A stretch of 64,000 nt of DNA from NCBI RefSeq assembly GCF_019670105.1, contig NZ_AP023032.1, positions 1,916,972-1,980,971 on the forward strand. The letters are read 5' to 3'. The position numbers were made by a program, and so were the translations under genes. The stretch comes from Agarivorans albus (lineage in GTDB: Bacteria > Pseudomonadota > Gammaproteobacteria > Enterobacterales > Celerinatantimonadaceae). The notes under the pieces were generated by a model that made no database searches, had not been told where the DNA came from, and saw only the letters and a program-made list of their open reading frames with translations. Position 1 is the stretch's first letter. The number at the start of each line of letters is the position of its first letter. Shown piece after piece: positions 1 through 64,000 of the stretch.

Positions 1-265
1 TCCAAATAATATTTTGCGCCTTGGCACCAATAAATTCTGCAAGTGTTTTCCTTGCTAATTCAAAGGCATTGGTGGCATGTCGAGCAAAGCTATGACTTGC
101 TCTATGTACATTGGCATGACCTTGGCGGTAATATTGTTCAATGTCTTTTAAGACAACTTCAGGGACTTGAGTTGAAGCTGCGCTATCAAGGTATGCAAAT
201 GGCTGATTAGTACCGTTTAATGACGGGAAAAACTGTCGATAGCGAGTATGCTTAAGTGAAGTCAC
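1..265 (-). CDS. Cysteine desulfurase, class V aminotransferase (N-terminal part, cut by window edge)
   Basis: The reverse strand of the first 265 bases reads from a GTG codon into a protein containing YLDSAASTQ, then HANVHRASHSFARHAT and a final NIIW. This is the N-terminal signature of SufS/CsdA-type PLP-dependent cysteine desulfurases, which take sulfur from cysteine for Fe-S cluster assembly. Only about 88 residues are in the window, so the PLP lysine and active-site cysteine are not visible and SufS cannot be told from CsdA. The frame is closed upstream by a stop at 287-289. GTG at 263-265 is the likely start, with TTG at 284-286 as the alternative. It is divergent from the next gene. 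Confidence 0.85.
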   Translation of the reverse strand, partial: MTSLKHTRYRQFFPSLNGTNQPFAYLDSAASTQVPEVVLKDIEQYYRQGHANVHRASHSFARHATNAFELARKTLAEFIGAKAQNIIW

Positions 266-373
266 AATGATTCTTTGTTTGGCAATTAAAGCCGATATTG
301 TAGCCCTAGGCGCAAATCTAAACTAGCTTATATCGGTGTTCTCTTTGATTTAACAACAGGAGTTAAAGGAAAG

Positions 374-1552
374 ATGCAACAGCCACAAGTTATGCAAGCG
401 TGGAAAAGCGTATTTATGGGCTTTTCTTCCTCTAGCCAAGAGCGGCAATTTGCTAACTGGCAGTGGCAACAACAGCGCCAACATCTCTTTTGGGTTCAAT
501 CGCTCTATTGCTTGTGTGTTATTTCCTATCTTTTTCAATCGGGTGTACTTGCTGCTTGGTGGCAACAAGCCAATATAGGCGCATCTTTAGCATTAAGTGT
601 TTGGTTTTGTTATCAAATGTTGCTTACTTGGCGTGGTTTAAAGTTGGTGACGGCTCGCTCAGCCCATGCCTTGTTAGCTGGCCATGCAGTGATTCATTTC
701 ACTTTAATCTTCGCTTTAATGCATGGTGGAGGGGAGCTGCAGTTTAGTGCTGTTCCTGATTGGTTAGTGTACAGCCTACCAGTACTGTTTATTTGTTTCT
801 ATTTACCTATCTTGCTCGCAGTTATGTTGATAGTTGTTGCTACTTTGCTCACTTTGAGTGGTGTTGAGCCCTTAAACGCAAGCCAAGTACAAAATTGGCC
901 TTATGTCGAGCTGCCAAATGCCTTAGTGAACTGTTTATTGGTATGTATTATCGTTTGTCTTTGTCATGCCTTGTGGCGTCATCGCTATACTCATGAACAA
1001 GGCTTAGATTTGTTTCAAGAGAAAGAACAGCCAAGTAGCGAAAACCTACCTTTGTTTAAGCAATCTATCGATACTGATGAGCTGACTGGCTGTGCTAACT
1101 TTGCCCGCTTTAAACAGTTTTCTGAGATAGAAATTGAACGTACCTCTCGTTATCAGAATGCCTATTCTATTGTTTTGATTAACGTCAATCATTTTAGTCG
1201 ATACCGTGATAAATTAGGCGCTGATGAAGCTGATAAGCTATTGGTTAAACTAGCGAATTTTTTACAATCGAAGGTACGCAAAGTTGACTTGTTAGCGCGT
1301 TGCGAAAAAGATCAGTTTGTTATTGGTTTACCTGAATCTAGCTTGTACCAAGCTTTGGATACTGCAGAACGGATCCACGATGCTTTAGGTAGCGAATTTT
1401 GGCTCAACTATCTTGATGAGTTAGAACTTGGCTCTCGGTTGGGGGTGGCTTGCGTAGATGGCACTGCCAACAATATTGAGGCACTAATAAGCAAAGCTGA
1501 AAATGCAATGAACAATCATCGAAGTGCCAGCGCCCTAAGCTACGGACGCTAG
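374..1552 (+). CDS. Membrane protein with degenerate GGDEF domain
   Basis: A 392-residue protein. The N-terminal half (about residues 35-210) is hydrophobic with roughly five to six membrane segments. The C-terminal part, from about 230, is a GGDEF fold that begins with the typical DELTG (235-239). The signature GGDEF loop is replaced by EKDQF (311-315) within LLARCEKDQFVIGLP. Family knowledge says the first two glycines and the acidic pair are needed to make c-di-GMP, so this is probably not an active diguanylate cyclase but a GTP or c-di-GMP sensor, or a scaffold. The start has an AGGAG/AAAGGAAAG stretch just upstream. nhaD follows after 56 bases and may be cotranscribed. Confidence 0.8.
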   Translation: MQQPQVMQAWKSVFMGFSSSSQERQFANWQWQQQRQHLFWVQSLYCLCVISYLFQSGVLAAWWQQANIGASLALSVWFCYQMLLTWRGLKLVTARSAHALLAGHAVIHFTLIFALMHGGGELQFSAVPDWLVYSLPVLFICFYLPILLAVMLIVVATLLTLSGVEPLNASQVQNWPYVELPNALVNCLLVCIIVCLCHALWRHRYTHEQGLDLFQEKEQPSSENLPLFKQSIDTDELTGCANFARFKQFSEIEIERTSRYQNAYSIVLINVNHFSRYRDKLGADEADKLLVKLANFLQSKVRKVDLLARCEKDQFVIGLPESSLYQALDTAERIHDALGSEFWLNYLDELELGSRLGVACVDGTANNIEALISKAENAMNNHRSASALSYGR

Positions 1553-1608
1553 AACGAAATCTTTATCAATCTAAAACAAATGAGCATTCGCCTAAGGAGT
1601 GGGATTTA

Positions 1609-3024
1609 ATGCGTATATTGTTGCCTCTGCTATTGTTGTTTTTTTCTTCTGCTAGTTATGCCGCTGATGGCTTGAGCTTAACCTCGTCTTGGGTGGGCTA
1701 TAGTGCCTTAGTCATTTTTGCCATTGCTTACTTATTGGTGATGAGTGAAGAGGTTATTCATCTAAGAAAATCGAAACCCGTGCTGGTCGCCGCAGGCTTA
1801 ATTTGGTTTTTGATTGCTATTTATTACCGCGGCTCTGGTCACGAAGAGCTGGTAACCGATGCCTTTCGCCATAACTTACTGGAGTTTTCAGAGTTAATGC
1901 TGTTCTTGTTGGTGGCGATGACTTACATCAATGCAATGGAGGAACGACGCTTATTTGATGCATTGCGGGCTTGGCTGGTTAGTAAAAAACTGAGTTATCG
2001 TAAGTTGTTTTGGTTAACGGGCTGCTTAGCCTTTGTTATTTCGCCGGTGGCCGATAACCTTACCACTGCGTTACTTATGTGTGCGGTGGTAACTAAAGTA
2101 GCACAAGGAAATAGCCGATTTATTAACCTAGCGTGTATCAATATTGTTGTTGGTGCTAATGCTGGTGGCGCATTTAGTCCTTTTGGTGATATTACTACCT
2201 TGATGGTTTGGCAAAAAGGTTTGGTTACTTTTGGTCAGTTCTTCGATTTGTTAATCCCTTCATTTGTTAATTTTGTTATTCCTGCCTTTATCATGTCGAT
2301 GTTTGTTTCTGCTGAAGCAGTAGAAGCAGAACACGAAGAAGTTGAATTAAAACGCGGCGCAAGACGAATTGTAGGTTTGTTTTTAATAACAATTGCTACT
2401 GCTGTAATGGGGCATAGTTTGTTCCACATGCCACCGGTAATGGGCATGATGATGGGCTTAGGTTACTTACAGTTCTTTGGTTTCTTCTTGCGCAAAACAC
2501 TTGCGTCTAGCTTGCATAAAAAAGCCGTTGATGCGATTTCTCATCGTGATGATGCCCGATTAAAAGCCTTAGGCAGTGTCGTGCCCTTTGATATTTTTAA
2601 CCGGGTAGCGCGGGCCGAGTGGGACACCTTACTGTTCTTCTACGGTGTAGTCGTTTGTGTTGGTGGTCTTGGATTTATTGGTTACCTAGAAATGGCATCT
2701 AACACCATGTACTTAAATTGGGATCCAACCTATGCCAATATTGCCGTTGGGGTATTAAGTGCCATTGTAGATAACATCCCAGTTATGTTTGCCGTTCTCA
2801 CCATGGAGCCAGCAATGTCCTTAGGCCAATGGTTATTGGTGACGTTGACCGCAGGGGTTGGAGGTAGCATGTTATCAATTGGCTCTGCGGCGGGGGTTGC
2901 GTTAATGGGGCAAGCTAGAGGCCACTATACCTTTATTAGCCACCTGCGCTGGGCACCGGTTATTGCCTTAGGTTATGCCGCCTCTATTGTTTGCCACTTA
3001 ATGCTGAACAAAGCGTTGTTCTAA
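1609..3024 (+). CDS. nhaD: Na+/H+ antiporter, NhaD type
   Basis: A 471-residue polytopic protein with a cleavable-looking N-terminal signal (to about SYAADG) and some eleven to twelve hydrophobic segments. Regions typical of NhaD are visible: SPVADNLTTALLM near residue 146, GANAGGAFSPFGDITTLMVW near 182, and SAIVDNIPVMFAV near 386. The two copies of the Asp-Asn motif (VADN, VDN) are the paired half-sites expected in the ion transporter superfamily. The family exports Na+ or Li+ in exchange for protons at alkaline pH and is common in marine and halophilic bacteria. The start has AAGGAG upstream (1594-1599), and a strong terminator follows. Confidence 0.93.
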   Translation: MRILLPLLLLFFSSASYAADGLSLTSSWVGYSALVIFAIAYLLVMSEEVIHLRKSKPVLVAAGLIWFLIAIYYRGSGHEELVTDAFRHNLLEFSELMLFLLVAMTYINAMEERRLFDALRAWLVSKKLSYRKLFWLTGCLAFVISPVADNLTTALLMCAVVTKVAQGNSRFINLACINIVVGANAGGAFSPFGDITTLMVWQKGLVTFGQFFDLLIPSFVNFVIPAFIMSMFVSAEAVEAEHEEVELKRGARRIVGLFLITIATAVMGHSLFHMPPVMGMMMGLGYLQFFGFFLRKTLASSLHKKAVDAISHRDDARLKALGSVVPFDIFNRVARAEWDTLLFFYGVVVCVGGLGFIGYLEMASNTMYLNWDPTYANIAVGVLSAIVDNIPVMFAVLTMEPAMSLGQWLLVTLTAGVGGSMLSIGSAAGVALMGQARGHYTFISHLRWAPVIALGYAASIVCHLMLNKALF

Positions 3025-3037
3025 ATTCACTCTAAAT

Positions 3038-3067
3038 AAAAAAGGCCACCATATGGTGGCCTTTTTT
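3038..3067. terminator. Bidirectional Rho-independent terminator
   Basis: Perfect inverted repeat AGGCCACCAT/ATGGTGGCCT flanked by A-rich and T-rich tracts on opposite sides. It sits between the convergent nhaD and spoVR genes and can stop transcription from both. Confidence 0.93.
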
Positions 3068-3081
3068 TATAAACAGCATTG

Positions 3082-4581
3082 TTATTCTTGTGCTGGGCAG
3101 CGGGCGATTTCTTGTGCGCCGCCTGCATAGTCACTTTGCTCGAGAATCACATCAAAGCCCCATAAGCGATGAAGGTGTTTAATCACCTCATCTTTGCTTT
3201 TGCCTAGTGGAATGCCTTGATGAGGGACGTAGCGTAAGGTAAGTGAACGGTCTCCACGAAGATTTACGTTATGAACTTGAATATTCGGTTCAATGTTACT
3301 TAGATTGTATTGAGCACTTAGCGCTTCGCGCACTTGTTGGTAGCCATGGTCATCATGAATGGCTTTAACTTTTAAGTAGGGCTTGTTTTCGTCATCATCG
3401 AGGGTGAACAGTTTTAAGTCACGTATTACCTTAGGCGATAAGTACTGGCTAATAAAACTTTCATCCTTAAAGTTTTGCATAGCAAAGTGTAGGGTTTGAA
3501 GCCAATCACTGCCTGCGATATCGGGGAACCACTTGCGGTCTTCATCGGTGGGCGACTCACATATTCTACGGATATCGGTCATCATAGCGAAACCCAGCGC
3601 GTAAGGGTTTATCCCGTTAAAATATGGACTGTTATATGCCGGTTGCATTACTACGCTGGTATGGCTGTGTAAAATTTCAAGAATAAAACGCTCACTCACT
3701 TGTCCATGGTCGAACATATGATTGGTGATAGTGTAATGCCAGAACGTAGCCCATCCTTCATTCATTACTTGAGTTTGTTTTTGAGGGTAAAAATACTGAC
3801 TAATTTTTCTTACTATGCGAACAATTTCTCGCTGCCAAGTCTCCAATAAGGGGGCATGTTTTTCGATGAAGTAGAGAATGTTTTCTTCTGGTGAGGCGGG
3901 GAAACGCTGACGCTTTTCTACGTTTGGATCTTCCTTGGTTGGAATGGTTTTCCACAGCTCATTGATTTGGCTCTGTAAGTACTCTGCTCGAGCATCTTGG
4001 CGAGACTTTTCCTCTTCCATTGAAATTGGGCTAGGGCGCTTGTATCGATCGACACCGTAATTCATTAGAGCGTGGCAAGAGTCAAGCAAGTCTTCAACCG
4101 CTTGTACACCATGGCGAGCCTCGCACTTGCTAATGTAGTTTTTGGCAAACACCAGATAATCGATAATTGAGCTGGCATCGGTCCAAGTTTTAAACAGGTA
4201 ATTGTTTTTGAAAAAACTATTGTGGCCAAAGCAGGCATGGGCAATAACTAAAGCCTGCATTGGCATGGTGTTTTCTTCCATTAAGTAAGCAATACAAGGG
4301 TCTGAATTAATAACAATTTCGTAGGCCAAGCCCATTTGGCCGCGCTTGTAGGTTTGTTCAGTTTGGATGAATTTTTTGCCATAGGACCAGTGGTGATAAC
4401 CAATCGGCATACCTACGCTGGAATAGGCATCCATCATTTGTTCGGCGGTAATTACTTCAATTTGATTAGGATAGGTATCTAATTGATAGTGTTGTGCAAC
4501 CTTCTCAATTTCTTGATGATAAAGCTCAAGCATTTCAAAGGTCCAATCTGGTCCATCGGGCAACATCTTTGTTTTGCTCAT
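3082..4581 (-). CDS. spoVR: SpoVR family protein (YcgB)
   Basis: A soluble protein of about 499 residues starting MSKTKMLPDGPDW. It matches the SpoVR/YcgB family along its length: the HACFGHNSFFKNNYLF histidine-rich segment, the MNEGWATFWHYTI segment and the HDDHGY region are typical. The precise biochemical role of the family is not known; it is tied to stress response and sporulation. The open frame extends 21 codons upstream, but ATG at 4579-4581 is preferred: a GAGG ribosome site lies seven bases before it, and it starts seven bases after the stop of the upstream gene. It is the last gene of the yeaG-yeaH-spoVR operon. Confidence 0.93.
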   Translation of the reverse strand: MSKTKMLPDGPDWTFEMLELYHQEIEKVAQHYQLDTYPNQIEVITAEQMMDAYSSVGMPIGYHHWSYGKKFIQTEQTYKRGQMGLAYEIVINSDPCIAYLMEENTMPMQALVIAHACFGHNSFFKNNYLFKTWTDASSIIDYLVFAKNYISKCEARHGVQAVEDLLDSCHALMNYGVDRYKRPSPISMEEEKSRQDARAEYLQSQINELWKTIPTKEDPNVEKRQRFPASPEENILYFIEKHAPLLETWQREIVRIVRKISQYFYPQKQTQVMNEGWATFWHYTITNHMFDHGQVSERFILEILHSHTSVVMQPAYNSPYFNGINPYALGFAMMTDIRRICESPTDEDRKWFPDIAGSDWLQTLHFAMQNFKDESFISQYLSPKVIRDLKLFTLDDDENKPYLKVKAIHDDHGYQQVREALSAQYNLSNIEPNIQVHNVNLRGDRSLTLRYVPHQGIPLGKSKDEVIKHLHRLWGFDVILEQSDYAGGAQEIARCPAQE

Positions 4582-4588
4582 AAGGGCC

Positions 4589-5860
4589 TCACGCAGTGGC
4601 TTTTTTGAAGAGGTCTCTAAATGTCGGCAATATTTCTTCGGCATTTTTCACATGACGAATAGAGAAGTTAGGGAAAATTTCACTGAGTTGTTCGTATTCG
4701 TGCCACAAGCTTTGGTGGGCACGGCTGGTTATTTCAATGTAAGCGTAATGACGACTTAGAGGTAGCAGGGTCTTCTCCAGTAATGCGCGACACTTGGGTG
4801 AATCATCTGCCCAGTTATCGCCGTCGGAAGCTTGTGCTGCGTATATGTTCCATTGGTTTTGCGGGTAGCGCTCTTCAATAATCTTATCCATTAAGTTAAG
4901 TGCGCTAGAAACAATGGTGCCACCGGTTTCTTGAGAGTAGAAAAATTCATGCTCATCAACTTCTTTAGCTTGAGTGTGGTGGCGAATAAACACTACCTCG
5001 ATTTTTTCGTAACTGCGGGTCAAAAATAGATAGAGCAGTAAGTAGAAACGCTTCGCAATGTCTTTGGTGGCTTGGTCCATAGAGCCAGAGACATCCATTA
5101 AACAAAACATCACCGCTTGGCTGCTTGGTACTGGGTGTTTAGCAAAGTTATTAAATTTAAGATCGAAGGTATCGATAAATGGGATGTTCGAAAGTTTGCG
5201 TTTTAATACCTCGATTTCTGCTTTTATCGCTTCAATCTCGCTATGTGGAACTTGCGAGTCTGATTGGCTTTGTTCAAGTTGTTGTTCCAATGCACGCAAG
5301 CGTTTGCGCTTGTCTCCTCCCATCGCCATTCGTCGCGCTAGCGAGTTTTGTAAAGAGCGCACAATATTTATATTGGCTGGCACCCCGTCGTTGGTAAAGC
5401 CGGCGCGGGCGGTGCGGTATTCAACAATGCTATCTACGTCTGTTTCTTGAAGATTGGGTAGCTCCAAATCGTCAAATAGAATATCAAGGTATTCGTCTTT
5501 GGAAATGTTAAATTGAAATTCTTCGGTGCCTTCGCCTTGGTCACTGGCCTCACCATCACCTGGTCCGCCTGCTCCTTCTCCTCCGGGAGGGCGTTCTATT
5601 TTGTCGCCTGTTCCAAACTGATCGTTACCAGGCAGAGTGCGTTGGCGATGCCCCCCTTCACCTTGGTGAAAAAAGGGCTCGGTAATATCTTTATGAGGAA
5701 TGCTTATGCTTTCGCTGTTCTCCAAGTCTTGGATACTGCGCTGATTAACCGCATCGTTTACTGCGCGTTTAATTTGGCTTTTATAGCGGCGAATAAAGCG
5801 CTGGCGGTTCACCGCGCTTTTATTCTTACCATTTAAACGTCGATCGATAAAATGAGCCAT
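4589..5860 (-). CDS. yeaH: YeaH/DUF444 family protein
   Basis: A 423-residue protein, collinear with the YeaH/YhbH family. The N-terminal part is basic ([19 protein letters not shown]). A glycine-rich, proline-containing linker at about 85-115 follows (a run of GEG/GGP units). The C-terminal half has a von Willebrand A-like fold with a MIDAS-like DVSGSMDQ near residue 259 and later ASDGDNW. The family is encoded beside the kinase YeaG and SpoVR and is thought to act in the same stress pathway. A GGAGG site lies six bases before the ATG. It starts 18 bases after the yeaG stop, which supports one transcript. Confidence 0.93.
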
Positions 5861-5878
5861 AGGCGCCCTCCATCAAAT

Positions 5879-7801
5879 CTAAGACGATTTACGAACGCGT
5901 AAATACCATTCCGACAACAAGCGCACTTGTTTGCGGGTGTATCCTTTCTCCATCATTCGGGCAACAAAATCATCGTGTTTCTGTTGGTCGTCGGCGGAGG
6001 TTTTAGTATTGAATGAAATAACAGGTAGCAAGTCTTCGGTATTCGAGAACATTTTCTTCTCGATAACTGTGCGAAGTTTTTCGTAGCTAGTCCAGTTAGG
6101 GTTTTTGCCGTCATTGCCCGCACGAGCGCGGAGTACAAAGTTGACGATTTCATTACGAAAATCTTTAGGGTTACTAATACCCGCGGGTTTCTCTATTTTT
6201 TCTAGCTCAGCATTGAGTGCTGCGCGGTCAAATAGCTGGCCAGTATCAGGATCGCGATACTCTTGGTCTTGAATCCAAAAGTCGGCGTAAATAACGTAGC
6301 GGTCAAATATGTTTTGTCCGTATTCTGAGTACGACTCTAAATAAGCGGTTTGAATTTCTTTGCCGATAAAGTCGACGTACTTAGGGATCAAGTAGCCTTT
6401 TAAGTGTTCTAAGTAGCGGTCTGCCACTTCTTGGCTATATTGCTCGCGCTCTATTTGTTGTTCAAGCACGTAGAACAGATGCACTGCGTTAGCCGCCACC
6501 TCGGTGGTATCAAAATTAAACACTCGCGATAGTATCTTAAAGGCGAAACGGGTAGATAAACCCTCCATGCCTTCATTTACCCCAGCAAAATCACGATACT
6601 CCTGATAAGACTTGGCTTTAGGATCGGTGTCTTTAAGTGTTTCACCGTCGTAAACTCGCATTTTTGAATAGATGCTTGAGTTCTCTGGGTCTTTAAGCCG
6701 CGATAAGACTGAAAACTGCGATAATAACTCCAAGGTGCTAGGAGCACATTTGGCTGTGTTTAACTCACTATTATCCAGTAGTTTTTGATAAATTTTTATC
6801 TCTTCGCTTACTCGTAAGCAATAAGGCACTTTTACAATATAAACGCGGTCTAAAAAGGCCTCGTTGTTTTTGTTGTTTTTAAAGCTTTGCCACTCGGATT
6901 CATTTGAGTGAGCTAAAATAATGCCTTCGAAGGGAATTGCGGAGAGCCCTTCGGTACCGTTGAAGTTACCTTCTTGGGTGGCGGTGAGTAGAGGGTGTAG
7001 CACCTTAATAGGCGCTTTAAACATCTCAACAAACTCCATTAAACCTTGGTTAGCTCTACATAGTGCGCCTGAGTAGCTGTAGGCATCGGGGTCATTTTGC
7101 GCAAAGTGTTCTAATTGACGAATGTCTACTTTACCCACTAGGGATGAAATATCTTGATTGTTTTCATCGCCGGGCTCTGTTTTAGCTATCGCAATTTGGT
7201 TGATGATAGATGGGTAACATTTAACCACCTTGAACTTAGTAATATCCCCACCGTATTCATTTAAACGTTTGGCTGCCCAGGGAGACATAATGGTTTTTAA
7301 ATGGCGCTTACTAATGCCGTATTCTTTTTCTAGAATGTTGCCATCTTCGTTAGCGTCAAACAGACAGAATGGATGGTCGTTTACTGGTGAGCCTTTTAAG
7401 CGGTAGATAGGTACTTGTTGCATAAGGGCTTTCAGCTTTTCGGCTAAGGATGATTTACCACCGCCTACTGGACCCAACAAGTAAAGAATTTGCTTGCGCT
7501 CTTCAAGGCCTTGAGAAGAGTGTTTTAAATAAGAGACAATTTGTTCAATACTGTCTTCCATCCCGTAAAATTCTTTAAAGGCGGGATAACGAGCAATAAT
7601 ACGGTTGGAGAAAAGCCGGCTTAGGCGTGGATCTTTTGAGGTATCCACCATTTCTGGCTCGCCAATGGCGAGCAAAAGGCGTTCTGCTGCACTGGCGTAA
7701 GTGCTTGGTTGTTCTTTACAAAGTGTTAAAAACTGGTCGAGGGATAACTCTTCTTCTTGAGCCTGCTCGTAACGCTGTTGATAGTGGTCAAAAATACTCA
7801 T
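5879..7801 (-). CDS. yeaG: PrkA-type serine protein kinase YeaG
   Basis: A 640-residue protein, normal length for YeaG. The N-terminal AAA-like domain has a Walker A motif GPVGGGKSS (about residues 111-119). The C-terminal half is the PrkA kinase-like domain. In Escherichia coli YeaG and YeaH are sigma-S-dependent and respond to nitrogen starvation; that is family knowledge and is not shown here. GGAGG lies nine bases upstream of the ATG. It is the first gene of a three-gene operon whose promoter must lie in the 760-base region upstream. Confidence 0.95.
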   Translation of the reverse strand: MSIFDHYQQRYEQAQEEELSLDQFLTLCKEQPSTYASAAERLLLAIGEPEMVDTSKDPRLSRLFSNRIIARYPAFKEFYGMEDSIEQIVSYLKHSSQGLEERKQILYLLGPVGGGKSSLAEKLKALMQQVPIYRLKGSPVNDHPFCLFDANEDGNILEKEYGISKRHLKTIMSPWAAKRLNEYGGDITKFKVVKCYPSIINQIAIAKTEPGDENNQDISSLVGKVDIRQLEHFAQNDPDAYSYSGALCRANQGLMEFVEMFKAPIKVLHPLLTATQEGNFNGTEGLSAIPFEGIILAHSNESEWQSFKNNKNNEAFLDRVYIVKVPYCLRVSEEIKIYQKLLDNSELNTAKCAPSTLELLSQFSVLSRLKDPENSSIYSKMRVYDGETLKDTDPKAKSYQEYRDFAGVNEGMEGLSTRFAFKILSRVFNFDTTEVAANAVHLFYVLEQQIEREQYSQEVADRYLEHLKGYLIPKYVDFIGKEIQTAYLESYSEYGQNIFDRYVIYADFWIQDQEYRDPDTGQLFDRAALNAELEKIEKPAGISNPKDFRNEIVNFVLRARAGNDGKNPNWTSYEKLRTVIEKKMFSNTEDLLPVISFNTKTSADDQQKHDDFVARMMEKGYTRKQVRLLSEWYLRVRKSS

Positions 7802-8131
7802 GGCCTAGGCCTCCTAAATACAAGCTATCTCTATAAAAGATAGAATTTGGAAACAAAAGATTTCATGAAGCGCTAAAATAAGTTTATACCATGGCAAAAA
7901 TAAATTTCTAAAAAATAAGCATTTTTTTAAAAACCTTTAGTCATTAATTGTTGCCATCCTGTCCGTTCAAGAATTCCCGCGCAAGGCTCTTTGGCTATAA
8001 CAAACAGGCGTGATTTGCTTCGCTCTATTTAAGTAAAGTACGTTTAAAGAAATAAAAGAGATCGAAAAATGCATCGTTTCTTCAGCGTGTTAGGCTGCTC
8101 ACATAAAGTTAATGAATTGTAAAATTTATAG

Positions 8132-8159
8132 TTGACCTACAAAATCAGCATGCTAATTT
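8132..8159 (+). promoter_or_regulatory. Candidate sigma-70 promoter for a small RNA
   Basis: TTGACC (8132-8137), a 16-base spacer, then TAATTT (8154-8159). It lies about 90 bases upstream of a strong terminator with no ORF between. Recognised by eye only. Confidence 0.4.
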
Positions 8160-8165
8160 AGTTTA

Positions 8166-8286
8166 GTAGCTTGAACCTTCTAGCTTTGGTCGGCGAGCAC
8201 TGCATCGAGGGGAGTAGTGTTGAAGGTTTCCAAAAAGCACGTTTCCATTGGCTCTTGCTTTGCAAGAGCTCTTTTTTTGTCTTTTT
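8166..8286 (+). ncRNA. Candidate small regulatory RNA of about 120 nt
   Basis: Between the promoter-like pair and an intrinsic terminator lie about 85 bases without a credible reading frame. The terminator stem is GCTCTTGC/GCAAGAGC at 8251-8258 and 8262-8269, with a three-base loop, followed by two long T runs. This layout (promoter, short body, strong terminator, flanked by intergenic DNA) is that of a trans-acting small RNA. I do not recognise the body as a known family. The 5' end is a guess from the promoter position. Confidence 0.45.
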
Positions 8287-8562
8287 TATAGAAACATCGC
8301 CCTGTTTATCATTGTTTAGACTAAAGGATGATAGAAGGGTTTTGGTCTTCTTTTTACTTCTATTCAATAGCTTACGTGTGAATCTGTAAATTAATAAAGC
8401 ACCTTTGCTATTGAGTGTCTCATCTATACCAAAGTATAAGTTTCAAGTGGCTAAATGCGCCCTAAGTTAATGCGTAACAATTTGTTAACTTTTGGTCTGT
8501 TTTGTTGGTGTCTCTTTTCGATTATCAGCATCTTAGCTCCAGTAGGATAAGTATCGCTAGAT

Positions 8563-10242
8563 ATGGACATTCAAACTTGGACTTCTTTATTCGTTGCGGC
8601 TAGTTTCACGCTGTATATGGTGATAGCCATTTGGGCTAAAGCCAACAATACCCAAGACTTCTACGTTGCTCATGCTTGCATTCACCCGCTTACCAACGGC
8701 ATGGCTACTGCTGCTACTTGGATGTCGGCAGCTTCTTTTATTTCTTTGGCGGGGGCTATCTCCTTTCTTGGCTATGATGGGGCGGTTTATTTAATGGGCT
8801 GGACAGGCGGGTACGTGCTGTTGGCGGTATGTTTAGTGCCCTACTTACATCGTTTTGGCCAATACTCTGTCGCCGATTTTTTTGGTCAGCGTTATTACTC
8901 TAAGCGGGCGAGAGTGCTAGCGGTAATATGCACGGTGTTCATTTCTTTTGTTTATGTTGCTGGGCAAATGCGCGGCGTTGGTGTGGTGTTTGCGCGCTTT
9001 TTAGAAGTGAACGTAAATTTAGGCATATTATTGGGCATGGCAATCGTGTTCTTTTACGCGGTGTGGGGAGGAATGAAGGGCATTACCTATACCCAGGTTG
9101 CGCAATATTGCGTACTGGTTTTTGCCTTTTTGGTTCCAGCTATTTTTACATCAATAGCCTTAACTGGGCAGGTGTTTCCGCAGTTTGGCTTAGGTAGCAA
9201 TGTTAGTGGAGCTTCAAATGTTTACTTGTTAGATAAGCTTGATGGCTTATCTGAAGAGTTAGGTTTTGCCAAGTTTACCAATGGCACTCGAGACCTGAGT
9301 GACCAAGTGTTTATCACTGCTGCATTGATGATGGGAACTGCGGGATTACCGCATATAATTGTACGGTTTTTTACTGTCGCTAAAGTAGCAGAAGCCAGAG
9401 CATCTGCCGGTTATGCTTTAGCTTTTATTGCCGTATTGTACACCGCAGCACCGGCAGTGGGAGCCTTTGCAAAAGTTAATATTATTGAGTCTATCAACGG
9501 CTTGGATTCAAACGGCATTGCTGAAGAACAACAACCCAGCTGGTTAGCTCATTGGCAGCAAGCTGGCCTGGTGGAGTGGCGAGATGAAAATGGTGATGGC
9601 CGTTTGTTTTACTCGGGAGATCAGCGCAATGAAGTCACCATTAATCAAGATATTGTGGTGCTGGCCTCACCGGAGCTAGCACAGTTGCCAAACTGGGTGG
9701 TAGCTTTGGTTGCTGCGGGAGGTTTAGCTGCAGCACTTTCTACCGCTGCAGGCTTGTTATTGGTGATTGCTAGTTCGATATCACATGATTTAGTGAAGCA
9801 AACTTGGCAAAAAAAACTTAGTGATAAACAGGAGCTGAAATTGGCACGCTGCTGCGCAATTGCAGCAATTTGCGCGGCTGGCTATTTAGGCATTAACCCT
9901 CCAGCCTTGGTTGCAGAAGTGGTTGCTATTGCTTTTGGTTTGGCGGCTAGCTCGCTGTTTCCGGCTATTGTTCTGGGTATATTTGTTAAGTCTATTGGGC
10001 GTACAGCGGTAATAAGCGGAATGCTAATTGGCATGAGTATTACTTTGGCTTACGTGGGTTTCTTTAAGTTTGTGTTTCCAGCCCTAAACCATTCGGAACA
10101 CTGGCTTTGGGGGATTTCTCCAGAAGGAATTGGCGCCCTGGGAATGCTAGTAAATTTCGCGATTGTGTTTATTGTCCAGCGCTATACTCAGCCGGCGCCC
10201 GTTAGTGTTCAAAACTTAGTGCTTAGATTGCGTAAGCCATAG
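8563..10242 (+). CDS. Sodium/solute symporter, SSS family (acetate permease/VC_2705-like)
   Basis: A 559-residue polytopic protein. The N-terminal WMSAASFISLAGAISFLGYDG and QYSVADFFGQRYYSKRARVLA are typical of the ActP/VC_2705 branch of the SSS family, as is the soluble insert of about 75 residues near 310-385 (LAHWQQAGLVEWRDENGDG). Such proteins take up short-chain carboxylates such as acetate with Na+. In many genomes this branch is encoded directly after a small DUF4212 membrane protein; no such ORF is seen here. AGGATAAG lies about twelve bases before the ATG. It appears to be a single-gene unit, and the true substrate is not shown by sequence. Confidence 0.85.
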   Translation: MDIQTWTSLFVAASFTLYMVIAIWAKANNTQDFYVAHACIHPLTNGMATAATWMSAASFISLAGAISFLGYDGAVYLMGWTGGYVLLAVCLVPYLHRFGQYSVADFFGQRYYSKRARVLAVICTVFISFVYVAGQMRGVGVVFARFLEVNVNLGILLGMAIVFFYAVWGGMKGITYTQVAQYCVLVFAFLVPAIFTSIALTGQVFPQFGLGSNVSGASNVYLLDKLDGLSEELGFAKFTNGTRDLSDQVFITAALMMGTAGLPHIIVRFFTVAKVAEARASAGYALAFIAVLYTAAPAVGAFAKVNIIESINGLDSNGIAEEQQPSWLAHWQQAGLVEWRDENGDGRLFYSGDQRNEVTINQDIVVLASPELAQLPNWVVALVAAGGLAAALSTAAGLLLVIASSISHDLVKQTWQKKLSDKQELKLARCCAIAAICAAGYLGINPPALVAEVVAIAFGLAASSLFPAIVLGIFVKSIGRTAVISGMLIGMSITLAYVGFFKFVFPALNHSEHWLWGISPEGIGALGMLVNFAIVFIVQRYTQPAPVSVQNLVLRLRKP

Positions 10243-10446
10243 CTCTACAGCGTTTTTACTGTCCACTATCTACTACAGCCTCATCGCGTCTTTTCTCGTT
10301 AGTTTCATCGCACTTTGCTAGTGGCTTACCTAGGCTATGCAATAGTGTAAAAGGGAGATTGCTTTTTTTTAACTTACGGTTAACAATCGTTTGCGAATAA
10401 AAATAAGCTTTTGAATTAGCTATTTAAATTACATGGACGTAATACG

Positions 10447-11859
10447 ATGAAATTGATTTTTGTGCATGGCTGGAGTGTAACTAATACCTCTACATACGGC
10501 GAGCTACCACAGTCTTTAGTGGCTAAAGCTAGCGCTGCAGGTTTGCAGCTAGATTTAGAACACATCTATTTGGGTAAATACATTAGCTTCCATGATGAAG
10601 TATCGATGGATGACATCGCGCGAGCTATGCAGCAAGCCTTATTAGATTTACCCGGTAACGAAACAGGCATTCAAGAATTCTCTTGTATTACCCATTCTAC
10701 TGGTGGGCCGGTTGTGCGTTCTTGGGTTGATAAGTATTACGGTGCGGCAGGTTTAGCTTCGTTACCGCTTAAGCATTTAGTGATGCTAGCACCAGCTAAC
10801 CATGGCTCTAGTTTAGCGGTGTTAGGCAAACAGCGGGTTGGGCGTATTAAGTCTTGGTTTGCTGGTGTTGAGCCAGGGCAAAGAGTATTAGATTGGCTGT
10901 GCCTGGGTAGCCAAGGTCAGTGGCAGCTAAATGAAAATGGTATGGCTTATGATTATGTTGGCAACAACTTTTATCCCTTTGTATTAAGTGGACAGGGGAT
11001 TGATACTAAGTTCTATGATTTTTTAAATGGCTACTTGGTAGAGTCTGGTTCAGATGGCGTGGTACGCGTAGCGGGTGCCAATATGAATTACCGTTATTTT
11101 GCTCTAGAGCAGTCTGAAGAACAGTTGACAGGTTTTCAAGGTAAAACATATCGACTAAACCCTAGCGAAGTTGAGCCTGTTCGACGCCCTGCAGAAGTGC
11201 CTATTGGGATACTAAGTGAATTTAGTCATTCAGGGACCAAAATGGGTATTATGGCGAATAAAGCGAGTTCTGCTAATCATTATATCGTTGTTGACCAAGT
11301 GCTTGCATGTTTGCAAGTAAACAGTGCCAGTGATTATCAGCAACGCAGCGCTGAGCTAACGCAGTTAAGCCAAGCCGAACAAGCCAAAGTGCCGCTCGGT
11401 AAAAAGCGAACCATTGGTAAATATTGCATGTTGGTTGTGCGGGTTAGAGACCAAACTGGCGAGCACATTCACAATGAAAACTACGATGTTTTGCTACTAG
11501 CAGGTAAAGGTTATAAACCTCATCAATTACCGGATGGTTTCTTTGTCGATAAGCAAATGAATAAAGCAACACATAGCTTGGTGTATTACATTGATGCCGA
11601 CAAAATGTCGCAAATTAAAGATAGCTGTTTTGGACTGCAAGTGATGGCTAGACCAAACAAGGGCTTTTCTTTTTACACCAACACCCAGTTTCGCTCTGAG
11701 GGTTTAGCCATCGATGAGGTGTGTGCTGCTAATCAAACCACCTATATCGATATCACCATTCATCGCGATGTCGATAAAAATGTGTTTAGGTTTGCGTCTG
11801 CTAAAGCGCCACGAGAAAGCTTTAAGAACATAAAACCTTCTGGTGATACTATTTCTTGA
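10447..11859 (+). CDS. Lipase-like alpha/beta hydrolase with C-terminal beta domain
   Basis: A 470-residue protein without a signal peptide. It begins MKLIFVHGW, the oxyanion-hole HG of lipases. The nucleophile motif is THSTGG, with Ser84 inside H-S-x-G. An acidic residue in SGSDGVVRV (about 205) and a histidine in SANHY (about 279) could complete a triad. Residues from about 310 on form a separate region rich in alternating hydrophobic residues, possibly a beta sandwich. The substrate is not clear; a phospholipid or triglyceride esterase is likely. A small exported protein is encoded 20 bases downstream, probably in the same transcript. This resembles the layout of lipase effector and immunity pairs, but no secretion genes lie nearby. 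Confidence 0.7.
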   Translation: MKLIFVHGWSVTNTSTYGELPQSLVAKASAAGLQLDLEHIYLGKYISFHDEVSMDDIARAMQQALLDLPGNETGIQEFSCITHSTGGPVVRSWVDKYYGAAGLASLPLKHLVMLAPANHGSSLAVLGKQRVGRIKSWFAGVEPGQRVLDWLCLGSQGQWQLNENGMAYDYVGNNFYPFVLSGQGIDTKFYDFLNGYLVESGSDGVVRVAGANMNYRYFALEQSEEQLTGFQGKTYRLNPSEVEPVRRPAEVPIGILSEFSHSGTKMGIMANKASSANHYIVVDQVLACLQVNSASDYQQRSAELTQLSQAEQAKVPLGKKRTIGKYCMLVVRVRDQTGEHIHNENYDVLLLAGKGYKPHQLPDGFFVDKQMNKATHSLVYYIDADKMSQIKDSCFGLQVMARPNKGFSFYTNTQFRSEGLAIDEVCAANQTTYIDITIHRDVDKNVFRFASAKAPRESFKNIKPSGDTIS

Positions 11860-11879
11860 AACCGTGGGGAGAAAACTAG

Positions 11880-12221
11880 TTGTTTAAACTTATCGCAATA
11901 GCTTTAGCACTGTTTTATTGCATCTCAGCGAATGCAGGCTGTGGTAAAGATGTGTTTGAGTGCCGAGTTTATCAAGGTGATGAGATAAAGCTTATGCCTT
12001 GCGAGATAAAAATCTGTGCCAGCGCTAACGATTCAACAATCTATTGGGCGCTGCAAGATGGCACCGAAATTTATGATCATGCGGAACAAGGCTTTAATGA
12101 AGTCACCATTAATAAGGAAGCGGCGCAGCAGCTTCCTAGTGACATCTTAAAAGACCCAGTAACTTGTTACAGTGCATTGGGTAAGGCGATTGTTATATGT
12201 GCTGACGACGTATCGTTATAG
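11880..12221 (+). CDS. Small secreted cysteine-containing protein, unknown function
   Basis: A 113-residue protein starting at TTG. The start is supported by GGGGAG about ten bases upstream and because it gives a clean signal peptide (FKLIAIALALFYCISANA, cleavage before GCGKDVFEC). The mature part is about 94 residues with cysteines in GCG, ECR, PCEIKICAS, TCYS and VICAD, so disulfides in the periplasm are likely. I recognise no family. It follows the lipase-like gene by 20 bases, so a partner or inhibitor role is possible but unproven. Its stop lies three bases from the stop of the convergent porin gene. Confidence 0.6.
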   Translation: MFKLIAIALALFYCISANAGCGKDVFECRVYQGDEIKLMPCEIKICASANDSTIYWALQDGTEIYDHAEQGFNEVTINKEAAQQLPSDILKDPVTCYSALGKAIVICADDVSL

Positions 12222-12224
12222 GCA

Positions 12225-13457
12225 CTACAGCATATAGCGAAGTCGTAAGCCAAAAATGGTATCTCCGGCAGTGTTAATGCCTTTGGTGGCTGCTTTGGTA
12301 AAGTAGTATTGAATATCAGGTGCAATGCTTAAGCGATTAGTCAGTTTTATATCGTAATAAATTTCGATGGACTTTTCGTTTCCGTGTTGTTTGCGGATCC
12401 TATCAACGGGTTCTACTTCGGCGTATCCAATGCCTAATACATCTTGGTTGTCTAACAAATCATTTATCACTAGGCCGGTCACGGCCACCGCTTTAGTTTT
12501 TGCTGCATAACGTTGATAAGAGCGATTGTAGCGAGCAAATATACCTAGGTTGCCAAAGTCTTGGCTTATACTCACCGATAAAGTTTGACCGGCTTTATTT
12601 GCCTCTAACTCATTTGCCGAGGTGTGTGAGCTAGTTGTATCGTCAATGTCTGCAAGACTGATTTTGTACTCACCTTCACCAAAGTCAAAGCTTGGTGTTA
12701 GCCCTAGCTCAAGATGGCGTACAAATTTCCCATCACTAAAGCTACGAATGTCGATATCTTTGCCGTTAGGTTTCGCATCGTTAAACCCCACCTGAACATA
12801 GGCCCATTGGTTTTGAACTGACAATGTCGCGCCTAGTGCACGTTGACCACTAGTCCAACTTAAGCCTTGGTGTGAAAATGGCGAGGCCATAAAGGTGCTA
12901 CGATCATCACTTAGATATTTGTTGGTTGCCCATAGTCGGGTGGTGTAAAGGTGTCCTAGGCGATAGGTGAGTCCATGGTTTAGTAAGCTATGTTCCCACC
13001 ATAAGCCGTTAATTGCGGTGATGTTTTGGTCTGGTCCTGTCATTCCACCATTTGGTTGACTTGGCCCTAATCCGACATCGTCGGCAAATTTTCGGGTATA
13101 GCTGTTGTTAAGCATGTTAACCATCACGCCGGCAAACACTAGCTTGCCGTAACCTTGTTGGTCTTCCCAAAATCGCTTGGTGATAATCAGGTCGGTTTCG
13201 TTATCAAGGTAGTTATGTCCATGGCCGTCGGTTTGGGCAATAGGCGCAATTTGGATTTGATAGTCTAAGCCATGATTTACCGACAAGTAACGTTTCATGC
13301 TTTGATAATTGCTTAGTTCATCGACATCACTCAGCAAGGGTTTGTGGTTGTAAGGGGAAACCTGTTTGGACAAATCTGCAAATTGTTGCGCTTGCAAACC
13401 CTTACTTAGTCCTAATGCTAACAGTGATAAACAAATCAGAATTTGTACGCTTTGCAT
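12225..13457 (-). CDS. OprB-like carbohydrate porin
   Basis: A 410-residue outer-membrane protein with a signal peptide ending about SKGLQA. It shows amphipathic beta strands throughout and features of the OprB/carbohydrate-selective porin family: GLWWEHSLLNHGLTYRLGHLYT, SHQGLSWTSGQRALGATLSVQNQWAYVQVGFNDA and a C-terminal strand FGLRLRYML. Such porins admit mono- and disaccharides. The gene is monocistronic and convergent with the small secreted protein gene (three bases apart), so the two transcripts must overlap or end inside each other. No operator is recognised upstream. Confidence 0.75.
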   Translation of the reverse strand: MQSVQILICLSLLALGLSKGLQAQQFADLSKQVSPYNHKPLLSDVDELSNYQSMKRYLSVNHGLDYQIQIAPIAQTDGHGHNYLDNETDLIITKRFWEDQQGYGKLVFAGVMVNMLNNSYTRKFADDVGLGPSQPNGGMTGPDQNITAINGLWWEHSLLNHGLTYRLGHLYTTRLWATNKYLSDDRSTFMASPFSHQGLSWTSGQRALGATLSVQNQWAYVQVGFNDAKPNGKDIDIRSFSDGKFVRHLELGLTPSFDFGEGEYKISLADIDDTTSSHTSANELEANKAGQTLSVSISQDFGNLGIFARYNRSYQRYAAKTKAVAVTGLVINDLLDNQDVLGIGYAEVEPVDRIRKQHGNEKSIEIYYDIKLTNRLSIAPDIQYYFTKAATKGINTAGDTIFGLRLRYML

Positions 13458-13693
13458 GATGATGTCTCAGTAAACATTGAGTGACACATTCTCTTATGCA
13501 AACATCTAAGTGTTGAGTAAATTACGGTTTACTCCCGTTAATACAATAAGTTAACGCTTCTTACCTGGCTGTTTGTTACCTAAAGTTACCTAGCTCCGGT
13601 TTTGCGTTCTGCTTAACGCTCCAGTGTGTAACTGCTTAGCCAGTTAGCCTTAATTTACTGTTGCTTTAGTTTTTTGAATACAGGAGCAAACTT

Positions 13694-13885
13694 ATGTGGG
13701 TGTGTTTATGTGAACAGATTAACGATCAAGCATTGACAGTTAGTTATGTGCAAGGCTTAAAAACGGTTAAGCAGTTAAAACAAGCAAAGCAGTTGGGTAG
13801 CACCTGTGGTAAGTGCATTCGATTAGCAAAACAAAAGCTTGCTCAATTAGATAGCTCGCTTATTCAAGTAAGCCTGCTAACTTAG
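13694..13885 (+). CDS. bfd: Bacterioferritin-associated ferredoxin-like [2Fe-2S] protein
   Basis: A 63-residue protein with the Bfd-type cysteine pattern: WVCLCEQ near the start and GSTCGKCIRLAK in the middle, giving CxC and CxxC ligands for a [2Fe-2S] cluster. In other bacteria Bfd reduces bacterioferritin to release iron under iron limitation. AGGAG lies nine bases before the ATG. No bacterioferritin gene is adjacent and no clear Fur box was recognised upstream. Confidence 0.85.
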   Translation: MWVCLCEQINDQALTVSYVQGLKTVKQLKQAKQLGSTCGKCIRLAKQKLAQLDSSLIQVSLLT

Positions 13886-13935
13886 GAATGCGGAGTAGCG
13901 CAGCGACTAAACTTTAGTCATTATGAGTGTTGTAC

Positions 13936-13968
13936 ATGTATTAAATGATAAAAATTCATTTAATACAT
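13936..13968. promoter_or_regulatory. Long perfect palindrome upstream of acuI (candidate operator)
   Basis: Thirteen-base arms ATGTATTAAATGA (13936-13948) and TCATTTAATACAT (13956-13968) around a seven-base AT centre. It ends 59 bases before the acuI start. AT-rich and without a T tail, it looks like a repressor or LysR site rather than a terminator for bfd. Confidence 0.65.
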
Positions 13969-14027
13969 AAAGCTAGAGCGGCTACACTGATATTTGTAAA
14001 TTTTGCTTACTAACTCGGAGCTCTACT

Positions 14028-15008
14028 ATGTTTAAGGCACTCGTTCTCGATCAAGTTGAGAAACAAACCACTTCTAGCATTCGCCAACTTAATGATACCG
14101 ACTTGCCCGAGAGTGACGTAATTGTAAAAGTTGATTATTCCTCACTTAACTATAAAGACGGCCTAGCCATTACCGGTAAAGGCAAAATTGTTCGCAATTT
14201 CCCTATGGTGCCCGGAATTGATTTAACCGGTACCGTTGAGCAATCTCACGACCCTCGATACGCTGCTGGTGACAAAGTGGTGTTAACCGGTTGGGGAGTT
14301 GGTGAAGGCCATTGGGGTGGAATGGCAGAAAAAGCAAGTTTAAAAGCAGATTGGCTAGTTCCTCTGCCTGAGGGCTTAAGTGGTAAACAAGCCATGATGG
14401 TAGGTACTGCTGGTTTTACTGCTATGTTATGTGTACAAGCCTTAGTTGATGCCGGTATTACGCCAGAATCGGGTGAAATCCTGGTTACAGGCGCCAGTGG
14501 TGGCGTTGGCTCAGTAGCCGTTACCTTACTTGCTAAGCTGGGATATAAAGTGGCTGCTGTTAGTGGTCGAATAGAACAAAATGGTGCTTTACTAGAAGAA
14601 CTTGGCGCTAGTCGAATTATCGACCGTAGCGTGTTTGAAGAGCCAGCGCGCGCCTTAGAAAAACAAGTTTGGGCCGGTGCAGTTGATACCGTGGGTAGCA
14701 AGGTATTGGCTAAAGTACTGGCTCAAATGGATTACAATGGCGCCGTTGCCGCATGTGGCTTAGCTGGCGGCTTCGATTTACCGACTACGGTAATGCCGTT
14801 TATTTTGCGTAATGTTAGCTTGTTAGGCATAGATTCAGTGAGCTGCCCACGTGCGAAGCGGATTAAAGCGTGGCAACGTTTAGCTGAGTTGCTTCCAGAT
14901 AGTTACTACCAGCAAGCGTGCACCGAAGTGGAATTAGAGCAAGTCGCGGAATACGCTGAAGCTATAACGAATGGCCAAGTCACTGGGCGGGTGGTTATCA
15001 AGCTTTAA
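14028..15008 (+). CDS. acuI: Acrylyl-CoA reductase AcuI/YhdH family oxidoreductase
   Basis: A 326-residue medium-chain dehydrogenase/reductase without the structural zinc cysteines. The conserved N-terminal SSLNYKDGLAITGKGKIVR and MVPGIDLTGTV, the nucleotide-binding VTGASGGVGSVAVTLLAKLGY (about 151-171) and the GVGEGHWGGMAE segment mark the AcuI/YhdH subfamily. These NADPH-dependent enzymes reduce acryloyl-CoA to propionyl-CoA and protect against acrylate from DMSP breakdown. A perfect palindrome lies 59 bases upstream, and a LysR gene is convergent downstream. No DMSP lyase gene is adjacent, so the role is general acrylyl-CoA detoxification unless shown otherwise. Confidence 0.9.
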   Translation: MFKALVLDQVEKQTTSSIRQLNDTDLPESDVIVKVDYSSLNYKDGLAITGKGKIVRNFPMVPGIDLTGTVEQSHDPRYAAGDKVVLTGWGVGEGHWGGMAEKASLKADWLVPLPEGLSGKQAMMVGTAGFTAMLCVQALVDAGITPESGEILVTGASGGVGSVAVTLLAKLGYKVAAVSGRIEQNGALLEELGASRIIDRSVFEEPARALEKQVWAGAVDTVGSKVLAKVLAQMDYNGAVAACGLAGGFDLPTTVMPFILRNVSLLGIDSVSCPRAKRIKAWQRLAELLPDSYYQQACTEVELEQVAEYAEAITNGQVTGRVVIKL

Positions 15009-15028
15009 AAACTTAGTAATTTACGTCT

Positions 15029-15055
15029 AAGCCGATCTATAAGGTCGGCTTTTTT
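15029..15055 (+). terminator. Rho-independent terminator of acuI
   Basis: Stem AGCCGA/TCGGCT with a short loop followed by a run of T. Confidence 0.85.
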
Positions 15056-15082
15056 GTTGCTCTGCTTTTGATTGCTTAGCAC

Positions 15083-16027
15083 CTATTCTACTAATCCCAT
15101 GTCTTGCACTCGTTTGCTTATTAAGCGGCTACATTCTTGTTTAATTACATTGCGTAGCCAAATTTGCGGAGCAGAGTGCTCGCAGCGTGGGTGCCATAAC
15201 AGTGAGTAGTCAAAAGGCTTAAATTCAAAAGGCAGCGGTTTAACTACCAGTTGATTCTTTTCCGCGACTAAATAGGCTAGATCAGCGGGAACCGTGATAA
15301 TCACCGGCACTTGTTCACTAATTGCTAGGGCCGCTTCTAAGTGGTAAGCGCGAAGCAATAGTTGTGGTTTATCTTGACCAGATAATGCTTCATCCAGCAA
15401 GCTTTTAACGCCATCGCTAATAGCTATCATCGCGTGTGGATAAGCTAAATACTCTTTTAGAGTGAGTTCTTTGTTTGCCAATGGGTGATGCTTAGCAAGT
15501 AAGCAAAATACACTCACTAAACCCAAACTGTCTTTAGCAAGCGGGACTACTGGTTTGGTAGGTCGACAAATCGCCATATCGCAGCCATCTGCAGATAACT
15601 GTTGGGCGAGTTGTTCATGCTGCAATGGAGCAAATTCAAGAGAGATATTCGGTGCTTCTTGATAAATCCTTGCTAGGGCAAAAGGCAGAATGGTTTGCAT
15701 TGCATAGTCAGTAGTAGCAATGGTGAAATGTTGGCTGCATTCTGCTGGGTTAAACACGTTTGGGCTAAGTACCTGACGCAGGTTTTCTAAGGGACCTTGT
15801 AAGGCTTGATTCAATTCTAACGCTCGCTCAGTAGGCACCAAACCTTGCCCTTGGCGAATAAATAAAGGGTCATTGAGTAAGTCACGTAGGCGGGTTAATA
15901 CTCTACTCATCGCCGATTGACTAAGACTCAAGCGGATAGCCGCTTTACTTACGCTACTTTCCTCGATGAGCACCTTTAAAGCTATGAGTAAGTTTAGGTC
16001 ACGACGATAGATTTCTTCTAAGTCCAT
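15083..16027 (-). CDS. LysR-family transcriptional regulator
   Basis: A 314-residue protein. The N-terminal winged helix-turn-helix (about 8-67) has RRDLNLLIALKVLIEESSVSKAAIRLSLSQSAMSRVL. From about 90 on it is a LysR substrate-binding domain (FTIATTDYAMQTILPFAL, EFAPLQHEQLAQQL). The target and effector are unknown. It is convergent with acuI rather than divergent, so the acuI palindrome need not be its site. The intergenic region upstream is unusually long and may contain its targets. Confidence 0.9.
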   Translation of the reverse strand: MDLEEIYRRDLNLLIALKVLIEESSVSKAAIRLSLSQSAMSRVLTRLRDLLNDPLFIRQGQGLVPTERALELNQALQGPLENLRQVLSPNVFNPAECSQHFTIATTDYAMQTILPFALARIYQEAPNISLEFAPLQHEQLAQQLSADGCDMAICRPTKPVVPLAKDSLGLVSVFCLLAKHHPLANKELTLKEYLAYPHAMIAISDGVKSLLDEALSGQDKPQLLLRAYHLEAALAISEQVPVIITVPADLAYLVAEKNQLVVKPLPFEFKPFDYSLLWHPRCEHSAPQIWLRNVIKQECSRLISKRVQDMGLVE

Positions 16028-16173
16028 AATACTAAATACTGTCTGAACAATTGCTTAAGTATGCGTTATTTGCACAGGAGTCGGTATAAATCTTTGGTTT
16101 GAAGAAAGCTTTTAAAGAATTAATAACGAAGATGATTCAGTGTTGGAATGGGAGTTTAGCGCTTGGTTAAGTA

Positions 16174-16202
16174 TTCTAACCGACAAAATGCGTCGGTTAG
16201 AA
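16174..16202. repeat. Perfect hairpin, 11-bp arms
   Basis: TTCTAACCGAC (16174-16184) and GTCGGTTAGAA (16192-16202) around a seven-base loop. No T run follows directly on either strand. It lies about 26 bases past the stop of the reverse-strand mini-ORF and could end or stabilise its mRNA. Confidence 0.7.
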
Positions 16203-16228
16203 CGTTAGTCTTATTCATGTTTTTTATC

Positions 16229-16315
16229 TTAATGGTGACTTTTTAGTATGGCTGCTACGTCCATTATTACTAAGTAAGAGGCGACTAATGCCAGGAATAT
16301 TCCTACAAAAATCAT
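16229..16315 (-). CDS. Candidate 28-residue single-span membrane mini-protein
   Basis: The reverse strand reads MIFVGIFLALVASYLVIMD and then VAAILKSH before TAA, giving one hydrophobic helix with a short basic tail. AAGGA lies about eight bases before the ATG, and a perfect hairpin follows the stop. Length, composition and signals resemble small bacterial membrane proteins such as KdpF, which it does not clearly match. No partner gene is adjacent: the LysR gene ends the same strand downstream. It could be a chance ORF; conservation would decide. Confidence 0.45.
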   Translation of the reverse strand: MIFVGIFLALVASYLVIMDVAAILKSHH

Positions 16316-17014
16316 AATGTTGTCCTTATTCTCGCGTTTAATTATTAAAACCAACAGTTCCGACAACAGTGCAATGAAGGTTTTAACGATGTATATCTTT
16401 CTTATTATTTTTTGCAGCGTATTTAGCTTATAACAGCTAGTACCCTGTCTTGCTATTAAAGCTACAAGCTTAAATAGTCATACAATTAAAGCCTATTTTT
16501 TAAACAGATGTCTGTGAGATTGATCTTGTTTTGCTTAAGAAATGGGGCATTTCAATCAGATTAGTGAAGCTAAGCGCGTTAAGTAACAAAATTTGTTAGC
16601 GTTAAACCAGTAATAGCAAAATACCTTCTGCCGATGAACCTAAGCGGGCAAACAAGATATTTGTATTACCAATTTCGGTTTAGAGTGGAACTAAGCCAGA
16701 GTGTTTCTCTTGGCTAGCGATACAAAACTAGCAGGTTAACAAGCCTACTAGTTTTAACCTGTGTTCACTTATATCTGGTGCAACTGGAGAATTTAACCAC
16801 TGGGGTTGTGGTGTTCAAGATCATTACTTAATAAGTTATTAAACAGTTATTTTGCTTTATAGTTTGCCTATAAGTTCGTTCCTCGCAATATCAATAATTT
16901 CATCGCTCACTCTGCTTTTATGTAGATTCTACGACTTGTGAAGCCAAAAAGATTAATCGCAAATAGTGCGAAGTCGGTCACTTTACAATCACAATCTTTT
17001 GCCACATTATAGTT
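16316..17014. other. Long AT-rich intergenic region with palindrome and stem-loops
   Basis: About 700 bases without a credible large ORF. It contains a 15-base palindrome TAACAAA-A-TTTGTTA at 16584-16598. Two neighbouring stem-loops follow: AGCCAGAG/CTCTTGGCT (16694-16715, with a bulge) and AAAACTAGCAGG/CCTACTAGTTTT (16724-16755, one mismatch). They could belong to a structured RNA or a weak terminator. Nothing else is recognised. Confidence 0.5.
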
Positions 17015-17031
17015 TTGTATTACTAATACAA
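17015..17031. promoter_or_regulatory. Alginate-regulon palindrome upstream of LamG lipoprotein
   Basis: TTGTATT-ACT-AATACAA, perfect 7-bp arms. It is related to the TTTGTATTACAAA motif found before other alginate genes in the window, and lies 205 bases before the LamG lipoprotein start. Confidence 0.65.
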
Positions 17032-17064
17032 TATGATCATTTTTACCGTAGTTAGGAGGTTTAA

Positions 17065-17094
17065 ATGGGAACTTATCGCCGGCTAATCATTTAA
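17065..17094 (+). CDS. Nine-codon leader mini-ORF with ideal ribosome site
   Basis: ATG at 17065 opens a nine-residue frame (MGTYRRLII) closed by TAA. It is preceded by AGGAGG at an optimal five-base distance. The 14 bases AGGAGGTTTAAATG are identical to those at the start of the lipoprotein gene 172 bases downstream. The mini-ORF lies between the palindrome and that gene, so it would be in the leader mRNA. It may be a regulatory leader peptide or the remnant of a duplicated gene start. Confidence 0.4.
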   Translation: MGTYRRLII

Positions 17095-17236
17095 GAGAGC
17101 GAATAGTCTGGAAAGGAAAAGTCATCTGGTTGTATTTCGTTAAATAGGTTTCGGACTGTTTAACTACGGGTGACCTTAGCAATATTAGTATTTTAACTAT
17201 TACAATAATATTATTTATACCTACAAGGAGGTTTAA

Positions 17237-19087
17237 ATGAAACCGTCTAAGCTGCTGCTAATCCCTATGAGCACAACTTTTATGTTTGGTTGTTTTGAGG
17301 CGCCAGAAGTATACGTTCCGCCACCAGAGCCGACTTATGCTATTGAAAACACCGATTGGAATATCTCTAGCGAAACCTCGAATATCACAACGTCGTCGAC
17401 TGAATACGCACAAATCTATAAGTTTGTAGATGATGTGCTAACTATCTATAGTTACGATGAAACTAACGACCTTTACACCTACACGACTCAATCTTACACT
17501 GTTTCAGAAACCACTATTGCCTATGGTGATGTAGACGGTACATATGTAGTTGATGATGCAGGTGCTCTTGCAATTACTTACACTTTAAATGGAGTGGACT
17601 ATAACGACTCTGGAGCAGAAGTAACCGACGAAACTATTTTAGCGGCTATTGCTGATGCAGAAAAAGAACAAACGCCAGGTGTAGAAGTTCCAACTGCTGA
17701 CTATGAATGGGACTTTACCGCTATCGACGCAGATGCTGCGCAGGGCGATAAAGAGCTGCAAATGAGTAAAGCAGATGCTAATCCAAGAGCAGTAGTTGAT
17801 GGAGCGGTAGAATCTGCTGCTGCGGTATCTATTGAACAGTCAGCTGAGTCAGGCTCTTACGGTTATCACTACACCACTATGGACAGTACAACAGATCCAT
17901 TAGCTGCCATTGATGGCGTAATTTCAATGGAAATTACTTTTAAGGCTGATAGTGCTAGCTTCAATGCTGACCTTGGCCAAGACTTACAGCTACTTGAAAA
18001 TACTGACAGTAACAATGGTTGGAAAGTTGTTGTAAATAAGAGCACCTTGATTCCTGAACTTCGTATCTATAATGGCAGTGGTTCTACAAGCATTAAAGCT
18101 ACCTCGGTACTAGAAGACGATACCTACATGCATCTTGTTGCAACTTATGATGGAACAACGGCTAGCATATACATTAATGGTGAATTAGAGGGCAGTGCTG
18201 AAGTAACTGATTATGTTGCAAATACTAAAGAAGGTGACAAGGTATACATTGGTGGTGGTTCTAACAGTTCTCAGAAAAACTTAGCTGGTGCTATTGATAG
18301 TGCAGCATTTTGGCTAGAGACCCTTTCAGCTGAGGAAGTTGCAGAGCGTGCAAAAGACTTTGGCTTTGGGGATACCGATCCTGAGACGCCTACAGGACCA
18401 ACCGCTGATTTTGAGTGGGGCTTTAGCAGCGTTGATGCAGCACCTTCTGAAGGTACAAAAGTTTTACAAATGAGTAAAGCTGATGATAATGCAAGAGCTG
18501 TGGTTGATGGCGCAGTAGAAGCTGATGCAGCGGTGTCTATTACTCAAACCTCTGCTGATGGCTTGTTTGGTTATCACTACACGGTAATGGATTCAACGAC
18601 TGATCCTTTAGCCGCTATCGATGGCGTTATTTCAATGGAGTTGGTATACAAGTCAACTAGCGCCAGCTTCAATGCTGACCTTGGCCAAGATTTACAGCTA
18701 CTTGAAAACACCGATAGTAATAAAGGTTGGAAGGTTGTTGTAAACAAAAGCACCTTGATCCCAGAGTTACGTATCTATAATGGTGACGGCTCAACATCAG
18801 TTAAAGCAACTTCAGTACTAGAAGATGATACCTATACTCACCTTATAGCCACATACGATGGTACTACAGCAAGCATATATGTAGATGGTGTACTTGAAGG
18901 TACTGCTGAAATCACAGATTACATTGCAAACACCAAAGAAGGTGACAAAGTGTACATCGGTGGTGGTTCTAACAGCTCGCAGAAAAACCTTGATGGCGCA
19001 ATTGATAATGCAGCGTTCTGGTTATCAACGCTAACAGCTGAAGAAGTTGCGGCGCGAGCAGAAGCATTTGGCTTTACTGCTAACTAG
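17237..19087 (+). CDS. Lipoprotein with two tandem LamG/concanavalin-like domains
   Basis: A 616-residue exported protein. A lipoprotein signal ends at MFGC, followed by a proline-rich stretch (VYVPPPEP) and a domain of about 110 residues. Then come two near-identical repeats at about 153-375 and 390-616. Each contains AAIDGVISME, FNADLGQDLQLLENTDSN, WKVVVNKSTLIPELRIYNG, HLxATYDGTTASIY and GDKVYIGGGSNSSQKNL. The repeat fold is that of LamG-like jelly rolls, which often bind sugars. The protein is very acidic. The upstream palindrome links it to the alginate genes, so a surface alginate-binding role is a reasonable inference. AGGAGG gives the start. Confidence 0.75.
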   Translation: MKPSKLLLIPMSTTFMFGCFEAPEVYVPPPEPTYAIENTDWNISSETSNITTSSTEYAQIYKFVDDVLTIYSYDETNDLYTYTTQSYTVSETTIAYGDVDGTYVVDDAGALAITYTLNGVDYNDSGAEVTDETILAAIADAEKEQTPGVEVPTADYEWDFTAIDADAAQGDKELQMSKADANPRAVVDGAVESAAAVSIEQSAESGSYGYHYTTMDSTTDPLAAIDGVISMEITFKADSASFNADLGQDLQLLENTDSNNGWKVVVNKSTLIPELRIYNGSGSTSIKATSVLEDDTYMHLVATYDGTTASIYINGELEGSAEVTDYVANTKEGDKVYIGGGSNSSQKNLAGAIDSAAFWLETLSAEEVAERAKDFGFGDTDPETPTGPTADFEWGFSSVDAAPSEGTKVLQMSKADDNARAVVDGAVEADAAVSITQTSADGLFGYHYTVMDSTTDPLAAIDGVISMELVYKSTSASFNADLGQDLQLLENTDSNKGWKVVVNKSTLIPELRIYNGDGSTSVKATSVLEDDTYTHLIATYDGTTASIYVDGVLEGTAEITDYIANTKEGDKVYIGGGSNSSQKNLDGAIDNAAFWLSTLTAEEVAARAEAFGFTAN

Positions 19088-19099
19088 TTGTTGCTAATC

Positions 19100-19135
19100 A
19101 ATAAACCCTCGCTACTTAGTATGTGAGGGTTTATT
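19100..19135 (+). terminator. Terminator-like hairpin after the LamG lipoprotein gene
   Basis: Perfect 11-bp arms AATAAACCCTC (19100-19110) and GAGGGTTTATT (19125-19135). The T tail is short. Confidence 0.75.
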
Positions 19136-19562
19136 AAAAGTTCTACTTCGGCCTTATACAACCACTCACTATTGCTCAATTAGATACAAATGGAAACATC
19201 GCCGACCAGCAAGCAAGTTGTAATGCAATAGTCGTGAATTTGTAAATCGCTAACAATAGCAGTTCTAAAATGCACCTTATAGGGTGCATTTTTCTTTTCA
19301 GTAAACGCTCTTCTAAAAGTAAATGTGTCGCCTTCGAAGGTTTACATGCTATCAAGACGTTCTAACACTTCGTAAAGCAATATAGCTGCACCCTAAGTTA
19401 GCAATGTCGCCTACCGCCTTTCTTGCCATATTATATTTTGCATTTGAATCAACTATCGAATTAATGGGCTGTAAAAGGTGATCTGTTAGACGTTTTGTTT
19501 CAACAGTAATGCTGATGATCACATTTTGAACGGTTTAGTCTATAAAATGCATTAAAATGATA
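19136..19562. other. Intergenic region with an orphan terminator
   Basis: About 430 bases with no credible ORF. A second intrinsic terminator (AAAATGCACC/GGTGCATTTT, 19267-19293, followed by more T) has no gene directly upstream. This leaves room for a short transcript or a read-through block between the lipoprotein gene and the porin gene. Confidence 0.55.
19267..19293. terminator. Orphan Rho-independent terminator
   Basis: Stem AAAATGCACC/GGTGCATTTT, six-base loop, T-rich tail on the + strand and A-rich flank for the other strand. Confidence 0.75.
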
Positions 19563-19573
19563 TTGTAATACAA
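19563..19573. promoter_or_regulatory. Alginate-regulon palindrome before the KdgM-like porin
   Basis: TTGTA-A-TACAA, perfect, within ATTGTAATACAAAT. It ends 29 bases before the porin ATG. Confidence 0.65.
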
Positions 19574-19602
19574 ATTATTATGTTCAATGTAGAGTTATAA
19601 AC

Positions 19603-20283
19603 ATGAAATCATGCAGTCTAGCAATGTTACTTAGTGGTGGTTGTTTACTGAGTGCGAACGTTCTCGCGACTTCAGTAGACTTTCGCCATGAGTACAAAAG
19701 CGATACCAAGCAGCATGCTAGCCGAGTAAAGATGGCCCATACCTTTGAAAATAATTTCTCTATGGCTTTAGAGCTTAAATTTAAAGGAGAAGAGGGCAAA
19801 TTCATGGAAGACTTACAATCAAACGGATCTGAAATCGACCTTGGCTACCGCTATAAAATTAACGATGAATGGGCGCTAATTCCTGGTATGCCTATAGAGT
19901 TTGGTCAATCCGGTGCTACCTACAAACCGCAACTCCGATTGACCTACACCCCAGAAAAGGTAAAGGGATTGTCATTAAGTGGTCGTTACCGACTTGACGT
20001 AAAACCGGGAGAAGATATTAAGAAGTATCGCCATCGCTATACCGCCAACATTGGGTATAAGTATCAGCAATGGACATTTGGTCTAGAGGGTAACTATTAC
20101 TACTCCGACAATTCTGAATATCACCTCTATAACAATGGCCGAACTAATTATGAAAACAACTTTACCATTCATTACAGCATGGGCAGTTGGACGCCGTGGT
20201 TAGAGTTTGGTGATGTTTCAGTTTCCGATCAATCTAGCCAACGAGAGTTAAGAAGCCGCATAGGCCTACGCTATAACTTCTAA
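19603..20283 (+). CDS. KdgM-family oligouronate-specific outer-membrane porin (copy 1)
   Basis: A 226-residue outer-membrane barrel with a signal peptide ending about NVLA. It shows the KdgM pattern: VDFRHEYKSDTKQHASRVKMA at the mature N-terminus, IDLGYRYKINDEWALIPGMPIEFG, YKPQLRLTYTP and a C-terminal strand LRSRIGLRYNF ending in phenylalanine. KdgM of Dickeya passes acidic oligogalacturonides; here the context points to oligoalginates. The regulon palindrome lies just upstream. A second, diverged copy is at 53659-54414. Its short length (KdgM is about 236) fits a small 12-strand barrel. Confidence 0.87.
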   Translation: MKSCSLAMLLSGGCLLSANVLATSVDFRHEYKSDTKQHASRVKMAHTFENNFSMALELKFKGEEGKFMEDLQSNGSEIDLGYRYKINDEWALIPGMPIEFGQSGATYKPQLRLTYTPEKVKGLSLSGRYRLDVKPGEDIKKYRHRYTANIGYKYQQWTFGLEGNYYYSDNSEYHLYNNGRTNYENNFTIHYSMGSWTPWLEFGDVSVSDQSSQRELRSRIGLRYNF

Positions 20284-20297
20284 AATGTGATCTGCGT

Positions 20298-20342
20298 ATT
20301 TGTATTACAAATTATCAGGGTGTAATCTATTTGTATTACTAA
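20298..20342. promoter_or_regulatory. Two alginate-regulon sites before the SDR gene
   Basis: A perfect palindrome ATTTGTA-T-TACAAAT at 20298-20312 and a second, partial copy ATTTGTATTACTAA at 20329-20342, about 50-95 bases before the start of the dehydrogenase gene. This is the best example of the motif in the window. Confidence 0.75.
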
Positions 20343-20393
20343 AGAGGCCGTTGGCTCTCTAACATTACTTAACCTTTAATTGAGAGTGTAGAT

Positions 20394-21149
20394 ATGTCTA
20401 ATAAAGTTGCATTAATTACCGGAGCAACCGGTGGAATTGGTTTTCAAGTGGCAAAACGCTTAGGTGAAGACGGCTATACCGTTGTTTTGAACGGTATCGA
20501 AGATGAAGCCGGCGCAGCGCGTGTCGCTCAATTACAAGAATTAGGTATTGAAGCAGAATACTATAGCTTTGACGTTACCGATGAAGTTGCAGTTACTAGC
20601 AATGTGACCAAAATTGGTGAAAAGTTTGGCAAAATTGACGTGCTTGTAAACAACGCCGGTGGCTTAGGCGGTCGTAGCCCTATGGAAGAAATGACCACTG
20701 AGTTCTACCGCTTTGTAATGGCCCTAAATCTAGATAGTGCATTCTTTGTATCGCGTGCTGCAATTCCATTCTTGAAGAAAGGTGAAAATGCTTCAATCAT
20801 TAATTTCACCTCAAATGCTGGTTGGAATGCCGGTGGTCCGGGTGCTGGCATATATGGCGTTTCTAAGGGTGCGGTACATACCTTAACTCGCGCATTAGCA
20901 AAAGAACTCGCGCCAGCTGGTATTCGAGTTAACGCAGTATCTCCTGGTACTATTGATACGCCATTCCATGCTCAAATCAAAGAAACCAAGCCTGAAGTAT
21001 TTGCTTCTTGGAAAGATAGCATTCTACTAGGCCGCTTAGGTCAACCAGAAGAAGTTGCTTCAACTATCTCTTTCTTGGTCAGCAAAGACGCCTCATTCAT
21101 CACCGCTGAAACTGTACAGATTGGTGGTGGACAAGCCTTAGGTATCTAA
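20394..21149 (+). CDS. Short-chain dehydrogenase, probable DEH (4-deoxy-L-erythro-5-hexoseulose uronate) reductase
   Basis: A 251-residue classical SDR. The cofactor motif TGATGGIG is near residue 8, followed by NNAG (about 89-92), the catalytic serine region NFTSNAG and YGVSK (about 155-159). By sequence alone it would be called a 3-oxoacyl-ACP-reductase-like enzyme. In alginate loci such SDRs reduce DEH to 2-keto-3-deoxygluconate (KDG) using NAD(P)H. Context supports this: KdgK and Eda, which use KDG and KDPG, are encoded at 33-34.6 kb, and the regulon palindrome lies in its promoter. Cofactor preference cannot be read with confidence. A terminator follows. Confidence 0.82.
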   Translation: MSNKVALITGATGGIGFQVAKRLGEDGYTVVLNGIEDEAGAARVAQLQELGIEAEYYSFDVTDEVAVTSNVTKIGEKFGKIDVLVNNAGGLGGRSPMEEMTTEFYRFVMALNLDSAFFVSRAAIPFLKKGENASIINFTSNAGWNAGGPGAGIYGVSKGAVHTLTRALAKELAPAGIRVNAVSPGTIDTPFHAQIKETKPEVFASWKDSILLGRLGQPEEVASTISFLVSKDASFITAETVQIGGGQALGI

Positions 21150-21176
21150 TTGCTGCGTTTAGCGCTTTAGAATAGC

Positions 21177-21208
21177 AAAGCCACACTTACATTAAGTGTG
21201 GCTTTTTT
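21177..21208 (+). terminator. Rho-independent terminator after the SDR gene
   Basis: AAAGCCACACTTA/TAAGTGTGGCTTT perfect stem with T tail. Confidence 0.92.
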
Positions 21209-21313
21209 AATAGCTGAAAGCACTCAGCGGGTGTTCTTTCTTTGGCAATGAGCTAAGACTTTAGTATTTAAGTGTTACAAATATAGCGATCAAGCCTACA
21301 TTTGACGGCTTTT

Positions 21314-21357
21314 TTTGTATCTGGTCTATTACAAATAGGGTAGTATTAGTCATACTA
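21314..21357. promoter_or_regulatory. Operator-like elements before the GntR regulator gene
   Basis: Half-sites TTTGTAT (21314-21320) and ATTACAAAT (21328-21336) face each other across seven bases. They are followed by a palindrome TAGTAT-TAGTC-ATACTA (21341-21357). The first pair uses the same half-sites as the other alginate promoters, which suggests autoregulation. Confidence 0.5.
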
Positions 21358-21437
21358 AATGTAGAATGAGTTGTGTTAGCAATGATAAATCCGGCGGATT
21401 GGTTATTGCTAACACAATATTTGATTAAGGTTATTTT

Positions 21438-22160
21438 ATGTCTAACGAATTCATGCAAATAGAAGGTGCGTCTCGCAGCCTACATTTGCAAGTAGCGAGA
21501 GAGATTGCCCGGGGCATCTTGTCGGGAAGCTTGCCACAGGGCAGCATTATTCCTGGCGAACTCGACTTATGCGAACAATTTGGTGTAAGCCGCACTGCAT
21601 TACGTGAAGCGATTAAATTGCTTAACTCTAAAGGTTTATTAGAGTCTCGGCCTAAAATTGGTACGCGTGTGCGTGACCGCGAATACTGGAACTTTTTAGA
21701 CTCCCAATTACTTGATTGGATGATGGGTTTAAGCAATACCGAACAAGCTTATCAAGAATTTTTGGCTTTACGCCGCGCTATCGAGCCAGAAGCAGCTGCC
21801 TTAGCGGCAAGAAATGCTACTGCTGAACAGCGTATGGGCTTGTCGGCTGTTTTTCAACAGATGTTCGATGTTGCTACCGGGGTTGATGAAGACACTTCTT
21901 GGACAGACGTAGATATGGAGTTCCACCGTTTGGTATTCCTATCTACCGGTAATAGCTTTTATATTCCTTTTGCTAACGTACTGCGCACCATGTTTATCGG
22001 ATTTATTGACCACTCATCAAAAGAAGGTGGCACCTGTATTGATGAGCACAAGGCTATTTATGATGCGATTATGGCTGGCAATGCAGAAAAAGCGCGTGAA
22101 GCTAACCTAGCCTTGCTAAATAACAGTAATCACCGTTTGCCTTCTGATAACGCTGCTTAG
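21438..22160 (+). CDS. FadR-type (FCD) GntR-family regulator, probable alginate-regulon repressor
   Basis: A 240-residue regulator. The N-terminal winged helix-turn-helix (about 12-78) contains ELDLCEQFGVSRTALREAIKLLNSKGLLESRPKIGTRV, the GntR signature. The C-terminal FCD domain (about 95-228) has LRRAIEPEAAALAA, VDMEFHRLVFLSTGN and IDEHKAIYDAI, which supply the Asp/His metal or ligand site of the FCD fold. Members sensing uronates (UxuR, ExuR, DgoR types) belong here. It is central in the alginate region with matching half-sites in its own promoter, so it is the best candidate to bind the TTTGTATTACAAA palindromes, with a KDG- or DEH-like ligand. That assignment is inference. Confidence 0.88.
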   Translation: MSNEFMQIEGASRSLHLQVAREIARGILSGSLPQGSIIPGELDLCEQFGVSRTALREAIKLLNSKGLLESRPKIGTRVRDREYWNFLDSQLLDWMMGLSNTEQAYQEFLALRRAIEPEAAALAARNATAEQRMGLSAVFQQMFDVATGVDEDTSWTDVDMEFHRLVFLSTGNSFYIPFANVLRTMFIGFIDHSSKEGGTCIDEHKAIYDAIMAGNAEKAREANLALLNNSNHRLPSDNAA

Positions 22161-22182
22161 TATTACCTCTCTGATAATTGCT

Positions 22183-22213
22183 AAATGCCGACAGTTATAC
22201 TGTCGGCATTTTT
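22183..22213 (+). terminator. Rho-independent terminator after the GntR gene
   Basis: AAATGCCGACAGT/ACTGTCGGCATTT perfect stem with T tail. Confidence 0.92.
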
Positions 22214-22316
22214 GTTTCTAATTCCAGCATAAAGTATGCAACAACATCTAACTAACTGAGTTATATTGTGTGCGAGCTGGAGCTCATATTTCTTCAATTG
22301 CTAAGTGAGTTGATTC

Positions 22317-22883
22317 ATGGATGAGTTAAAACAAGATTATTCTGTTTATGTAGTAGAGCATGAGCTTGAACAGTATTCGTTAATAAAGCGTTGGCTTTGG
22401 CTGTTGTTAAGAAGTACCTTTATTATTGTTTTGTTTTATCGCTTAGCCACTCATAAAAATCCTTTAATAAAGCTATTATCTATTCCTTTCTATAAAGTTA
22501 TTCGTATTGTTTCGGGGGTGCAAATTCCTCGCGCGGCAAAAATCGGTAAAGGCCTATTTTTACCTCACTTTGGCAATATCGTACTAAATAAAAAAGCGCA
22601 TTATGGTGATGACCTAACTATTTACCATGGGGTTACAGTGGGCGCTAAAGGCGGAGCAAGTAGTGATGCCGGTGTCCCGGTTATCGGTAATAAAGTGAGG
22701 CTTTCTACTGGTGCTGTTGTTTTGGGTAATATTAGCATCGGTAACAATGTCACTGTTGGCGCTGGTGCTGTTGTGGTTAAAGACGTACCAGAAAATGCTG
22801 TTGCAGTAGGCAATCCTGCGCGTATTTTGGTTAGAGAAGCAAAATCGGCTAACGAATCCTCAGACAGCGTTGACCAAAAGTAG
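22317..22883 (+). CDS. Serine acetyltransferase-like hexapeptide-repeat acetyltransferase
   Basis: A 188-residue protein. After a hydrophobic N-terminal part (WLWLLLRSTFIIVLFYRLA, about 30-48) it has a left-handed beta-helix of hexapeptide repeats: IGKGLFLPHFGNIVLN, IYHGVTVGAKGG, IGNKVRLSTGAVVLGNISIGNNVTVGAGAVVVKDVPENAVAVGNPAR. The histidine in IYHGVTVG is the expected catalytic base. It is CysE-like in the repeat region but has a hydrophobic N-terminus instead of the CysE helical domain, as in many enzymes acetylating polysaccharides. A cell-envelope sugar O-acetyltransferase is as likely as cysteine synthesis. It is flanked by terminators and is not part of the alginate set. Confidence 0.75.
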   Translation: MDELKQDYSVYVVEHELEQYSLIKRWLWLLLRSTFIIVLFYRLATHKNPLIKLLSIPFYKVIRIVSGVQIPRAAKIGKGLFLPHFGNIVLNKKAHYGDDLTIYHGVTVGAKGGASSDAGVPVIGNKVRLSTGAVVLGNISIGNNVTVGAGAVVVKDVPENAVAVGNPARILVREAKSANESSDSVDQK

Positions 22884-23111
22884 ACGAATAACCAACACTG
22901 GCTCGACTAAACCACGACAAAGAGTTTGCTCCCCACTGATAAGCTATGAAACTGTTGGCGCTTATATGTGGCGGACAGCTTTTCTCTATCTATAATTTGC
23001 TCTCCAATTCCTCTTTAAGTGACTTTCTTGATTTTTATTTCATTCTTTCAAGAACTTATTTGTTTAGAAGAGGACAAACTATAGAGATAGTACGTAGTGA
23101 AAAGGAGTACA

Positions 23112-23804
23112 ATGCAACAACTTGCCGAGAATGTTTGGGTTGTAGAGGGGCCTAGTGTTCCCTTTTTCGGTTTACCGTATTCTACCCGTATGACTATTAT
23201 CCGCCTGGATAATCAGCAGTTGTGGATCCACAGCCCAATAGCCTTAAACGATAACTTGCTAACAAATATAGCCTCGCTAGGAGAGGTTAAGTATTTGGTC
23301 GCGCCAAACCATCTGCATCATCTGTTTATTGAGCCTTGGCAACAGCAGTTCCCTGATGCTCGCTTGTATGGCACAGAACAATTAATTATTAAGCGTAATG
23401 ATTTGGATTTTGATGGCGCTTTAACCAACAGTTCAAGTGAAGTGTGGCCTTGGCATCAACAGATAAAACAAGTGCTTTTTACCGGTTCTCCACTGATGCA
23501 AGAATGCATCTTTTACCACCCTTCATCAGGTGTGTTAATTGTTACCGACTTACTTGAGAACTTTAATCCAGCTGGTTTTAATTGGTGGCAAAGAATATTG
23601 GCTAAGATAACCGGAATAGTGGCGCCAAATGGAAAAATGCCGCTAGATTGGCGGCTTAGCTTTATGTTTGGTAAAGCCAAAGCACGTCAACATTTAACCC
23701 AGATACTCAACTGGCAAGCTGATACCTTAGTGATGTCGCATGGTGAAATTATTCACGAAGATGCGACTAACTTTTTAAAACGCTCTTTTCGGTGGTTGCT
23801 GTAA
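23112..23804 (+). CDS. DUF4336 domain protein
   Basis: About 230 residues, matching the DUF4336 family, which resembles metallo-beta-lactamase folds: MQQLAENVWVVEGP, TRMTIIRL, LWIHSPIAL, LVAPNHLHHLF and later TLVMSHGEII. The function of the family is not known. The frame is open five codons upstream to a GTG, but ATG at 23112 is preferred because AAAGGAG lies directly before it. Its end is six bases from the end of the convergent double phospholipase gene. Confidence 0.75.
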   Translation: MQQLAENVWVVEGPSVPFFGLPYSTRMTIIRLDNQQLWIHSPIALNDNLLTNIASLGEVKYLVAPNHLHHLFIEPWQQQFPDARLYGTEQLIIKRNDLDFDGALTNSSSEVWPWHQQIKQVLFTGSPLMQECIFYHPSSGVLIVTDLLENFNPAGFNWWQRILAKITGIVAPNGKMPLDWRLSFMFGKAKARQHLTQILNWQADTLVMSHGEIIHEDATNFLKRSFRWLL

Positions 23805-23809
23805 AGCCA

Positions 23810-25429
23810 CTAGTTGTTAATGGCAAAACCAATACCCAAGCTTTGATTATGTTTATTGTAATCAATTAGGGATTCACCATAGCCGTTAAAGTACTTAAGG
23901 TAGAGTGCTAACTCTTGGCTTATACCATAGGACCAGCGTAGGTCTAAAGCGCCTTTGTTCTCTTTTTTAAAGTTATTCCGCCCTAAAAAGCTTAAACGAT
24001 GGCGCTCATTTATTTGCCATTTGGCCGTTAGCTCACCGTAGCCGTAGTAGTCTTCCATGTTAGGGTTATCGTCTTCAGACTCGTCTTCTGGTAATCGATA
24101 CCATGGCTTAATCGCGATGCTTACCGGGTCTGCATCAAAGCCAAATTCTGCGTACACTCGGTTCCATGAGCGCGAGCGTATTTGTGTTTGTCCGTTTGAT
24201 TCGTGCACTAAGCCAAAGCGCAGCCATTCAGGCGACCATTGTGATTTTTGGTCAGCTTGGCTATTCCATTGGTAGAAAAACTCGGGTTCATAGTTGGTTT
24301 CTCGAATCGAATCTCCTGAACGTTCATAAGGCTGCCAAAAGGTTTGTTGAGTGTAAGCAAAGCTTAAATTATCGCTATCGGTAAATAGCGTGAAAGGAAG
24401 CGTGAGGCGGAAACTAAACTGAAACTCTACTTCCATTTTTTCAGGTTGTTGACCGGGCACACCTCCAGCTAAATCAGGGATGGCAGGGGAGGGGTTATAT
24501 TTAAATGGCAGAATATAGTTATCTCTAAACATACTCATGCCGGCAAACGTCCATTGGCTGCTGGTAGACATCATTTCACGACGGTCACCGATCCGGTTGA
24601 GGGCAACCCCTAAACCAAAAGACTGGTTGTGGATGTTGTAGTCAAGCATTGACTCGCCATAGCCATTAAAATACTTGGCGTAAAGAGAAAATGCAGGGCT
24701 AATGCAGTAAGCAAAACGCAAATCTATAGCGCCTTTATTATCTGATTGCAGATTATTGCGGCCCATTGCTGTGATGCGGTGGTTACATTGATTATCACCA
24801 AATAAATACCCTACAGTCAGTTCTCCGTAACCATAATAATCGGTGAAGTCACCGCCGTTGTTTACTTCGGGGCCTACTGGGATCCAGGGTTTAAAGGTGA
24901 TTAACCAATCGTTATAAGAGGTATCAAATTGGGCGTATATTCTTTCCCAGGAGCGATCAAAATCACCGTAAGAACCATTTGCTTGATGGCTAAATCCAAG
25001 GCTGGCTGCGCGCAACAACCAGCGATTTTTAGTAATGCTAAATTGATCGGGGCGCCAAGTGTAAATGAGTTCGGGCTCGTAATTGGTATCACGAAATGGG
25101 GACGAGAAGGGTTTGTTATATACCTGCCAAAAACTTTGCTGAGTATAGGCAATGCTAAAGTAGTCTCTATCACTTAACAGGTTTTCAGCTACGATGAGCT
25201 TGCCACTGATCTGAAATTCGGTTTCTAGGTTGTCGATACCTCTGCCATTTTCGGCTTCTTTGGTGGCTAATACTGAGGAGTAATCACCTAAACTTGGTGG
25301 GTTAGGGTTGTATTTCCCTAGCAAAATATAGGTATCGCGATAGGCAACTATCCGAGGACCACCGTCTTGCTCTGCCAAGCTAGTACTTGATAGCGATAGC
25401 AGCAAGATACTAAGTACTGTTTTCTTCAT
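23810..25429 (-). CDS. Double-barrel outer-membrane phospholipase A (tandem OMPLA fusion, N-terminal barrel inactive)
   Basis: A 539-residue protein with a signal peptide (SSTSLA) and two full-length PldA-like barrels, about 25-275 and 285-539; ordinary OMPLA has one. Each has DNYIL/DTYILLGKYNPNP, a SFAYTQQTFWQ strand, the active-site strand, YYGYGELT and YLKYFNGYGESLIDYN. The second barrel has the intact triad: His409 and Ser411 in HESNG, and Asn423 in SRSWNR. In the first, the same positions are His148, Ala150 (HQANG) and Glu162 (RSWER), so serine and asparagine are lost. OMPLA works as a calcium-dependent homodimer; this chain may be a covalent dimer with one active site. It is monocistronic and ends six bases from the DUF4336 gene. 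Confidence 0.9.
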   Translation of the reverse strand: MKKTVLSILLLSLSSTSLAEQDGGPRIVAYRDTYILLGKYNPNPPSLGDYSSVLATKEAENGRGIDNLETEFQISGKLIVAENLLSDRDYFSIAYTQQSFWQVYNKPFSSPFRDTNYEPELIYTWRPDQFSITKNRWLLRAASLGFSHQANGSYGDFDRSWERIYAQFDTSYNDWLITFKPWIPVGPEVNNGGDFTDYYGYGELTVGYLFGDNQCNHRITAMGRNNLQSDNKGAIDLRFAYCISPAFSLYAKYFNGYGESMLDYNIHNQSFGLGVALNRIGDRREMMSTSSQWTFAGMSMFRDNYILPFKYNPSPAIPDLAGGVPGQQPEKMEVEFQFSFRLTLPFTLFTDSDNLSFAYTQQTFWQPYERSGDSIRETNYEPEFFYQWNSQADQKSQWSPEWLRFGLVHESNGQTQIRSRSWNRVYAEFGFDADPVSIAIKPWYRLPEDESEDDNPNMEDYYGYGELTAKWQINERHRLSFLGRNNFKKENKGALDLRWSYGISQELALYLKYFNGYGESLIDYNKHNQSLGIGFAINN

Positions 25430-25569
25430 TCCGTCCCTGAAAATCTTTGTTAACTAGCAAGCTAGCGTTAGATCAATGATTTAACATTTTTATGTTAGCG
25501 GGGAAAAGAAAAAGAAGCGAGTAAACCTAGTAGAAATTCTTTGTGGGTTAATTTAGTTTGGCGCAAGTA

Positions 25570-25591
25570 AAAGGGCGCAAAAGCGCCCTTT
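25570..25591 (-). terminator. Rho-independent terminator of the small membrane protein gene
   Basis: AAAGGGCGC/GCGCCCTTT perfect stem with a four-base loop, T-rich tail on the reverse strand. Confidence 0.88.
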
Positions 25592-25609
25592 GGGGGATTG
25601 GTGGTTTAG

Positions 25610-25948
25610 TTAAGAGATGCTATAAGCAATAACAACACCTAAGGCCACAAGGCCTAGCGCAAAGGCAAACTGTATTGCGGTAGACAATAACGCTAATACA
25701 AAACCCGCTACAGCCGTGGTTCGAAAGACCAAAGAGAATAGAATGCTAGTGATAACTAAAGCAACTAAAGAAGGGAAGAGCCCCTCGCCAATAACCATTT
25801 CGGTAAACGCTGTAGCGGCTATTGCAGCAATTACAGCAACAAAACAAACATCTATTCCCGAGCGCTCAATTTTGAGCACTTGAGTGCCCAATTTAATCGG
25901 TGCAAGCATAATTAGTGTTAGTAGAGAAAGCGTTAATACTATCGTCAT
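25610..25948 (-). CDS. Small integral membrane protein, unknown function
   Basis: A 112-residue protein, almost wholly hydrophobic, with about four membrane spans: TIVLTLSLLTLIMLAPI, ICFVAVIAAIAATAF-like, LVALVITSILFSLVF, and a C-terminal span. It has a short polar segment GTQVLKIERSGID and the charged pair TEMVIGEG. No family is recognised. GAGGT lies upstream of the ATG and a good terminator follows, so it is a real single-gene unit. Confidence 0.65.
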   Translation of the reverse strand: MTIVLTLSLLTLIMLAPIKLGTQVLKIERSGIDVCFVAVIAAIAATAFTEMVIGEGLFPSLVALVITSILFSLVFRTTAVAGFVLALLSTAIQFAFALGLVALGVVIAYSIS

Positions 25949-26197
25949 TCCTTTAACCTCTATTCGTTGATAACAATCCTTGTTAAACAGTTACCTAAAT
26001 CAAGTCTGTTACTAATTAGGTATGACGAAAGAGTAACCTAAGCTGATAATTCACGACCATTCCCCATTTGGGTTAAATTACTTGTTTGTTAATTAATCAA
26101 CTTTGGCAAGCTTGTCAGAGTAGGGGATGGCGATAGATGAATATTTTGTTACAGCAGAATGTTGATAGAGCAGTATGAGCTTGACGCGAGGCAATAA

Positions 26198-26222
26198 AAA
26201 AGCCCCGCATAGCGAGGCTTTT
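26198..26222 (-). terminator. Rho-independent terminator of the PL17 operon
   Basis: Stem AAAAGCC-CGC/GCG-GGCTTTT with one mismatch and three-base loop, T-rich tail on the reverse strand. Confidence 0.88.
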
Positions 26223-26238
26223 ATAAAGATAGAGAGTA

Positions 26239-28386
26239 TTAAGCTATGTGAACAGCGCCACTCCAGCGTAGGGTTTCGCCATTAATCTCTAATTGATGTT
26301 GAGTATCTGACTTCACGTTTGCTTGGTTAGAAACACAAACGGTAATCTGTTTGCCAGACACCAAGTGAATCGCCACTGCTGACGCCACTTTGTTGTGAGC
26401 CAATACTTCAACCGAAACTACTTGGCCACGAGCCTCGGTGCTCGCTTCAATCGCTTCATTAAAGTAGCCGTGAGTTTCGAATACGTTGGCGAACAAGTGA
26501 TCTTTACCTTGCTGGCGTAACAGCAATACTGGTTCGCTGCGCAAGTTGAAATCTGGATCGTTTGCACCGGTACGCGCCATAATAACTTGGCTATTTGCTA
26601 CCGCAGAACTAACCATTGTGTAATAGCTGTTGCCTTGCAACCAAGTGATTAGGCTTGAACCTTCAACTTCTGCTGTTGCTTGATGCCATAGGTGCTGGTA
26701 ACCATTGTTTTCGCCTAAAGGCTTAAGGCGTGCATTGCATTCGTAGTTAAAGTCGCTGCGAATAAACTGGCCAGAGTAGTGAAGGGCGTAATCATAGTTA
26801 TGCTCTTGCTCGCTTACTAAGCGGAACAAATCCAATACCAAAGGCTTAGCGAAGCCTTCTGCTTCAAACATGATTACACTGCGTTGTTGATCAACTCCAG
26901 GGTAGTAGTTGCGTACAAACGCACTCATTGCTTGTAGCTGGTTGTCTCCACTTACAAAGAAGTGCTGCTCGCCCCATTTTTCTTCTGCGGTGGCGGTATC
27001 ACCTTGGTTTTGGCTTTGGTAGTCAACAACCACAGTGTTGTGAGCAATGGTTTGCTTCGCGTAGCTTTTGTTCTCTGGAATGTAACGGCCGCCAAATTTT
27101 GGCTCTACATTTACCCAGCGGCCAAAGCCGTAGTCGTGCAATACTTCTTGGCCACGATTAAATAGGTTGAAGTGCAAGCCGTCAAAATGGCCATGGTCTA
27201 AGGCTGAGTGAAGTTTGTGGTCACTACCATGCTGGCCGAACCAAAGTAGCGCCATGCTGTCGTCTTGTTGAGCATCACGGTGGCGCAAAATTGCTACGCC
27301 GCCACGGTCGCCTTCAGCGCCATCGGTTAATACTAAGCTGCCCCAGTTAAAGCCACCAATACTTGCAGCATTTTCACTCGCATCCGATAGGCTGGCACCA
27401 GAACCATGCACCCAAACTTTAGCTTGGTGTTTGGCCATAGCCACTAAGTTGGCGTCACGTTGGTAACGGCTAAAGCACATGCTGGTAGCAATCAAAATAC
27501 CTTCGTCGTTAATGTCCATGGTTTTTGATGAATCATTAAGTGCAGGTAATACACCATTAGGAAAGGCGGTAGCCATTACTGCGTAGGTTGTAGTTTTAAT
27601 AACCTGATCTTTTAGTTGGTAAATACCAATCTCTGGTTGGCGACGCTCAATAGCCTCGGCAAACAAGAAGATTGGGCGCAACGAAAAGCGGTGGTAGTAA
27701 GGACCTTCCATGTAGTAACCGTCAGGAGAAAACAGCTGAGTAAGCTGAGCAATAAAGCCGCCGCTTACGCTATCACCTTTAAGGCCATACAAGGCTTTAT
27801 CTACGCTGGCTTGGTCTTGAATTGCGTAACCACAAATACCAACACCTGCTACTGCCCACAAACCGTGGTTGTGCACAATATCAAAGTCGTGGGCGTACAC
27901 GTCTACAAACAGCTCAATCATTAACTTAAATAAGTCATTTTCGATCAGTGTTTGCTCGTCTTCTGCCAACTTATGACGAATGCAAGAATAAGCACATGAG
28001 GCGTACAGCATCCACATGTTCTCGTTCAATGTTTGGTGGAATAAACGCCCTGGTGGGTTTGAGTCTCGGCTAGTGTTTAGCTCCAAAGTAGGGTACACCT
28101 TGGCGTATTCAACCAGCATGCTACGTGCATAATCTAAGTAGCGTTGGTCTTCAGTAATTAGGTACAAGCGGCCAGCTAAATCCAAGTGGATGTAGTTTTG
28201 CTTGTGGCGGTTATGCTCATAACCGCCTGCTTCACCGTGGCCTGGGATCTCAATGCCTAAAGGCATGTAGGCTTCTAGTGCGGCAACTTCTGCCGCGATA
28301 GATTGACCAATCAGCGAATCGGTATTTAGATGCTTAGCTAGCTCTTTTGCTTCTTCAAAGCTTATCAATAATGGTTGGTAAGTCAT
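26239..28386 (-). CDS. Oligoalginate lyase, PL17 family (second gene of pair)
   Basis: About 715 residues, without a signal peptide, so cytoplasmic. PL17 exolyases cut alginate oligomers by beta-elimination to unsaturated monouronates. The N-terminal toroid has ERPGHGEAGGYEH-like EIPGHGEAGGYEHNRHKQNY, then NHGLWAVAGVG with Asn173/His174 and YYMEGPYYHRFSLRP with Tyr230. The 57-residue spacing of Asn and Tyr fits the characterised PL17 enzyme Alg17c (Asn201, Tyr258). The C-terminal part is the heparinase II/III-like beta domain (SYAKQTIAHNTVVVD). ATG at 28384-28386 is chosen: GAGG lies six bases before it and it begins two bases after the upstream stop. The frame is open 15 codons further. Confidence 0.93.
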   Translation of the reverse strand: MTYQPLLISFEEAKELAKHLNTDSLIGQSIAAEVAALEAYMPLGIEIPGHGEAGGYEHNRHKQNYIHLDLAGRLYLITEDQRYLDYARSMLVEYAKVYPTLELNTSRDSNPPGRLFHQTLNENMWMLYASCAYSCIRHKLAEDEQTLIENDLFKLMIELFVDVYAHDFDIVHNHGLWAVAGVGICGYAIQDQASVDKALYGLKGDSVSGGFIAQLTQLFSPDGYYMEGPYYHRFSLRPIFLFAEAIERRQPEIGIYQLKDQVIKTTTYAVMATAFPNGVLPALNDSSKTMDINDEGILIATSMCFSRYQRDANLVAMAKHQAKVWVHGSGASLSDASENAASIGGFNWGSLVLTDGAEGDRGGVAILRHRDAQQDDSMALLWFGQHGSDHKLHSALDHGHFDGLHFNLFNRGQEVLHDYGFGRWVNVEPKFGGRYIPENKSYAKQTIAHNTVVVDYQSQNQGDTATAEEKWGEQHFFVSGDNQLQAMSAFVRNYYPGVDQQRSVIMFEAEGFAKPLVLDLFRLVSEQEHNYDYALHYSGQFIRSDFNYECNARLKPLGENNGYQHLWHQATAEVEGSSLITWLQGNSYYTMVSSAVANSQVIMARTGANDPDFNLRSEPVLLLRQQGKDHLFANVFETHGYFNEAIEASTEARGQVVSVEVLAHNKVASAVAIHLVSGKQITVCVSNQANVKSDTQHQLEINGETLRWSGAVHIA

Positions 28387-28388
28387 GG

Positions 28389-30527
28389 TTAACCTCGGTT
28401 CTTTTCTAACGCCAGAGATCCCTGCCAGCAATAAGTTTGTTGATTATGTTCAATAGTGTGCTGAGTTTCAGCGCTTACATCGCGTTGGTTGCTAAGCATT
28501 ACGGTGAAATCAATGCCTTCACCTTTAACTTCAATAACGCTGCCAATGTCGTTGCTTACAACTACAGTCACTTGGTTTACTTTGCCGCGAGCATTAGTAC
28601 TGGCTTCTACAGCTTCGTTAAAGTAGCCGTGCGTTTCTAATACGTTAGCAAATACCGTAGATTTAGCTTGGCGGCGTAAAATAAAGCTGGTTTCGCTGCG
28701 CAGGTTAAACTCTGGGTCGTTAGCGCCTACGCGAGTGAAGAAGAGCTCGTCGTTTGCTTCGCTGGCACTAATCCAAGAATAGTAGCTATTGCCTTGTAGC
28801 CAGCTTACTAAATTGTTTTCAGAGGCTTTGCCTTGCGCTTCGTTCCACAAATGTTGGTAACCAAAGTTGTCACCCATTGGTGCCAATTCTTTATGTGTTT
28901 GGTAATCGCTTGTACAACGTACAATTTGACCTTGGTATTGTAGGGCGTAGTCGTAGCTATGTTCGGTGTCGCTAGACAAACGGAACACGTCTAGTAATAG
29001 CGGTGCTTCTAGTGCGTCGTCGTTAATGAGTACTACACTGCGTTGTTGGTCAACGCCAGGGTAAAACTCTTCAGCAAAGGCACTTACCGCTTGTAGATCT
29101 TGGTTGCTACTTTCGAAGAAGTGCGGGATGCCGTGTTTGCTGTCTGCCAATTCTACATCGAAGTTGTTTTGACAAGCTTGGTCTACAGCAACTGCGTTGT
29201 GAGCAACGGTTTGGCGTGCATAAGATTTGTTTTCATCTAAATAACGACCACCAAATTTAGGTTCTACATTTACCCAGCGGCCAAATCCGTACTCTTTAAG
29301 TACCTCTTGTCCACGGTTGAAGAAGCTAATGCCTAAGGTGTCGAAGTGACCATGTCCCATGCCGTGTTGGCCATAGTTCATTACCAATTGGCTTACGTCA
29401 CCGTCTTTGCTTTGCATACGAACAAAGCCTTGTGCGCCGCGATCACCATTTGGACCTTCGTTTAACTCAACACTTGGCCAGTGAGGAAGGGCTGTGTTGG
29501 TTGAGTCTTGGTAAGCTTTTGATAAGGCCGCGCCGCAGCCATGTAACCAAACTTGCTGCTGAATTTTAGCCATGCCAAGCAGTTTTTCATCGTGGCCGTA
29601 GTGTTTGTAAGCTAAGCTCACTGCCACTACTACACCTTGATCTTTAATGTCCATTGTTAACGAGGCATCGTTTAGCGCCGGGAACACACCGTTAGGGTAG
29701 GCGGTAGCTAACATCGCTTTAATGGTTTTACCAATCACTTGGTCTTTGTAGTTAAAGATGTCTAGCTCTGGACGATGGCGGTGCAACACTTCGGCAAATA
29801 AACACAGTGGGCGAATCGCATAACGATGGTAGTAAGGCCCTTCCATGTAGTAGCCTGATGGCGCAAACAGTTGGCTAATTTGTGCTAAGAATCCACCAGT
29901 AACATCGTCACCTTTTAGGCCATGTACCGACATTTCTACATATTCTGGTTTGCCAATGGCTAGACCACAAATACCTACCGCTGCCACTGCCCAAAGGCCG
30001 TGGTTGTGAATGCGGTCAAAATCAAAACCGTATTTGTCGGTAAACATATCCAACATAGGTTGAAATAGTTGGCTTTCGATATGTTTAACTTGCTCTTCGT
30101 TTAACCAGTGCTTAATACAGCTGTAGCCTAAGCTTGAATACAGAAGCCACACGTGTTCGTTAAGAATCTGGTGAAACAAACGCCCCGGTGGGTTGGTATT
30201 GCGTTGAATATGAAAGCCAAAGCCTAGGTACTTGTCGGCATACTCAGTCAGTATGTCTGCAGTGTATTGGGCGTATTGCTCTTCACCGGTAATAAGAAAT
30301 AAGCGACCCGCTTGATTAATGTACTGGTAGTTCTGCTTGTGACGGTTGTGCTCGTAACCACCCGCTTCGCCATGGCCGGGTACTTCAATAGGCTTAGCCA
30401 TATAAGCCTGAGTTTCGCTAATCATTTTGGCTAAGCTTAAACCCATTAAGCTTTTGGTGTTTAGCTGTTGGCTAATTTCAGCAATTTCCTGCTGGTCTAG
30501 TAACACTGCATTTAAATTCGCAAGCAT
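28389..30527 (-). CDS. Oligoalginate lyase, PL17 family (first gene of pair)
   Basis: About 712 residues, cytoplasmic, clearly paralogous to the next gene: the same EVPGHGEAGGYEHNRHKQNY, NHGLWAVAAVG (Asn175/His176), YYMEGPYYHRYAIRP (Tyr232) and SYARQTVAHNAVAVD. The sequences diverge in many surface positions, so this is an old duplication; the two may prefer different uronate ends (M or G). ATG at 30525-30527 has GAGG six bases before it; two earlier ATG codons in the frame lack that. Divergent from the symporter operon across a region with three regulon sites. Confidence 0.92.
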   Translation of the reverse strand: MLANLNAVLLDQQEIAEISQQLNTKSLMGLSLAKMISETQAYMAKPIEVPGHGEAGGYEHNRHKQNYQYINQAGRLFLITGEEQYAQYTADILTEYADKYLGFGFHIQRNTNPPGRLFHQILNEHVWLLYSSLGYSCIKHWLNEEQVKHIESQLFQPMLDMFTDKYGFDFDRIHNHGLWAVAAVGICGLAIGKPEYVEMSVHGLKGDDVTGGFLAQISQLFAPSGYYMEGPYYHRYAIRPLCLFAEVLHRHRPELDIFNYKDQVIGKTIKAMLATAYPNGVFPALNDASLTMDIKDQGVVVAVSLAYKHYGHDEKLLGMAKIQQQVWLHGCGAALSKAYQDSTNTALPHWPSVELNEGPNGDRGAQGFVRMQSKDGDVSQLVMNYGQHGMGHGHFDTLGISFFNRGQEVLKEYGFGRWVNVEPKFGGRYLDENKSYARQTVAHNAVAVDQACQNNFDVELADSKHGIPHFFESSNQDLQAVSAFAEEFYPGVDQQRSVVLINDDALEAPLLLDVFRLSSDTEHSYDYALQYQGQIVRCTSDYQTHKELAPMGDNFGYQHLWNEAQGKASENNLVSWLQGNSYYSWISASEANDELFFTRVGANDPEFNLRSETSFILRRQAKSTVFANVLETHGYFNEAVEASTNARGKVNQVTVVVSNDIGSVIEVKGEGIDFTVMLSNQRDVSAETQHTIEHNQQTYCWQGSLALEKNRG

Positions 30528-30736
30528 TTGAAACCTCATACACATAATTTATTGATATAAAGTAATACAAATAAAAAATGAATTCAGCATAATCAGGTAA
30601 AAAAGTGAACTTACTCACAATATATCTTTTTGCTGTTTATTCGTTCTACAGCATTGTAGCTTAGTTGTTGAAGCTATGTAGCATGAGGCTGGATTTGCCT
30701 TAAAATTAATCAAAACAAGCTAAGCAAAAAATAATT

Positions 30737-30759
30737 GGATCTTCATCACACATAAAGTG
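30737..30759 (+). promoter_or_regulatory. Shared upstream box GGATCTTCATCRCACA (copy 1)
   Basis: GGATCTTCATC, then CACA, AAA and GTG in the same register as at 36805-36827 before the FG-GAP lipoprotein gene. The 3' part is a small inverted repeat (ACAC/GTGT). The binding protein is unknown; it is not a good CRP site. Confidence 0.5.
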
Positions 30760-30762
30760 TTT

Positions 30763-30794
30763 TTGTATTACAATATAATTAATTTGTAATACAC
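30763..30794. promoter_or_regulatory. Two alginate-regulon sites before the symporter gene
   Basis: TTGTATTACAA (30763-30773, perfect) and TTGTAATACAC (30784-30794), 21 bases apart centre to centre, i.e. about two helix turns, which would allow cooperative binding. They end about 52 bases before the symporter ATG. Confidence 0.65.
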
Positions 30795-30845
30795 TTAGCT
30801 GGCTTTAATTATTTCACACTTAACTTTTGACCTTCAGAGGCGGCT

Positions 30846-32612
30846 ATGAGTATTGATATCGTTGTTGTACTAGCCTACTTCGTATTTTTAATTGCGATAG
30901 GTTGGATGTTTCGTACTTTTACATCTTCCACCAGTGACTACTTTAGAGGCGGCGGTAAAATGCTGTGGTGGATGGTAGGTGCGACAGCATTTATGACTCA
31001 ATTTTCAGCATGGACCTTTACTGGAGCAGCAGGGAAAGCATTTAGCGACGGTTTTGCCATCGTTATCTTGTTCTTAGCCAACGCGTTTGGCTACTTTATG
31101 AATTACATTTATTTCGCTCCGAAGTTTCGACAACTTCGCGTAGTTACCGCAATCGAAGCGATTAAAAAACGTTTCGGCCGTACCTCTGAGCAATTTTTTA
31201 CTTGGCTAGGCATGCCCGACAGTTTGATTTCTGCCGGTGTATGGTTAAACGGTTTGGCAATTTTTGTTGCCGCTGTTTTCAACATTCCTATGGAAACCAC
31301 GATTATTTTCACCGGTGTAGTATTGGTGATAATGGCCGTAACCGGTGGTTCTTGGGCGGTTGTTGCGTCTGATTTCATGCAAATGTTAGTGATAATGGCG
31401 GTAACAATTACCTGTGCTATTGCTGCTTACTTCCATGGTGGCGGTCTAACCAACATCATTGGTAACTTCCATGGCGACTTTGTGATGGGCAGTAACCTTA
31501 ACTATGTGAGCATTTTCTTATTGTGGATTGTATTCATCTTTGTGAAGCAATTCGGGGTAATGAATAACAGCATTAATGCATACCGCTACTTATGTGCCAA
31601 AGACAGTGATAACGCACGTAAAGCTGCTGGTTTAGCTTGTGTGTTGATGATTGTTGGTCCGCTTATTTGGTTCTTACCACCTTGGTATGTAAATGCCTTT
31701 ATGCCTGACTTTGCGGAAGCTTATAGCACCGTAGGTGGCAGCGATGCAGCGTACTTAGCCTTTGTTCAAAACGTTATGCCAGCAGGTATGGTGGGTTTGT
31801 TAATGTCGGCAATGTTTGCCGCTACGATGAGCTCTATGGACTCGGGTCTTAACCGTAATGCAGGTATCTTTATTCGTAACTTCTATTCACCGATTTTACG
31901 TAAAGAAGCAGCCAGCGAAAAAGAGCTTATTGTTGCAAGTAAAGCCGCAACGATATTCATGGGTTTTGTGATTATTTCGATTGGCCTATTTATTAACTCG
32001 CTACGTCATCTAAGCCTGTTTGACATTGTATTAAACATTGGCGCGTTGATTGGCTTCCCAATGCTGATTCCGGTGCTACTTGGTATGTGGATCCGCAATA
32101 CGCCTGATTGGGCAGGATGGGCAACCTTAGTAGTTGGTGGTGTGGTGTCTTATGTATTTGGTATCGCATTAACTTCCGACGACATTCAAAACTGGTTTGG
32201 CTTAGAGCAAGCCCTAACTGGTCGTGAATGGGCTGACCTGAAAGTAGGACTTAGCCTAGCTGCACACGTCATATTTACCGGTGGCTTCTTTATTGGCTCA
32301 ACCTTGTTCTTTAAAGGGCGTACGCCAGAGCGTGAAGCTGAAGTAGCTGAGCTGTTCCGCGATTGGAATACTCCAGTACATGCAAACACTGAAGAGCAAC
32401 ATAACCTAGATACTAAACAGCGTTCAATGTTGGGTAACCTAATTAGTGTTGCTGGTTTCGGTATCATCACCATGGCATTGATTCCAAATGACATTTCCGG
32501 TCGAGCACTGTTTGTTCTGTGCGGAACCATAGTATTGGTAGCAGGGATCTTGTTGGTACAAGCTTCTAGAAAACCAAATAAAAACTTAGACACAGAAGCG
32601 ATAACGGAATAA
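30846..32612 (+). CDS. Sodium/solute symporter, SSS family, probable oligoalginate/uronate transporter (ToaA-like)
   Basis: A 588-residue polytopic SSS protein with about 13-14 membrane spans. The DYFRGGGKMLWWMVGATAFMTQFSAWTFTGAAGKAF segment and the Na+-site region GLLMSAMFAATMSSMDSGLNRNAGIF are typical of the branch that includes the alginate-oligomer transporters ToaA/ToaB of Vibrio. It heads an operon with kdgF, kdgK and eda, supporting transport of unsaturated uronates or short alginate oligomers. It is divergent from the two PL17 lyases that would act on its cargo. AGAGG lies shortly before the ATG. An intercistronic hairpin follows the gene. Confidence 0.87.
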   Translation: MSIDIVVVLAYFVFLIAIGWMFRTFTSSTSDYFRGGGKMLWWMVGATAFMTQFSAWTFTGAAGKAFSDGFAIVILFLANAFGYFMNYIYFAPKFRQLRVVTAIEAIKKRFGRTSEQFFTWLGMPDSLISAGVWLNGLAIFVAAVFNIPMETTIIFTGVVLVIMAVTGGSWAVVASDFMQMLVIMAVTITCAIAAYFHGGGLTNIIGNFHGDFVMGSNLNYVSIFLLWIVFIFVKQFGVMNNSINAYRYLCAKDSDNARKAAGLACVLMIVGPLIWFLPPWYVNAFMPDFAEAYSTVGGSDAAYLAFVQNVMPAGMVGLLMSAMFAATMSSMDSGLNRNAGIFIRNFYSPILRKEAASEKELIVASKAATIFMGFVIISIGLFINSLRHLSLFDIVLNIGALIGFPMLIPVLLGMWIRNTPDWAGWATLVVGGVVSYVFGIALTSDDIQNWFGLEQALTGREWADLKVGLSLAAHVIFTGGFFIGSTLFFKGRTPEREAEVAELFRDWNTPVHANTEEQHNLDTKQRSMLGNLISVAGFGIITMALIPNDISGRALFVLCGTIVLVAGILLVQASRKPNKNLDTEAITE

Positions 32613-32628
32613 ACGCGAGAGGCTTAAG

Positions 32629-32653
32629 CCAAGGCGAGCTCGTCTCGCCTTGG
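32629..32653 (+). promoter_or_regulatory. Intercistronic hairpin between symporter gene and kdgF
   Basis: Perfect 10-bp arms CCAAGGCGAG (32629-32638) and CTCGCCTTGG (32644-32653), five-base loop, no T run after it. Such GC-rich stems between genes often mark mRNA processing or protect an upstream message, here possibly giving different levels of transporter and enzymes. Confidence 0.65.
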
Positions 32654-32708
32654 TAAAAGAAGGATTTACCTTAAGCACAACTGAAAACTAACCATAACGA
32701 GAAACATT

Positions 32709-33044
32709 ATGACAGCATTTTTTAATTCAGCAGAAACTCCTTGGGATGACCTTGGCGATGGCGTTACCCGTAAAATTGTGGGTCACACAGACCAGTTAAT
32801 GGTTGTTCACGTACGTTTTGAAAAGGGCGCTATTGGTGCTCCACACGCTCACGAATTTCACGACCAAATTGGTTACGTAGCTGAAGGTAGCTTTGAAGCT
32901 GAAATCAACGGCGAAAAAAGAATTGTTAAGAAAGGTGATGCTTACATCGCCCCGCGTACTTTCATGCATGGTGCAGTTGCGCTGGAAGAAGGTAGCGTAT
33001 TAGTAGATTGTTTCTCACCACCGCGTGAGGACTTCTTGTCTTAA
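32709..33044 (+). CDS. kdgF: KdgF, cupin that converts unsaturated uronates
   Basis: A 111-residue single-domain cupin. Metal ligands are visible in GAPHAHEFHDQIGYVAEGSFE (the H-x-H-x4-Q/E pattern) and in the second motif APRTFMHGAV. KdgF speeds the opening of 4,5-unsaturated monouronates from alginate or pectin to the linear keto sugar DEH (or DKI). Its place after the symporter and before kdgK fits. GAGAAAC precedes the ATG. Expected length for KdgF is about 110. Confidence 0.93.
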   Translation: MTAFFNSAETPWDDLGDGVTRKIVGHTDQLMVVHVRFEKGAIGAPHAHEFHDQIGYVAEGSFEAEINGEKRIVKKGDAYIAPRTFMHGAVALEEGSVLVDCFSPPREDFLS

Positions 33045-33056
33045 GAGGAAACATTC

Positions 33057-34001
33057 ATGACTGAGTTAAAAGTCGCCTTTATTGGCGAATGCATGGTAGA
33101 ACTGCAGCAACAAGAAAATGGCCTGCGTCAGAGCTTTGGTGGCGACACGCTAAATACAGCGGTTTATTTTTCGCGTATTAGCCAAAATGCCAAAGCTAGC
33201 TATGTTACCGCACTTGGCCGCGATGCCTTAAGCGAGCAAATGATCGCAACATGGCATGCCGACAATATTGATACCCACTTGGTACAACGTTTAGAAGACA
33301 AGTTACCTGGTATTTATATGGTGCAGGTAGATGAGACTGGCGAGCGCAGCTTTTTGTATTGGCGCAACGATTCCGCTGCTAAGTTTTGGTTAGAGCGCGC
33401 TAGTGACGCTTTAATTGAAGAGCTGACTGATTACGATGTAATTTACTTGTCGGGAATTAGCATTGCAGTGTTGCCAGAAGCATCTCAAGAGAAGCTTTTC
33501 CAAGTTTTAGCTCAGTGTAAAAACAACGGGGCGAAAGTTGTATTTGATAACAACTTCCGCCCAGCTTTATGGCAAAGTAAGCAACAAGCTATCGACGCAT
33601 ATGCCAAAGTTCTAGCCTGCACTCATACTGCTATGCTCACCTTTGATGATGAGCAAGAGATTTATGATGATGCACATATAGAGCAATGCATAGAGCGTAC
33701 TTTAGCGCTAGGTGTTAGCGAATTAGTGATTAAGCGCGGTAGTAAAGATTGTTTAATCGTTACTGAAGACGGCGCAATTAGTGTTCCAGCTACAAAAGTT
33801 GCTAATGTGGTTGATACCAATGCTGCGGGCGACTCATTTGCTGCAGGTTACTTGGTTGCTCGTTTACACGGTGCAAATACCGAACAAGCAGCATTAACTG
33901 GCCATAAAGTGGCTGGTACAGTTATTCAGCATAAAGGCGCAGTAATTGACGCCGCACATATGCCAAAGATTCAGCTATTATTTACCGCAGATGCGGTGTA
34001 A
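33057..34001 (+). CDS. kdgK: 2-keto-3-deoxygluconate kinase
   Basis: A 314-residue PfkB-family sugar kinase. It has the N-terminal GECMVELQQ and FGGDTLNTAVYFSR (substrate-binding GG motif), LSGISIAVL, FDNNFRPALW, and the ATP/anion-hole motif VVDTNAAGDSFAAGYL with catalytic Asp near residue 260. It phosphorylates KDG to KDPG. It starts twelve bases after kdgF, with GAGGAAA upstream, and is followed by eda, so the whole lower pathway is one transcript. Confidence 0.94.
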   Translation: MTELKVAFIGECMVELQQQENGLRQSFGGDTLNTAVYFSRISQNAKASYVTALGRDALSEQMIATWHADNIDTHLVQRLEDKLPGIYMVQVDETGERSFLYWRNDSAAKFWLERASDALIEELTDYDVIYLSGISIAVLPEASQEKLFQVLAQCKNNGAKVVFDNNFRPALWQSKQQAIDAYAKVLACTHTAMLTFDDEQEIYDDAHIEQCIERTLALGVSELVIKRGSKDCLIVTEDGAISVPATKVANVVDTNAAGDSFAAGYLVARLHGANTEQAALTGHKVAGTVIQHKGAVIDAAHMPKIQLLFTADAV

Positions 34002-34017
34002 GAACTAGGAACAAAAC

Positions 34018-34632
34018 ATGAACTTAAATGAACAACTTCAAGCGCTTAAAGTAATTCCTGTTATCGCTATTGATAACGCAGATGATGCTGTGCCATTGGC
34101 AAAAGTATTGGTAGATAATGGTTTACCTTGTGCTGAAATTACTTTCCGCACGCCAGCTGCGGCTCAAGCAATTGCTAACATGCGCGAAGCCTACCCAGAC
34201 ATGCTAATTGGTGCGGGCACAGTATTAAACAGTGGCCAAGTTGATCAGGCTATCGAAGCAGGTGTTGATTTTGTGGTTAGCCCTGGTTTCAACCCAACTA
34301 CTGTGCGTTACTGTCAGCAACGTAACATGCCGATTATTCCTGGTGTTAATAACCCTTCATTGGTTGAGCAAGCGATGGAAATGGGTTTAGACACCTTGAA
34401 GTTTTTCCCTGCAGAGCCTTCAGGCGGCGTAGGCATGTTAAAAGCGTTAACGGCGGTTTACCCAGTTAAATTTATGCCAACGGGTGGTGTATCGGTTAAG
34501 AACATTAACGATTACCTAAGCATTAATGCTGTACTTGCTTGTGGCGGTACTTGGATGGTTCCAGCGAATCTAATCAAAGAACAAAACTGGGATGCTATCG
34601 CTGAGCTAGTTAAAGCTATCGATTTAAACTAG
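34018..34632 (+). CDS. eda: KDPG/KHG aldolase
   Basis: A 204-residue class I aldolase. The Schiff-base lysine is in LDTLKFFPAEPSGG. Other conserved parts are VIAIDNADDAVPLAKVL, AEITFRTPAA (catalytic Glu), IGAGTVLNSGQV, FVVSPGFN and PTGGVS. It splits KDPG into pyruvate and glyceraldehyde 3-phosphate, ending the alginate route and also serving the Entner-Doudoroff pathway. It starts 16 bases after kdgK with AGGA upstream. A strong terminator ends the operon. Confidence 0.95.
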   Translation: MNLNEQLQALKVIPVIAIDNADDAVPLAKVLVDNGLPCAEITFRTPAAAQAIANMREAYPDMLIGAGTVLNSGQVDQAIEAGVDFVVSPGFNPTTVRYCQQRNMPIIPGVNNPSLVEQAMEMGLDTLKFFPAEPSGGVGMLKALTAVYPVKFMPTGGVSVKNINDYLSINAVLACGGTWMVPANLIKEQNWDAIAELVKAIDLN

Positions 34633-34647
34633 TATTTAGTTTTGTAT

Positions 34648-34684
34648 AAAAAGCCCTTGCAGAGCAATCTGCAAGGGCTTTTTT
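34648..34684 (+). terminator. Rho-independent terminator of the symporter-kdgF-kdgK-eda operon
   Basis: Perfect stem of 15-16 bp, AAGCCCTTGCAGA/TCTGCAAGGGCTT, followed by T. Confidence 0.95.
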
Positions 34685-34755
34685 GTGTTGTATCAATATT
34701 GCATTTATTGGGGCTGGTAGAGTAAAGCTATGCATTGACTCGGAGTGCAAAGCAC

Positions 34756-35526
34756 ATGGATTATATTCAGCTTAATCATGACAACATCGAGAGTGAGCAC
34801 ATTTGCTGCGGCTTTTCTGATAAGAAATGTGCCAACAGCTACCATGCTAAAAAACAATGGATGAGTCAGCAATTTGAACAAGGGTTTGTATTTCAGCGCT
34901 TAGATGAAAGAGCCAAGGTCTTTATTGAGTATCAAGCTGCCGAGCAAGCATGGTTACCCATTGTTGCGCCACAGTATTTGGCGCTTGGTTGTTTTTGGGT
35001 ATCTGGTAAGTATAAGAAGCAAGGTCATGGCAAAGCCCTGTTGGCGAAGGCGATTGGCGCTGCTAAAGAAAACAACAAGCTCGGTTTGGTTACCGTTGTA
35101 GGCAAGAAAAAATACCACTTTATGAGCGATACCAAGTGGCTGCTTAGGCAAGGCTTTGTAGTGGTTGATGAGGCGCCAAATGGCTTTTTGCTCTTAGCGT
35201 ATCAATTCCCCAATTCTGCAGACGAGCAAAAACCGCGTTTTGCAAACTCGGTGCATAATGCAGATCTTAGCAATGCTCAGCGAGGTTGCCTTGTTTATTA
35301 TTCTAATCGCTGTCCATTTGCTGAGTATCACGTCTTAGAATCTCTGCAGCAAAGTTGTGTTAAGCGGAACATCCCGTTAAGCATTGTTAAATTAGATAGT
35401 GTAGAAAAAGCGCAAAATTGCCCTTGTCCGCAACCTATCTTTAGTCTTTATTATCAGGGGCAATTTATTACCACTGATATAAGCGCTTGTATGGATAGTC
35501 GTTTTGATAAGTTTATTACGCCTTAG
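34756..35526 (+). CDS. GNAT acetyltransferase with YoaP-like C-terminal domain
   Basis: About 256 residues starting MDYIQLNHDNIESEHICCGF. The N-terminal GNAT fold shows acetyl-CoA binding in KYKKQGHGKALLAKAI. The C-terminal part (from about 165) matches the YoaP domain: GCLVYYSNRCPFAEYHV, a CxxxC-like site, and CPCPQP. The enzyme's substrate is unknown. An in-frame TTG lies seven codons upstream, but ATG at 34756 with GGAG upstream fits better. It is eight bases upstream of the frame that contains the next gene, so the two are likely cotranscribed. Confidence 0.78.
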   Translation: MDYIQLNHDNIESEHICCGFSDKKCANSYHAKKQWMSQQFEQGFVFQRLDERAKVFIEYQAAEQAWLPIVAPQYLALGCFWVSGKYKKQGHGKALLAKAIGAAKENNKLGLVTVVGKKKYHFMSDTKWLLRQGFVVVDEAPNGFLLLAYQFPNSADEQKPRFANSVHNADLSNAQRGCLVYYSNRCPFAEYHVLESLQQSCVKRNIPLSIVKLDSVEKAQNCPCPQPIFSLYYQGQFITTDISACMDSRFDKFITP

Positions 35527-35546
35527 GCGTAATCTTGAGGAGAGTA

Positions 35547-36020
35547 ATGGCTAAAGTCATTTTTCTGTGTGGTTTTATTGGTTCAGGTAAAACTACTTAC
35601 GCAAAAAAGCTAGCGGCGGAGCTGCCGGCATTTCGTTTCACCATGGATGAGTGGATGATCCCTTTGTTTGGTGAGCATATGGATCGCGAGCTATTTGATG
35701 CGCGACAAGATGCTCTTTATGGTTTGTTTCAACAATCTGCAATATCGTTATTGAAGTTGGGAAACTCAGTTGTGTTTGACTGCGGCCTTTGGCAAAAAAC
35801 AGAGCGAATAGAAATGGCTCAGTGGGCCCAAGCCGAAGGCTTTGAGTTTGAGATTCACTATCTAGACGTAAGTTTTGCGCAATGTTGTGACCGCGCTTAT
35901 TCACGTAATAAGGATCGCGGTGAGCACGCTTACGAAATGACACCCGAGATGATGGAGATGTTTTGGCAACAATTTGAGAAGCCGAGTGCAGAAGAAGTCG
36001 TTATTAGAGTTTGCTCTTAG
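35547..36020 (+). CDS. Small P-loop kinase-like ATPase (AAA_33 type)
   Basis: About 157 residues starting MAKVIFLCGFIGSGKTTYAKKLA, with Walker A GFIGSGKTT near residues 8-16. It has FTMDEWM, VVFDCGLWQKTER (Walker B-like region) and a CCDRAYSRNKDRG arginine-rich lid. These features are shared by AAA_33 nucleotide or aminoglycoside-type kinases related to zeta toxins. The substrate is unknown and no antitoxin-like gene is next to it. ATG at 35547 is chosen because AGGAG lies just before it; a TTG four codons upstream overlaps that site. Confidence 0.72.
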   Translation: MAKVIFLCGFIGSGKTTYAKKLAAELPAFRFTMDEWMIPLFGEHMDRELFDARQDALYGLFQQSAISLLKLGNSVVFDCGLWQKTERIEMAQWAQAEGFEFEIHYLDVSFAQCCDRAYSRNKDRGEHAYEMTPEMMEMFWQQFEKPSAEEVVIRVCS

Positions 36021-36202
36021 CGCTTTGCGAAATGGGGCCAATATCTCTTACCTAACTACTTTTTTGTATCTCAATCATAGGTTCTTTCAAGGCTCGCTTA
36101 TTGTTTCGTAGGTATAAACGAGCCCAATTATAGCTAGTAACATCGTTTCTCACTGAGGTACGCTATCGGCATAATCAATCATTTACCGATGTAGTCGAAT
36201 AC

Positions 36203-36640
36203 CTATTTTTTAGGTAGCGCAGTGACAAAACGATATGCATTAAACTCTTGCCCATTGTAGCGGCCGCGAACCTGTACCGAGGTCATCGTCATTACACTTG
36301 CTACAGATTTTGCGGTTACGGTATGTGACATCGTATTCTCGAAAACACCGAATGATTCTTGATTAACAATCACTCCAGGGCCTGGTGCAATTTTTATAGC
36401 TAAGTCTTCTATCTCGCCATCGGATTCAATAATAACCTGATAGCTAAATTCACGATCGACCAAGTCCAATATCTTCGGTGTTACAACTCTAACGCCATCG
36501 GGCAGCTTTATTGGTCTATTCAATATTGGGTCATAGCTTCCATGAAATCGTCCGTCCTCGCAGGCTGAGCTTATACTTGGTGTAAGCAAGCAGAACAAAC
36601 TCAATAGTATTAATAGTGGTCCATTTTTTATATTAAACAT
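36203..36640 (-). CDS. Exported protein of unknown function
   Basis: A 145-residue protein with a signal peptide (GPLLILLSLFCLLTPSISSA, cleavage before CEDGRF; the Cys may also make it a lipoprotein, although ISSAC is an imperfect lipobox). The rest is beta-rich: PDGVRVVTPKI, FSYQVIIESDGEIEDLAIKIAPGPGVIV, and VQVRGRYNGQEFNAYRFVTALPKK. No family is recognised. It is divergent from the FG-GAP lipoprotein gene across 272 bases that contain TGGTTAACCA-type palindromes, so the two could share control. Confidence 0.6.
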   Translation of the reverse strand: MFNIKNGPLLILLSLFCLLTPSISSACEDGRFHGSYDPILNRPIKLPDGVRVVTPKILDLVDREFSYQVIIESDGEIEDLAIKIAPGPGVIVNQESFGVFENTMSHTVTAKSVASVMTMTSVQVRGRYNGQEFNAYRFVTALPKK

Positions 36641-36790
36641 CAGTAACTTGCCTTTCGTGATACTTCTTACCTATAGGCTTTTAAAAATCCTAGGGTAGGT
36701 GGAAGTAAATATTTTTAATGATTAATCATTGCAGTAATTCCAATTGTTATCAGTATGTTTAAGGTCAAACATCGATCTACCCCACAATAA

Positions 36791-36853
36791 TGGTTAACCA
36801 ATATGGATCTTCATCGCACAAAATGTGAACCAATATTGAATCATGGTTTACCA
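36791..36853. promoter_or_regulatory. TGGTTnACCA operator-like sites before the FG-GAP lipoprotein gene
   Basis: TGGTTAACCA (36791-36800, perfect palindrome) and TGGTTTACCA (36844-36853), each followed by AAT. Between them is AACCAATATTG. The TGGTnnACCA core is that of UxuR/ExuR-type GntR regulators; the binding factor here is not known. The spacing (53 bases) is five helix turns. Confidence 0.55.
36805..36827 (+). promoter_or_regulatory. Shared upstream box GGATCTTCATCRCACA (copy 2)
   Basis: GGATCTTCATCGCACA then AAATGTG, matching the copy at 30737-30759 at 20 of 23 positions by eye. It lies between the two TGGTTnACCA sites. Confidence 0.5.
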
Positions 36854-36912
36854 ATGAATTAGCTTAAGGGGGAATTTGGTTCCAGTCATAATCTGAATAA
36901 AAAGGATTTAAT

Positions 36913-39900
36913 ATGCCCCACATGGTTGAACGCTTTAATAAGCGTCTTTGTTTGACCTTGCTAGCCGCCTCTTTAACTACATTATACGGATGTGGTAGCA
37001 GCTCTGACGATGGTACTCCCCCCCCAGTAGATGACAGTTTTACAGTTGGTATTTTTGAGCCAGTTACCTTAGAGAAAAATTTTAGTGGTGATTCGTTACA
37101 ACGAATTGACTTTGAAGTTTCTATCGACAGTGACTTTGCTAATTTATCGCTATACATCGATGACAAGCTTGCAATAGACAATATTGATATTCCTGCCTCT
37201 GGTATCAATACTATTAACGCATTAGTGGATATTGGTGAGGTGGGGCAAAAAAGTATTAAGTTAATGGCCCGTGGTGGTGATATCACTGTTAATAAAATGG
37301 AATTTAGTGAACGCCCCGATTTATTACTGCCTAAGTTTGTTGATATTGCCGAAGAGGTGGGGATCACAGACCAACTAAATCTACCTAAATATGGTGGGCC
37401 AACCGTTGCCGATATTAACAATAATGGTTACTACGATCTTATTCTTAATAACCATAACTGGCGTCCAACCAACCAGCTTTATTGGAATAACCAAGACGGC
37501 ACGTTTACTTTAAACACTGGTGACTGGGATGGTTCTTTATCATGGGGTGACATGCATGGTACCGCTGTAGCTGATTATGACAAATCGGGTGATTTAGGCA
37601 TTATCGTAACGCGAGGTGGCGGCAACGGAACAACACCTTCATACCCAGACTTTTTCGTTAACGAGGACACTACACTAACAGAGTCTTACCAAGAGGTAGG
37701 CATCACTGAAAGTGCCCGTGGCCGAGGTGCTCGTTTCATCGATATGAATGGCAATGGTTTCCTTGACCTAGTATTCATTAATGCTGAAGGCATTAACGGT
37801 GACAGTGGAGCACAGCATTTATTTTACAAAAACAACCTAGACGGAACCTTTAGTCGAATTGATGTACCAGGCATCGAAAAAGCCAATACTGAACGGGTGT
37901 TAGTGTTGGACTACGATGGTGATGGTGTAGATGACTTATTATTCCTCACTCCGATGACCTTGTGGAAAAATAATGGCGATTTCACGTTTACTGACGTAAC
38001 CGATACAGCTTTACCTGAGAATGTACGCCAAACATGGCAAGTTCAAGCGGCCGCTGATGTGGATGTGACAGGAAATGGTTTTGCAGATATCTACTTATCA
38101 AAAGGCCTTCCGCATTACCAACTTTCAAATCGTTCCTTAGACTTTAACCCGAGCTCACAAACACTTGATCTTAACGATGATGGTAATCAGGGGCGCAGAA
38201 CCATGCAGCTCACGGTGGAAGATTCGTTTACACTAAAAAACCTTCACCTCACTTATCGTCAATATGACGGTGGTTTCCCGATAATGCTGGGCGAGAACAA
38301 AGTTGCCCATGAAGTGGTTAAAGTTGAGGATTACTACACGCTTCCTGAAGACTTAACTATTGCTCAAGAAGCAGCAATGGGGTGGCCAGAAAATCGCGAA
38401 GAAAATGGCATTTACATCGGCTACGTTGGTGACAACCAGTGGAATGTGGAATGGGTTAAAAATGACAACGTGTTTTGGCAGGTAGCGTTCTCACTCGATA
38501 ACATTCAAAATGTGAATACTGCATGGGAGCCTCAGAACCGAAATCAGCAAGATATACTGTTGGTTAACAAAGGCGGAGTATTTGTTGATGAAACCAGCGA
38601 ATGGAATCTTCCTCCAGGTGGTAATCACTGGGGCGTTACTTACGGAGACTTTAACAACAACGGTTACAATGACATCTTTGTTCATCGCTATGGTTTCTTA
38701 AAGGAACGTGTTACCGATTATCTATTGCTAAATACCGGTGAAGGTAAGTTTGAATTAACTCAAATGCATGGCGCTCATGATCCAAAAGACCCTGGTCATG
38801 GTGACATGGGACAAGCCTTTGCTCTTACTCGTGATGGTAAAGTTGACTTACTTAATGGCAGTGAAGACGGCATTTGGTATCTCTACAAAAACCAAACAGA
38901 GATTACCGACAGTCATAGTTTAGTGCATGTTGGTTATAGCCCAGTGCATAATGTCGACCCAATGTCGGCAGTTATTAAAGTGTCAGTTGAAGGTAAGTCT
39001 TATACAAGACGTGTAGGCTCTTCAGGTGAAAACTTCTCACAAAGTTTACTGAACACAGTACATTTTGGTTTAGGTAAATCTACAGCTATCGAACAAGTCC
39101 AGATTACGTGGCGTAATGGTGAGACAGTTTATTTAAATGCTCCAGCCATTAATGAACGAATCACCAGTGATGATGCTGAAATGCCAGCGCCAACTGACAT
39201 CGATTTAGGGCGCGAAGAGCGTAAACTGCGCCCTGGTGATAGCTACCAGATCACGCCAAGTTTTACGCCGGTTAATGCGATTAATGGCGTGACTTACACG
39301 TCAAGCGCTCCAGATCTAGTGTCAGTTAGTGACACTGGCTTAGTCACAGCAATAGAGCTAGGCGAGGCAACAATCACTGTACAATCCACTGCTGCCGAAA
39401 GTGTCTCTGCTTCATTGCTGGTGAAGTCAGGCGAGTTTGACCCTATCTATGCAACAGGCATTAGCATCGACTGGGAAGAACAAGCTGTTTACATTGGTCA
39501 AAACTACCAATTAACCGCGCAGCTTACTTCCAGTGAACCTGGAGAACTACCTGATGATCCTTCAATTCTATGGTCTTCATCTGATGTGAGTGTTGCAACC
39601 GTATCAACCAGTGGTCAAGTTAACCCTATTGCTGCGGGTAATGTTGTGATTACTGCAACTGCTGTAGGTTCTGAAGTAGCTGATCAAGTAAAAGATACCG
39701 TTTCATTGGATGTAGAGGCATTTGTAGAAGCGAGTGTTGTATTTGATGACAACAGTAAATATCTCGGACCAGAGCTATGTACAAATCAACCCCTTGATGT
39801 GGTAGCAAATTATCATGCTGGCTCGGGGTCAGAAGTTAACAGCAATGGTTTAACCTTCCGCTTAAGACACATGGATGCTGGTTGGGGGCTTGTTAATGAT

Positions 39901-40113
39901 TACATCATTGAACATCCTGAATCGGCTAACAGTGAATCAGGTACGGCAACTGCTGAGTTTGACCTAAGTGATCCTTTAGTTATCCCAACTGCAGATCTTC
40001 CAGACGGGCACTTCCACTTCCTATTTGTTGAATTTATTACTGACGAAGGTAAGAAATTCGAGAGGGGTATCGGTTGGGCACCTGGCGATATTAAAATCGT
40101 AGACTGTATTTAA
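36913..40113 (+). CDS. Large lipoprotein with FG-GAP/VCBS repeats, UnbV/ASPIC domain and Ig-like domains
   Basis: A 1066-residue lipoprotein, lipobox LYGC with Cys27. After a beta domain (about 45-145) come FG-GAP repeats with calcium-type loops: VADINNNGYYDLIL, VADYDKSGDLGIIV, FIDMNGNGFLDLVF, VLDYDGDGVDDLLF, DVDVTGNGFADIYL and later YGDFNNNGYNDIFV, so a beta-propeller interrupted by an insert at about 405-550. An ASPIC/UnbV segment (VGSSGENFSQSLLNTVHFGLG) is near 710. Two BIG2 Ig-like domains follow (about 765-935) and a C-terminal beta domain with CTNQP and a final Cys. Role unknown. Binding of polysaccharide at the surface is an inference from the architecture and from the promoter box shared with the symporter. 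Confidence 0.8.
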   Translation: MPHMVERFNKRLCLTLLAASLTTLYGCGSSSDDGTPPPVDDSFTVGIFEPVTLEKNFSGDSLQRIDFEVSIDSDFANLSLYIDDKLAIDNIDIPASGINTINALVDIGEVGQKSIKLMARGGDITVNKMEFSERPDLLLPKFVDIAEEVGITDQLNLPKYGGPTVADINNNGYYDLILNNHNWRPTNQLYWNNQDGTFTLNTGDWDGSLSWGDMHGTAVADYDKSGDLGIIVTRGGGNGTTPSYPDFFVNEDTTLTESYQEVGITESARGRGARFIDMNGNGFLDLVFINAEGINGDSGAQHLFYKNNLDGTFSRIDVPGIEKANTERVLVLDYDGDGVDDLLFLTPMTLWKNNGDFTFTDVTDTALPENVRQTWQVQAAADVDVTGNGFADIYLSKGLPHYQLSNRSLDFNPSSQTLDLNDDGNQGRRTMQLTVEDSFTLKNLHLTYRQYDGGFPIMLGENKVAHEVVKVEDYYTLPEDLTIAQEAAMGWPENREENGIYIGYVGDNQWNVEWVKNDNVFWQVAFSLDNIQNVNTAWEPQNRNQQDILLVNKGGVFVDETSEWNLPPGGNHWGVTYGDFNNNGYNDIFVHRYGFLKERVTDYLLLNTGEGKFELTQMHGAHDPKDPGHGDMGQAFALTRDGKVDLLNGSEDGIWYLYKNQTEITDSHSLVHVGYSPVHNVDPMSAVIKVSVEGKSYTRRVGSSGENFSQSLLNTVHFGLGKSTAIEQVQITWRNGETVYLNAPAINERITSDDAEMPAPTDIDLGREERKLRPGDSYQITPSFTPVNAINGVTYTSSAPDLVSVSDTGLVTAIELGEATITVQSTAAESVSASLLVKSGEFDPIYATGISIDWEEQAVYIGQNYQLTAQLTSSEPGELPDDPSILWSSSDVSVATVSTSGQVNPIAAGNVVITATAVGSEVADQVKDTVSLDVEAFVEASVVFDDNSKYLGPELCTNQPLDVVANYHAGSGSEVNSNGLTFRLRHMDAGWGLVNDYIIEHPESANSESGTATAEFDLSDPLVIPTADLPDGHFHFLFVEFITDEGKKFERGIGWAPGDIKIVDCI

Positions 40114-40122
40114 GTTTACTTT

Positions 40123-40148
40123 GCAAGAGCCGACTTATCGGCTCTTGC
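40123..40148 (+). terminator. Terminator hairpin after the FG-GAP lipoprotein gene
   Basis: GCAAGAGCCGA/TCGGCTCTTGC perfect 11-bp stem, four-base loop; only short T stretch follows. Confidence 0.85.
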
Positions 40149-40482
40149 TTTCTGTTGTTATCCTACCATTGAGCTTAGCGAGCTTGCGCTTATCATTCTA
40201 ACAAGACTTATGTTCTGGACCGCGCTAGGGCAACCAACTTGTGTTGTAATCAGTTTACTCTTTCAAATCGAAAAATACTTTTTGGCTCAGCGGCAGAGTT
40301 TTGATTGGCATGTCAAATAATGCTCTGTTTTTTATCATTTTTATTTAATGTTATTGCTCAATAGCTATTGTAAGGAAGTTCGCAAAGCAATAGACTAAAT
40401 TTCATAAAATATGATGGTAATACAACCTTGATACTGGTGACTCAACGACAATAACCAGCGCAAAGGCTTTAAACTCCAGGGA
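40149..40482. other. Intergenic region before the GGDEF-EAL gene
   Basis: About 330 AT-rich bases without an ORF. TGGTAATACAACC at 40415-40427 resembles half of the alginate-regulon motif, but the match is weak. Confidence 0.5.
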
Positions 40483-42126
40483 TTGGGTTTGATTAGCAAA
40501 GCAAAACGTTCTAACAAGTGTATCGTTGCAGAATCTCTTGCGGCGTTATTGGCTACCTTATTATTGGGATTTGTTCTCGCTCATCTCGAAGCGTTTGAAA
40601 CCCTATATTCCTTTTCTCGCAACCATGAAAGTTGGGAACTGGACGAAATCATCTTAATGGTGTTGTTATCTCCTATTTTTTTGTTGTGGCTTGCGGTACG
40701 CAGATGGGCCGAAGCTCAATACGAAGCAAAAATAAGAGAAGAGCGCGAATCTCAGTTGGCTTACCAAGCGACTCACGACCCGCTCACCGGCTTAGCTAAC
40801 CGAATATCTTTGGAAGACCGCTTAAGCCAAGCAGTGGCACGCTGCAATCGAAACAACTCTCGTATCGCTGTATTGATGATAGATCTTGATGATTTTAAAA
40901 AGGTAAATGACTATTTAGGGCATGATGCGGGAGACCGTTTATTGCGGGAAATTGCCCAAAAAATCGCCTCAGGTATTCGAGCCGAAGATACCATCGCGCG
41001 GTTTGGTGGAGATGAGTTGGTTGCGGTACTAAATTGCGACAAAGGCCAATCAGCATGCTTGTTATCTGTAGAGCGCATCATAAAGGCCTGCAATTTTACC
41101 ACTGTTATCGATGGCCTAAAGATTGAAACTTCGGCCAGTATTGGGGTGACATTCTATCCGGAACAGGATCAAGAAAGCTTGGCTCCGGAGCAATTAATCC
41201 GCCAAGCTGATCAAGCCTTATACCGCGCAAAACTGGCTGGTAAAAATCGTTATGAGCTATTTGATGGAGAAAGCGCTCGAACGATCAAGTCTCTATTTGC
41301 TCAACGCGAAGAGTTTAAAGCAGCCTTGGCAAATCAAGAGTTGCAACTCTACTATCAAGCTCAAGTGAATACCAAAACCGGACAAGTGATTGGTGCTGAA
41401 GCGCTATTGCGCTGGCTGCATCCTAACTTGGGAATACGTTCCCCTGTGAGTTTTTTGCAGGCCATTGAAGATCACCCGCTTATTATTGACTTAGGCGAGT
41501 GGGTAATAAACCAAGCTTTGGCTCAACTAGAGCGTTGGCAACAACAAGGCGTGCATCTTAAAGTAAGTGTCAATATATCTGCTTTTCATATCCAACAAGA
41601 TAATTTTGCTGAACGCTTAGATCACCTTTCTAAGCAATACCCAACGGTAAAGCCTGGTTGCTTAGAGCTAGAGATTACCGAGACTGGAGTATTAGATGAC
41701 TTTGCTCAAGTCGCAAAAGTGATGGCACAATGCCAAGGCCTAGGTTTTAGCTTTGCCTTGGATGATTTTGGAACTGGTTATGCGTCTTTAAGCTATTTGC
41801 AAAGCTTGCCTGCCGAACTCATCAAAATTGATAGAAGTTTTGTTCGTGATGTACTGGACGACCCTAAGGATCTCCGGATGATAAAAGGCATTATAAGTTT
41901 GGCAAAAGTATTTTCATTGCCGGTTATTGCAGAGGGAGTTGAAAGCAAAGCACAACAAGATAAATTGTTGAGCTTAGGCTGTGAACTTGCCCAAGGGTAT
42001 TTTTATGCAAAGGCCTTACCCGAGCGCGAGTTTCTTGAATGGCTCAGCAAAAGGCAAAGAGGTGTAGCTAGCAACCAAGCTTTGCCATCGATGCCTTGCT
42101 CCAGCGCCGGTGATTTAGCTACTTAA
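40483..42126 (+). CDS. GGDEF-EAL membrane protein (c-di-GMP cyclase/phosphodiesterase)
   Basis: About 547 residues. Two membrane spans lie at about 15-35 and 55-72. The GGDEF domain follows (THDPLTGLANR near 97, ARFGGDELVAVL near 172), then an EAL domain (GAEALLRW near 307, VNISAFHIQ, LEITETGVLDD, DDFGTGYASLSYLQ, IKIDRSF, VIAEGVES). Both signature motifs look intact, GGDEL being an accepted variant, so it could make and break c-di-GMP. There is no recognisable sensor domain beyond the short membrane anchor. The start is uncertain: TTG at 40483 lies right after AGGGA, and TTG at 40489 has better spacing. Confidence 0.88.
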   Translation: MGLISKAKRSNKCIVAESLAALLATLLLGFVLAHLEAFETLYSFSRNHESWELDEIILMVLLSPIFLLWLAVRRWAEAQYEAKIREERESQLAYQATHDPLTGLANRISLEDRLSQAVARCNRNNSRIAVLMIDLDDFKKVNDYLGHDAGDRLLREIAQKIASGIRAEDTIARFGGDELVAVLNCDKGQSACLLSVERIIKACNFTTVIDGLKIETSASIGVTFYPEQDQESLAPEQLIRQADQALYRAKLAGKNRYELFDGESARTIKSLFAQREEFKAALANQELQLYYQAQVNTKTGQVIGAEALLRWLHPNLGIRSPVSFLQAIEDHPLIIDLGEWVINQALAQLERWQQQGVHLKVSVNISAFHIQQDNFAERLDHLSKQYPTVKPGCLELEITETGVLDDFAQVAKVMAQCQGLGFSFALDDFGTGYASLSYLQSLPAELIKIDRSFVRDVLDDPKDLRMIKGIISLAKVFSLPVIAEGVESKAQQDKLLSLGCELAQGYFYAKALPEREFLEWLSKRQRGVASNQALPSMPCSSAGDLAT

Positions 42127-42250
42127 GGTGTATTTATATTAAGTTGCAAAGAGCATGTTGTGTAAAAGCGGCCAACAGAGCCAATAAATAGTATTGTTAT
42201 GCGTCGCTTTGTTGTAATTTGGTTGTATCAATGTAACGAAATGTGATTTT

Positions 42251-43390
42251 GTGACTACCAGTAAAAACGCGTTAACTAACAATTTCAGTTATTTATTGCA
42301 CTCTAATATTAACCATAGTGAAATTACGCTTAATGCTAGCTCACCATTTCACAACCCATTGTTCTTGCAAGCTTTAGAGCAACAAGCATGTGTGGGCGCT
42401 AATAGCGGCTGGCAGCCTCATCATATAGAGTTACCCGATCATCAATTATTGTTTCCCAGCTATTTAAAGTCACATAGCTATGGTGAGTATGTGTTTGATT
42501 GGGCCTGGGCCGATGCTTATCAGCGTTACGGTTTACAGTACTACCCCAAGCTTGTAACCATGCAGCCTTTTACGCCTATCGGCGGGCAGAAGCACTTTGG
42601 TAATGCCCTCACTGATAGCGCCGTTTCTCAACTGACCGATAGTGTGGTAGATATTTGCCAACAACAGAGCTTAAGTTCTTGGCACTGCAATTTTATTGAG
42701 CAGTCTTTTGCCGAGCAATTGCAAAGCAATGGCATGATGACGCGTCACGGGGTGCAGTTTGAATGGCATAATCAAGGCTATGCTAGCTTTGAAGATTATG
42801 TATCACGTTTTACCTCTCGCAAAAGAAAAACCACTAACAAAGAGCGCAGAGTAGCGATATCCAGCGTGGACGAGATAGTTTGGCGAACGGGCGAAGATAT
42901 CGACTATCAAGCCTTAGAGGCATTTTATCTTTGTTATCAAACTACCTATATGAAGCGTGGACAAAAAGGCTATTTGTCGTTTGGATTTTTTCAGCAACTC
43001 GCTAAGCAAATGGGCGATAACATGCTGCTGGTGACAGCAGAAAAAGACCAGAAAATTGTGGCTAGTGCTTTGTTCTTTTTCAATCAAGATAACTTATATG
43101 GCCGCTACTGGGGGTGTTTGCAAGAGCTAGATATGCTGCACTTTGAGTTGTGCTTTTATCAAGGTATTGAGTTTGCGATTGCCAAGGGAATGCAGCGGTT
43201 TAACCCGGGAACTCAAGGTGAGCATAAGCTTTACCGAGGCTTCGAACCGGTGACTACGTATTCTTCTCACTATGTTGCTCGTAGTGACTTTTCCGCTGCA
43301 ATAAAAGATTTTTGCCTCGAAGAACAGCGTCAAATTGCGCAATATGCCGAACAGTGTAAGAAACTGCTTCCTTATAAAATACAAGCCTGA
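42251..43390 (+). CDS. GNAT/FemAB-like protein (COG3146, DUF482 family)
   Basis: A 379-residue protein typical of the family once called peptidogalycan biosynthesis protein: ASPFHNPLFLQALEQ near the start, FTPIGGQK, YASFEDYVSRFTSRKRKTTNKERR in the middle and FNPGTQGEHKLYRGFEPVTTYSSHY near the C-terminus. It has a double GNAT fold as in Fem transferases that use aminoacyl-tRNA or acyl donors. The exact reaction is not known. The start is GTG at 42251, without a strong ribosome site, so the N-terminus is uncertain. The next gene starts 17 bases after it and is likely cotranscribed. Confidence 0.8.
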   Translation: MTTSKNALTNNFSYLLHSNINHSEITLNASSPFHNPLFLQALEQQACVGANSGWQPHHIELPDHQLLFPSYLKSHSYGEYVFDWAWADAYQRYGLQYYPKLVTMQPFTPIGGQKHFGNALTDSAVSQLTDSVVDICQQQSLSSWHCNFIEQSFAEQLQSNGMMTRHGVQFEWHNQGYASFEDYVSRFTSRKRKTTNKERRVAISSVDEIVWRTGEDIDYQALEAFYLCYQTTYMKRGQKGYLSFGFFQQLAKQMGDNMLLVTAEKDQKIVASALFFFNQDNLYGRYWGCLQELDMLHFELCFYQGIEFAIAKGMQRFNPGTQGEHKLYRGFEPVTTYSSHYVARSDFSAAIKDFCLEEQRQIAQYAEQCKKLLPYKIQA

Positions 43391-43407
43391 GTAAAATGGA
43401 GTTAGTC

Positions 43408-43980
43408 ATGGATGTCGATTTACAGTGCCGTTGTGGGAAAATAAAAGGGCAGATAAAGCAAGTAAGCCCAAGCGCTGTTAAGCAGCTAGCCTGTTACTGT
43501 GAAGATTGCCGCAAGTTCGCTCTACATTTGCAGAGTGAGGGAGGCTCAATAAACCAATATGGTGGCTCCGAGCTATATTTAGCGGCGCCCGCTAAGGTTG
43601 AAATAGTTGAGGGCAAACAGCAATTAGCCTGTTTGCGACTAACGCGCAAAGGCATTTATCGCTGGTATAGCCAATGTTGTAATACACCTATTGCTAATAC
43701 CGTGGGCATTAAACTGCCCTTAGTAACGGTTTATCAAGATTTTGTGGCTGCAGAGCAAACTAGCGCTTTACAAAGTCAAGTTGAAGACTTGGGAGCCGTA
43801 AATGAAGATGAAGCCTTAAAGCCACTACCCAAGGCACTGTTGGGAGCATCCCCACGGATAACCAAATTTAAACTGATTGTTAAATTACTAAGCTGGAAAC
43901 TGACCGGAAAAGGAAAACCCAATCCTTTCTTTGAAAACTCAGGCAGGGCAAAAGTAAAACCCTTGATACTTAAAAGCTAG
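43408..43980 (+). CDS. DUF6151/GFA-like zinc-binding protein
   Basis: About 190 residues. The N-terminal half has CRCGKIKGQI and CYCEDCRKFALHL, then QCCNTPIANT, the Cys pattern of Gfa-like (glutathione-dependent formaldehyde-activating type) zinc proteins. The C-terminal part is basic and ends VKPLILKS. Function unknown. The ATG at 43408 is chosen over one four codons upstream because GGAG then lies seven bases before the start. It is convergent with the helicase gene. Confidence 0.72.
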   Translation: MDVDLQCRCGKIKGQIKQVSPSAVKQLACYCEDCRKFALHLQSEGGSINQYGGSELYLAAPAKVEIVEGKQQLACLRLTRKGIYRWYSQCCNTPIANTVGIKLPLVTVYQDFVAAEQTSALQSQVEDLGAVNEDEALKPLPKALLGASPRITKFKLIVKLLSWKLTGKGKPNPFFENSGRAKVKPLILKS

Positions 43981-44051
43981 TTTCCAAAGTTAACTCGCTT
44001 CTTCTAAAGCTGATTTAATTAGCCCTCTCGAGCAGTGAAGGCTGTTACACA

Positions 44052-45275
44052 TTATTTGCTCGTCTTTTTCGAGTTCTTGTAATGCCCATTACCCTTTTTA
44101 GATTTAGGTTTATAGTTGAGAATTGAAATGGGCACTTCCTTCTTTGGCTCAAATCCTTCTACTTCTTTGCGCTCAATAAGGTGGCCAATTCGGCTTTCTA
44201 TTGCACATAGGTTTCTAAAGTCATCTTTTGATACAAAGGATATCGCCTCGCCGCTTGCGCCTGCGCGGCCGGTTCGACCAATGCGGTGCACATAGTCATC
44301 GGCTTGGTCGGGTAAATCGTAGTTAACCACTCGATTTAATTCTTCAATATCAATACCGCGAGCGGCAATACCGGTGGCTACTACAAACTTTACCTCACCG
44401 GCTTTGAAGCTTTCTAACAACTTAGTTCTCGACGCTTGGCTACGACCGCTGTGAAAGGCTTCTGCAGCTATTCCGCGTTTTTCCAATTGGCTAACTAATT
44501 TGGCCGAGCCATGTTTGGTTTGAATAAAAATAAGCGCTTGCTGCCAATCATTTTTGTTAATCATGTGACTAAGTAATGATGACTTTTTGTCTTTGTCTAC
44601 GGTGACTAGCCATTGATCAATATCGGGCGCGTTGTTGGCATCGTGGGTAAGCGATATTTCAACCGCATCACCAATCGTGGTCTTAGCAAGTTGTTTAACT
44701 TGTTTAGATAGTGTGGCCGAAAATAATAGGCTTTGACGCTGCTCAGGTAGGCGATCAACGATTTTGTTTATGTCGTCGATAAAGCCCATATCTAACATGC
44801 GGTCAGCTTCGTCGAGCACTAAGGTATCTAGCTGGTCAAAGTGCACCGCACGTTGATACATCATGTCCAACAATCTACCGGGAGTTGCCACCAAAATATC
44901 TACACCGTAAATTAGGGCCTGTTTTTGCGGTTCTGAGTCTACTCCGCCAACCATTGCTAAAGAGCTTATTTCAAGGTGTTTTGCATAGTCCTTTATACTT
45001 TGCTCAACTTGCTGAGCTAGCTCTCTAGTAGGGGCTAATATTAAAGCGCGTACTCTTTTACCGCGCAGTGCTTCGGTTTGCTGGGAAATACTTTGTAAAA
45101 TGGGTAAGACAAAACCGGCAGTTTTACCTGTGCCTGTTTGTGCAGCTGCAATAAGGTTCTTGCCTTTTAATACCAATGGAATGGCTTTAGCCTGAATAGG
45201 AGTAGGCTGTTGGTAGTTTTGTTCTTGTATGGCTTGAATAAGCGTTGTGCTTAAACCAAGTTTTGTAAAAGGCAT
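44052..45275 (-). CDS. rhlE: DEAD-box RNA helicase, RhlE type
   Basis: A 407-residue DEAD-box protein. The Q motif QQPTPIQAKAIP is at about 20-31. Walker A AAQTGTGKTA (about 45-54), PTRELAQQ, DEAD in LVLDEADRMLDMGF, SAT in LLFSATL, and HRIGRTGRAG follow. A short basic tail (KPKSKKGNGHYKNSKK) is at the C-terminus. It unwinds short RNA duplexes in ribosome assembly or mRNA decay. RhlE is the nearest match by length and motifs, but other close helicases cannot be excluded. Divergent from rof. Confidence 0.88.
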   Translation of the reverse strand: MPFTKLGLSTTLIQAIQEQNYQQPTPIQAKAIPLVLKGKNLIAAAQTGTGKTAGFVLPILQSISQQTEALRGKRVRALILAPTRELAQQVEQSIKDYAKHLEISSLAMVGGVDSEPQKQALIYGVDILVATPGRLLDMMYQRAVHFDQLDTLVLDEADRMLDMGFIDDINKIVDRLPEQRQSLLFSATLSKQVKQLAKTTIGDAVEISLTHDANNAPDIDQWLVTVDKDKKSSLLSHMINKNDWQQALIFIQTKHGSAKLVSQLEKRGIAAEAFHSGRSQASRTKLLESFKAGEVKFVVATGIAARGIDIEELNRVVNYDLPDQADDYVHRIGRTGRAGASGEAISFVSKDDFRNLCAIESRIGHLIERKEVEGFEPKKEVPISILNYKPKSKKGNGHYKNSKKTSK

Positions 45276-45432
45276 TGGAGTACTCTGCTAAATAAGCGGC
45301 AACAGCTAGTATAGTATCTAGCCTGTAAGGTAACGAGCGCGGAGTGTAGCACCTTATTTACTTGCAAGCTTGGGAATTAATAGCTTTCTTCGCTGGTCTA
45401 TAGTTGGCGACATATAGTGGAGTGGGGTGATT

Positions 45433-45678
45433 ATGATTTCTTGCAACGAATATGATTATATTGAAATAGCCTGCATGTTTCGCTACTCCGTTAGGCTGCA
45501 ATTGAGAGACGATACCGTGCTTGAAGGCATAGCAGTTGATACCTTTACTAATCAACAGAAACAAGAATGTATCAAGTTACAACAGGAAGAAGGTGAATGC
45601 CTTGTACTGCTTGATAGCCTTAAGCAGTTAAAAGTATTAAGTGACAACCCGCGTTTTACTCTAGTGGACTTTGCTTGA
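45433..45678 (+). CDS. rof: Rho-binding antiterminator, Rof/YaeO family
   Basis: About 81 residues starting MISCNEYDYIEIACMFRYSVRLQLRDD. The INC/SCxxYDxxExAC start and the small beta fold are those of Rof (YaeO), which binds the Rho hexamer and blocks its RNA site, reducing Rho-dependent termination. The ATG at 45433 follows GGAGTGGGG. It lies next to a helicase gene and upstream of a strong bidirectional terminator. Confidence 0.82.
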   Translation: MISCNEYDYIEIACMFRYSVRLQLRDDTVLEGIAVDTFTNQQKQECIKLQQEEGECLVLLDSLKQLKVLSDNPRFTLVDFA

Positions 45679-45700
45679 GGTTTTGTATCGTTGGCTTTAA

Positions 45701-45733
45701 CTAAAAAAGGCGAGCCATGCTCGCCTTTTTTAG
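45701..45733. terminator. Bidirectional Rho-independent terminator
   Basis: Perfect 15-bp inverted repeat CTAAAAAAGGCGAGC/GCTCGCCTTTTTTAG with CAT loop, between convergent rof and the leu operon. Confidence 0.96.
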
Positions 45734-45751
45734 TTTACGCTTGCGCTAGAG

Positions 45752-47281
45752 TTACTGGCGCTGATGTAAACGCACATTCAGCATGCGTAAGGTAGCTTGA
45801 ATACCAGCAAATACCTGGTTGGAGTTAACCCCACGGGTATGAAATTGCTTAGCATCATCGGCCCATTGAATCACACATTCGGTAAGTGCATTTGCTTGAC
45901 CACCTGGTGGGATTCGAACTTCGTAATCGATCAGTTCTGGCATGGTTAGCTTGGAATCACTTAAAGGATGGTCGAGTGCTTTCATGAAGGCATCAAAACC
46001 ACCGTTACCGTGTCCTGAGCTCTTATAAACCTTATCACCAATGCGCAGGCGAATGTTGGCGGAAGACTCTAAATCCAAACCACTGGTTATTGAGCAATTA
46101 AGTAACTCAATATGGGCGAAGTCATTGCTCTCCATGATATCGGCGATAATGAACGGTAAATCGTTAGGTGTGATAGTGGCTTTTTGATCGCCTAACTTAA
46201 CGATTTTGTCGAGCAGCTTTTTCTGATTCTCTGGAGATATTTCTATCTCCATCGCTTCTAGGTTTTTAATAATTGAGGCTTTACCTGCCATTTTACCTAA
46301 GGCATAACTGCGTTCACGGCCAAAGCGCTCAGGGCTTAGCTCGGTAATGTATAAACCACCTTTATGGTCACCATCGGCATGAATACCTGCGGTTTGAGTA
46401 AATACGTCTGCACCAACAATCGGGGTATTAGCGGCTAGTCGTTTACCGGAAAAGCTTTCAACTAGCTTGGCAATATTGTGGATTTCTTTTTCATCGATGT
46501 TTAGCTGAAGACCGAGCTTATCTTTAAGTACTACTGACACTTCGGCTAACGAAGCATTACCAGCGCGTTCACCCAAACAGTTCATGGTGCAATGCAGCGC
46601 AGCTACACCGGCTTCTGCCGCTGCCATGCTATTGGCTGTGGCTAAACCATAATCGTTATGCGGGTGAAAGTTAAACTTAATACTTGGGAAGCGCTCAATC
46701 ATGTCAGTTAAGCTATCAAACACTTCTTTTGGTGCCATTACCCCTAAGGTATCTGGCAACATAAAGTGTTCTATACCTAAGTCTTTAAGTGCGTCGACCA
46801 GCTGGTATACGTAGTCTGGGCTATCGGCATAGCCGTTTGACCAGTCTTCCAAATAGACGTTTACGCTTAAGCCTTGGGCTTGGGCATAACTCACCGTTTG
46901 TTTAATGTCGGCGATATGCTGCTCTATGGTTTTACCTAGCTGATTAGTACAGTGGTTTAAGCTGCCTTTGGTCAGCAGGTTAATGATTCTAGCGCCCGAT
47001 TCTACAATCCAATCAACGCTTTTGGTGTGATCAACAAAACCAAGAATTTCGATTTGATGCAGGTGTCCCGCGTTTCTAGCCCAGTCGGTAAGCTGTTGTA
47101 CCGCAGATTTTTCGCCGTCTGAAACACGTGCAGAGGCTACTTCGATACGATCAACTTTTAAGGATTGGAGTAGGGCTTTACCTACACTGACTTTTTCTTG
47201 GGGGAAGTAAGACACACCTTGGGTTTGTTCGCCATCGCGAAGGGTAGTGTCCATGAGTTGTATTGAGCGGTTTTGCTCCAT
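45752..47281 (-). CDS. 2-isopropylmalate/citramalate synthase family protein
   Basis: A 509-residue protein of the LeuA/CimA family. TIM-barrel motifs: MDTTLRDGEQTQGVSYF, KVDRIEVASARVSDGE, NVYLEDWSNGY, HPHNDYG (metal His pair), NCLGERAGN and GIHADGDHKGG. The C-terminal domain (about 395-505) is the regulatory LeuA dimer domain. Segments such as ARVSDGE and YLEDWSNGYADS remind me of the synthase seen in Bacteroidetes leu clusters rather than of E. coli-type LeuA. It is encoded after leuC and leuD with 67 bases between, and could make isopropylmalate or citramalate; sequence alone does not settle which. Confidence 0.8.
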   Translation of the reverse strand: MEQNRSIQLMDTTLRDGEQTQGVSYFPQEKVSVGKALLQSLKVDRIEVASARVSDGEKSAVQQLTDWARNAGHLHQIEILGFVDHTKSVDWIVESGARIINLLTKGSLNHCTNQLGKTIEQHIADIKQTVSYAQAQGLSVNVYLEDWSNGYADSPDYVYQLVDALKDLGIEHFMLPDTLGVMAPKEVFDSLTDMIERFPSIKFNFHPHNDYGLATANSMAAAEAGVAALHCTMNCLGERAGNASLAEVSVVLKDKLGLQLNIDEKEIHNIAKLVESFSGKRLAANTPIVGADVFTQTAGIHADGDHKGGLYITELSPERFGRERSYALGKMAGKASIIKNLEAMEIEISPENQKKLLDKIVKLGDQKATITPNDLPFIIADIMESNDFAHIELLNCSITSGLDLESSANIRLRIGDKVYKSSGHGNGGFDAFMKALDHPLSDSKLTMPELIDYEVRIPPGGQANALTECVIQWADDAKQFHTRGVNSNQVFAGIQATLRMLNVRLHQRQ

Positions 47282-47348
47282 AAACCATGTCTCGCAGTAA
47301 AGAAGTTAGCTAAAGAGTAGGCGCTACCTTAGTAGCGCCTAGCTGCAA

Positions 47349-47966
47349 CTATGCGCTTGGCCACAACCAAGGTAGTTGTTGTTTGTGTTTGGCTTCAAAT
47401 TCAGAGATCTTGTCTTCAAATTTTAAAGTCCAGCCAATGTCGTCAAGGCCTTTAGATAAAGTTTCTTTACGGAATGGGTCTACATCAAACGCTACTTCTT
47501 TACCGGCTGGAGTTTGAATTACTTGATTCTCTAAATCGATAGTAATTGAAATACCAGGTGCGGCTTCTACTTCATCCATTAATGCTTGTAATGTTTCTGC
47601 ATCAACAATGATTGGCAAGATGCCATTTTTAAAGCAGTTGCTGAAGAAAATGTCAGCGTAGCTAGTTGAAATAATTGTATTAAAACCGTAATCGGCGATT
47701 GACCAAGGTGCGTGCTCACGTGAGCTACCACAGCCAAAGTTGTCACCAGCGATTAGGATTTTAGAACCCTTAAACTCAGGGCGGTTTAATTCAAACTCTG
47801 GGTTGTCAGAGCCATCTTCTAGGTAGCGCCAATCGTGAAAAAGGTGAACACCAAAACCGGTACGTTCTACTTTTTTCAAAAACTGCTTAGCAATGATTTG
47901 GTCGGTATCTACGTTACTACGATTCATTACCGCAGCAACTGAGCTGTGTTTTTTATATGGTTGCAT
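47349..47966 (-). CDS. leuD: 3-isopropylmalate dehydratase small subunit
   Basis: About 205 residues starting MQPYKKHSSVAAVMNRSNVDTDQIIAKQFL. The swivel-domain motifs are clear: NVDTDQI, GDNFGCGSSREHAPW and FFSNCFKNGILPI. With LeuC it isomerises 2- to 3-isopropylmalate. The frame is open seven codons upstream to a GTG, but ATG at 47964-47966 has GGAG six bases before it. It starts 48 bases after leuC and is followed by the synthase gene. No leuB is seen in the cluster. Confidence 0.94.
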   Translation of the reverse strand: MQPYKKHSSVAAVMNRSNVDTDQIIAKQFLKKVERTGFGVHLFHDWRYLEDGSDNPEFELNRPEFKGSKILIAGDNFGCGSSREHAPWSIADYGFNTIISTSYADIFFSNCFKNGILPIIVDAETLQALMDEVEAAPGISITIDLENQVIQTPAGKEVAFDVDPFRKETLSKGLDDIGWTLKFEDKISEFEAKHKQQLPWLWPSA

Positions 47967-48014
47967 AATAAACTCCAAAAATTTCACTCACATTGATTAA
48001 TCAACGTGTTTACA

Positions 48015-49418
48015 TTATTTCCAATTACGTAAATCGACGAACTTACCTTCAACGGCCGCTGCTGCTGCCATCGCTGGTGATACAAGGTGGGTACGACCCC
48101 CTTTGCCTTGTCGTCCTTCGAAGTTTCGGTTTGAAGTTGATGCACAACGCTGCTCAGGTTGAAGGTAATCACCGTTCATCGCTAAACACATTGAACAACC
48201 CGGCTCACGCCATTCCCAGCCAGCTTCGATAAGCACTTTATCAATGCCTTCTTTTTCAGCTTGCTCTTTTACTGGGTAAGAACCCGGTACAGCGATAGCT
48301 TGAACACCAGGTGCTACTTTTTTGCCCTTAGACACTTCAGCAATAGCGCGGAAGTCTTCAATACGGCCATTGGTACATGAACCAACAAATACCACGTCTA
48401 CTGGGAAGTCGGTCATTTTCTTACCTGCTTCTAGACCCATGTAGTTTAGGGCGCTTTTAGCAGCTAATGATTTAATTGAGTCTTCAATCTTGGCTGGGTC
48501 AGGAATAGGCTGGTCTACAGGCAGTACTTGCTCTGGTGAAGTGCCCCAAGTTACTTGAGGTGCAATGTCTGCTGCGTCTAACTCAACTACAGCGTCGTAC
48601 TCAGCGCCTTCGTCGGTGGTTAGAGACTTCCAGTATTCTAAAGCTTGTTCCCAATGTTCGCCTTTAGGTGCAAACTCTTTGCCTTCTAAGAAATCGAAGG
48701 TTTTTTGGTCTGGTGCAATAAGACCAGCACGCGCACCGCCTTCAATCGCCATGTTACATACGGTCATTCGACCTTCCATGCTTAAGGCTTCAATTGCACT
48801 ACCGGCAAATTCAATTACGTAACCAGTACCGCCAGCAGTACCGATTTTACCAATGATGGCTAGTACAATGTCTTTAGCAGTTGCAAACTGAGTTAGCTCG
48901 CCGTCTACTTTAACCAACATGGTTTTAGATTTTTTCTGTTGGATGGTCTGAGTTGCCATAATATGTTCAACTTCAGAGGTACCAATACCAAACGCAAGGG
49001 CACCAAATGCACCGTGTGTAGCAGTGTGGCTATCACCACAACAAACCACCATACCCGGGTGAACAAAACCATGCTCAGGTACAACAATGTGAATTACACC
49101 GTTATTGGCATTGTTCATATCGTATAAGTTGATGCTGTTGTCGGCACAGTTTTGCGCCATAACTTCAATTTGTTTTTTGCCGATTGGGTCTGGCAAAGAA
49201 GCGCGGTCGGCGGCTTTAGTAGGAACACAGTGGTCCATAGTGGCCAAAATGCTGTGTGGATTGCGAACCGGGCGGTTAGCCATACGCAGACCTTCAAAGG
49301 CTTGCGGGCTTGTTACTTCGTGCATGAGGTGACGGTCAACAAAAAGGATAGATGCGCTACCTTTTGGTTCGTGGACTACATGCGCGTCCCAGATCTTTTC
49401 GTACATTGTTTTTTTCAT
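48015..49418 (-). CDS. leuC: 3-isopropylmalate dehydratase large subunit
   Basis: A 467-residue aconitase-family subunit of normal length. It has [33 protein letters not shown], and the [4Fe-4S] cysteines in [15 protein letters not shown] and GCSMCLAMN. It catalyses the leucine-pathway isomerisation with LeuD. AAGGA lies just before the first ATG. It is the first gene of a leuC-leuD-synthase operon and divergent from the malS-like gene. I see no leucine-codon-rich leader peptide upstream. Confidence 0.95.
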
Positions 49419-49804
49419 GGCTTCCTTTACACCCTGTCTGTTGCTCTCACTCGCGCTATTCTTATTTATTTAGTCAAGCTTTAAGCGAATACTACTAACT
49501 TAAACTGTTTCTTTTATCTGTCTGCTAATTGTGTTTCTTAAGCGAATTATTCTGCAAAAATAACCACAATAAAGACCCGACATCATAAAACAACATCACA
49601 GGTGCAGCAAGGGGCACGCGCCAATGAATGTGTATATGACGGCGAACGTGCTGTTTTGCCAAATGAAAGCGCTGTCAGTCATAAAATTCGCAAATAATCA
49701 TGCTTTGTTAGTGAAAACTTAAGTAGCTTTTGTTTTCATCACTTCAAATAGTTGAACGAGGTGTTTGCGCGCAGTTTGCGATAGGTAAATACCATGGAGG
49801 TTGA
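49419..49804. other. Divergent control region of leuC and the amylase gene
   Basis: 386 bases without a credible ORF. It holds a LacI-family operator (49664-49677) on the amylase side. No MalT box and no leader peptide for the leu operon were recognised. Confidence 0.55.
49664..49677. promoter_or_regulatory. LacI-family operator before the amylase gene
   Basis: TGAAAGCGCTGTCA, one mismatch from the perfect palindrome TGAAAGCGCTTTCA bound by many LacI-family sugar regulators. Centre about 135 bases before the amylase ATG. A MalR-type repressor encoded elsewhere is the likely partner. Confidence 0.6.
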
Positions 49805-51946
49805 ATGAAAGGTTTTAAACTAGGTTTATTGAGTGCGGCTCTTGTTATGGCGGGTGGTTCGGCGAACTTGTCGGCAGCGATGATCAAAACGCCTCTTTAC
49901 ATGAATTATGCCGATAGCGGTGTAAATGTTGAGCAGCGCTTAAAATTTGCAGGAAAAAGTAAATATAAAATTACTGTTCCACTAGAGAAGGGGACTTATA
50001 AAGTTCAGATCTCTGACGAAGGCTTGCAGTGTGGCTTGCGTTTTGGTCCAGCAGAAGAAAGTAAACTTCGTTTTTCAAAACCTCACGACTTGAGTAATTG
50101 TGCTGAAGAACGGTATTACGAGTTGAAAATATTGTTTGCGGGTAACTACGAGTTAATTTTAGATAACTCAGACGCCGACAAACCTACCTTACAAGTTTCA
50201 CGTAAAGCACAAGCTTCAACCTTTAAACGTAAACCGCCAGCGGTTGATTGTATTGCTTGGGATGGGCAGCCGGTAACGGTTGACGTAAGCTCCACCTTTA
50301 AAAATGGTCAAACTGTTAAAGACTTTTATTCTGGCCAAACCCAGAAAGTGGCTAATGGTAAAGTTACCATGCAGCCAGACCCTGCTAGCGGCGGAATCTT
50401 GTTGCTGGAAGCTGCAGATGCCAAAGCCAGTGAGTTTTCATGGGATAACGCGAGCGTTTACTTCATAATGACTGACCGTTTTAATAATGGTGACACCAGT
50501 AATGATTACCCGCTGAATCGTAAAGCAGATGGTAAACAGGAAATTGGTACCTTCCAAGGTGGTGACTTTAGCGGTATTACCGCTAAATTGGATTACATCA
50601 AAGACTTAGGCATGAATGCCATTTGGGTTACGCCTATTGTTGAGCAAATTCATGGTTTCGTGGGCGGCGGCGATAAAGGCAGCTTCCCATTTTATGGTTA
50701 CCATGGCTACTGGGCTTTAGATTTTACTAAAATCGATCCAAACCTAGGCAGTGAAGAAGATTTTGGTCGCTTTGTTGACGAAGCACATAAACGCGGCATT
50801 CGAGTGCTGGTTGACGTGGTAGTTAACCACGTGGGTTATCCGACCATGGATGACATGCAAACCTTCGGCATTAACGCGATGGCTCCTGGTGCTCCTGTTC
50901 CAGAAAAGTGGACCGATTGGCAGCCTGATTTTGATAAAGGGCATAACTGGCACCGCTATAACAACTTTATTCGTTGGAGCTCTAGCGAGTGGGTAGATAA
51001 CTGGTGGGGACCTGATTGGGTTCGCAGTGGCATGGCTGGTTACACCGCACCTGGTGGTGATGATATCACCATGAACCTAGCAGGTTTACCTGACTTATTG
51101 ACTGAGAGCACTAAACACGTAGGTTTGCCGCCGATTCTTAAAAACAAAAAAGATACCAAAGCAGTTGAGCGTGAAGGCTACACTGTGCTGGATTACTTAG
51201 TTGAATGGCATACTAATTGGGTACGCGATTACGGTATTGATGGCTTTAGGGCCGATACTGTTAAACACGTAGAGCCTGAAGTGTGGGCTAAGTTGAAAGA
51301 TGCAGCTACTGACGCTTTAGCAGAATGGAAGAGTAAAAACCCAGAGAAAGCCATTGACGACAAACCATTTTGGATGGTGGGTGAAGTATGGCACCACGGT
51401 GCTTACCGTGACTTTTACTTCGACAACGGTATGGATAGCCTAATTAACTTTGAATATGCAGGCGATAGTGCAGCACTTAAAGGATCGCAGTGTTTGGCGC
51501 AAAACGAAAAAATGTATGCAAGCTACGCCAAAGACATAAACAGCGACCCAACCTTTAACTTGCTTACTTACATTAGTTCGCACGATACCAAGTTGTTCTA
51601 CTCAAACTATGAAGACTTACCGCTGCAAGCGGGTGCCGGTACCGCATTACTTATGATGCCTGGTGGCGTGCAATTGTATTATGGTGATGAGAGTGGCAGA
51701 CCGCGTGGGCCACAATCGGATGCCTTTGACTCTCCAACTCGTTCGTTTATGAACTGGGAGCAAATTGCTAAAGAAGCAGATCGCCAAGCGCTAGTAAAAC
51801 ACTGGCAAACAGTAGGTCAGTTCCGCGACCGCCATGTTGCCATTGGTGCAGGTGAACATAACAAGATAAGCGATCAACCTTACGCCTTTAGTCGCACCAA
51901 AGGTGACGACAAAGTGGTTGTGGTATTTGCTGGCATCAAGCAATAA
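49805..51946 (+). CDS. malS: Periplasmic alpha-amylase, GH13, MalS-like
   Basis: A 713-residue exported amylase, signal peptide ending about NLSAA. An N-terminal non-catalytic region (about 30-190) precedes the GH13 barrel: SVYFIMTDRFNNGD, GMNAIWVTPIVEQ, VDVVVNHVG, GFRADTVKHV with nucleophile Asp484, MVGEVWHHG with acid/base Glu527, and ISSHDTK with Asp594. The layout and length match MalS (676 residues in E. coli), which cuts maltodextrins in the periplasm. GGAGG lies five bases before the ATG. A LacI-type operator is upstream and no malT-type site is seen. It is monocistronic with its own terminator. Confidence 0.9.
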   Translation: MKGFKLGLLSAALVMAGGSANLSAAMIKTPLYMNYADSGVNVEQRLKFAGKSKYKITVPLEKGTYKVQISDEGLQCGLRFGPAEESKLRFSKPHDLSNCAEERYYELKILFAGNYELILDNSDADKPTLQVSRKAQASTFKRKPPAVDCIAWDGQPVTVDVSSTFKNGQTVKDFYSGQTQKVANGKVTMQPDPASGGILLLEAADAKASEFSWDNASVYFIMTDRFNNGDTSNDYPLNRKADGKQEIGTFQGGDFSGITAKLDYIKDLGMNAIWVTPIVEQIHGFVGGGDKGSFPFYGYHGYWALDFTKIDPNLGSEEDFGRFVDEAHKRGIRVLVDVVVNHVGYPTMDDMQTFGINAMAPGAPVPEKWTDWQPDFDKGHNWHRYNNFIRWSSSEWVDNWWGPDWVRSGMAGYTAPGGDDITMNLAGLPDLLTESTKHVGLPPILKNKKDTKAVEREGYTVLDYLVEWHTNWVRDYGIDGFRADTVKHVEPEVWAKLKDAATDALAEWKSKNPEKAIDDKPFWMVGEVWHHGAYRDFYFDNGMDSLINFEYAGDSAALKGSQCLAQNEKMYASYAKDINSDPTFNLLTYISSHDTKLFYSNYEDLPLQAGAGTALLMMPGGVQLYYGDESGRPRGPQSDAFDSPTRSFMNWEQIAKEADRQALVKHWQTVGQFRDRHVAIGAGEHNKISDQPYAFSRTKGDDKVVVVFAGIKQ

Positions 51947-51970
51947 CAACAAGAAATAAGCGGTAATAGC

Positions 51971-52007
51971 AAAGCGACAGTGTAAATCTATGCTGTCGCT
52001 TTTTTTT
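51971..52007 (+). terminator. Rho-independent terminator of the amylase gene
   Basis: AAAGCGACAG/CTGTCGCTTT stem followed by a long T run. It lies directly beside the end of the convergent PEP-CTERM gene. Confidence 0.9.
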
Positions 52008-52014
52008 ATTTGCT

Positions 52015-52803
52015 TTAAACCTGGCTGCGCTTGATCTTTAGCGCGACTAAGCCCAATAGCACCAGCCAAATGCTGCTTGGTTCAGGTACTTGGCTAGCTA
52101 GTAGACTTTCTCCGTTAACGATGATCTCCCTAAAGGCGAATGCCTCAGTCCCACCATTTTGATTTGCGTTAAAGTACAAGCTAAGTATTGAACCACTGCC
52201 TATTAGGCTCTGGCTAAGTTGCTGGAATTGGTTGTTTAGCACCTGACCGTTTATAGATAGAGGGTCGTTTAGTAGGTATTGGTTCCCGTTGGCCATGGTG
52301 TAGCTCTGGTTGGCTTGTTCACCAACAGCGCTAGCAAACAATATCTGAATGGGGGAAGCATCAATTGCATAGCTAAAGCTAAAGTGATCAAATGTTTCAA
52401 AATCACCCATAGCAGCCATGGAAATAGAAATTGAACTTAAGGAAAAACCACTAATATCAAACTGCCAAGTTGCTTGCGCGTCACCACTTGGGTTGTTTGG
52501 ATTTAGCGTATCATTTACGCCAAAGAAGCTGTCTTGGTCAGTTTGTGAATCAACAATACCAAGGCTATCACTTGGGTTACTTAAGCTTGAATCAACCAAG
52601 CTATTTGGAATGCTGGCACTTGAAACTGCTTGGTATTTATCAAATCCGTCTTGGTCACTAACAAATTGTTGGCTAAATGGGTTTTGATAATCGACTACAT
52701 TAAGGCTACTGCTGCTTAGCATGTCGTAGGCGATGATAGTTGCTTGAACAGGCGCGGTGAGTAACAACAAGCTTACAGAGAGTATATTTCTAGTGATTAG
52801 CAT
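52015..52803 (-). CDS. PEP-CTERM-anchored exported protein
   Basis: A 262-residue exported protein with a signal peptide ending about APVQA and a C-terminal sorting signal VPEPSSIWLVLLGLVALKIKRS: Pro-Glu-Pro, hydrophobic span, basic tail. PEP-CTERM proteins are cut by an exosortase (EpsH/XrtA type) and often belong to exopolysaccharide-producing systems; no exosortase gene is in the window. The body (WQFDISGFSLSSISISMAAMGDFETFDHFSFSY) is a beta-rich, acidic domain of a type often seen in such proteins, without Cys. Function unknown. Single-gene unit; AAGGAATGC upstream of the ATG. Confidence 0.87.
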   Translation of the reverse strand: MLITRNILSVSLLLLTAPVQATIIAYDMLSSSSLNVVDYQNPFSQQFVSDQDGFDKYQAVSSASIPNSLVDSSLSNPSDSLGIVDSQTDQDSFFGVNDTLNPNNPSGDAQATWQFDISGFSLSSISISMAAMGDFETFDHFSFSYAIDASPIQILFASAVGEQANQSYTMANGNQYLLNDPLSINGQVLNNQFQQLSQSLIGSGSILSLYFNANQNGGTEAFAFREIIVNGESLLASQVPEPSSIWLVLLGLVALKIKRSQV

Positions 52804-53159
52804 TAGGCATTCCTTTGTAAAGTTAACATCCTGTAAATCAATAATTGCGCCAAGATGTAAAAGTTATAAAAATCAGTACTTAAGAAAGCATGGCCTGGTG
52901 AATCAAGGAATTATGTAAACATTAATGACACTTTTGTTACCAACTGTAGTGTGCTGAACTTATTATATTAATTAATGTTTTTGTAAATAAACTCCCTTGT
53001 AGCTTGAGTGGATGGTTTTTCATTTTGATATTAGTCACTTACAAAGCCTCAGTTATTGCTGTAAAAAATCCTGACCAGCAGACTTTTTATTAAGTGGGGA
53101 TAAATTGAACTTTATCCCCTAAGACTTCGTTCTAATTAGCAGAGAACGGGGGAATTGTT
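52804..53159. other. Intergenic region with leader hairpins before the DUF4174 gene
   Basis: 356 AT-rich bases without an ORF, control region for two divergent genes. Near its right end lie two stem-loops: GGGGATAAA/TTTATCCCC (53096-53104 and 53111-53119) and CGTTCT/AGAACG (53128-53133 and 53143-53148). The second directly precedes the GGGGGAA ribosome site. Confidence 0.55.
53096..53119 (+). promoter_or_regulatory. Hairpin in the leader of the DUF4174 gene
   Basis: Perfect 9-bp arms GGGGATAAA and TTTATCCCC with a six-base loop, 41 bases before the ATG. Operator or mRNA stem; no T run. Confidence 0.5.
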
Positions 53160-53594
53160 ATGAAACAAGTAATCGCAGCTATGTTGTTATCCATTAGTGG
53201 CGTTGCTATGTCTTATCCTTTAGACAGCGACTATTGGGCACACCGAAGTGTGTTGTTTTTTGCGCCACAACAAGACCACGCAGTTGAACAATTTTTGGCA
53301 GATGAAATGCGTTACCGTTGCCAGATCCAAGAACGAGATCTTGTTGTTGTAGTGATGACACCGCAACAAGCTTTAGGCAAAACTGGCCCAGTAGCAAGCC
53401 ATGGGGTCTCTTATTTACGCGACAAATATAAGGTAGAAGATAACAAGCACATAGCAGTGTTAATTGGTAAAGATGGCCACGAAAAACACCGCTGGGGCGC
53501 GACTACCAATTGGCAGGAAGTATTTGAAATTATTGATGCAATGCCGATGCGCAAACAAGAAATGCTAAATAATACTAGTGTGTGCTCTGCATAA
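53160..53594 (+). CDS. Exported DUF4174 protein
   Basis: A 144-residue protein with a signal peptide ending about VAMS. The mature part matches DUF4174: RSVLFFAPQQDHAVEQFL, RDLVVVVMTPQ, HIAVLIGKDGHEKHRW and IIDAMPMRKQEM, a thioredoxin-like fold without the CxxC pair. Role unknown. GGGGGAA lies upstream of the ATG, and two stem-loops in the leader could modulate access to it. Convergent with the KdgM-like porin gene. Confidence 0.8.
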   Translation: MKQVIAAMLLSISGVAMSYPLDSDYWAHRSVLFFAPQQDHAVEQFLADEMRYRCQIQERDLVVVVMTPQQALGKTGPVASHGVSYLRDKYKVEDNKHIAVLIGKDGHEKHRWGATTNWQEVFEIIDAMPMRKQEMLNNTSVCSA

Positions 53595-53597
53595 AAA

Positions 53598-53628
53598 AAG
53601 AACCAAGCAGAAAACCTGCTTGGCTTTA
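53598..53628. terminator. Bidirectional terminator between DUF4174 gene and porin gene
   Basis: CCAAGCAG/CTGCTTGG stem with A-rich and T-rich flanks, between convergent genes. Confidence 0.8.
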
Positions 53629-53658
53629 AAGAAGGAAAGCTAAATATTTACGAAATGC

Positions 53659-54414
53659 TTAAAATTTGTATTTAACACCAACACGGGTTTTAAGTTGGCG
53701 TTGGTCAGTTTTAGAGCTAACGCTTGAGTTCCAAAACTCTACGTATGGACGCCATTTTTCAATTTGGTAACCGATGAAGATACCAGCGTCCCAGTTGTCA
53801 TCACCATTGTTGAATTGTGGATCTTTTGCTTTACCGGCAATTGCGTCCCACTCATAGGTATGACTCTTCCAGTAATTTGCTTCATAGTCCAACTTAAGGT
53901 TTGGCATGCTCTTCACTTTATAGCCACCAGTTAAAGTGATTTTAGATTTGTACCAAGTTTCCCCATTTTCCTTTCCATCGGCATATTGGCGAATTTCGTA
54001 GCGGTAGCGCAATGCAGTTTTCAAACCGAAATCTGAGGTATAACCTACACGAAACTGCGGTTTATAAGTTACGCGCTCATCGCCAAAGGTAATTGGCATA
54101 CCAGGTTGGACATACCACTTTTTGTTCAACTTGTGTTTGTAGCTTAGGTCAAACTCTGAGTCACCACGTTGTAAGTTTTCTAGAAAACCGCCGTATTCGC
54201 CGTCTTCATTCTTACCACTAAAGAACTTCATCTCTACGCTGTAGTTCCATTGGCCAGCATCGCTTACTTTAGTTGAATCACCGATTTTAATTCGGTAGGC
54301 GTGAGCTTCTGTTTCGTGTTTGTATTCACTACGAAAATCTAATTGACCCGCAGCTACAGGTGCTGCGATTAATAGTGCACCAATTGCAATTGAAAGGCTT
54401 TTCATTTTTGTCAT
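53659..54414 (-). CDS. KdgM-family oligouronate-specific outer-membrane porin (copy 2)
   Basis: About 251 residues. After a signal peptide (cleavage near AAPVAAG) it has the KdgM pattern QLDFRSEYKHETEAHAYRIKI, FDLSYKHKLNKKWYVQPGMPITFGD, YKPQFRVGYTSDFG and the end LKTRVGVKYKF. It differs from copy 1 at most positions, so it is an older paralogue and perhaps serves other oligomers. It is 68 bases downstream of the PL38-like lyase gene and probably cotranscribed. ATG at 54412-54414 is preferred because GGAA spacing is better than for the ATG four codons upstream. Confidence 0.87.
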   Translation of the reverse strand: MTKMKSLSIAIGALLIAAPVAAGQLDFRSEYKHETEAHAYRIKIGDSTKVSDAGQWNYSVEMKFFSGKNEDGEYGGFLENLQRGDSEFDLSYKHKLNKKWYVQPGMPITFGDERVTYKPQFRVGYTSDFGLKTALRYRYEIRQYADGKENGETWYKSKITLTGGYKVKSMPNLKLDYEANYWKSHTYEWDAIAGKAKDPQFNNGDDNWDAGIFIGYQIEKWRPYVEFWNSSVSSKTDQRQLKTRVGVKYKF

Positions 54415-54482
54415 GATAAATTCCATTTCCAGTTAAGGCCCTTTAACAGGCCTAGTTTTTATTTAGGGAGTTAGGGTAGTTG

Positions 54483-55733
54483 TTATTGTTTTCGGTATAA
54501 CAGTTCTATATCTCGTTCAGCCCAAATTTCGGCGAGATTCTTTTTAACAGTAAACTGAGAAAAATCACCCGATTCTGAGAGAGCCAATAAGGTTTGGTCA
54601 CTCATGCCTAGGGCCGCTTTACGATAAATTGGCATCATGCGCATTACTCGCGGAGTTTTTTTATGCGGGTAAGGCCAGTCTTCTGCTTTGTCTTGATATT
54701 GAGCTAACAGCTCGATACCTTTCTTTAATGAACCCCCTTTAGGAGATTCATAATTCCATAGGTCTATGCCAATTTTTTCGCCCACTTGAGCAACACCAGA
54801 TAAAGCATCCAAATTAAAGTAGCTGTAATGGTAAGAGCGAGTGCGCGCTAATTCATGTGGTTGAGTACCGTCGGCTCTAAACTGACTGTCTATACGCATC
54901 TTGCCTTTCTCTACCGCGTTCATGGCAATTGATTCTTTGCCTAAAAAGTAGGAGATGCCTGCAACTTGCAAGTCATACCAAGAGCCGTGGTTGTTTTCAG
55001 CATAGGCTTCGCCTTTCGGGCCACCGCCCAATTCGCTGGTGAGCAGCCAATCTAAGTATTCGCCATACCACTGTTTAATGCCGTTTTCGTCTTCTTCTGT
55101 CCAAGCGGGAGACTGAGACACCATCGCAATTGCGTCTAACATTCTGTCTGCAAATGAACGTGAATCAATAATTCCTCCGCGGCGTCCTTCAGCTCGGCCT
55201 GGTACACCTTGGGCATAGTTCATGTTTGGGTTCATTCGTGTTTCAGGGTTTAAAAACCAAGTGCGAATGTAATCTATAGCCGTTTCTGCATATTGCTCGT
55301 CTTGACTAAAATAGTAGGCTATCGCCAAGGCTCTGACTGAGCGGGTAAACTTACCTAAGCGTTTAGAATCCGTTTCGCTAGTTTTTGATGCTGGATTTAC
55401 CTTGCCATCAATACGATTCCAAGGAAGGCCATCAGCTTTGTTTTTGTCAGGCCACCAATAAGGACTAATGCTTAAATAGTCGTTTTTGTTACCGCTAGGA
55501 GGAGTCATCCCTTTATCGGTCACCGAAAATCGACCTGCTTTGGTGGCGTATTTTGCTTCTTCTAACAAACGCTGATAGCTTTGAGTCATCGTTGCTGGAG
55601 CATTCTCAGAATGCAGCAATACTCGGTTGTTTTTTAATACTTCTTCTTTCACAAATACAAATTCGGCTGCAATAGCGCTTGAGCTGGTTGCGATACAAAT
55701 TGCAAAAGCTAAAGGTTTATAACTTGTCATCAT
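54483..55733 (-). CDS. Periplasmic alginate-lyase-family enzyme (PL38-like)
   Basis: A 416-residue exported protein (signal peptide to SSSAIA). It has the alginate_lyase (alpha/alpha toroid) family motifs: YLSISPYWWPDKNKADGLPW, NYAQGVPGRAEGRRGGIIDSR, ENNHGSWYDLQ with the catalytic-type Asn-His, and ELARTRSYHYSYFNLDAL with the tyrosine. The fold is shared by PL5 and PL38; the length and the YWWPD motif favour PL38, whose known members cut polymannuronate or glucuronan. Its partner is a KdgM-like porin gene downstream, and a regulon palindrome lies upstream, so it would process alginate oligomers in the periplasm. AAGGAC precedes the first ATG. Confidence 0.82.
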   Translation of the reverse strand: MMTSYKPLAFAICIATSSSAIAAEFVFVKEEVLKNNRVLLHSENAPATMTQSYQRLLEEAKYATKAGRFSVTDKGMTPPSGNKNDYLSISPYWWPDKNKADGLPWNRIDGKVNPASKTSETDSKRLGKFTRSVRALAIAYYFSQDEQYAETAIDYIRTWFLNPETRMNPNMNYAQGVPGRAEGRRGGIIDSRSFADRMLDAIAMVSQSPAWTEEDENGIKQWYGEYLDWLLTSELGGGPKGEAYAENNHGSWYDLQVAGISYFLGKESIAMNAVEKGKMRIDSQFRADGTQPHELARTRSYHYSYFNLDALSGVAQVGEKIGIDLWNYESPKGGSLKKGIELLAQYQDKAEDWPYPHKKTPRVMRMMPIYRKAALGMSDQTLLALSESGDFSQFTVKKNLAEIWAERDIELLYRKQ

Positions 55734-55760
55734 TAGTCCTTAGAGGTGACTTAGCTACTA

Positions 55761-55779
55761 GTATTAATGTAATACAAAT
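55761..55779. promoter_or_regulatory. Alginate-regulon site before the PL38-like lyase gene
   Basis: GTATTA-ATG-TAATAC, a perfect palindrome at 55761-55775 that runs into TAATACAAAT, as in the sites at 30561 and 19563. Confidence 0.65.
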
Positions 55780-56231
55780 ATGCTATTGGGATTTTGGATT
55801 TGTATCTGTGAACCCGATCAGATTATTAAATATTTTTGTATGATTAAAAGAAAAAGGTTAAAAACTGTGGGCTAGATGAGGTTTAGCGTAAAGAAATGTG
55901 AGCTTAAACAGCTAATCAACCTTGTTTAAGGGAGAATTGAAACAACAAATTGGTGTTAAGCGAAAAGTAGAAGCTTAGCTGAAAAAACACTTTTTCGTAA
56001 GATTATAAGTTATTGAATAGTTTATTTATTGGATTGGAATAAGAGTAAAAGCTATTAAAGGCATCGATATAAGTGACTGATTTTCGTAATGCTTATCAAG
56101 GCTAAATCTTGATAATGCTTAAAACTAAAAACGGTTTTGTAGGGATTTATTAATAGCGTTGATTAGATAATGACAAACGATTTGTAAGCCTAAAAGTTGA
56201 CTCTACATCTCTATTTTGTACTACATATCAA

Positions 56232-56254
56232 AGGGCTGTTGAAACAACAGCCCT
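56232..56254 (-). terminator. Terminator hairpin after the deaminase gene
   Basis: AGGGCTGTTG/CAACAGCCCT perfect 10-bp stem, three-base loop; T tail short on the reverse strand. Confidence 0.8.
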
Positions 56255-56268
56255 AGCAATATGAATGA

Positions 56269-56709
56269 TTAGTTTTGATTTAGCGGCAACCAATCAACAG
56301 CAACACCTGCTTGGCTAAACATATCTTCACTAACTTTAATTTTGTCTCCCCAGCGCGATAAAAAGTCTTCAGATTGTTCTGGGCAATGCACGGTTGCAAT
56401 GCCTGTTTGAATAATTTTTGCGGCGCAGTTAGGGCAGGGGAAGTGAGTAACCCAAATTTCGCAGCCAGACAAATCTCGTTTGGCAAACAGAATTGCATTT
56501 TCTTCAGCATGCAAGGTTTTAAGCAGTTTCATTTCTCTGTTGTCTGTTTCTGCGCTGTCAGATATACCGTGTGGGTAGCCATTAAAGCCTAAAGAAACAA
56601 TGCGGTTGCTCTCGGTGATGACGGCCCCCACTTGAGTAGAGGGATCTTTACTCCAAGAAGCCACGAGTTCTGCCATTTGAAAAAAGCGCTTAGCCCATTT
56701 AGAAACCAT
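56269..56709 (-). CDS. dCMP/cytidine deaminase family protein
   Basis: A 146-residue zinc deaminase. The zinc and catalytic motifs are LHAEENAI (His and Glu) and FPCPNCAAKII (two Cys). KDPSTQVGAVI and GFNGYPHGI are typical of the deoxycytidylate deaminase/ComEB group, which makes dUMP from dCMP. The sequence is complete. No gene of the same strand is close enough to suggest an operon. Confidence 0.87.
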   Translation of the reverse strand: MVSKWAKRFFQMAELVASWSKDPSTQVGAVITESNRIVSLGFNGYPHGISDSAETDNREMKLLKTLHAEENAILFAKRDLSGCEIWVTHFPCPNCAAKIIQTGIATVHCPEQSEDFLSRWGDKIKVSEDMFSQAGVAVDWLPLNQN

Positions 56710-56813
56710 TTGTTTTACTCCTTCGTTAACGCGGCTATTGTGCGGTTGAACGCCTTGGCTTGCAAGTATTGATAAACATTACAAAAAAACAGCTCAAGCA
56801 ATACAGCCAATCT

Positions 56814-58397
56814 TTACTCGCTGAATTTGTTAATGGCCTGTGGTTTGCCGTAGAGCCAGCCTTGGTGTAAATAAACACCTTTAGAAATAAGGTAATTTGC
56901 TTGTTGCTGATTCTCTACGCCTTCGGCCACTATTTGCAGATTTAGGTTTAAGGCTAAGTCGATTACGCCATCTAGTACTTTGGCTTGTGGAGAATTGGTG
57001 TTAATGGCTACCACAAAACTGCGGTCTATTTTTAAGGCATCTAAGGGCAGTTGTTGTAAATATTGTAGGCCGGCATAACCAGTACCAAAATCGTCGATAG
57101 CCAATTTAACGCCTTGCTCCTTTAAGCTCTGCAACGACTGTTGCACCTGAGGAGAATCTATTTCTACTAGTTCGGTTTCGGTTACTTCTAAACACAAGTT
57201 AGGGAAATCGGCATGTGCGCTTAGCACTTGTTTAATAAAAGATGCGTCTTTTAAATGCTGCCCGGTGATGTTGATATTCACTTTTAGCTGAGGACATTTG
57301 GCTAACAAAGAGTGAAGGTCATTCTTTAAGTTACTGATCACTTGTTCGGTAAGGGCAACTTGCAAACGATAGCGGTCAATATCGGGCAAAAAAGCATCTG
57401 GGTAACGCAGGCCATCTACCGGGTGCATCCAGCGAACAAGCGCTTCTACTGCGACTAGCTGGCAGTTTCTTGTGTCAAAAATAGCTTGGTAGTAGTTTAT
57501 AAACTCGTGGTTTTTAAGTGCTAACTTAAGCCGAGAGCGCTGGCTAAGACGCTGGCTGCGATGTCGGTATACCAAGAACACGGTGCAGCATAGCAGTAGG
57601 GTATACATGCTTAACTGCACTAGGCTTAAACAATAGACACCTTTGTATAGTTCAGAAGTTGGGCGGCTGGCAACGAGGGCTAGCCCTGGCAGTGCAGGAA
57701 AAACTTCGCTAACAAAATATTTATTGCTGTCATCATCAAATTGCGCAAAACCGCTGGTTTTACTTTGTTGTAATGGGAACAAAGGGCTATTTAAGTTTAG
57801 CGGCAAGCTGTAACTACCACTTACAAAAAGGGGAGTGCCATTTTGGCTGTCGCTTAAAGCGACGATGTCACTAGATTGGCTGGTATCTTCGATAAATGAA
57901 CGGAATACCTCTAGCGGTATTGCTGCGTTAACTTCGCTGCCATCGGGGCGGGTTTTGGCAACAACCATAGCTGGTTCTTTGGTGTACTCTAGAACGAGAG
58001 GCCCAAAGTAGCGCAACACGTTAGAATTAATTGGCTTAAGTACGTCGGTGGGAGGATCTAGCTTCCCCCAGCTGGAGCACAGCAATTTGCCGTGTTGGCT
58101 TACCAAGCCCATTTCTGCAATGTAAGAGATCTTAAAGTGAACTTTGCGCAAGGCGATTAAAGTATCTTCTTGGCACTGTTCACTTACATGAGAGAGTTGC
58201 TCAAACTGCTGGTCAATGGCCTTTAGGTTATGACTAATGTTGTTGAAGGTTATTTGATAGTCGTGATTAAAAGCTTCTCGCCTTTGTTGTTTGCTGGTTT
58301 CAACAATCCAAAAATAACTAATGATGATGGGAAACAGGCTGCAAAGTAGCGCAAATAACGCAGGCTTAAGTTGTAGCTGTTTAATCCGATAAAACAT
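56814..58397 (-). CDS. CSS-motif EAL phosphodiesterase (PdeC-like)
   Basis: About 527 residues. A membrane span (LKPALFALLCSLFPIIISYFW) precedes a periplasmic CSS domain (about 35-245) with Cys75 and Cys107 (LLCSSWG), then a second span (LSLVQLSMYTLLLCCTVFLVY) and a cytoplasmic EAL domain: AVEALVRW, VNINITGQHL, LEVTETELVEI, IDDFGTGYAGLQYLQ, LKIDRSFV and IVAEGVEN. In E. coli PdeC the corresponding cysteine pair forms a disulfide that controls the enzyme. The EAL motifs look intact, so it should degrade c-di-GMP. The frame is open 27 codons further to a TTG, but the ATG at 58397 gives the family length. Confidence 0.88.
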   Translation of the reverse strand: MFYRIKQLQLKPALFALLCSLFPIIISYFWIVETSKQQRREAFNHDYQITFNNISHNLKAIDQQFEQLSHVSEQCQEDTLIALRKVHFKISYIAEMGLVSQHGKLLCSSWGKLDPPTDVLKPINSNVLRYFGPLVLEYTKEPAMVVAKTRPDGSEVNAAIPLEVFRSFIEDTSQSSDIVALSDSQNGTPLFVSGSYSLPLNLNSPLFPLQQSKTSGFAQFDDDSNKYFVSEVFPALPGLALVASRPTSELYKGVYCLSLVQLSMYTLLLCCTVFLVYRHRSQRLSQRSRLKLALKNHEFINYYQAIFDTRNCQLVAVEALVRWMHPVDGLRYPDAFLPDIDRYRLQVALTEQVISNLKNDLHSLLAKCPQLKVNINITGQHLKDASFIKQVLSAHADFPNLCLEVTETELVEIDSPQVQQSLQSLKEQGVKLAIDDFGTGYAGLQYLQQLPLDALKIDRSFVVAINTNSPQAKVLDGVIDLALNLNLQIVAEGVENQQQANYLISKGVYLHQGWLYGKPQAINKFSE

Positions 58398-58589
58398 CAA
58401 TAAAGTACCTTGGCCTGCAACAGAATTTAAGCGCTTAGCTATTGTGCTGCTTAGTTCAAAAATAATTTCGAGTGGCAAATTTACTTCATTTTTATGAAAG
58501 AAATGTTACAGCTGTTGGTGAGAAGGGATTGATAGTAGAAAAGGCAAATAAAAGGCTACAAAAGAAGGACTTGTAGCCTTGTAACTTAG

Positions 58590-59222
58590 TTATTTCATGC
58601 TTGCGATGAATTTGTCTGATTCGGCTATCGCTTTGCTCATTTGTTTAATTACGTCTGCAACTTCTTGCTCTAATCGAGAAAACTCTTTGCCAACCGCGCC
58701 AATGGCTCGAGCATTTAGATTATGTTTTAAGTAAAGCTGATTATCGTTTAAGCGACTAAGAACTGGATCCATTTGCGCTTCAGCTTTGCGCATGGCTTTA
58801 AGCATGGCGGCGTAACGTTTACGCGTATCTGACAGCTGCTGCTTACTTTCTGCTTTTAAGCTGGCTGACTGGTATTGCTCTAACTCATCTTGCCATTCAT
58901 CAAAAAGTGCTTCTGCAACACTGTCTACTTCATCTATCCGTTCACTTACGGTTTCGGCTGCTGCTTTAGAGTCTTTATATTGGGCATTAACTTCATCGTA
59001 AACATCTTCTAAATCGCCGCCATCAAAATTAGTTAAGGTTTTTAGCTGTTCAAGAGCCGAGGTGAACTGTTGCTGCGCATCTTGTTGGCTTTCTTGTGCT
59101 TCTTCTACTCGGTCAACCAATATCTCGCGTTTGTGGTAGCCCACCTTTTCCATTGCGGAGTAATAGGTGGATTCACAAGCAACAAGGCCGGTAAGCAATA
59201 ATAATATGCTAAAAATTCTCAT
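58590..59222 (-). CDS. DUF2959 lipoprotein
   Basis: A 210-residue lipoprotein, lipobox LVAC (Cys16), then CESTYYSAMEKVGYHKREILVDRVEEAQESQQDAQQQF, the start typical of DUF2959. The rest is nearly all helical with heptad-like leucine and alanine spacing, so a coiled coil is likely. Family function is unknown. Its ATG overlaps the stop of the preceding small membrane protein gene, so the two are translationally coupled. Confidence 0.85.
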   Translation of the reverse strand: MRIFSILLLLTGLVACESTYYSAMEKVGYHKREILVDRVEEAQESQQDAQQQFTSALEQLKTLTNFDGGDLEDVYDEVNAQYKDSKAAAETVSERIDEVDSVAEALFDEWQDELEQYQSASLKAESKQQLSDTRKRYAAMLKAMRKAEAQMDPVLSRLNDNQLYLKHNLNARAIGAVGKEFSRLEQEVADVIKQMSKAIAESDKFIASMK

Positions 59223-59449
59223 TAGTTACTCCCTGGTGTAAATCTCGCTGCGTCAATAATTGCCCAAATATGAACGATCACCGCAATCACAATGGGCACA
59301 ATTAACCACCAAAGCGCGTAGCCTGAAGCGGTGATTACAAAAAACATTAAAGCCGACAGAATTCTGCCTTGAACTAATTGGCCTAAACCGGGGATAAAAA
59401 AGCTACAAATAGCGGCAAGCACGTTGCCAGTAGAACCTTGATCAGACAC
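59222..59449 (-). CDS. Small two-span membrane protein
   Basis: A 75-residue protein with two or three hydrophobic segments and the FIPGLGQLVQGR motif, seen in small TM2-like and DUF5683-like membrane proteins, then WWLIVPIVIAVIVHIWAIIDAARF. The stop (TAA) overlaps the ATG of the DUF2959 lipoprotein gene. Role unknown; the coupling suggests a common envelope function. Confidence 0.75.
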   Translation of the reverse strand: MSDQGSTGNVLAAICSFFIPGLGQLVQGRILSALMFFVITASGYALWWLIVPIVIAVIVHIWAIIDAARFTPGSN

Positions 59450-59660
59450 TGTTCTTCCTTGAATTAACTCGAAACAATAATTGTATGTTGCCAGAGTCTA
59501 AAGCGCTATGCGAGTTTCGCTGACGAATTCATTTCTTTGACAGCTTGCTTGGTGCCAAATGCGTATATTCGTTGCCTTAAAAGCATGGCTTGGCGATAAT
59601 GCTGGCACTGCAATTAGTAAAGCACTTGTGCTTGTTTCTGGTTTAACTTACGGATATTGA

Positions 59661-60800
59661 ATGAAATTTCTCCACACTTCTGATTGGCACCTTGGGCGCC
59701 AGTTACACAATCAGTCTTTATTAGAAGATCAAGAGTATGTGTTAGAGCAAATTATTCAAATTGCCCAACAGCAACAAGTGGATGCGTTAATCGTAGCTGG
59801 TGATGTATTTGATCGCTCTGTGCCACCCAGTAATGCTGTTAAGCTGCTTGATGACACCCTAGATAAACTCGTTAATCAGCTAAACATTCCTGTGATACTG
59901 ATTGCCGGAAATCACGATGGCGCGCAGCGCCTAGCTTTTGCATCGAGACAAATGCGTGAAAGTGGCCTTTATATTAGTGGCACTTTAGGTCAACAAATTC
60001 CTGCCATTAAGCTTGCCGCCAAAGATGGTGAATCAGTGGTGTTTTATCCGCTCCCTTATGCTGAACCAGCGACCGTACGCGAAGTATTTGAGTGCCAAGC
60101 AACTAGCCATCAAGAAGCAATGCAAGTGCTGGTTGAACAAGTTAAACAACATGATAGCGAAGGCTTAAAAAAGGTGGTGATTGCTCACTGCTTTTTAGAT
60201 GGCGGTGATGAATCCGAATCAGAGCGGCCACTTAGCATTGGTGGGGCTGATAAGATTTCTCCACACCTATTTAGCGACTTTGATTATGTTACACTAGGCC
60301 ATTTACATGGGCCTCAATACAAGGGATCACAGCAGATCCGTTATTCCGGTTCTCCATTAAAATATTCCTTTAGCGAGCAGCATCAGGCTAAGTCTGTGAC
60401 TTTGGTTGAGCTCACCGAAGACGACTGCAATATAGAACTGATTGCTCTAAACGCTAAGCGAGACGTACGCATTATAGAAGGTTATCTCGACGAGTTATTA
60501 GCTAGCGGAAGCGCCGATAGTCACCGAGATGATTACCTAATGGTGCGTTTGTTAGATAAGTCGGCCATTTTAGATGCCATGGGTAAGTTACGCGAGGTAT
60601 ACCCAAATGTTCTGCACCTCGAGCGAACCGGCTTGATGGCGAATACAGACAAGCTTGAGCTTAATCGAGAGCACATAAAAAAAGGTGAATACGACATGTT
60701 CACCGACTTTTTTGCCCAAGTGTCTGGCGACGAGCTAAGCGCTGAGCAGCAAGCTTTGTTAAAGCAAACTATCGACCAACTGCACCGCGGAGACCAATAA
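59661..60800 (+). CDS. sbcD: Exonuclease subunit SbcD
   Basis: A 379-residue nuclease subunit. Phosphoesterase motifs in order: DWHLGR (about 8), GDVFDRS (about 47), GNHDGAQRL (about 83), AHCFLDGG, and TLGHLHGPQ (about 209). It forms the Mre11-like manganese-dependent nuclease with SbcC and cuts hairpin DNA and protein-blocked ends. The stop TAA overlaps the ATG of sbcC by one base. Confidence 0.95.
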   Translation: MKFLHTSDWHLGRQLHNQSLLEDQEYVLEQIIQIAQQQQVDALIVAGDVFDRSVPPSNAVKLLDDTLDKLVNQLNIPVILIAGNHDGAQRLAFASRQMRESGLYISGTLGQQIPAIKLAAKDGESVVFYPLPYAEPATVREVFECQATSHQEAMQVLVEQVKQHDSEGLKKVVIAHCFLDGGDESESERPLSIGGADKISPHLFSDFDYVTLGHLHGPQYKGSQQIRYSGSPLKYSFSEQHQAKSVTLVELTEDDCNIELIALNAKRDVRIIEGYLDELLASGSADSHRDDYLMVRLLDKSAILDAMGKLREVYPNVLHLERTGLMANTDKLELNREHIKKGEYDMFTDFFAQVSGDELSAEQQALLKQTIDQLHRGDQ

Positions 60801-63800
60801 TGCGCCCAATTACTTTATGCATGAGCGCCTTTGGCCCCTTTGCTGGAACAGAGTTGATAGATTTTCGCCAACTCGGCCAAAACCCGCTGTTTCTGCTCAA
60901 TGGTCCTACGGGCGCGGGTAAAACCACCATTTTAGATGCCATGTGTTTCGCCTTGTATGGAAAGAGCACAGGTGACGAGCGCGAAGCTTCACAAATGCGT
61001 TGCGATTTGGCCGATGAAGCCCTACTAACTGAAGTGATTTTTGAGTTTGAACTAGGGGCGAAACGCTATAAAATTCGTCGCGTGCCCGAACAAGCACGCT
61101 TAAAAAAATCCGGTGATGGTTATACTCAACAAAAGCCCGAAGCACAGTTAAGTTTAGTTAATGATGACGGCAGCGAAGAGCTGTTGGTGCCCGCCAAAGT
61201 GTCTGAAGCCAATAGTCAGATAGAAGCGCTTACCGGTTTAGATGCCGACCAGTTTCGCCAAGTGATGGTCTTGCCGCAGGGCAAGTTTCGTCAGCTGTTA
61301 ATGGCTGACTCGAAAGAGCGGGAAAAAATATTTTCTCAATTGTTTCAAACGCATATATACAAAAAAATTGAAGATAGCCTTAAAAATCAAGCGGCTAGCA
61401 TTCGTACAAAAGCCCTAGAGCAAAAAAATATTCGCGAAGGTATTTTACAAAGTGCAGATCTAAATGAGCAAAGCAATTTAAGCGAAGAGCTAGCCCAGTT
61501 AAGCCTGCAACTTGAGCAAGCCTTAGCGCAAAAACAGCAAACTGAGTCTCAGTACTCAGCAGCAAATAAAGACTATGAAGCGGCCAAACTACTCGACGAA
61601 GACTTTAGTTTACAGGCTACTCTCAAAACATCTTTAAGTGCTTTAAACAAACAAAAAGCCAATATTGGCGAAAAGCAAACTCGCTTAGACCAAGCCAAAG
61701 CTGCTCAGGCTATTGAGGCCTTTGATACGGCAAAAGTGCAGCGTTTTAACGAGGCTAAGCAAGCCAGTTTGGCACAAAGCCAGGGTGAATCGGCATTAAG
61801 TTTGGCTCAACAACACTTGCAGCAAGCTCTGCAGCAAGTGGAGCAAATGCCAGAGAAAGAAGCGCAATTAGCGCAAGCTCAAGAAAGCTTACTTTCGCTA
61901 CAAAACTTTAAGCCACTGATTCAAGAACTAGAAAAGCTTAAGCAGCAGCAAACTGCCGCTCATGCAAAACTAGATAGCCAAGCAGAACAAGGCAAGGGGT
62001 TAAAGCAGCAGCTGGTAGATTTAGTTAGCAGTAAAGCCGCTTTAAGCGAGCAACTTACCAGCAGTCGCCAATTGGCCGAAACCCAAGCGGAAAAACAGCG
62101 GCTTTTAGGTTTAGCTCAACAGTATCTTGAGCAGGCTGATTCTTTAGCAAAACTCAATCAACAGTTAAGCGAGAATAAACGGGAAGTTGAACAATCTGCT
62201 GAGCAAGGTAAGCAGCTTAAAGCTCATTACGAGCAAGCTCAGCAGCAGGCGAATCAGGTTCAACTAACTTGGCATCAAGGCCAAGCAGCTATCATGGCGC
62301 AGCGTCTTAAGGCTGGTGATGCTTGCCCAGTATGTGGCAGCACTGCGCATCCTCAACTTGCGGCGAGTCAGCAAGCATTGCCCAGCGAAAATGATGTAGA
62401 ACAGGCACGTAACAATGAGCAAATCGCGCGAGATAAACTAGAAGAAGCGCGTCAGCACTACAAAACCTTAAAAACTAAGCAAAGCGAATGGCTAAATCAA
62501 CAGCAGAATCTTAGCCAGCAACTGGGCGATAAAGCGGCAACCTCCTTTCAACAGTTTCGCGCAGAGCTGGATGCTGCACAGCAAGCTTTGGCAGCCACTC
62601 AACAGGCTCAGTTACATGCTAAACAACAGCAACAACAACTTGAGCAAACAGAGCAAACAGAGAAGCAGCTGCAAGCTCAGGTAGAGCAAGCGCGAGATTT
62701 ATATCAGCAAACCAAAAGCCAGTTAGATGTGTTGCAAGGGCAGCGGGAGAGTGCTGAGCAAAATCTACCCCAGAAGTTTCAGCAGCCGTCAATTCTTGAT
62801 GAAGCAATAAACTTACAACAGCAGCAAATTGAGCAACTTAAGACATCTATTGCAGTGATAAACGAGCAACACAATGTTGCTCGTGAAGACTTAAGCGCTA
62901 AACAATCGGCAGCTACAGCGGCAAAACAGGCGCTGCAGCTCGCTCAGCAAGCTTTAAGTGAAGCGCAAGCTACGTTTTCTGAACAATTAGCAAAATCCAG
63001 TTTTGCCAATGAAAGCGCCTTTAACATGGCCTTGATTAGTGATGAAGAAATGGCAGGACTTGCAAAGGAGCTAGAAGAATATCATAGCGACTTAACAACA
63101 GTGTCTGCGCAATTAGAGCAATTAAAGGTCAAACTAAAGGGTAAAAAGCAGCAAAATATTGAAGACTTAGCGCAAGCGCTTAACAAGCTGCTAGAACAAA
63201 AAGATTTAGCAGATGCGGAGTGGAACAAGCTCAATAATCGTCAGTTAAGTTTGTTAGATATTCAAAATAAGCTAAATCAAGCCGATAAGAATGTCCAATC
63301 TCTCGCTGACCAATACCAAGTAGTAGGCACTTTAGCCGATGTGGCTAACGGCCAAACCGGTAACAAAGTGAGTTTGCAGCGCTTTGTATTGAGTGTTTTG
63401 CTAGATGACGTATTGCTGCAGGCCAGCCAGCGGCTAAGCGTTATGAGTAAAGGGCGTTACCAGCTTATTCGCAAAGAGCAACGGGCGAAAGGCAACAAAG
63501 CCTCTGGCTTAGAGCTAGAAGTGGAAGATAGCTACACTTCTAAAGTACGCCCTGTCGCAACCCTAAGTGGGGGCGAGAGCTTTATGGCTGCGCTAGCCAT
63601 GGCATTGGGGCTGTCTGATGTGGTACAAGCCTATGCAGGTGGCATAAAACTAGATACTCTGTTTATTGATGAAGGTTTCGGTAGCTTGGATCAAGAGTCA
63701 TTAGATTTGGCGATTCGAACTTTGGTGGATTTGCAAAGTACAGGCCGAATGGTGGGGGTGATTTCTCATGTGTCTGAGATGAAGGAACAAATTACCAGCC

Positions 63801-63856
63801 GTATAGATGTGCTTAAGCATTCATCTGGCAGCACTACTCAGTTACACCTTCCTTAA
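60800..63856 (+). CDS. sbcC: Exonuclease subunit SbcC
   Basis: A 1018-residue SMC-like ATPase, Walker A NGPTGAGKTTILD (about residue 34) at the N-terminus. Two long coiled-coil arms rich in Gln and Ala (about 190-500 and 530-860) flank the zinc-hook CPVC in GDACPVCGSTAHP. At the C-terminus are the signature LSGGESFMAALAMALGLSDV and Walker B LDTLFIDEGFGSLDQ. With SbcD it forms the Rad50-Mre11-like complex. Shares its transcript with sbcD; a terminator follows. Confidence 0.95.
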   Translation: MRPITLCMSAFGPFAGTELIDFRQLGQNPLFLLNGPTGAGKTTILDAMCFALYGKSTGDEREASQMRCDLADEALLTEVIFEFELGAKRYKIRRVPEQARLKKSGDGYTQQKPEAQLSLVNDDGSEELLVPAKVSEANSQIEALTGLDADQFRQVMVLPQGKFRQLLMADSKEREKIFSQLFQTHIYKKIEDSLKNQAASIRTKALEQKNIREGILQSADLNEQSNLSEELAQLSLQLEQALAQKQQTESQYSAANKDYEAAKLLDEDFSLQATLKTSLSALNKQKANIGEKQTRLDQAKAAQAIEAFDTAKVQRFNEAKQASLAQSQGESALSLAQQHLQQALQQVEQMPEKEAQLAQAQESLLSLQNFKPLIQELEKLKQQQTAAHAKLDSQAEQGKGLKQQLVDLVSSKAALSEQLTSSRQLAETQAEKQRLLGLAQQYLEQADSLAKLNQQLSENKREVEQSAEQGKQLKAHYEQAQQQANQVQLTWHQGQAAIMAQRLKAGDACPVCGSTAHPQLAASQQALPSENDVEQARNNEQIARDKLEEARQHYKTLKTKQSEWLNQQQNLSQQLGDKAATSFQQFRAELDAAQQALAATQQAQLHAKQQQQQLEQTEQTEKQLQAQVEQARDLYQQTKSQLDVLQGQRESAEQNLPQKFQQPSILDEAINLQQQQIEQLKTSIAVINEQHNVAREDLSAKQSAATAAKQALQLAQQALSEAQATFSEQLAKSSFANESAFNMALISDEEMAGLAKELEEYHSDLTTVSAQLEQLKVKLKGKKQQNIEDLAQALNKLLEQKDLADAEWNKLNNRQLSLLDIQNKLNQADKNVQSLADQYQVVGTLADVANGQTGNKVSLQRFVLSVLLDDVLLQASQRLSVMSKGRYQLIRKEQRAKGNKASGLELEVEDSYTSKVRPVATLSGGESFMAALAMALGLSDVVQAYAGGIKLDTLFIDEGFGSLDQESLDLAIRTLVDLQSTGRMVGVISHVSEMKEQITSRIDVLKHSSGSTTQLHLP

Positions 63857-63859
63857 ACA

Positions 63860-63886
63860 AAAAAGCCAGGCAATGCCTGGCTTTTT
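63860..63886. terminator. Bidirectional terminator after sbcC
   Basis: AAAAAGCCAGGCA/TGCCTGGCTTTTT perfect stem. It also serves the convergent gene at the right edge. Confidence 0.94.
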
Positions 63887-63904
63887 ACTCTGCTAACTAC
63901 GAAC

Positions 63905-64000
63905 TTAGAAGTTGTAACGTAGTGAGTAGATGAAGGCGTTTTGGTTGCCTACAGTACCTAGCTTGTTGTATGCGTAACGGTATTGGATACCGGTAGTTAC
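63905..64000 (-). CDS. Outer-membrane barrel protein, C-terminal end only
   Basis: The reverse strand reads VTTGIQYRYAYNKLG, then NAFIYSLRYNF and a stop at 63905-63907. Alternating hydrophobic residues and a terminal phenylalanine are the usual C-terminal strand of a porin recognised by the BAM machinery. Only 31 codons are in the window, so the porin type cannot be named. Confidence 0.7.
   Translation of the reverse strand, partial: VTTGIQYRYAYNKLGTVGNQNAFIYSLRYNF

Follow-up and report, generated by a model that had tools for sequence, protein, structure and literature searches.

The stretch of DNA analyzed here (hereafter the window; 64,000 nucleotides of the Agarivorans albus genome) contains a minus-strand open reading frame at positions 23810..25429, which starts with ATG, encodes 539 amino acids, and is free of internal stops. 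The profile PF02253 (PLA1) matches two stretches of the encoded protein that together cover it from end to end. When scanned alone, the N-terminal half (N-half) scores 231.0 bits over residues 20–277 and the C-terminal half (C-half) scores 278.6 bits, each separately exceeding the gathering cut-off of 27 bits. The two halves share 42% amino acid sequence identity over 251 columns (E 5e-68). Against the NCBIfam phospholipase A equivalog NF008031, the fused protein scores 329.6 bits, which is below the curated cut-off of 369. The original prediction that one frame holds two PLA1 domains is borne out by the intact frame and the separate scores of the halves. The features of this gene are listed below; residue numbers of single-barrel proteins follow mature E. 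coli OMPLA, as set by alignment.

23810..25429, minus strand: fused pldA gene with two PLA1 domains, 539 aa (open reading frame and profile)
25373..25429, minus strand: probable signal peptide, residues 1–19 (judged by eye from the sequence)
24593..25372, minus strand: N-barrel, putative pseudoenzyme half, residues 20–279 (PF02253, 231.0 bits; 12-strand model)
25091..25105, minus strand: SSPFR, Ser109–Arg113, matching the Ser106 loop of E. coli and retained in the N-half (alignment)
24980..24982, minus strand: Ala150 at the catalytic Ser144 position (alignment)
24956..24958, minus strand: Asp158 at the Ser152 position (alignment)
24944..24946, minus strand: Glu162 at the Asn156 position (alignment)
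24785..24787, minus strand: Cys215, present in 7/7 N-halves and not in C-halves (alignment)
24704..24706, minus strand: Cys242, present in 7/7 N-halves and not in C-halves (alignment)
24530..24592, minus strand: linker, residues 280–300, probably periplasmic (sequence)
23813..24529, minus strand: C-barrel, putative catalytic half, residues 301–539 (PF02253, 278.6 bits)
24302..24319, minus strand: residues 371–376, broken counterpart of the Ser106 loop, shorter by one residue (alignment)
24203..24205, minus strand: His409 of the triad (alignment)
24197..24199, minus strand: Ser411, putative nucleophile (alignment)
24173..24175, minus strand: Ser419, counterpart of Ser152 and presumably a calcium ligand (alignment)
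24161..24163, minus strand: Asn423 of the triad (alignment)

The catalytic triad of the C-half (His409, Ser411, and Asn423; spacing 12) is intact, and the corresponding N-half positions are His148, Ala150, and Glu162 with the same spacing of 12. These are the residues that had been read from the sequence at the outset. A scan for promoters and terminators yielded three promoter-like sites, compared with 5.1 in shuffled sequences, and nothing firm. The last residue of the fused protein is Asn or Gln in all seven Agarivorans species, with the C-terminus (encoded at 23810–23830 in the window) about two residues before the usual end, and 65 of 66 single-barrel proteins terminate in Leu, Phe, or Tyr. 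This C-terminus bears on the barrel assembly signal.

One fused gene with a single open frame is present in each of the seven Agarivorans genomes analyzed (A. albus included), with 74–100% identity to the window and with the same join and linker throughout. The Ser144 position is Ala in all seven N-halves, the Asn156 position is Glu in five, Asp in one, and Asn in one (L007), and the His-Ser-Asn triad is intact in all seven C-halves. The recurrence in 7/7 genomes of one open frame whose N-half has Ala in place of the catalytic Ser shows that the fusion is more than a chance event. It also rules out an assembly or sequencing artifact that merged two genes, a reading that is hardly credible when seven independent genomes carry the same join and linker at 74–100% identity, and for which no favorable point was found. 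Other checks proposed with the original prediction had these outcomes: the same fusion occurs in the related genomes, and a PF02253 search of the 4.79-Mb A. albus genome found no second PLA1 match that could represent a single-barrel pldA. The only locus obtained from a scan of genome contigs (L023) encodes a protein identical to that of L006 from G004 and was for this reason not counted as an eighth species.

The neighborhood of the fused gene is common to four of the six other species and consists of an alginate-lyase-like pair, a 112-aa protein, the fused gene, a GntR regulator, and an SDR, with some members absent here and there among those four species. Of the tested neighbors, G005 has none near the fused gene and G002 has just the GntR gene. 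In the window, the 112-aa protein is encoded at 25610–25948, on the same strand and upstream of the fused gene; it is without a Pfam or NCBIfam match and adjoins the fused gene in four of the six other species. Two adjacent large minus-strand frames at 26239–30545 (730 and 718 aa, about 50% mutual identity) are presumably the alginate-lyase-like pair. In L023 (Agarivorans sp. Toyoura001), a PF04116 fatty acid hydroxylase gene at 7945–9111 lies between the fused gene and a DUF4336 gene; this hydroxylase gene is absent from the window.

For the distribution of PLA1 genes beyond the genus, 8 of 12 genomes in the family sample have a match, namely the seven Agarivorans genomes and G010, which has a single barrel. 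In the order sample, 203 of 394 genomes have a match, and a renewed search of the 20 order genomes outside Agarivorans with at least two matches found no frame with two full PLA1 domains. When compared with the order, the fused protein has full-length matches in the seven Agarivorans genomes, and the others among the matches listed cover about one half. No other fused frame is found among the matches listed for the class sample (96 of 369 genomes with a match) or the phylum sample (103 of 398). Among the genomes of these four overlapping samples, two PLA1 domains in one frame are restricted to Agarivorans, as judged by a profile search that is blind to a second domain diverged beyond PF02253. 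Among plasmids, 63 records match PLA1, and the 15 of 63 that were listed have single-barrel lengths. Four scans of viral contigs found two distinct further relatives (L092/L095 and L093/L094). The two PLA1-like genes from IMG/VR viral contigs, L093 (1375–2142) and L092 (1–1062), are divided between a 41-kb contig, with the gene at its end, and a 151-kb contig, with a gene that has HESNG and SRSWD motifs. An OMPLA carried by a phage or prophage would merit attention.

For phylogenetic inference, 91 loci were available. L076 was dropped because it has no protein with a match, and the remaining 90 were merged into 73 distinct proteins (7 fused and 66 single). The 66 single-barrel proteins are mainly the best-scoring search loci, and so are biased toward typical OMPLA; thinning left 29 of them for the column analysis. 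The tree, built from 81 rows (66 single-barrel proteins, 7 N-halves, 7 C-halves, and E. coli), places the N-halves and the C-halves in one clade each (support 100/100 and 100/98, respectively), and these clades are sisters (98/92). The stem branch is 2.06 for the N-half versus 0.86 for the C-half, and long branches are flagged by the tree tool. The best reading of this topology is that a tandem pldA duplication and fusion occurred before the Agarivorans radiation, after which the N-half probably changed faster. A separate origin of the halves, in which the C-half groups with L010 and L041, was rejected at a borderline level (a deficit of 24.8 log units, p 0.048) for a rival group that was chosen after inspection of the tree.

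The fused gene is under purifying selection. The dN/dS of the N-half is 0.020–0.029 in the three closest pairs, similar to that of the C-half; dS is saturated in most Agarivorans pairs. An AlphaFold2 model of the N-half (6 alignment rows) is a predicted 12-strand barrel with E. coli OMPLA as the closest PDB fold, which shows an OMPLA fold for this half at the level of modeling. The full-chain model (4 alignment rows), within which alone the C-half was modeled, has a pLDDT of 33.0 and a pTM of 0.25, values too low for barrel pairing to be read from it. Although the lost triad and the variable Asn156 position (Glu, Asp, or Asn) would be expected if the N-half were a functionless, decaying duplicate, the low dN/dS, the open frames in 7/7 species, and the retained barrel fold make such decay very improbable, and it was rejected.

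The alignment indicates that residue loss in the two halves is largely complementary, a pattern that goes beyond the original prediction. Ser106 is conserved in 66/66 single-barrel proteins and 7/7 N-halves, but the C-halves have Gly (five), Val (one), or Ser (one, L009) at this column, which adjoins a gap of one residue, and none of the seven C-halves retains Pro108 or Phe109. The converse applies to Ser144 (66/66 single-barrel proteins, 7/7 C-halves, 0/7 N-halves), Ser152 (64/66, 7/7, and 0/7, with Asp in all N-halves), Asn156 (65/66, 7/7, and 1/7), and Asp184 (56/66, 7/7, and 0/7). Among the 45 conserved columns, each kept in at least 93% of the 29 thinned single-barrel proteins, 26 are kept in both halves, nine are lost in the N-half only, five are lost in the C-half only, four are partial, and one is lost in both. 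All three losses in the Ser106 loop are in the C-half, and all seven losses between positions 144 and 186 are in the N-half (p 0.008). Position 187, shared by 27 of the 29 thinned single-barrel proteins, runs counter to this split, being lost in 7/7 C-halves and kept in 5/7 N-halves; its inclusion gives p 0.024, and both tests were framed post hoc, with the data already seen. In addition, position 73, which we take to be on the OMPLA dimer face, is Gly in 7/7 N-halves and a larger hydrophobic residue in 65 of 66 single-barrel proteins, a point against the pseudo-heterodimer interpretation given below. The Ser of L009 at the Ser106 column and the Asn of L007 at position 156 likewise speak against it. 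The columns of Cys215 and Cys242 are without Cys in the C-halves and in the 66 single-barrel proteins. A disulfide between these two residues at the periplasmic rim is possible.

In the E. coli OMPLA dimer structure of 1999, each calcium is reportedly coordinated by Ser106 from one subunit together with Arg147 and Ser152 from the other, and is said to adjoin the triad of the subunit that gives Arg147 and Ser152. The observed loss pattern would fit a fixed pair, in which one of the two sites became dispensable. The favored interpretation, with a probability of roughly two in three, is that the Agarivorans protein is a single-chain OMPLA pseudo-heterodimer, in which the barrels pair via the usual dimer face and one of the two composite sites is retained. 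A covalent pseudo-dimer with one intact triad was part of the original prediction and is supported by the profile matches, the conservation, and the N-half fold. The constitutive activity, or regulation by the inactive half, that was also raised there is at this stage conjectural. Alternatively, the C-barrel may act as an ordinary OMPLA via C-to-C contacts of two chains, with the N-barrel re-purposed as a sensor, an anchor, or a porin-like scaffold. The features that 7/7 N-halves have of their own (the Cys pair, Gly at position 73, and Asp at position 152) and the long N-half stem (2.06 versus 0.86) are compatible with such a change of role. However, a C-to-C dimer should need the Ser106 loop, if, as reported, Ser106 is the calcium ligand from the partner, and the C-half is without this loop (Pro108 and Phe109 in 0/7), which is exactly what the N-half retains; this alternative is unlikely. 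Less probable still is a swapped dimer, in which the N-half of one fused chain completes the C-half of another. The same residue evidence applies, and sequence does not distinguish intrachain from interchain pairing of N- and C-halves, but a linker of about 20 residues would make intrachain pairing the simpler arrangement.

Under the single-chain pseudo-heterodimer interpretation, an ancestral pldA would have undergone tandem duplication and fusion ahead of the divergence of Agarivorans species. The product would form two 12-strand barrels in the outer membrane, with the short linker presumably at the periplasmic rim, and the N- and C-barrels would meet through the usual OMPLA dimer face. At the retained site, the C-barrel would contribute His409, Ser411, and Asn423 together with its calcium ligands, and the N-barrel would complete the site with its Ser109 loop. 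As a pseudoenzyme, the N-barrel would lend a ligand for calcium and probably also form one wall of the substrate cleft, and the mirror composite site would have lost parts on both sides. Activation would then proceed without the need for two chains to meet. The enzyme predicted by this scheme would depend on calcium, have a single site, and be active independently of such a meeting.

Meeting of subunits is the proposed switch of E. coli OMPLA. The mechanistic part of this scheme, namely that the catalytic barrel receives a calcium ligand and a cleft wall from the pseudoenzyme barrel and that activity is freed from subunit meeting, is offered tentatively, at odds a little short of even. If true, the barrel assembly machine must fold one chain into two successive barrels, and the remaining control would be calcium or membrane stress. 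Published accounts differ on how far calcium or dimerization is the OMPLA switch: OmpLA is described as a constitutive dimer with a strict divalent cation requirement (PMC7617971), and calcium is described as adding little to OMPLA dimer stability (PMC10153742), which counts against the proposed scheme.

OMPLA is a model of enzymes switched on by membrane dimerization. A natural chain with fixed stoichiometry and one site would let the role of dimerization be asked, whether cleft alignment, calcium supply, or regulation. It would also offer a natural test case for the insertion of two barrels from one polypeptide and for the retention of a pseudoenzyme half by selection.

Among known systems, E. 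coli OMPLA/PldA (1QD6, 1QD5, and 1FW2) is the best PDB match to the fused protein by sequence and the best PDB fold match to the N-half. OMPLA is described as having a His-Ser-Asn triad and one barrel per chain and as forming a homodimer with calcium (PMC5043575; PMC11481481); the C-half of the fused protein shares this triad. The Salmonella typhi OMPLA dimer with bound calcium (7EZZ) has separate one-barrel chains, according to the entry title. Within the same family, the single-barrel PLA1 of G010 (L010, a 339-aa frame) is 46% identical to the C-half and, unlike either fused half, combines an intact SSPFR loop with intact HQSNG and SRSWN. Kingma and Egmond are said to have made a laboratory covalent OMPLA dimer from E. 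coli subunits in 2002, which like the Agarivorans protein is a covalently held OMPLA pair but reportedly does not come from a fused gene with an inactive half. The original remark that no case had been described requires narrowing: no natural OMPLA fusion was found in a search of open-licence literature, and the laboratory covalent dimer is already in print (cited in PMC7617971). Finally, E. coli OMPLA has one barrel per chain, whereas the Agarivorans protein has two unequal barrels per chain with one triad; with two barrels in one frame in 7/7 genomes, the fused protein falls outside the canonical homodimeric OMPLA type.
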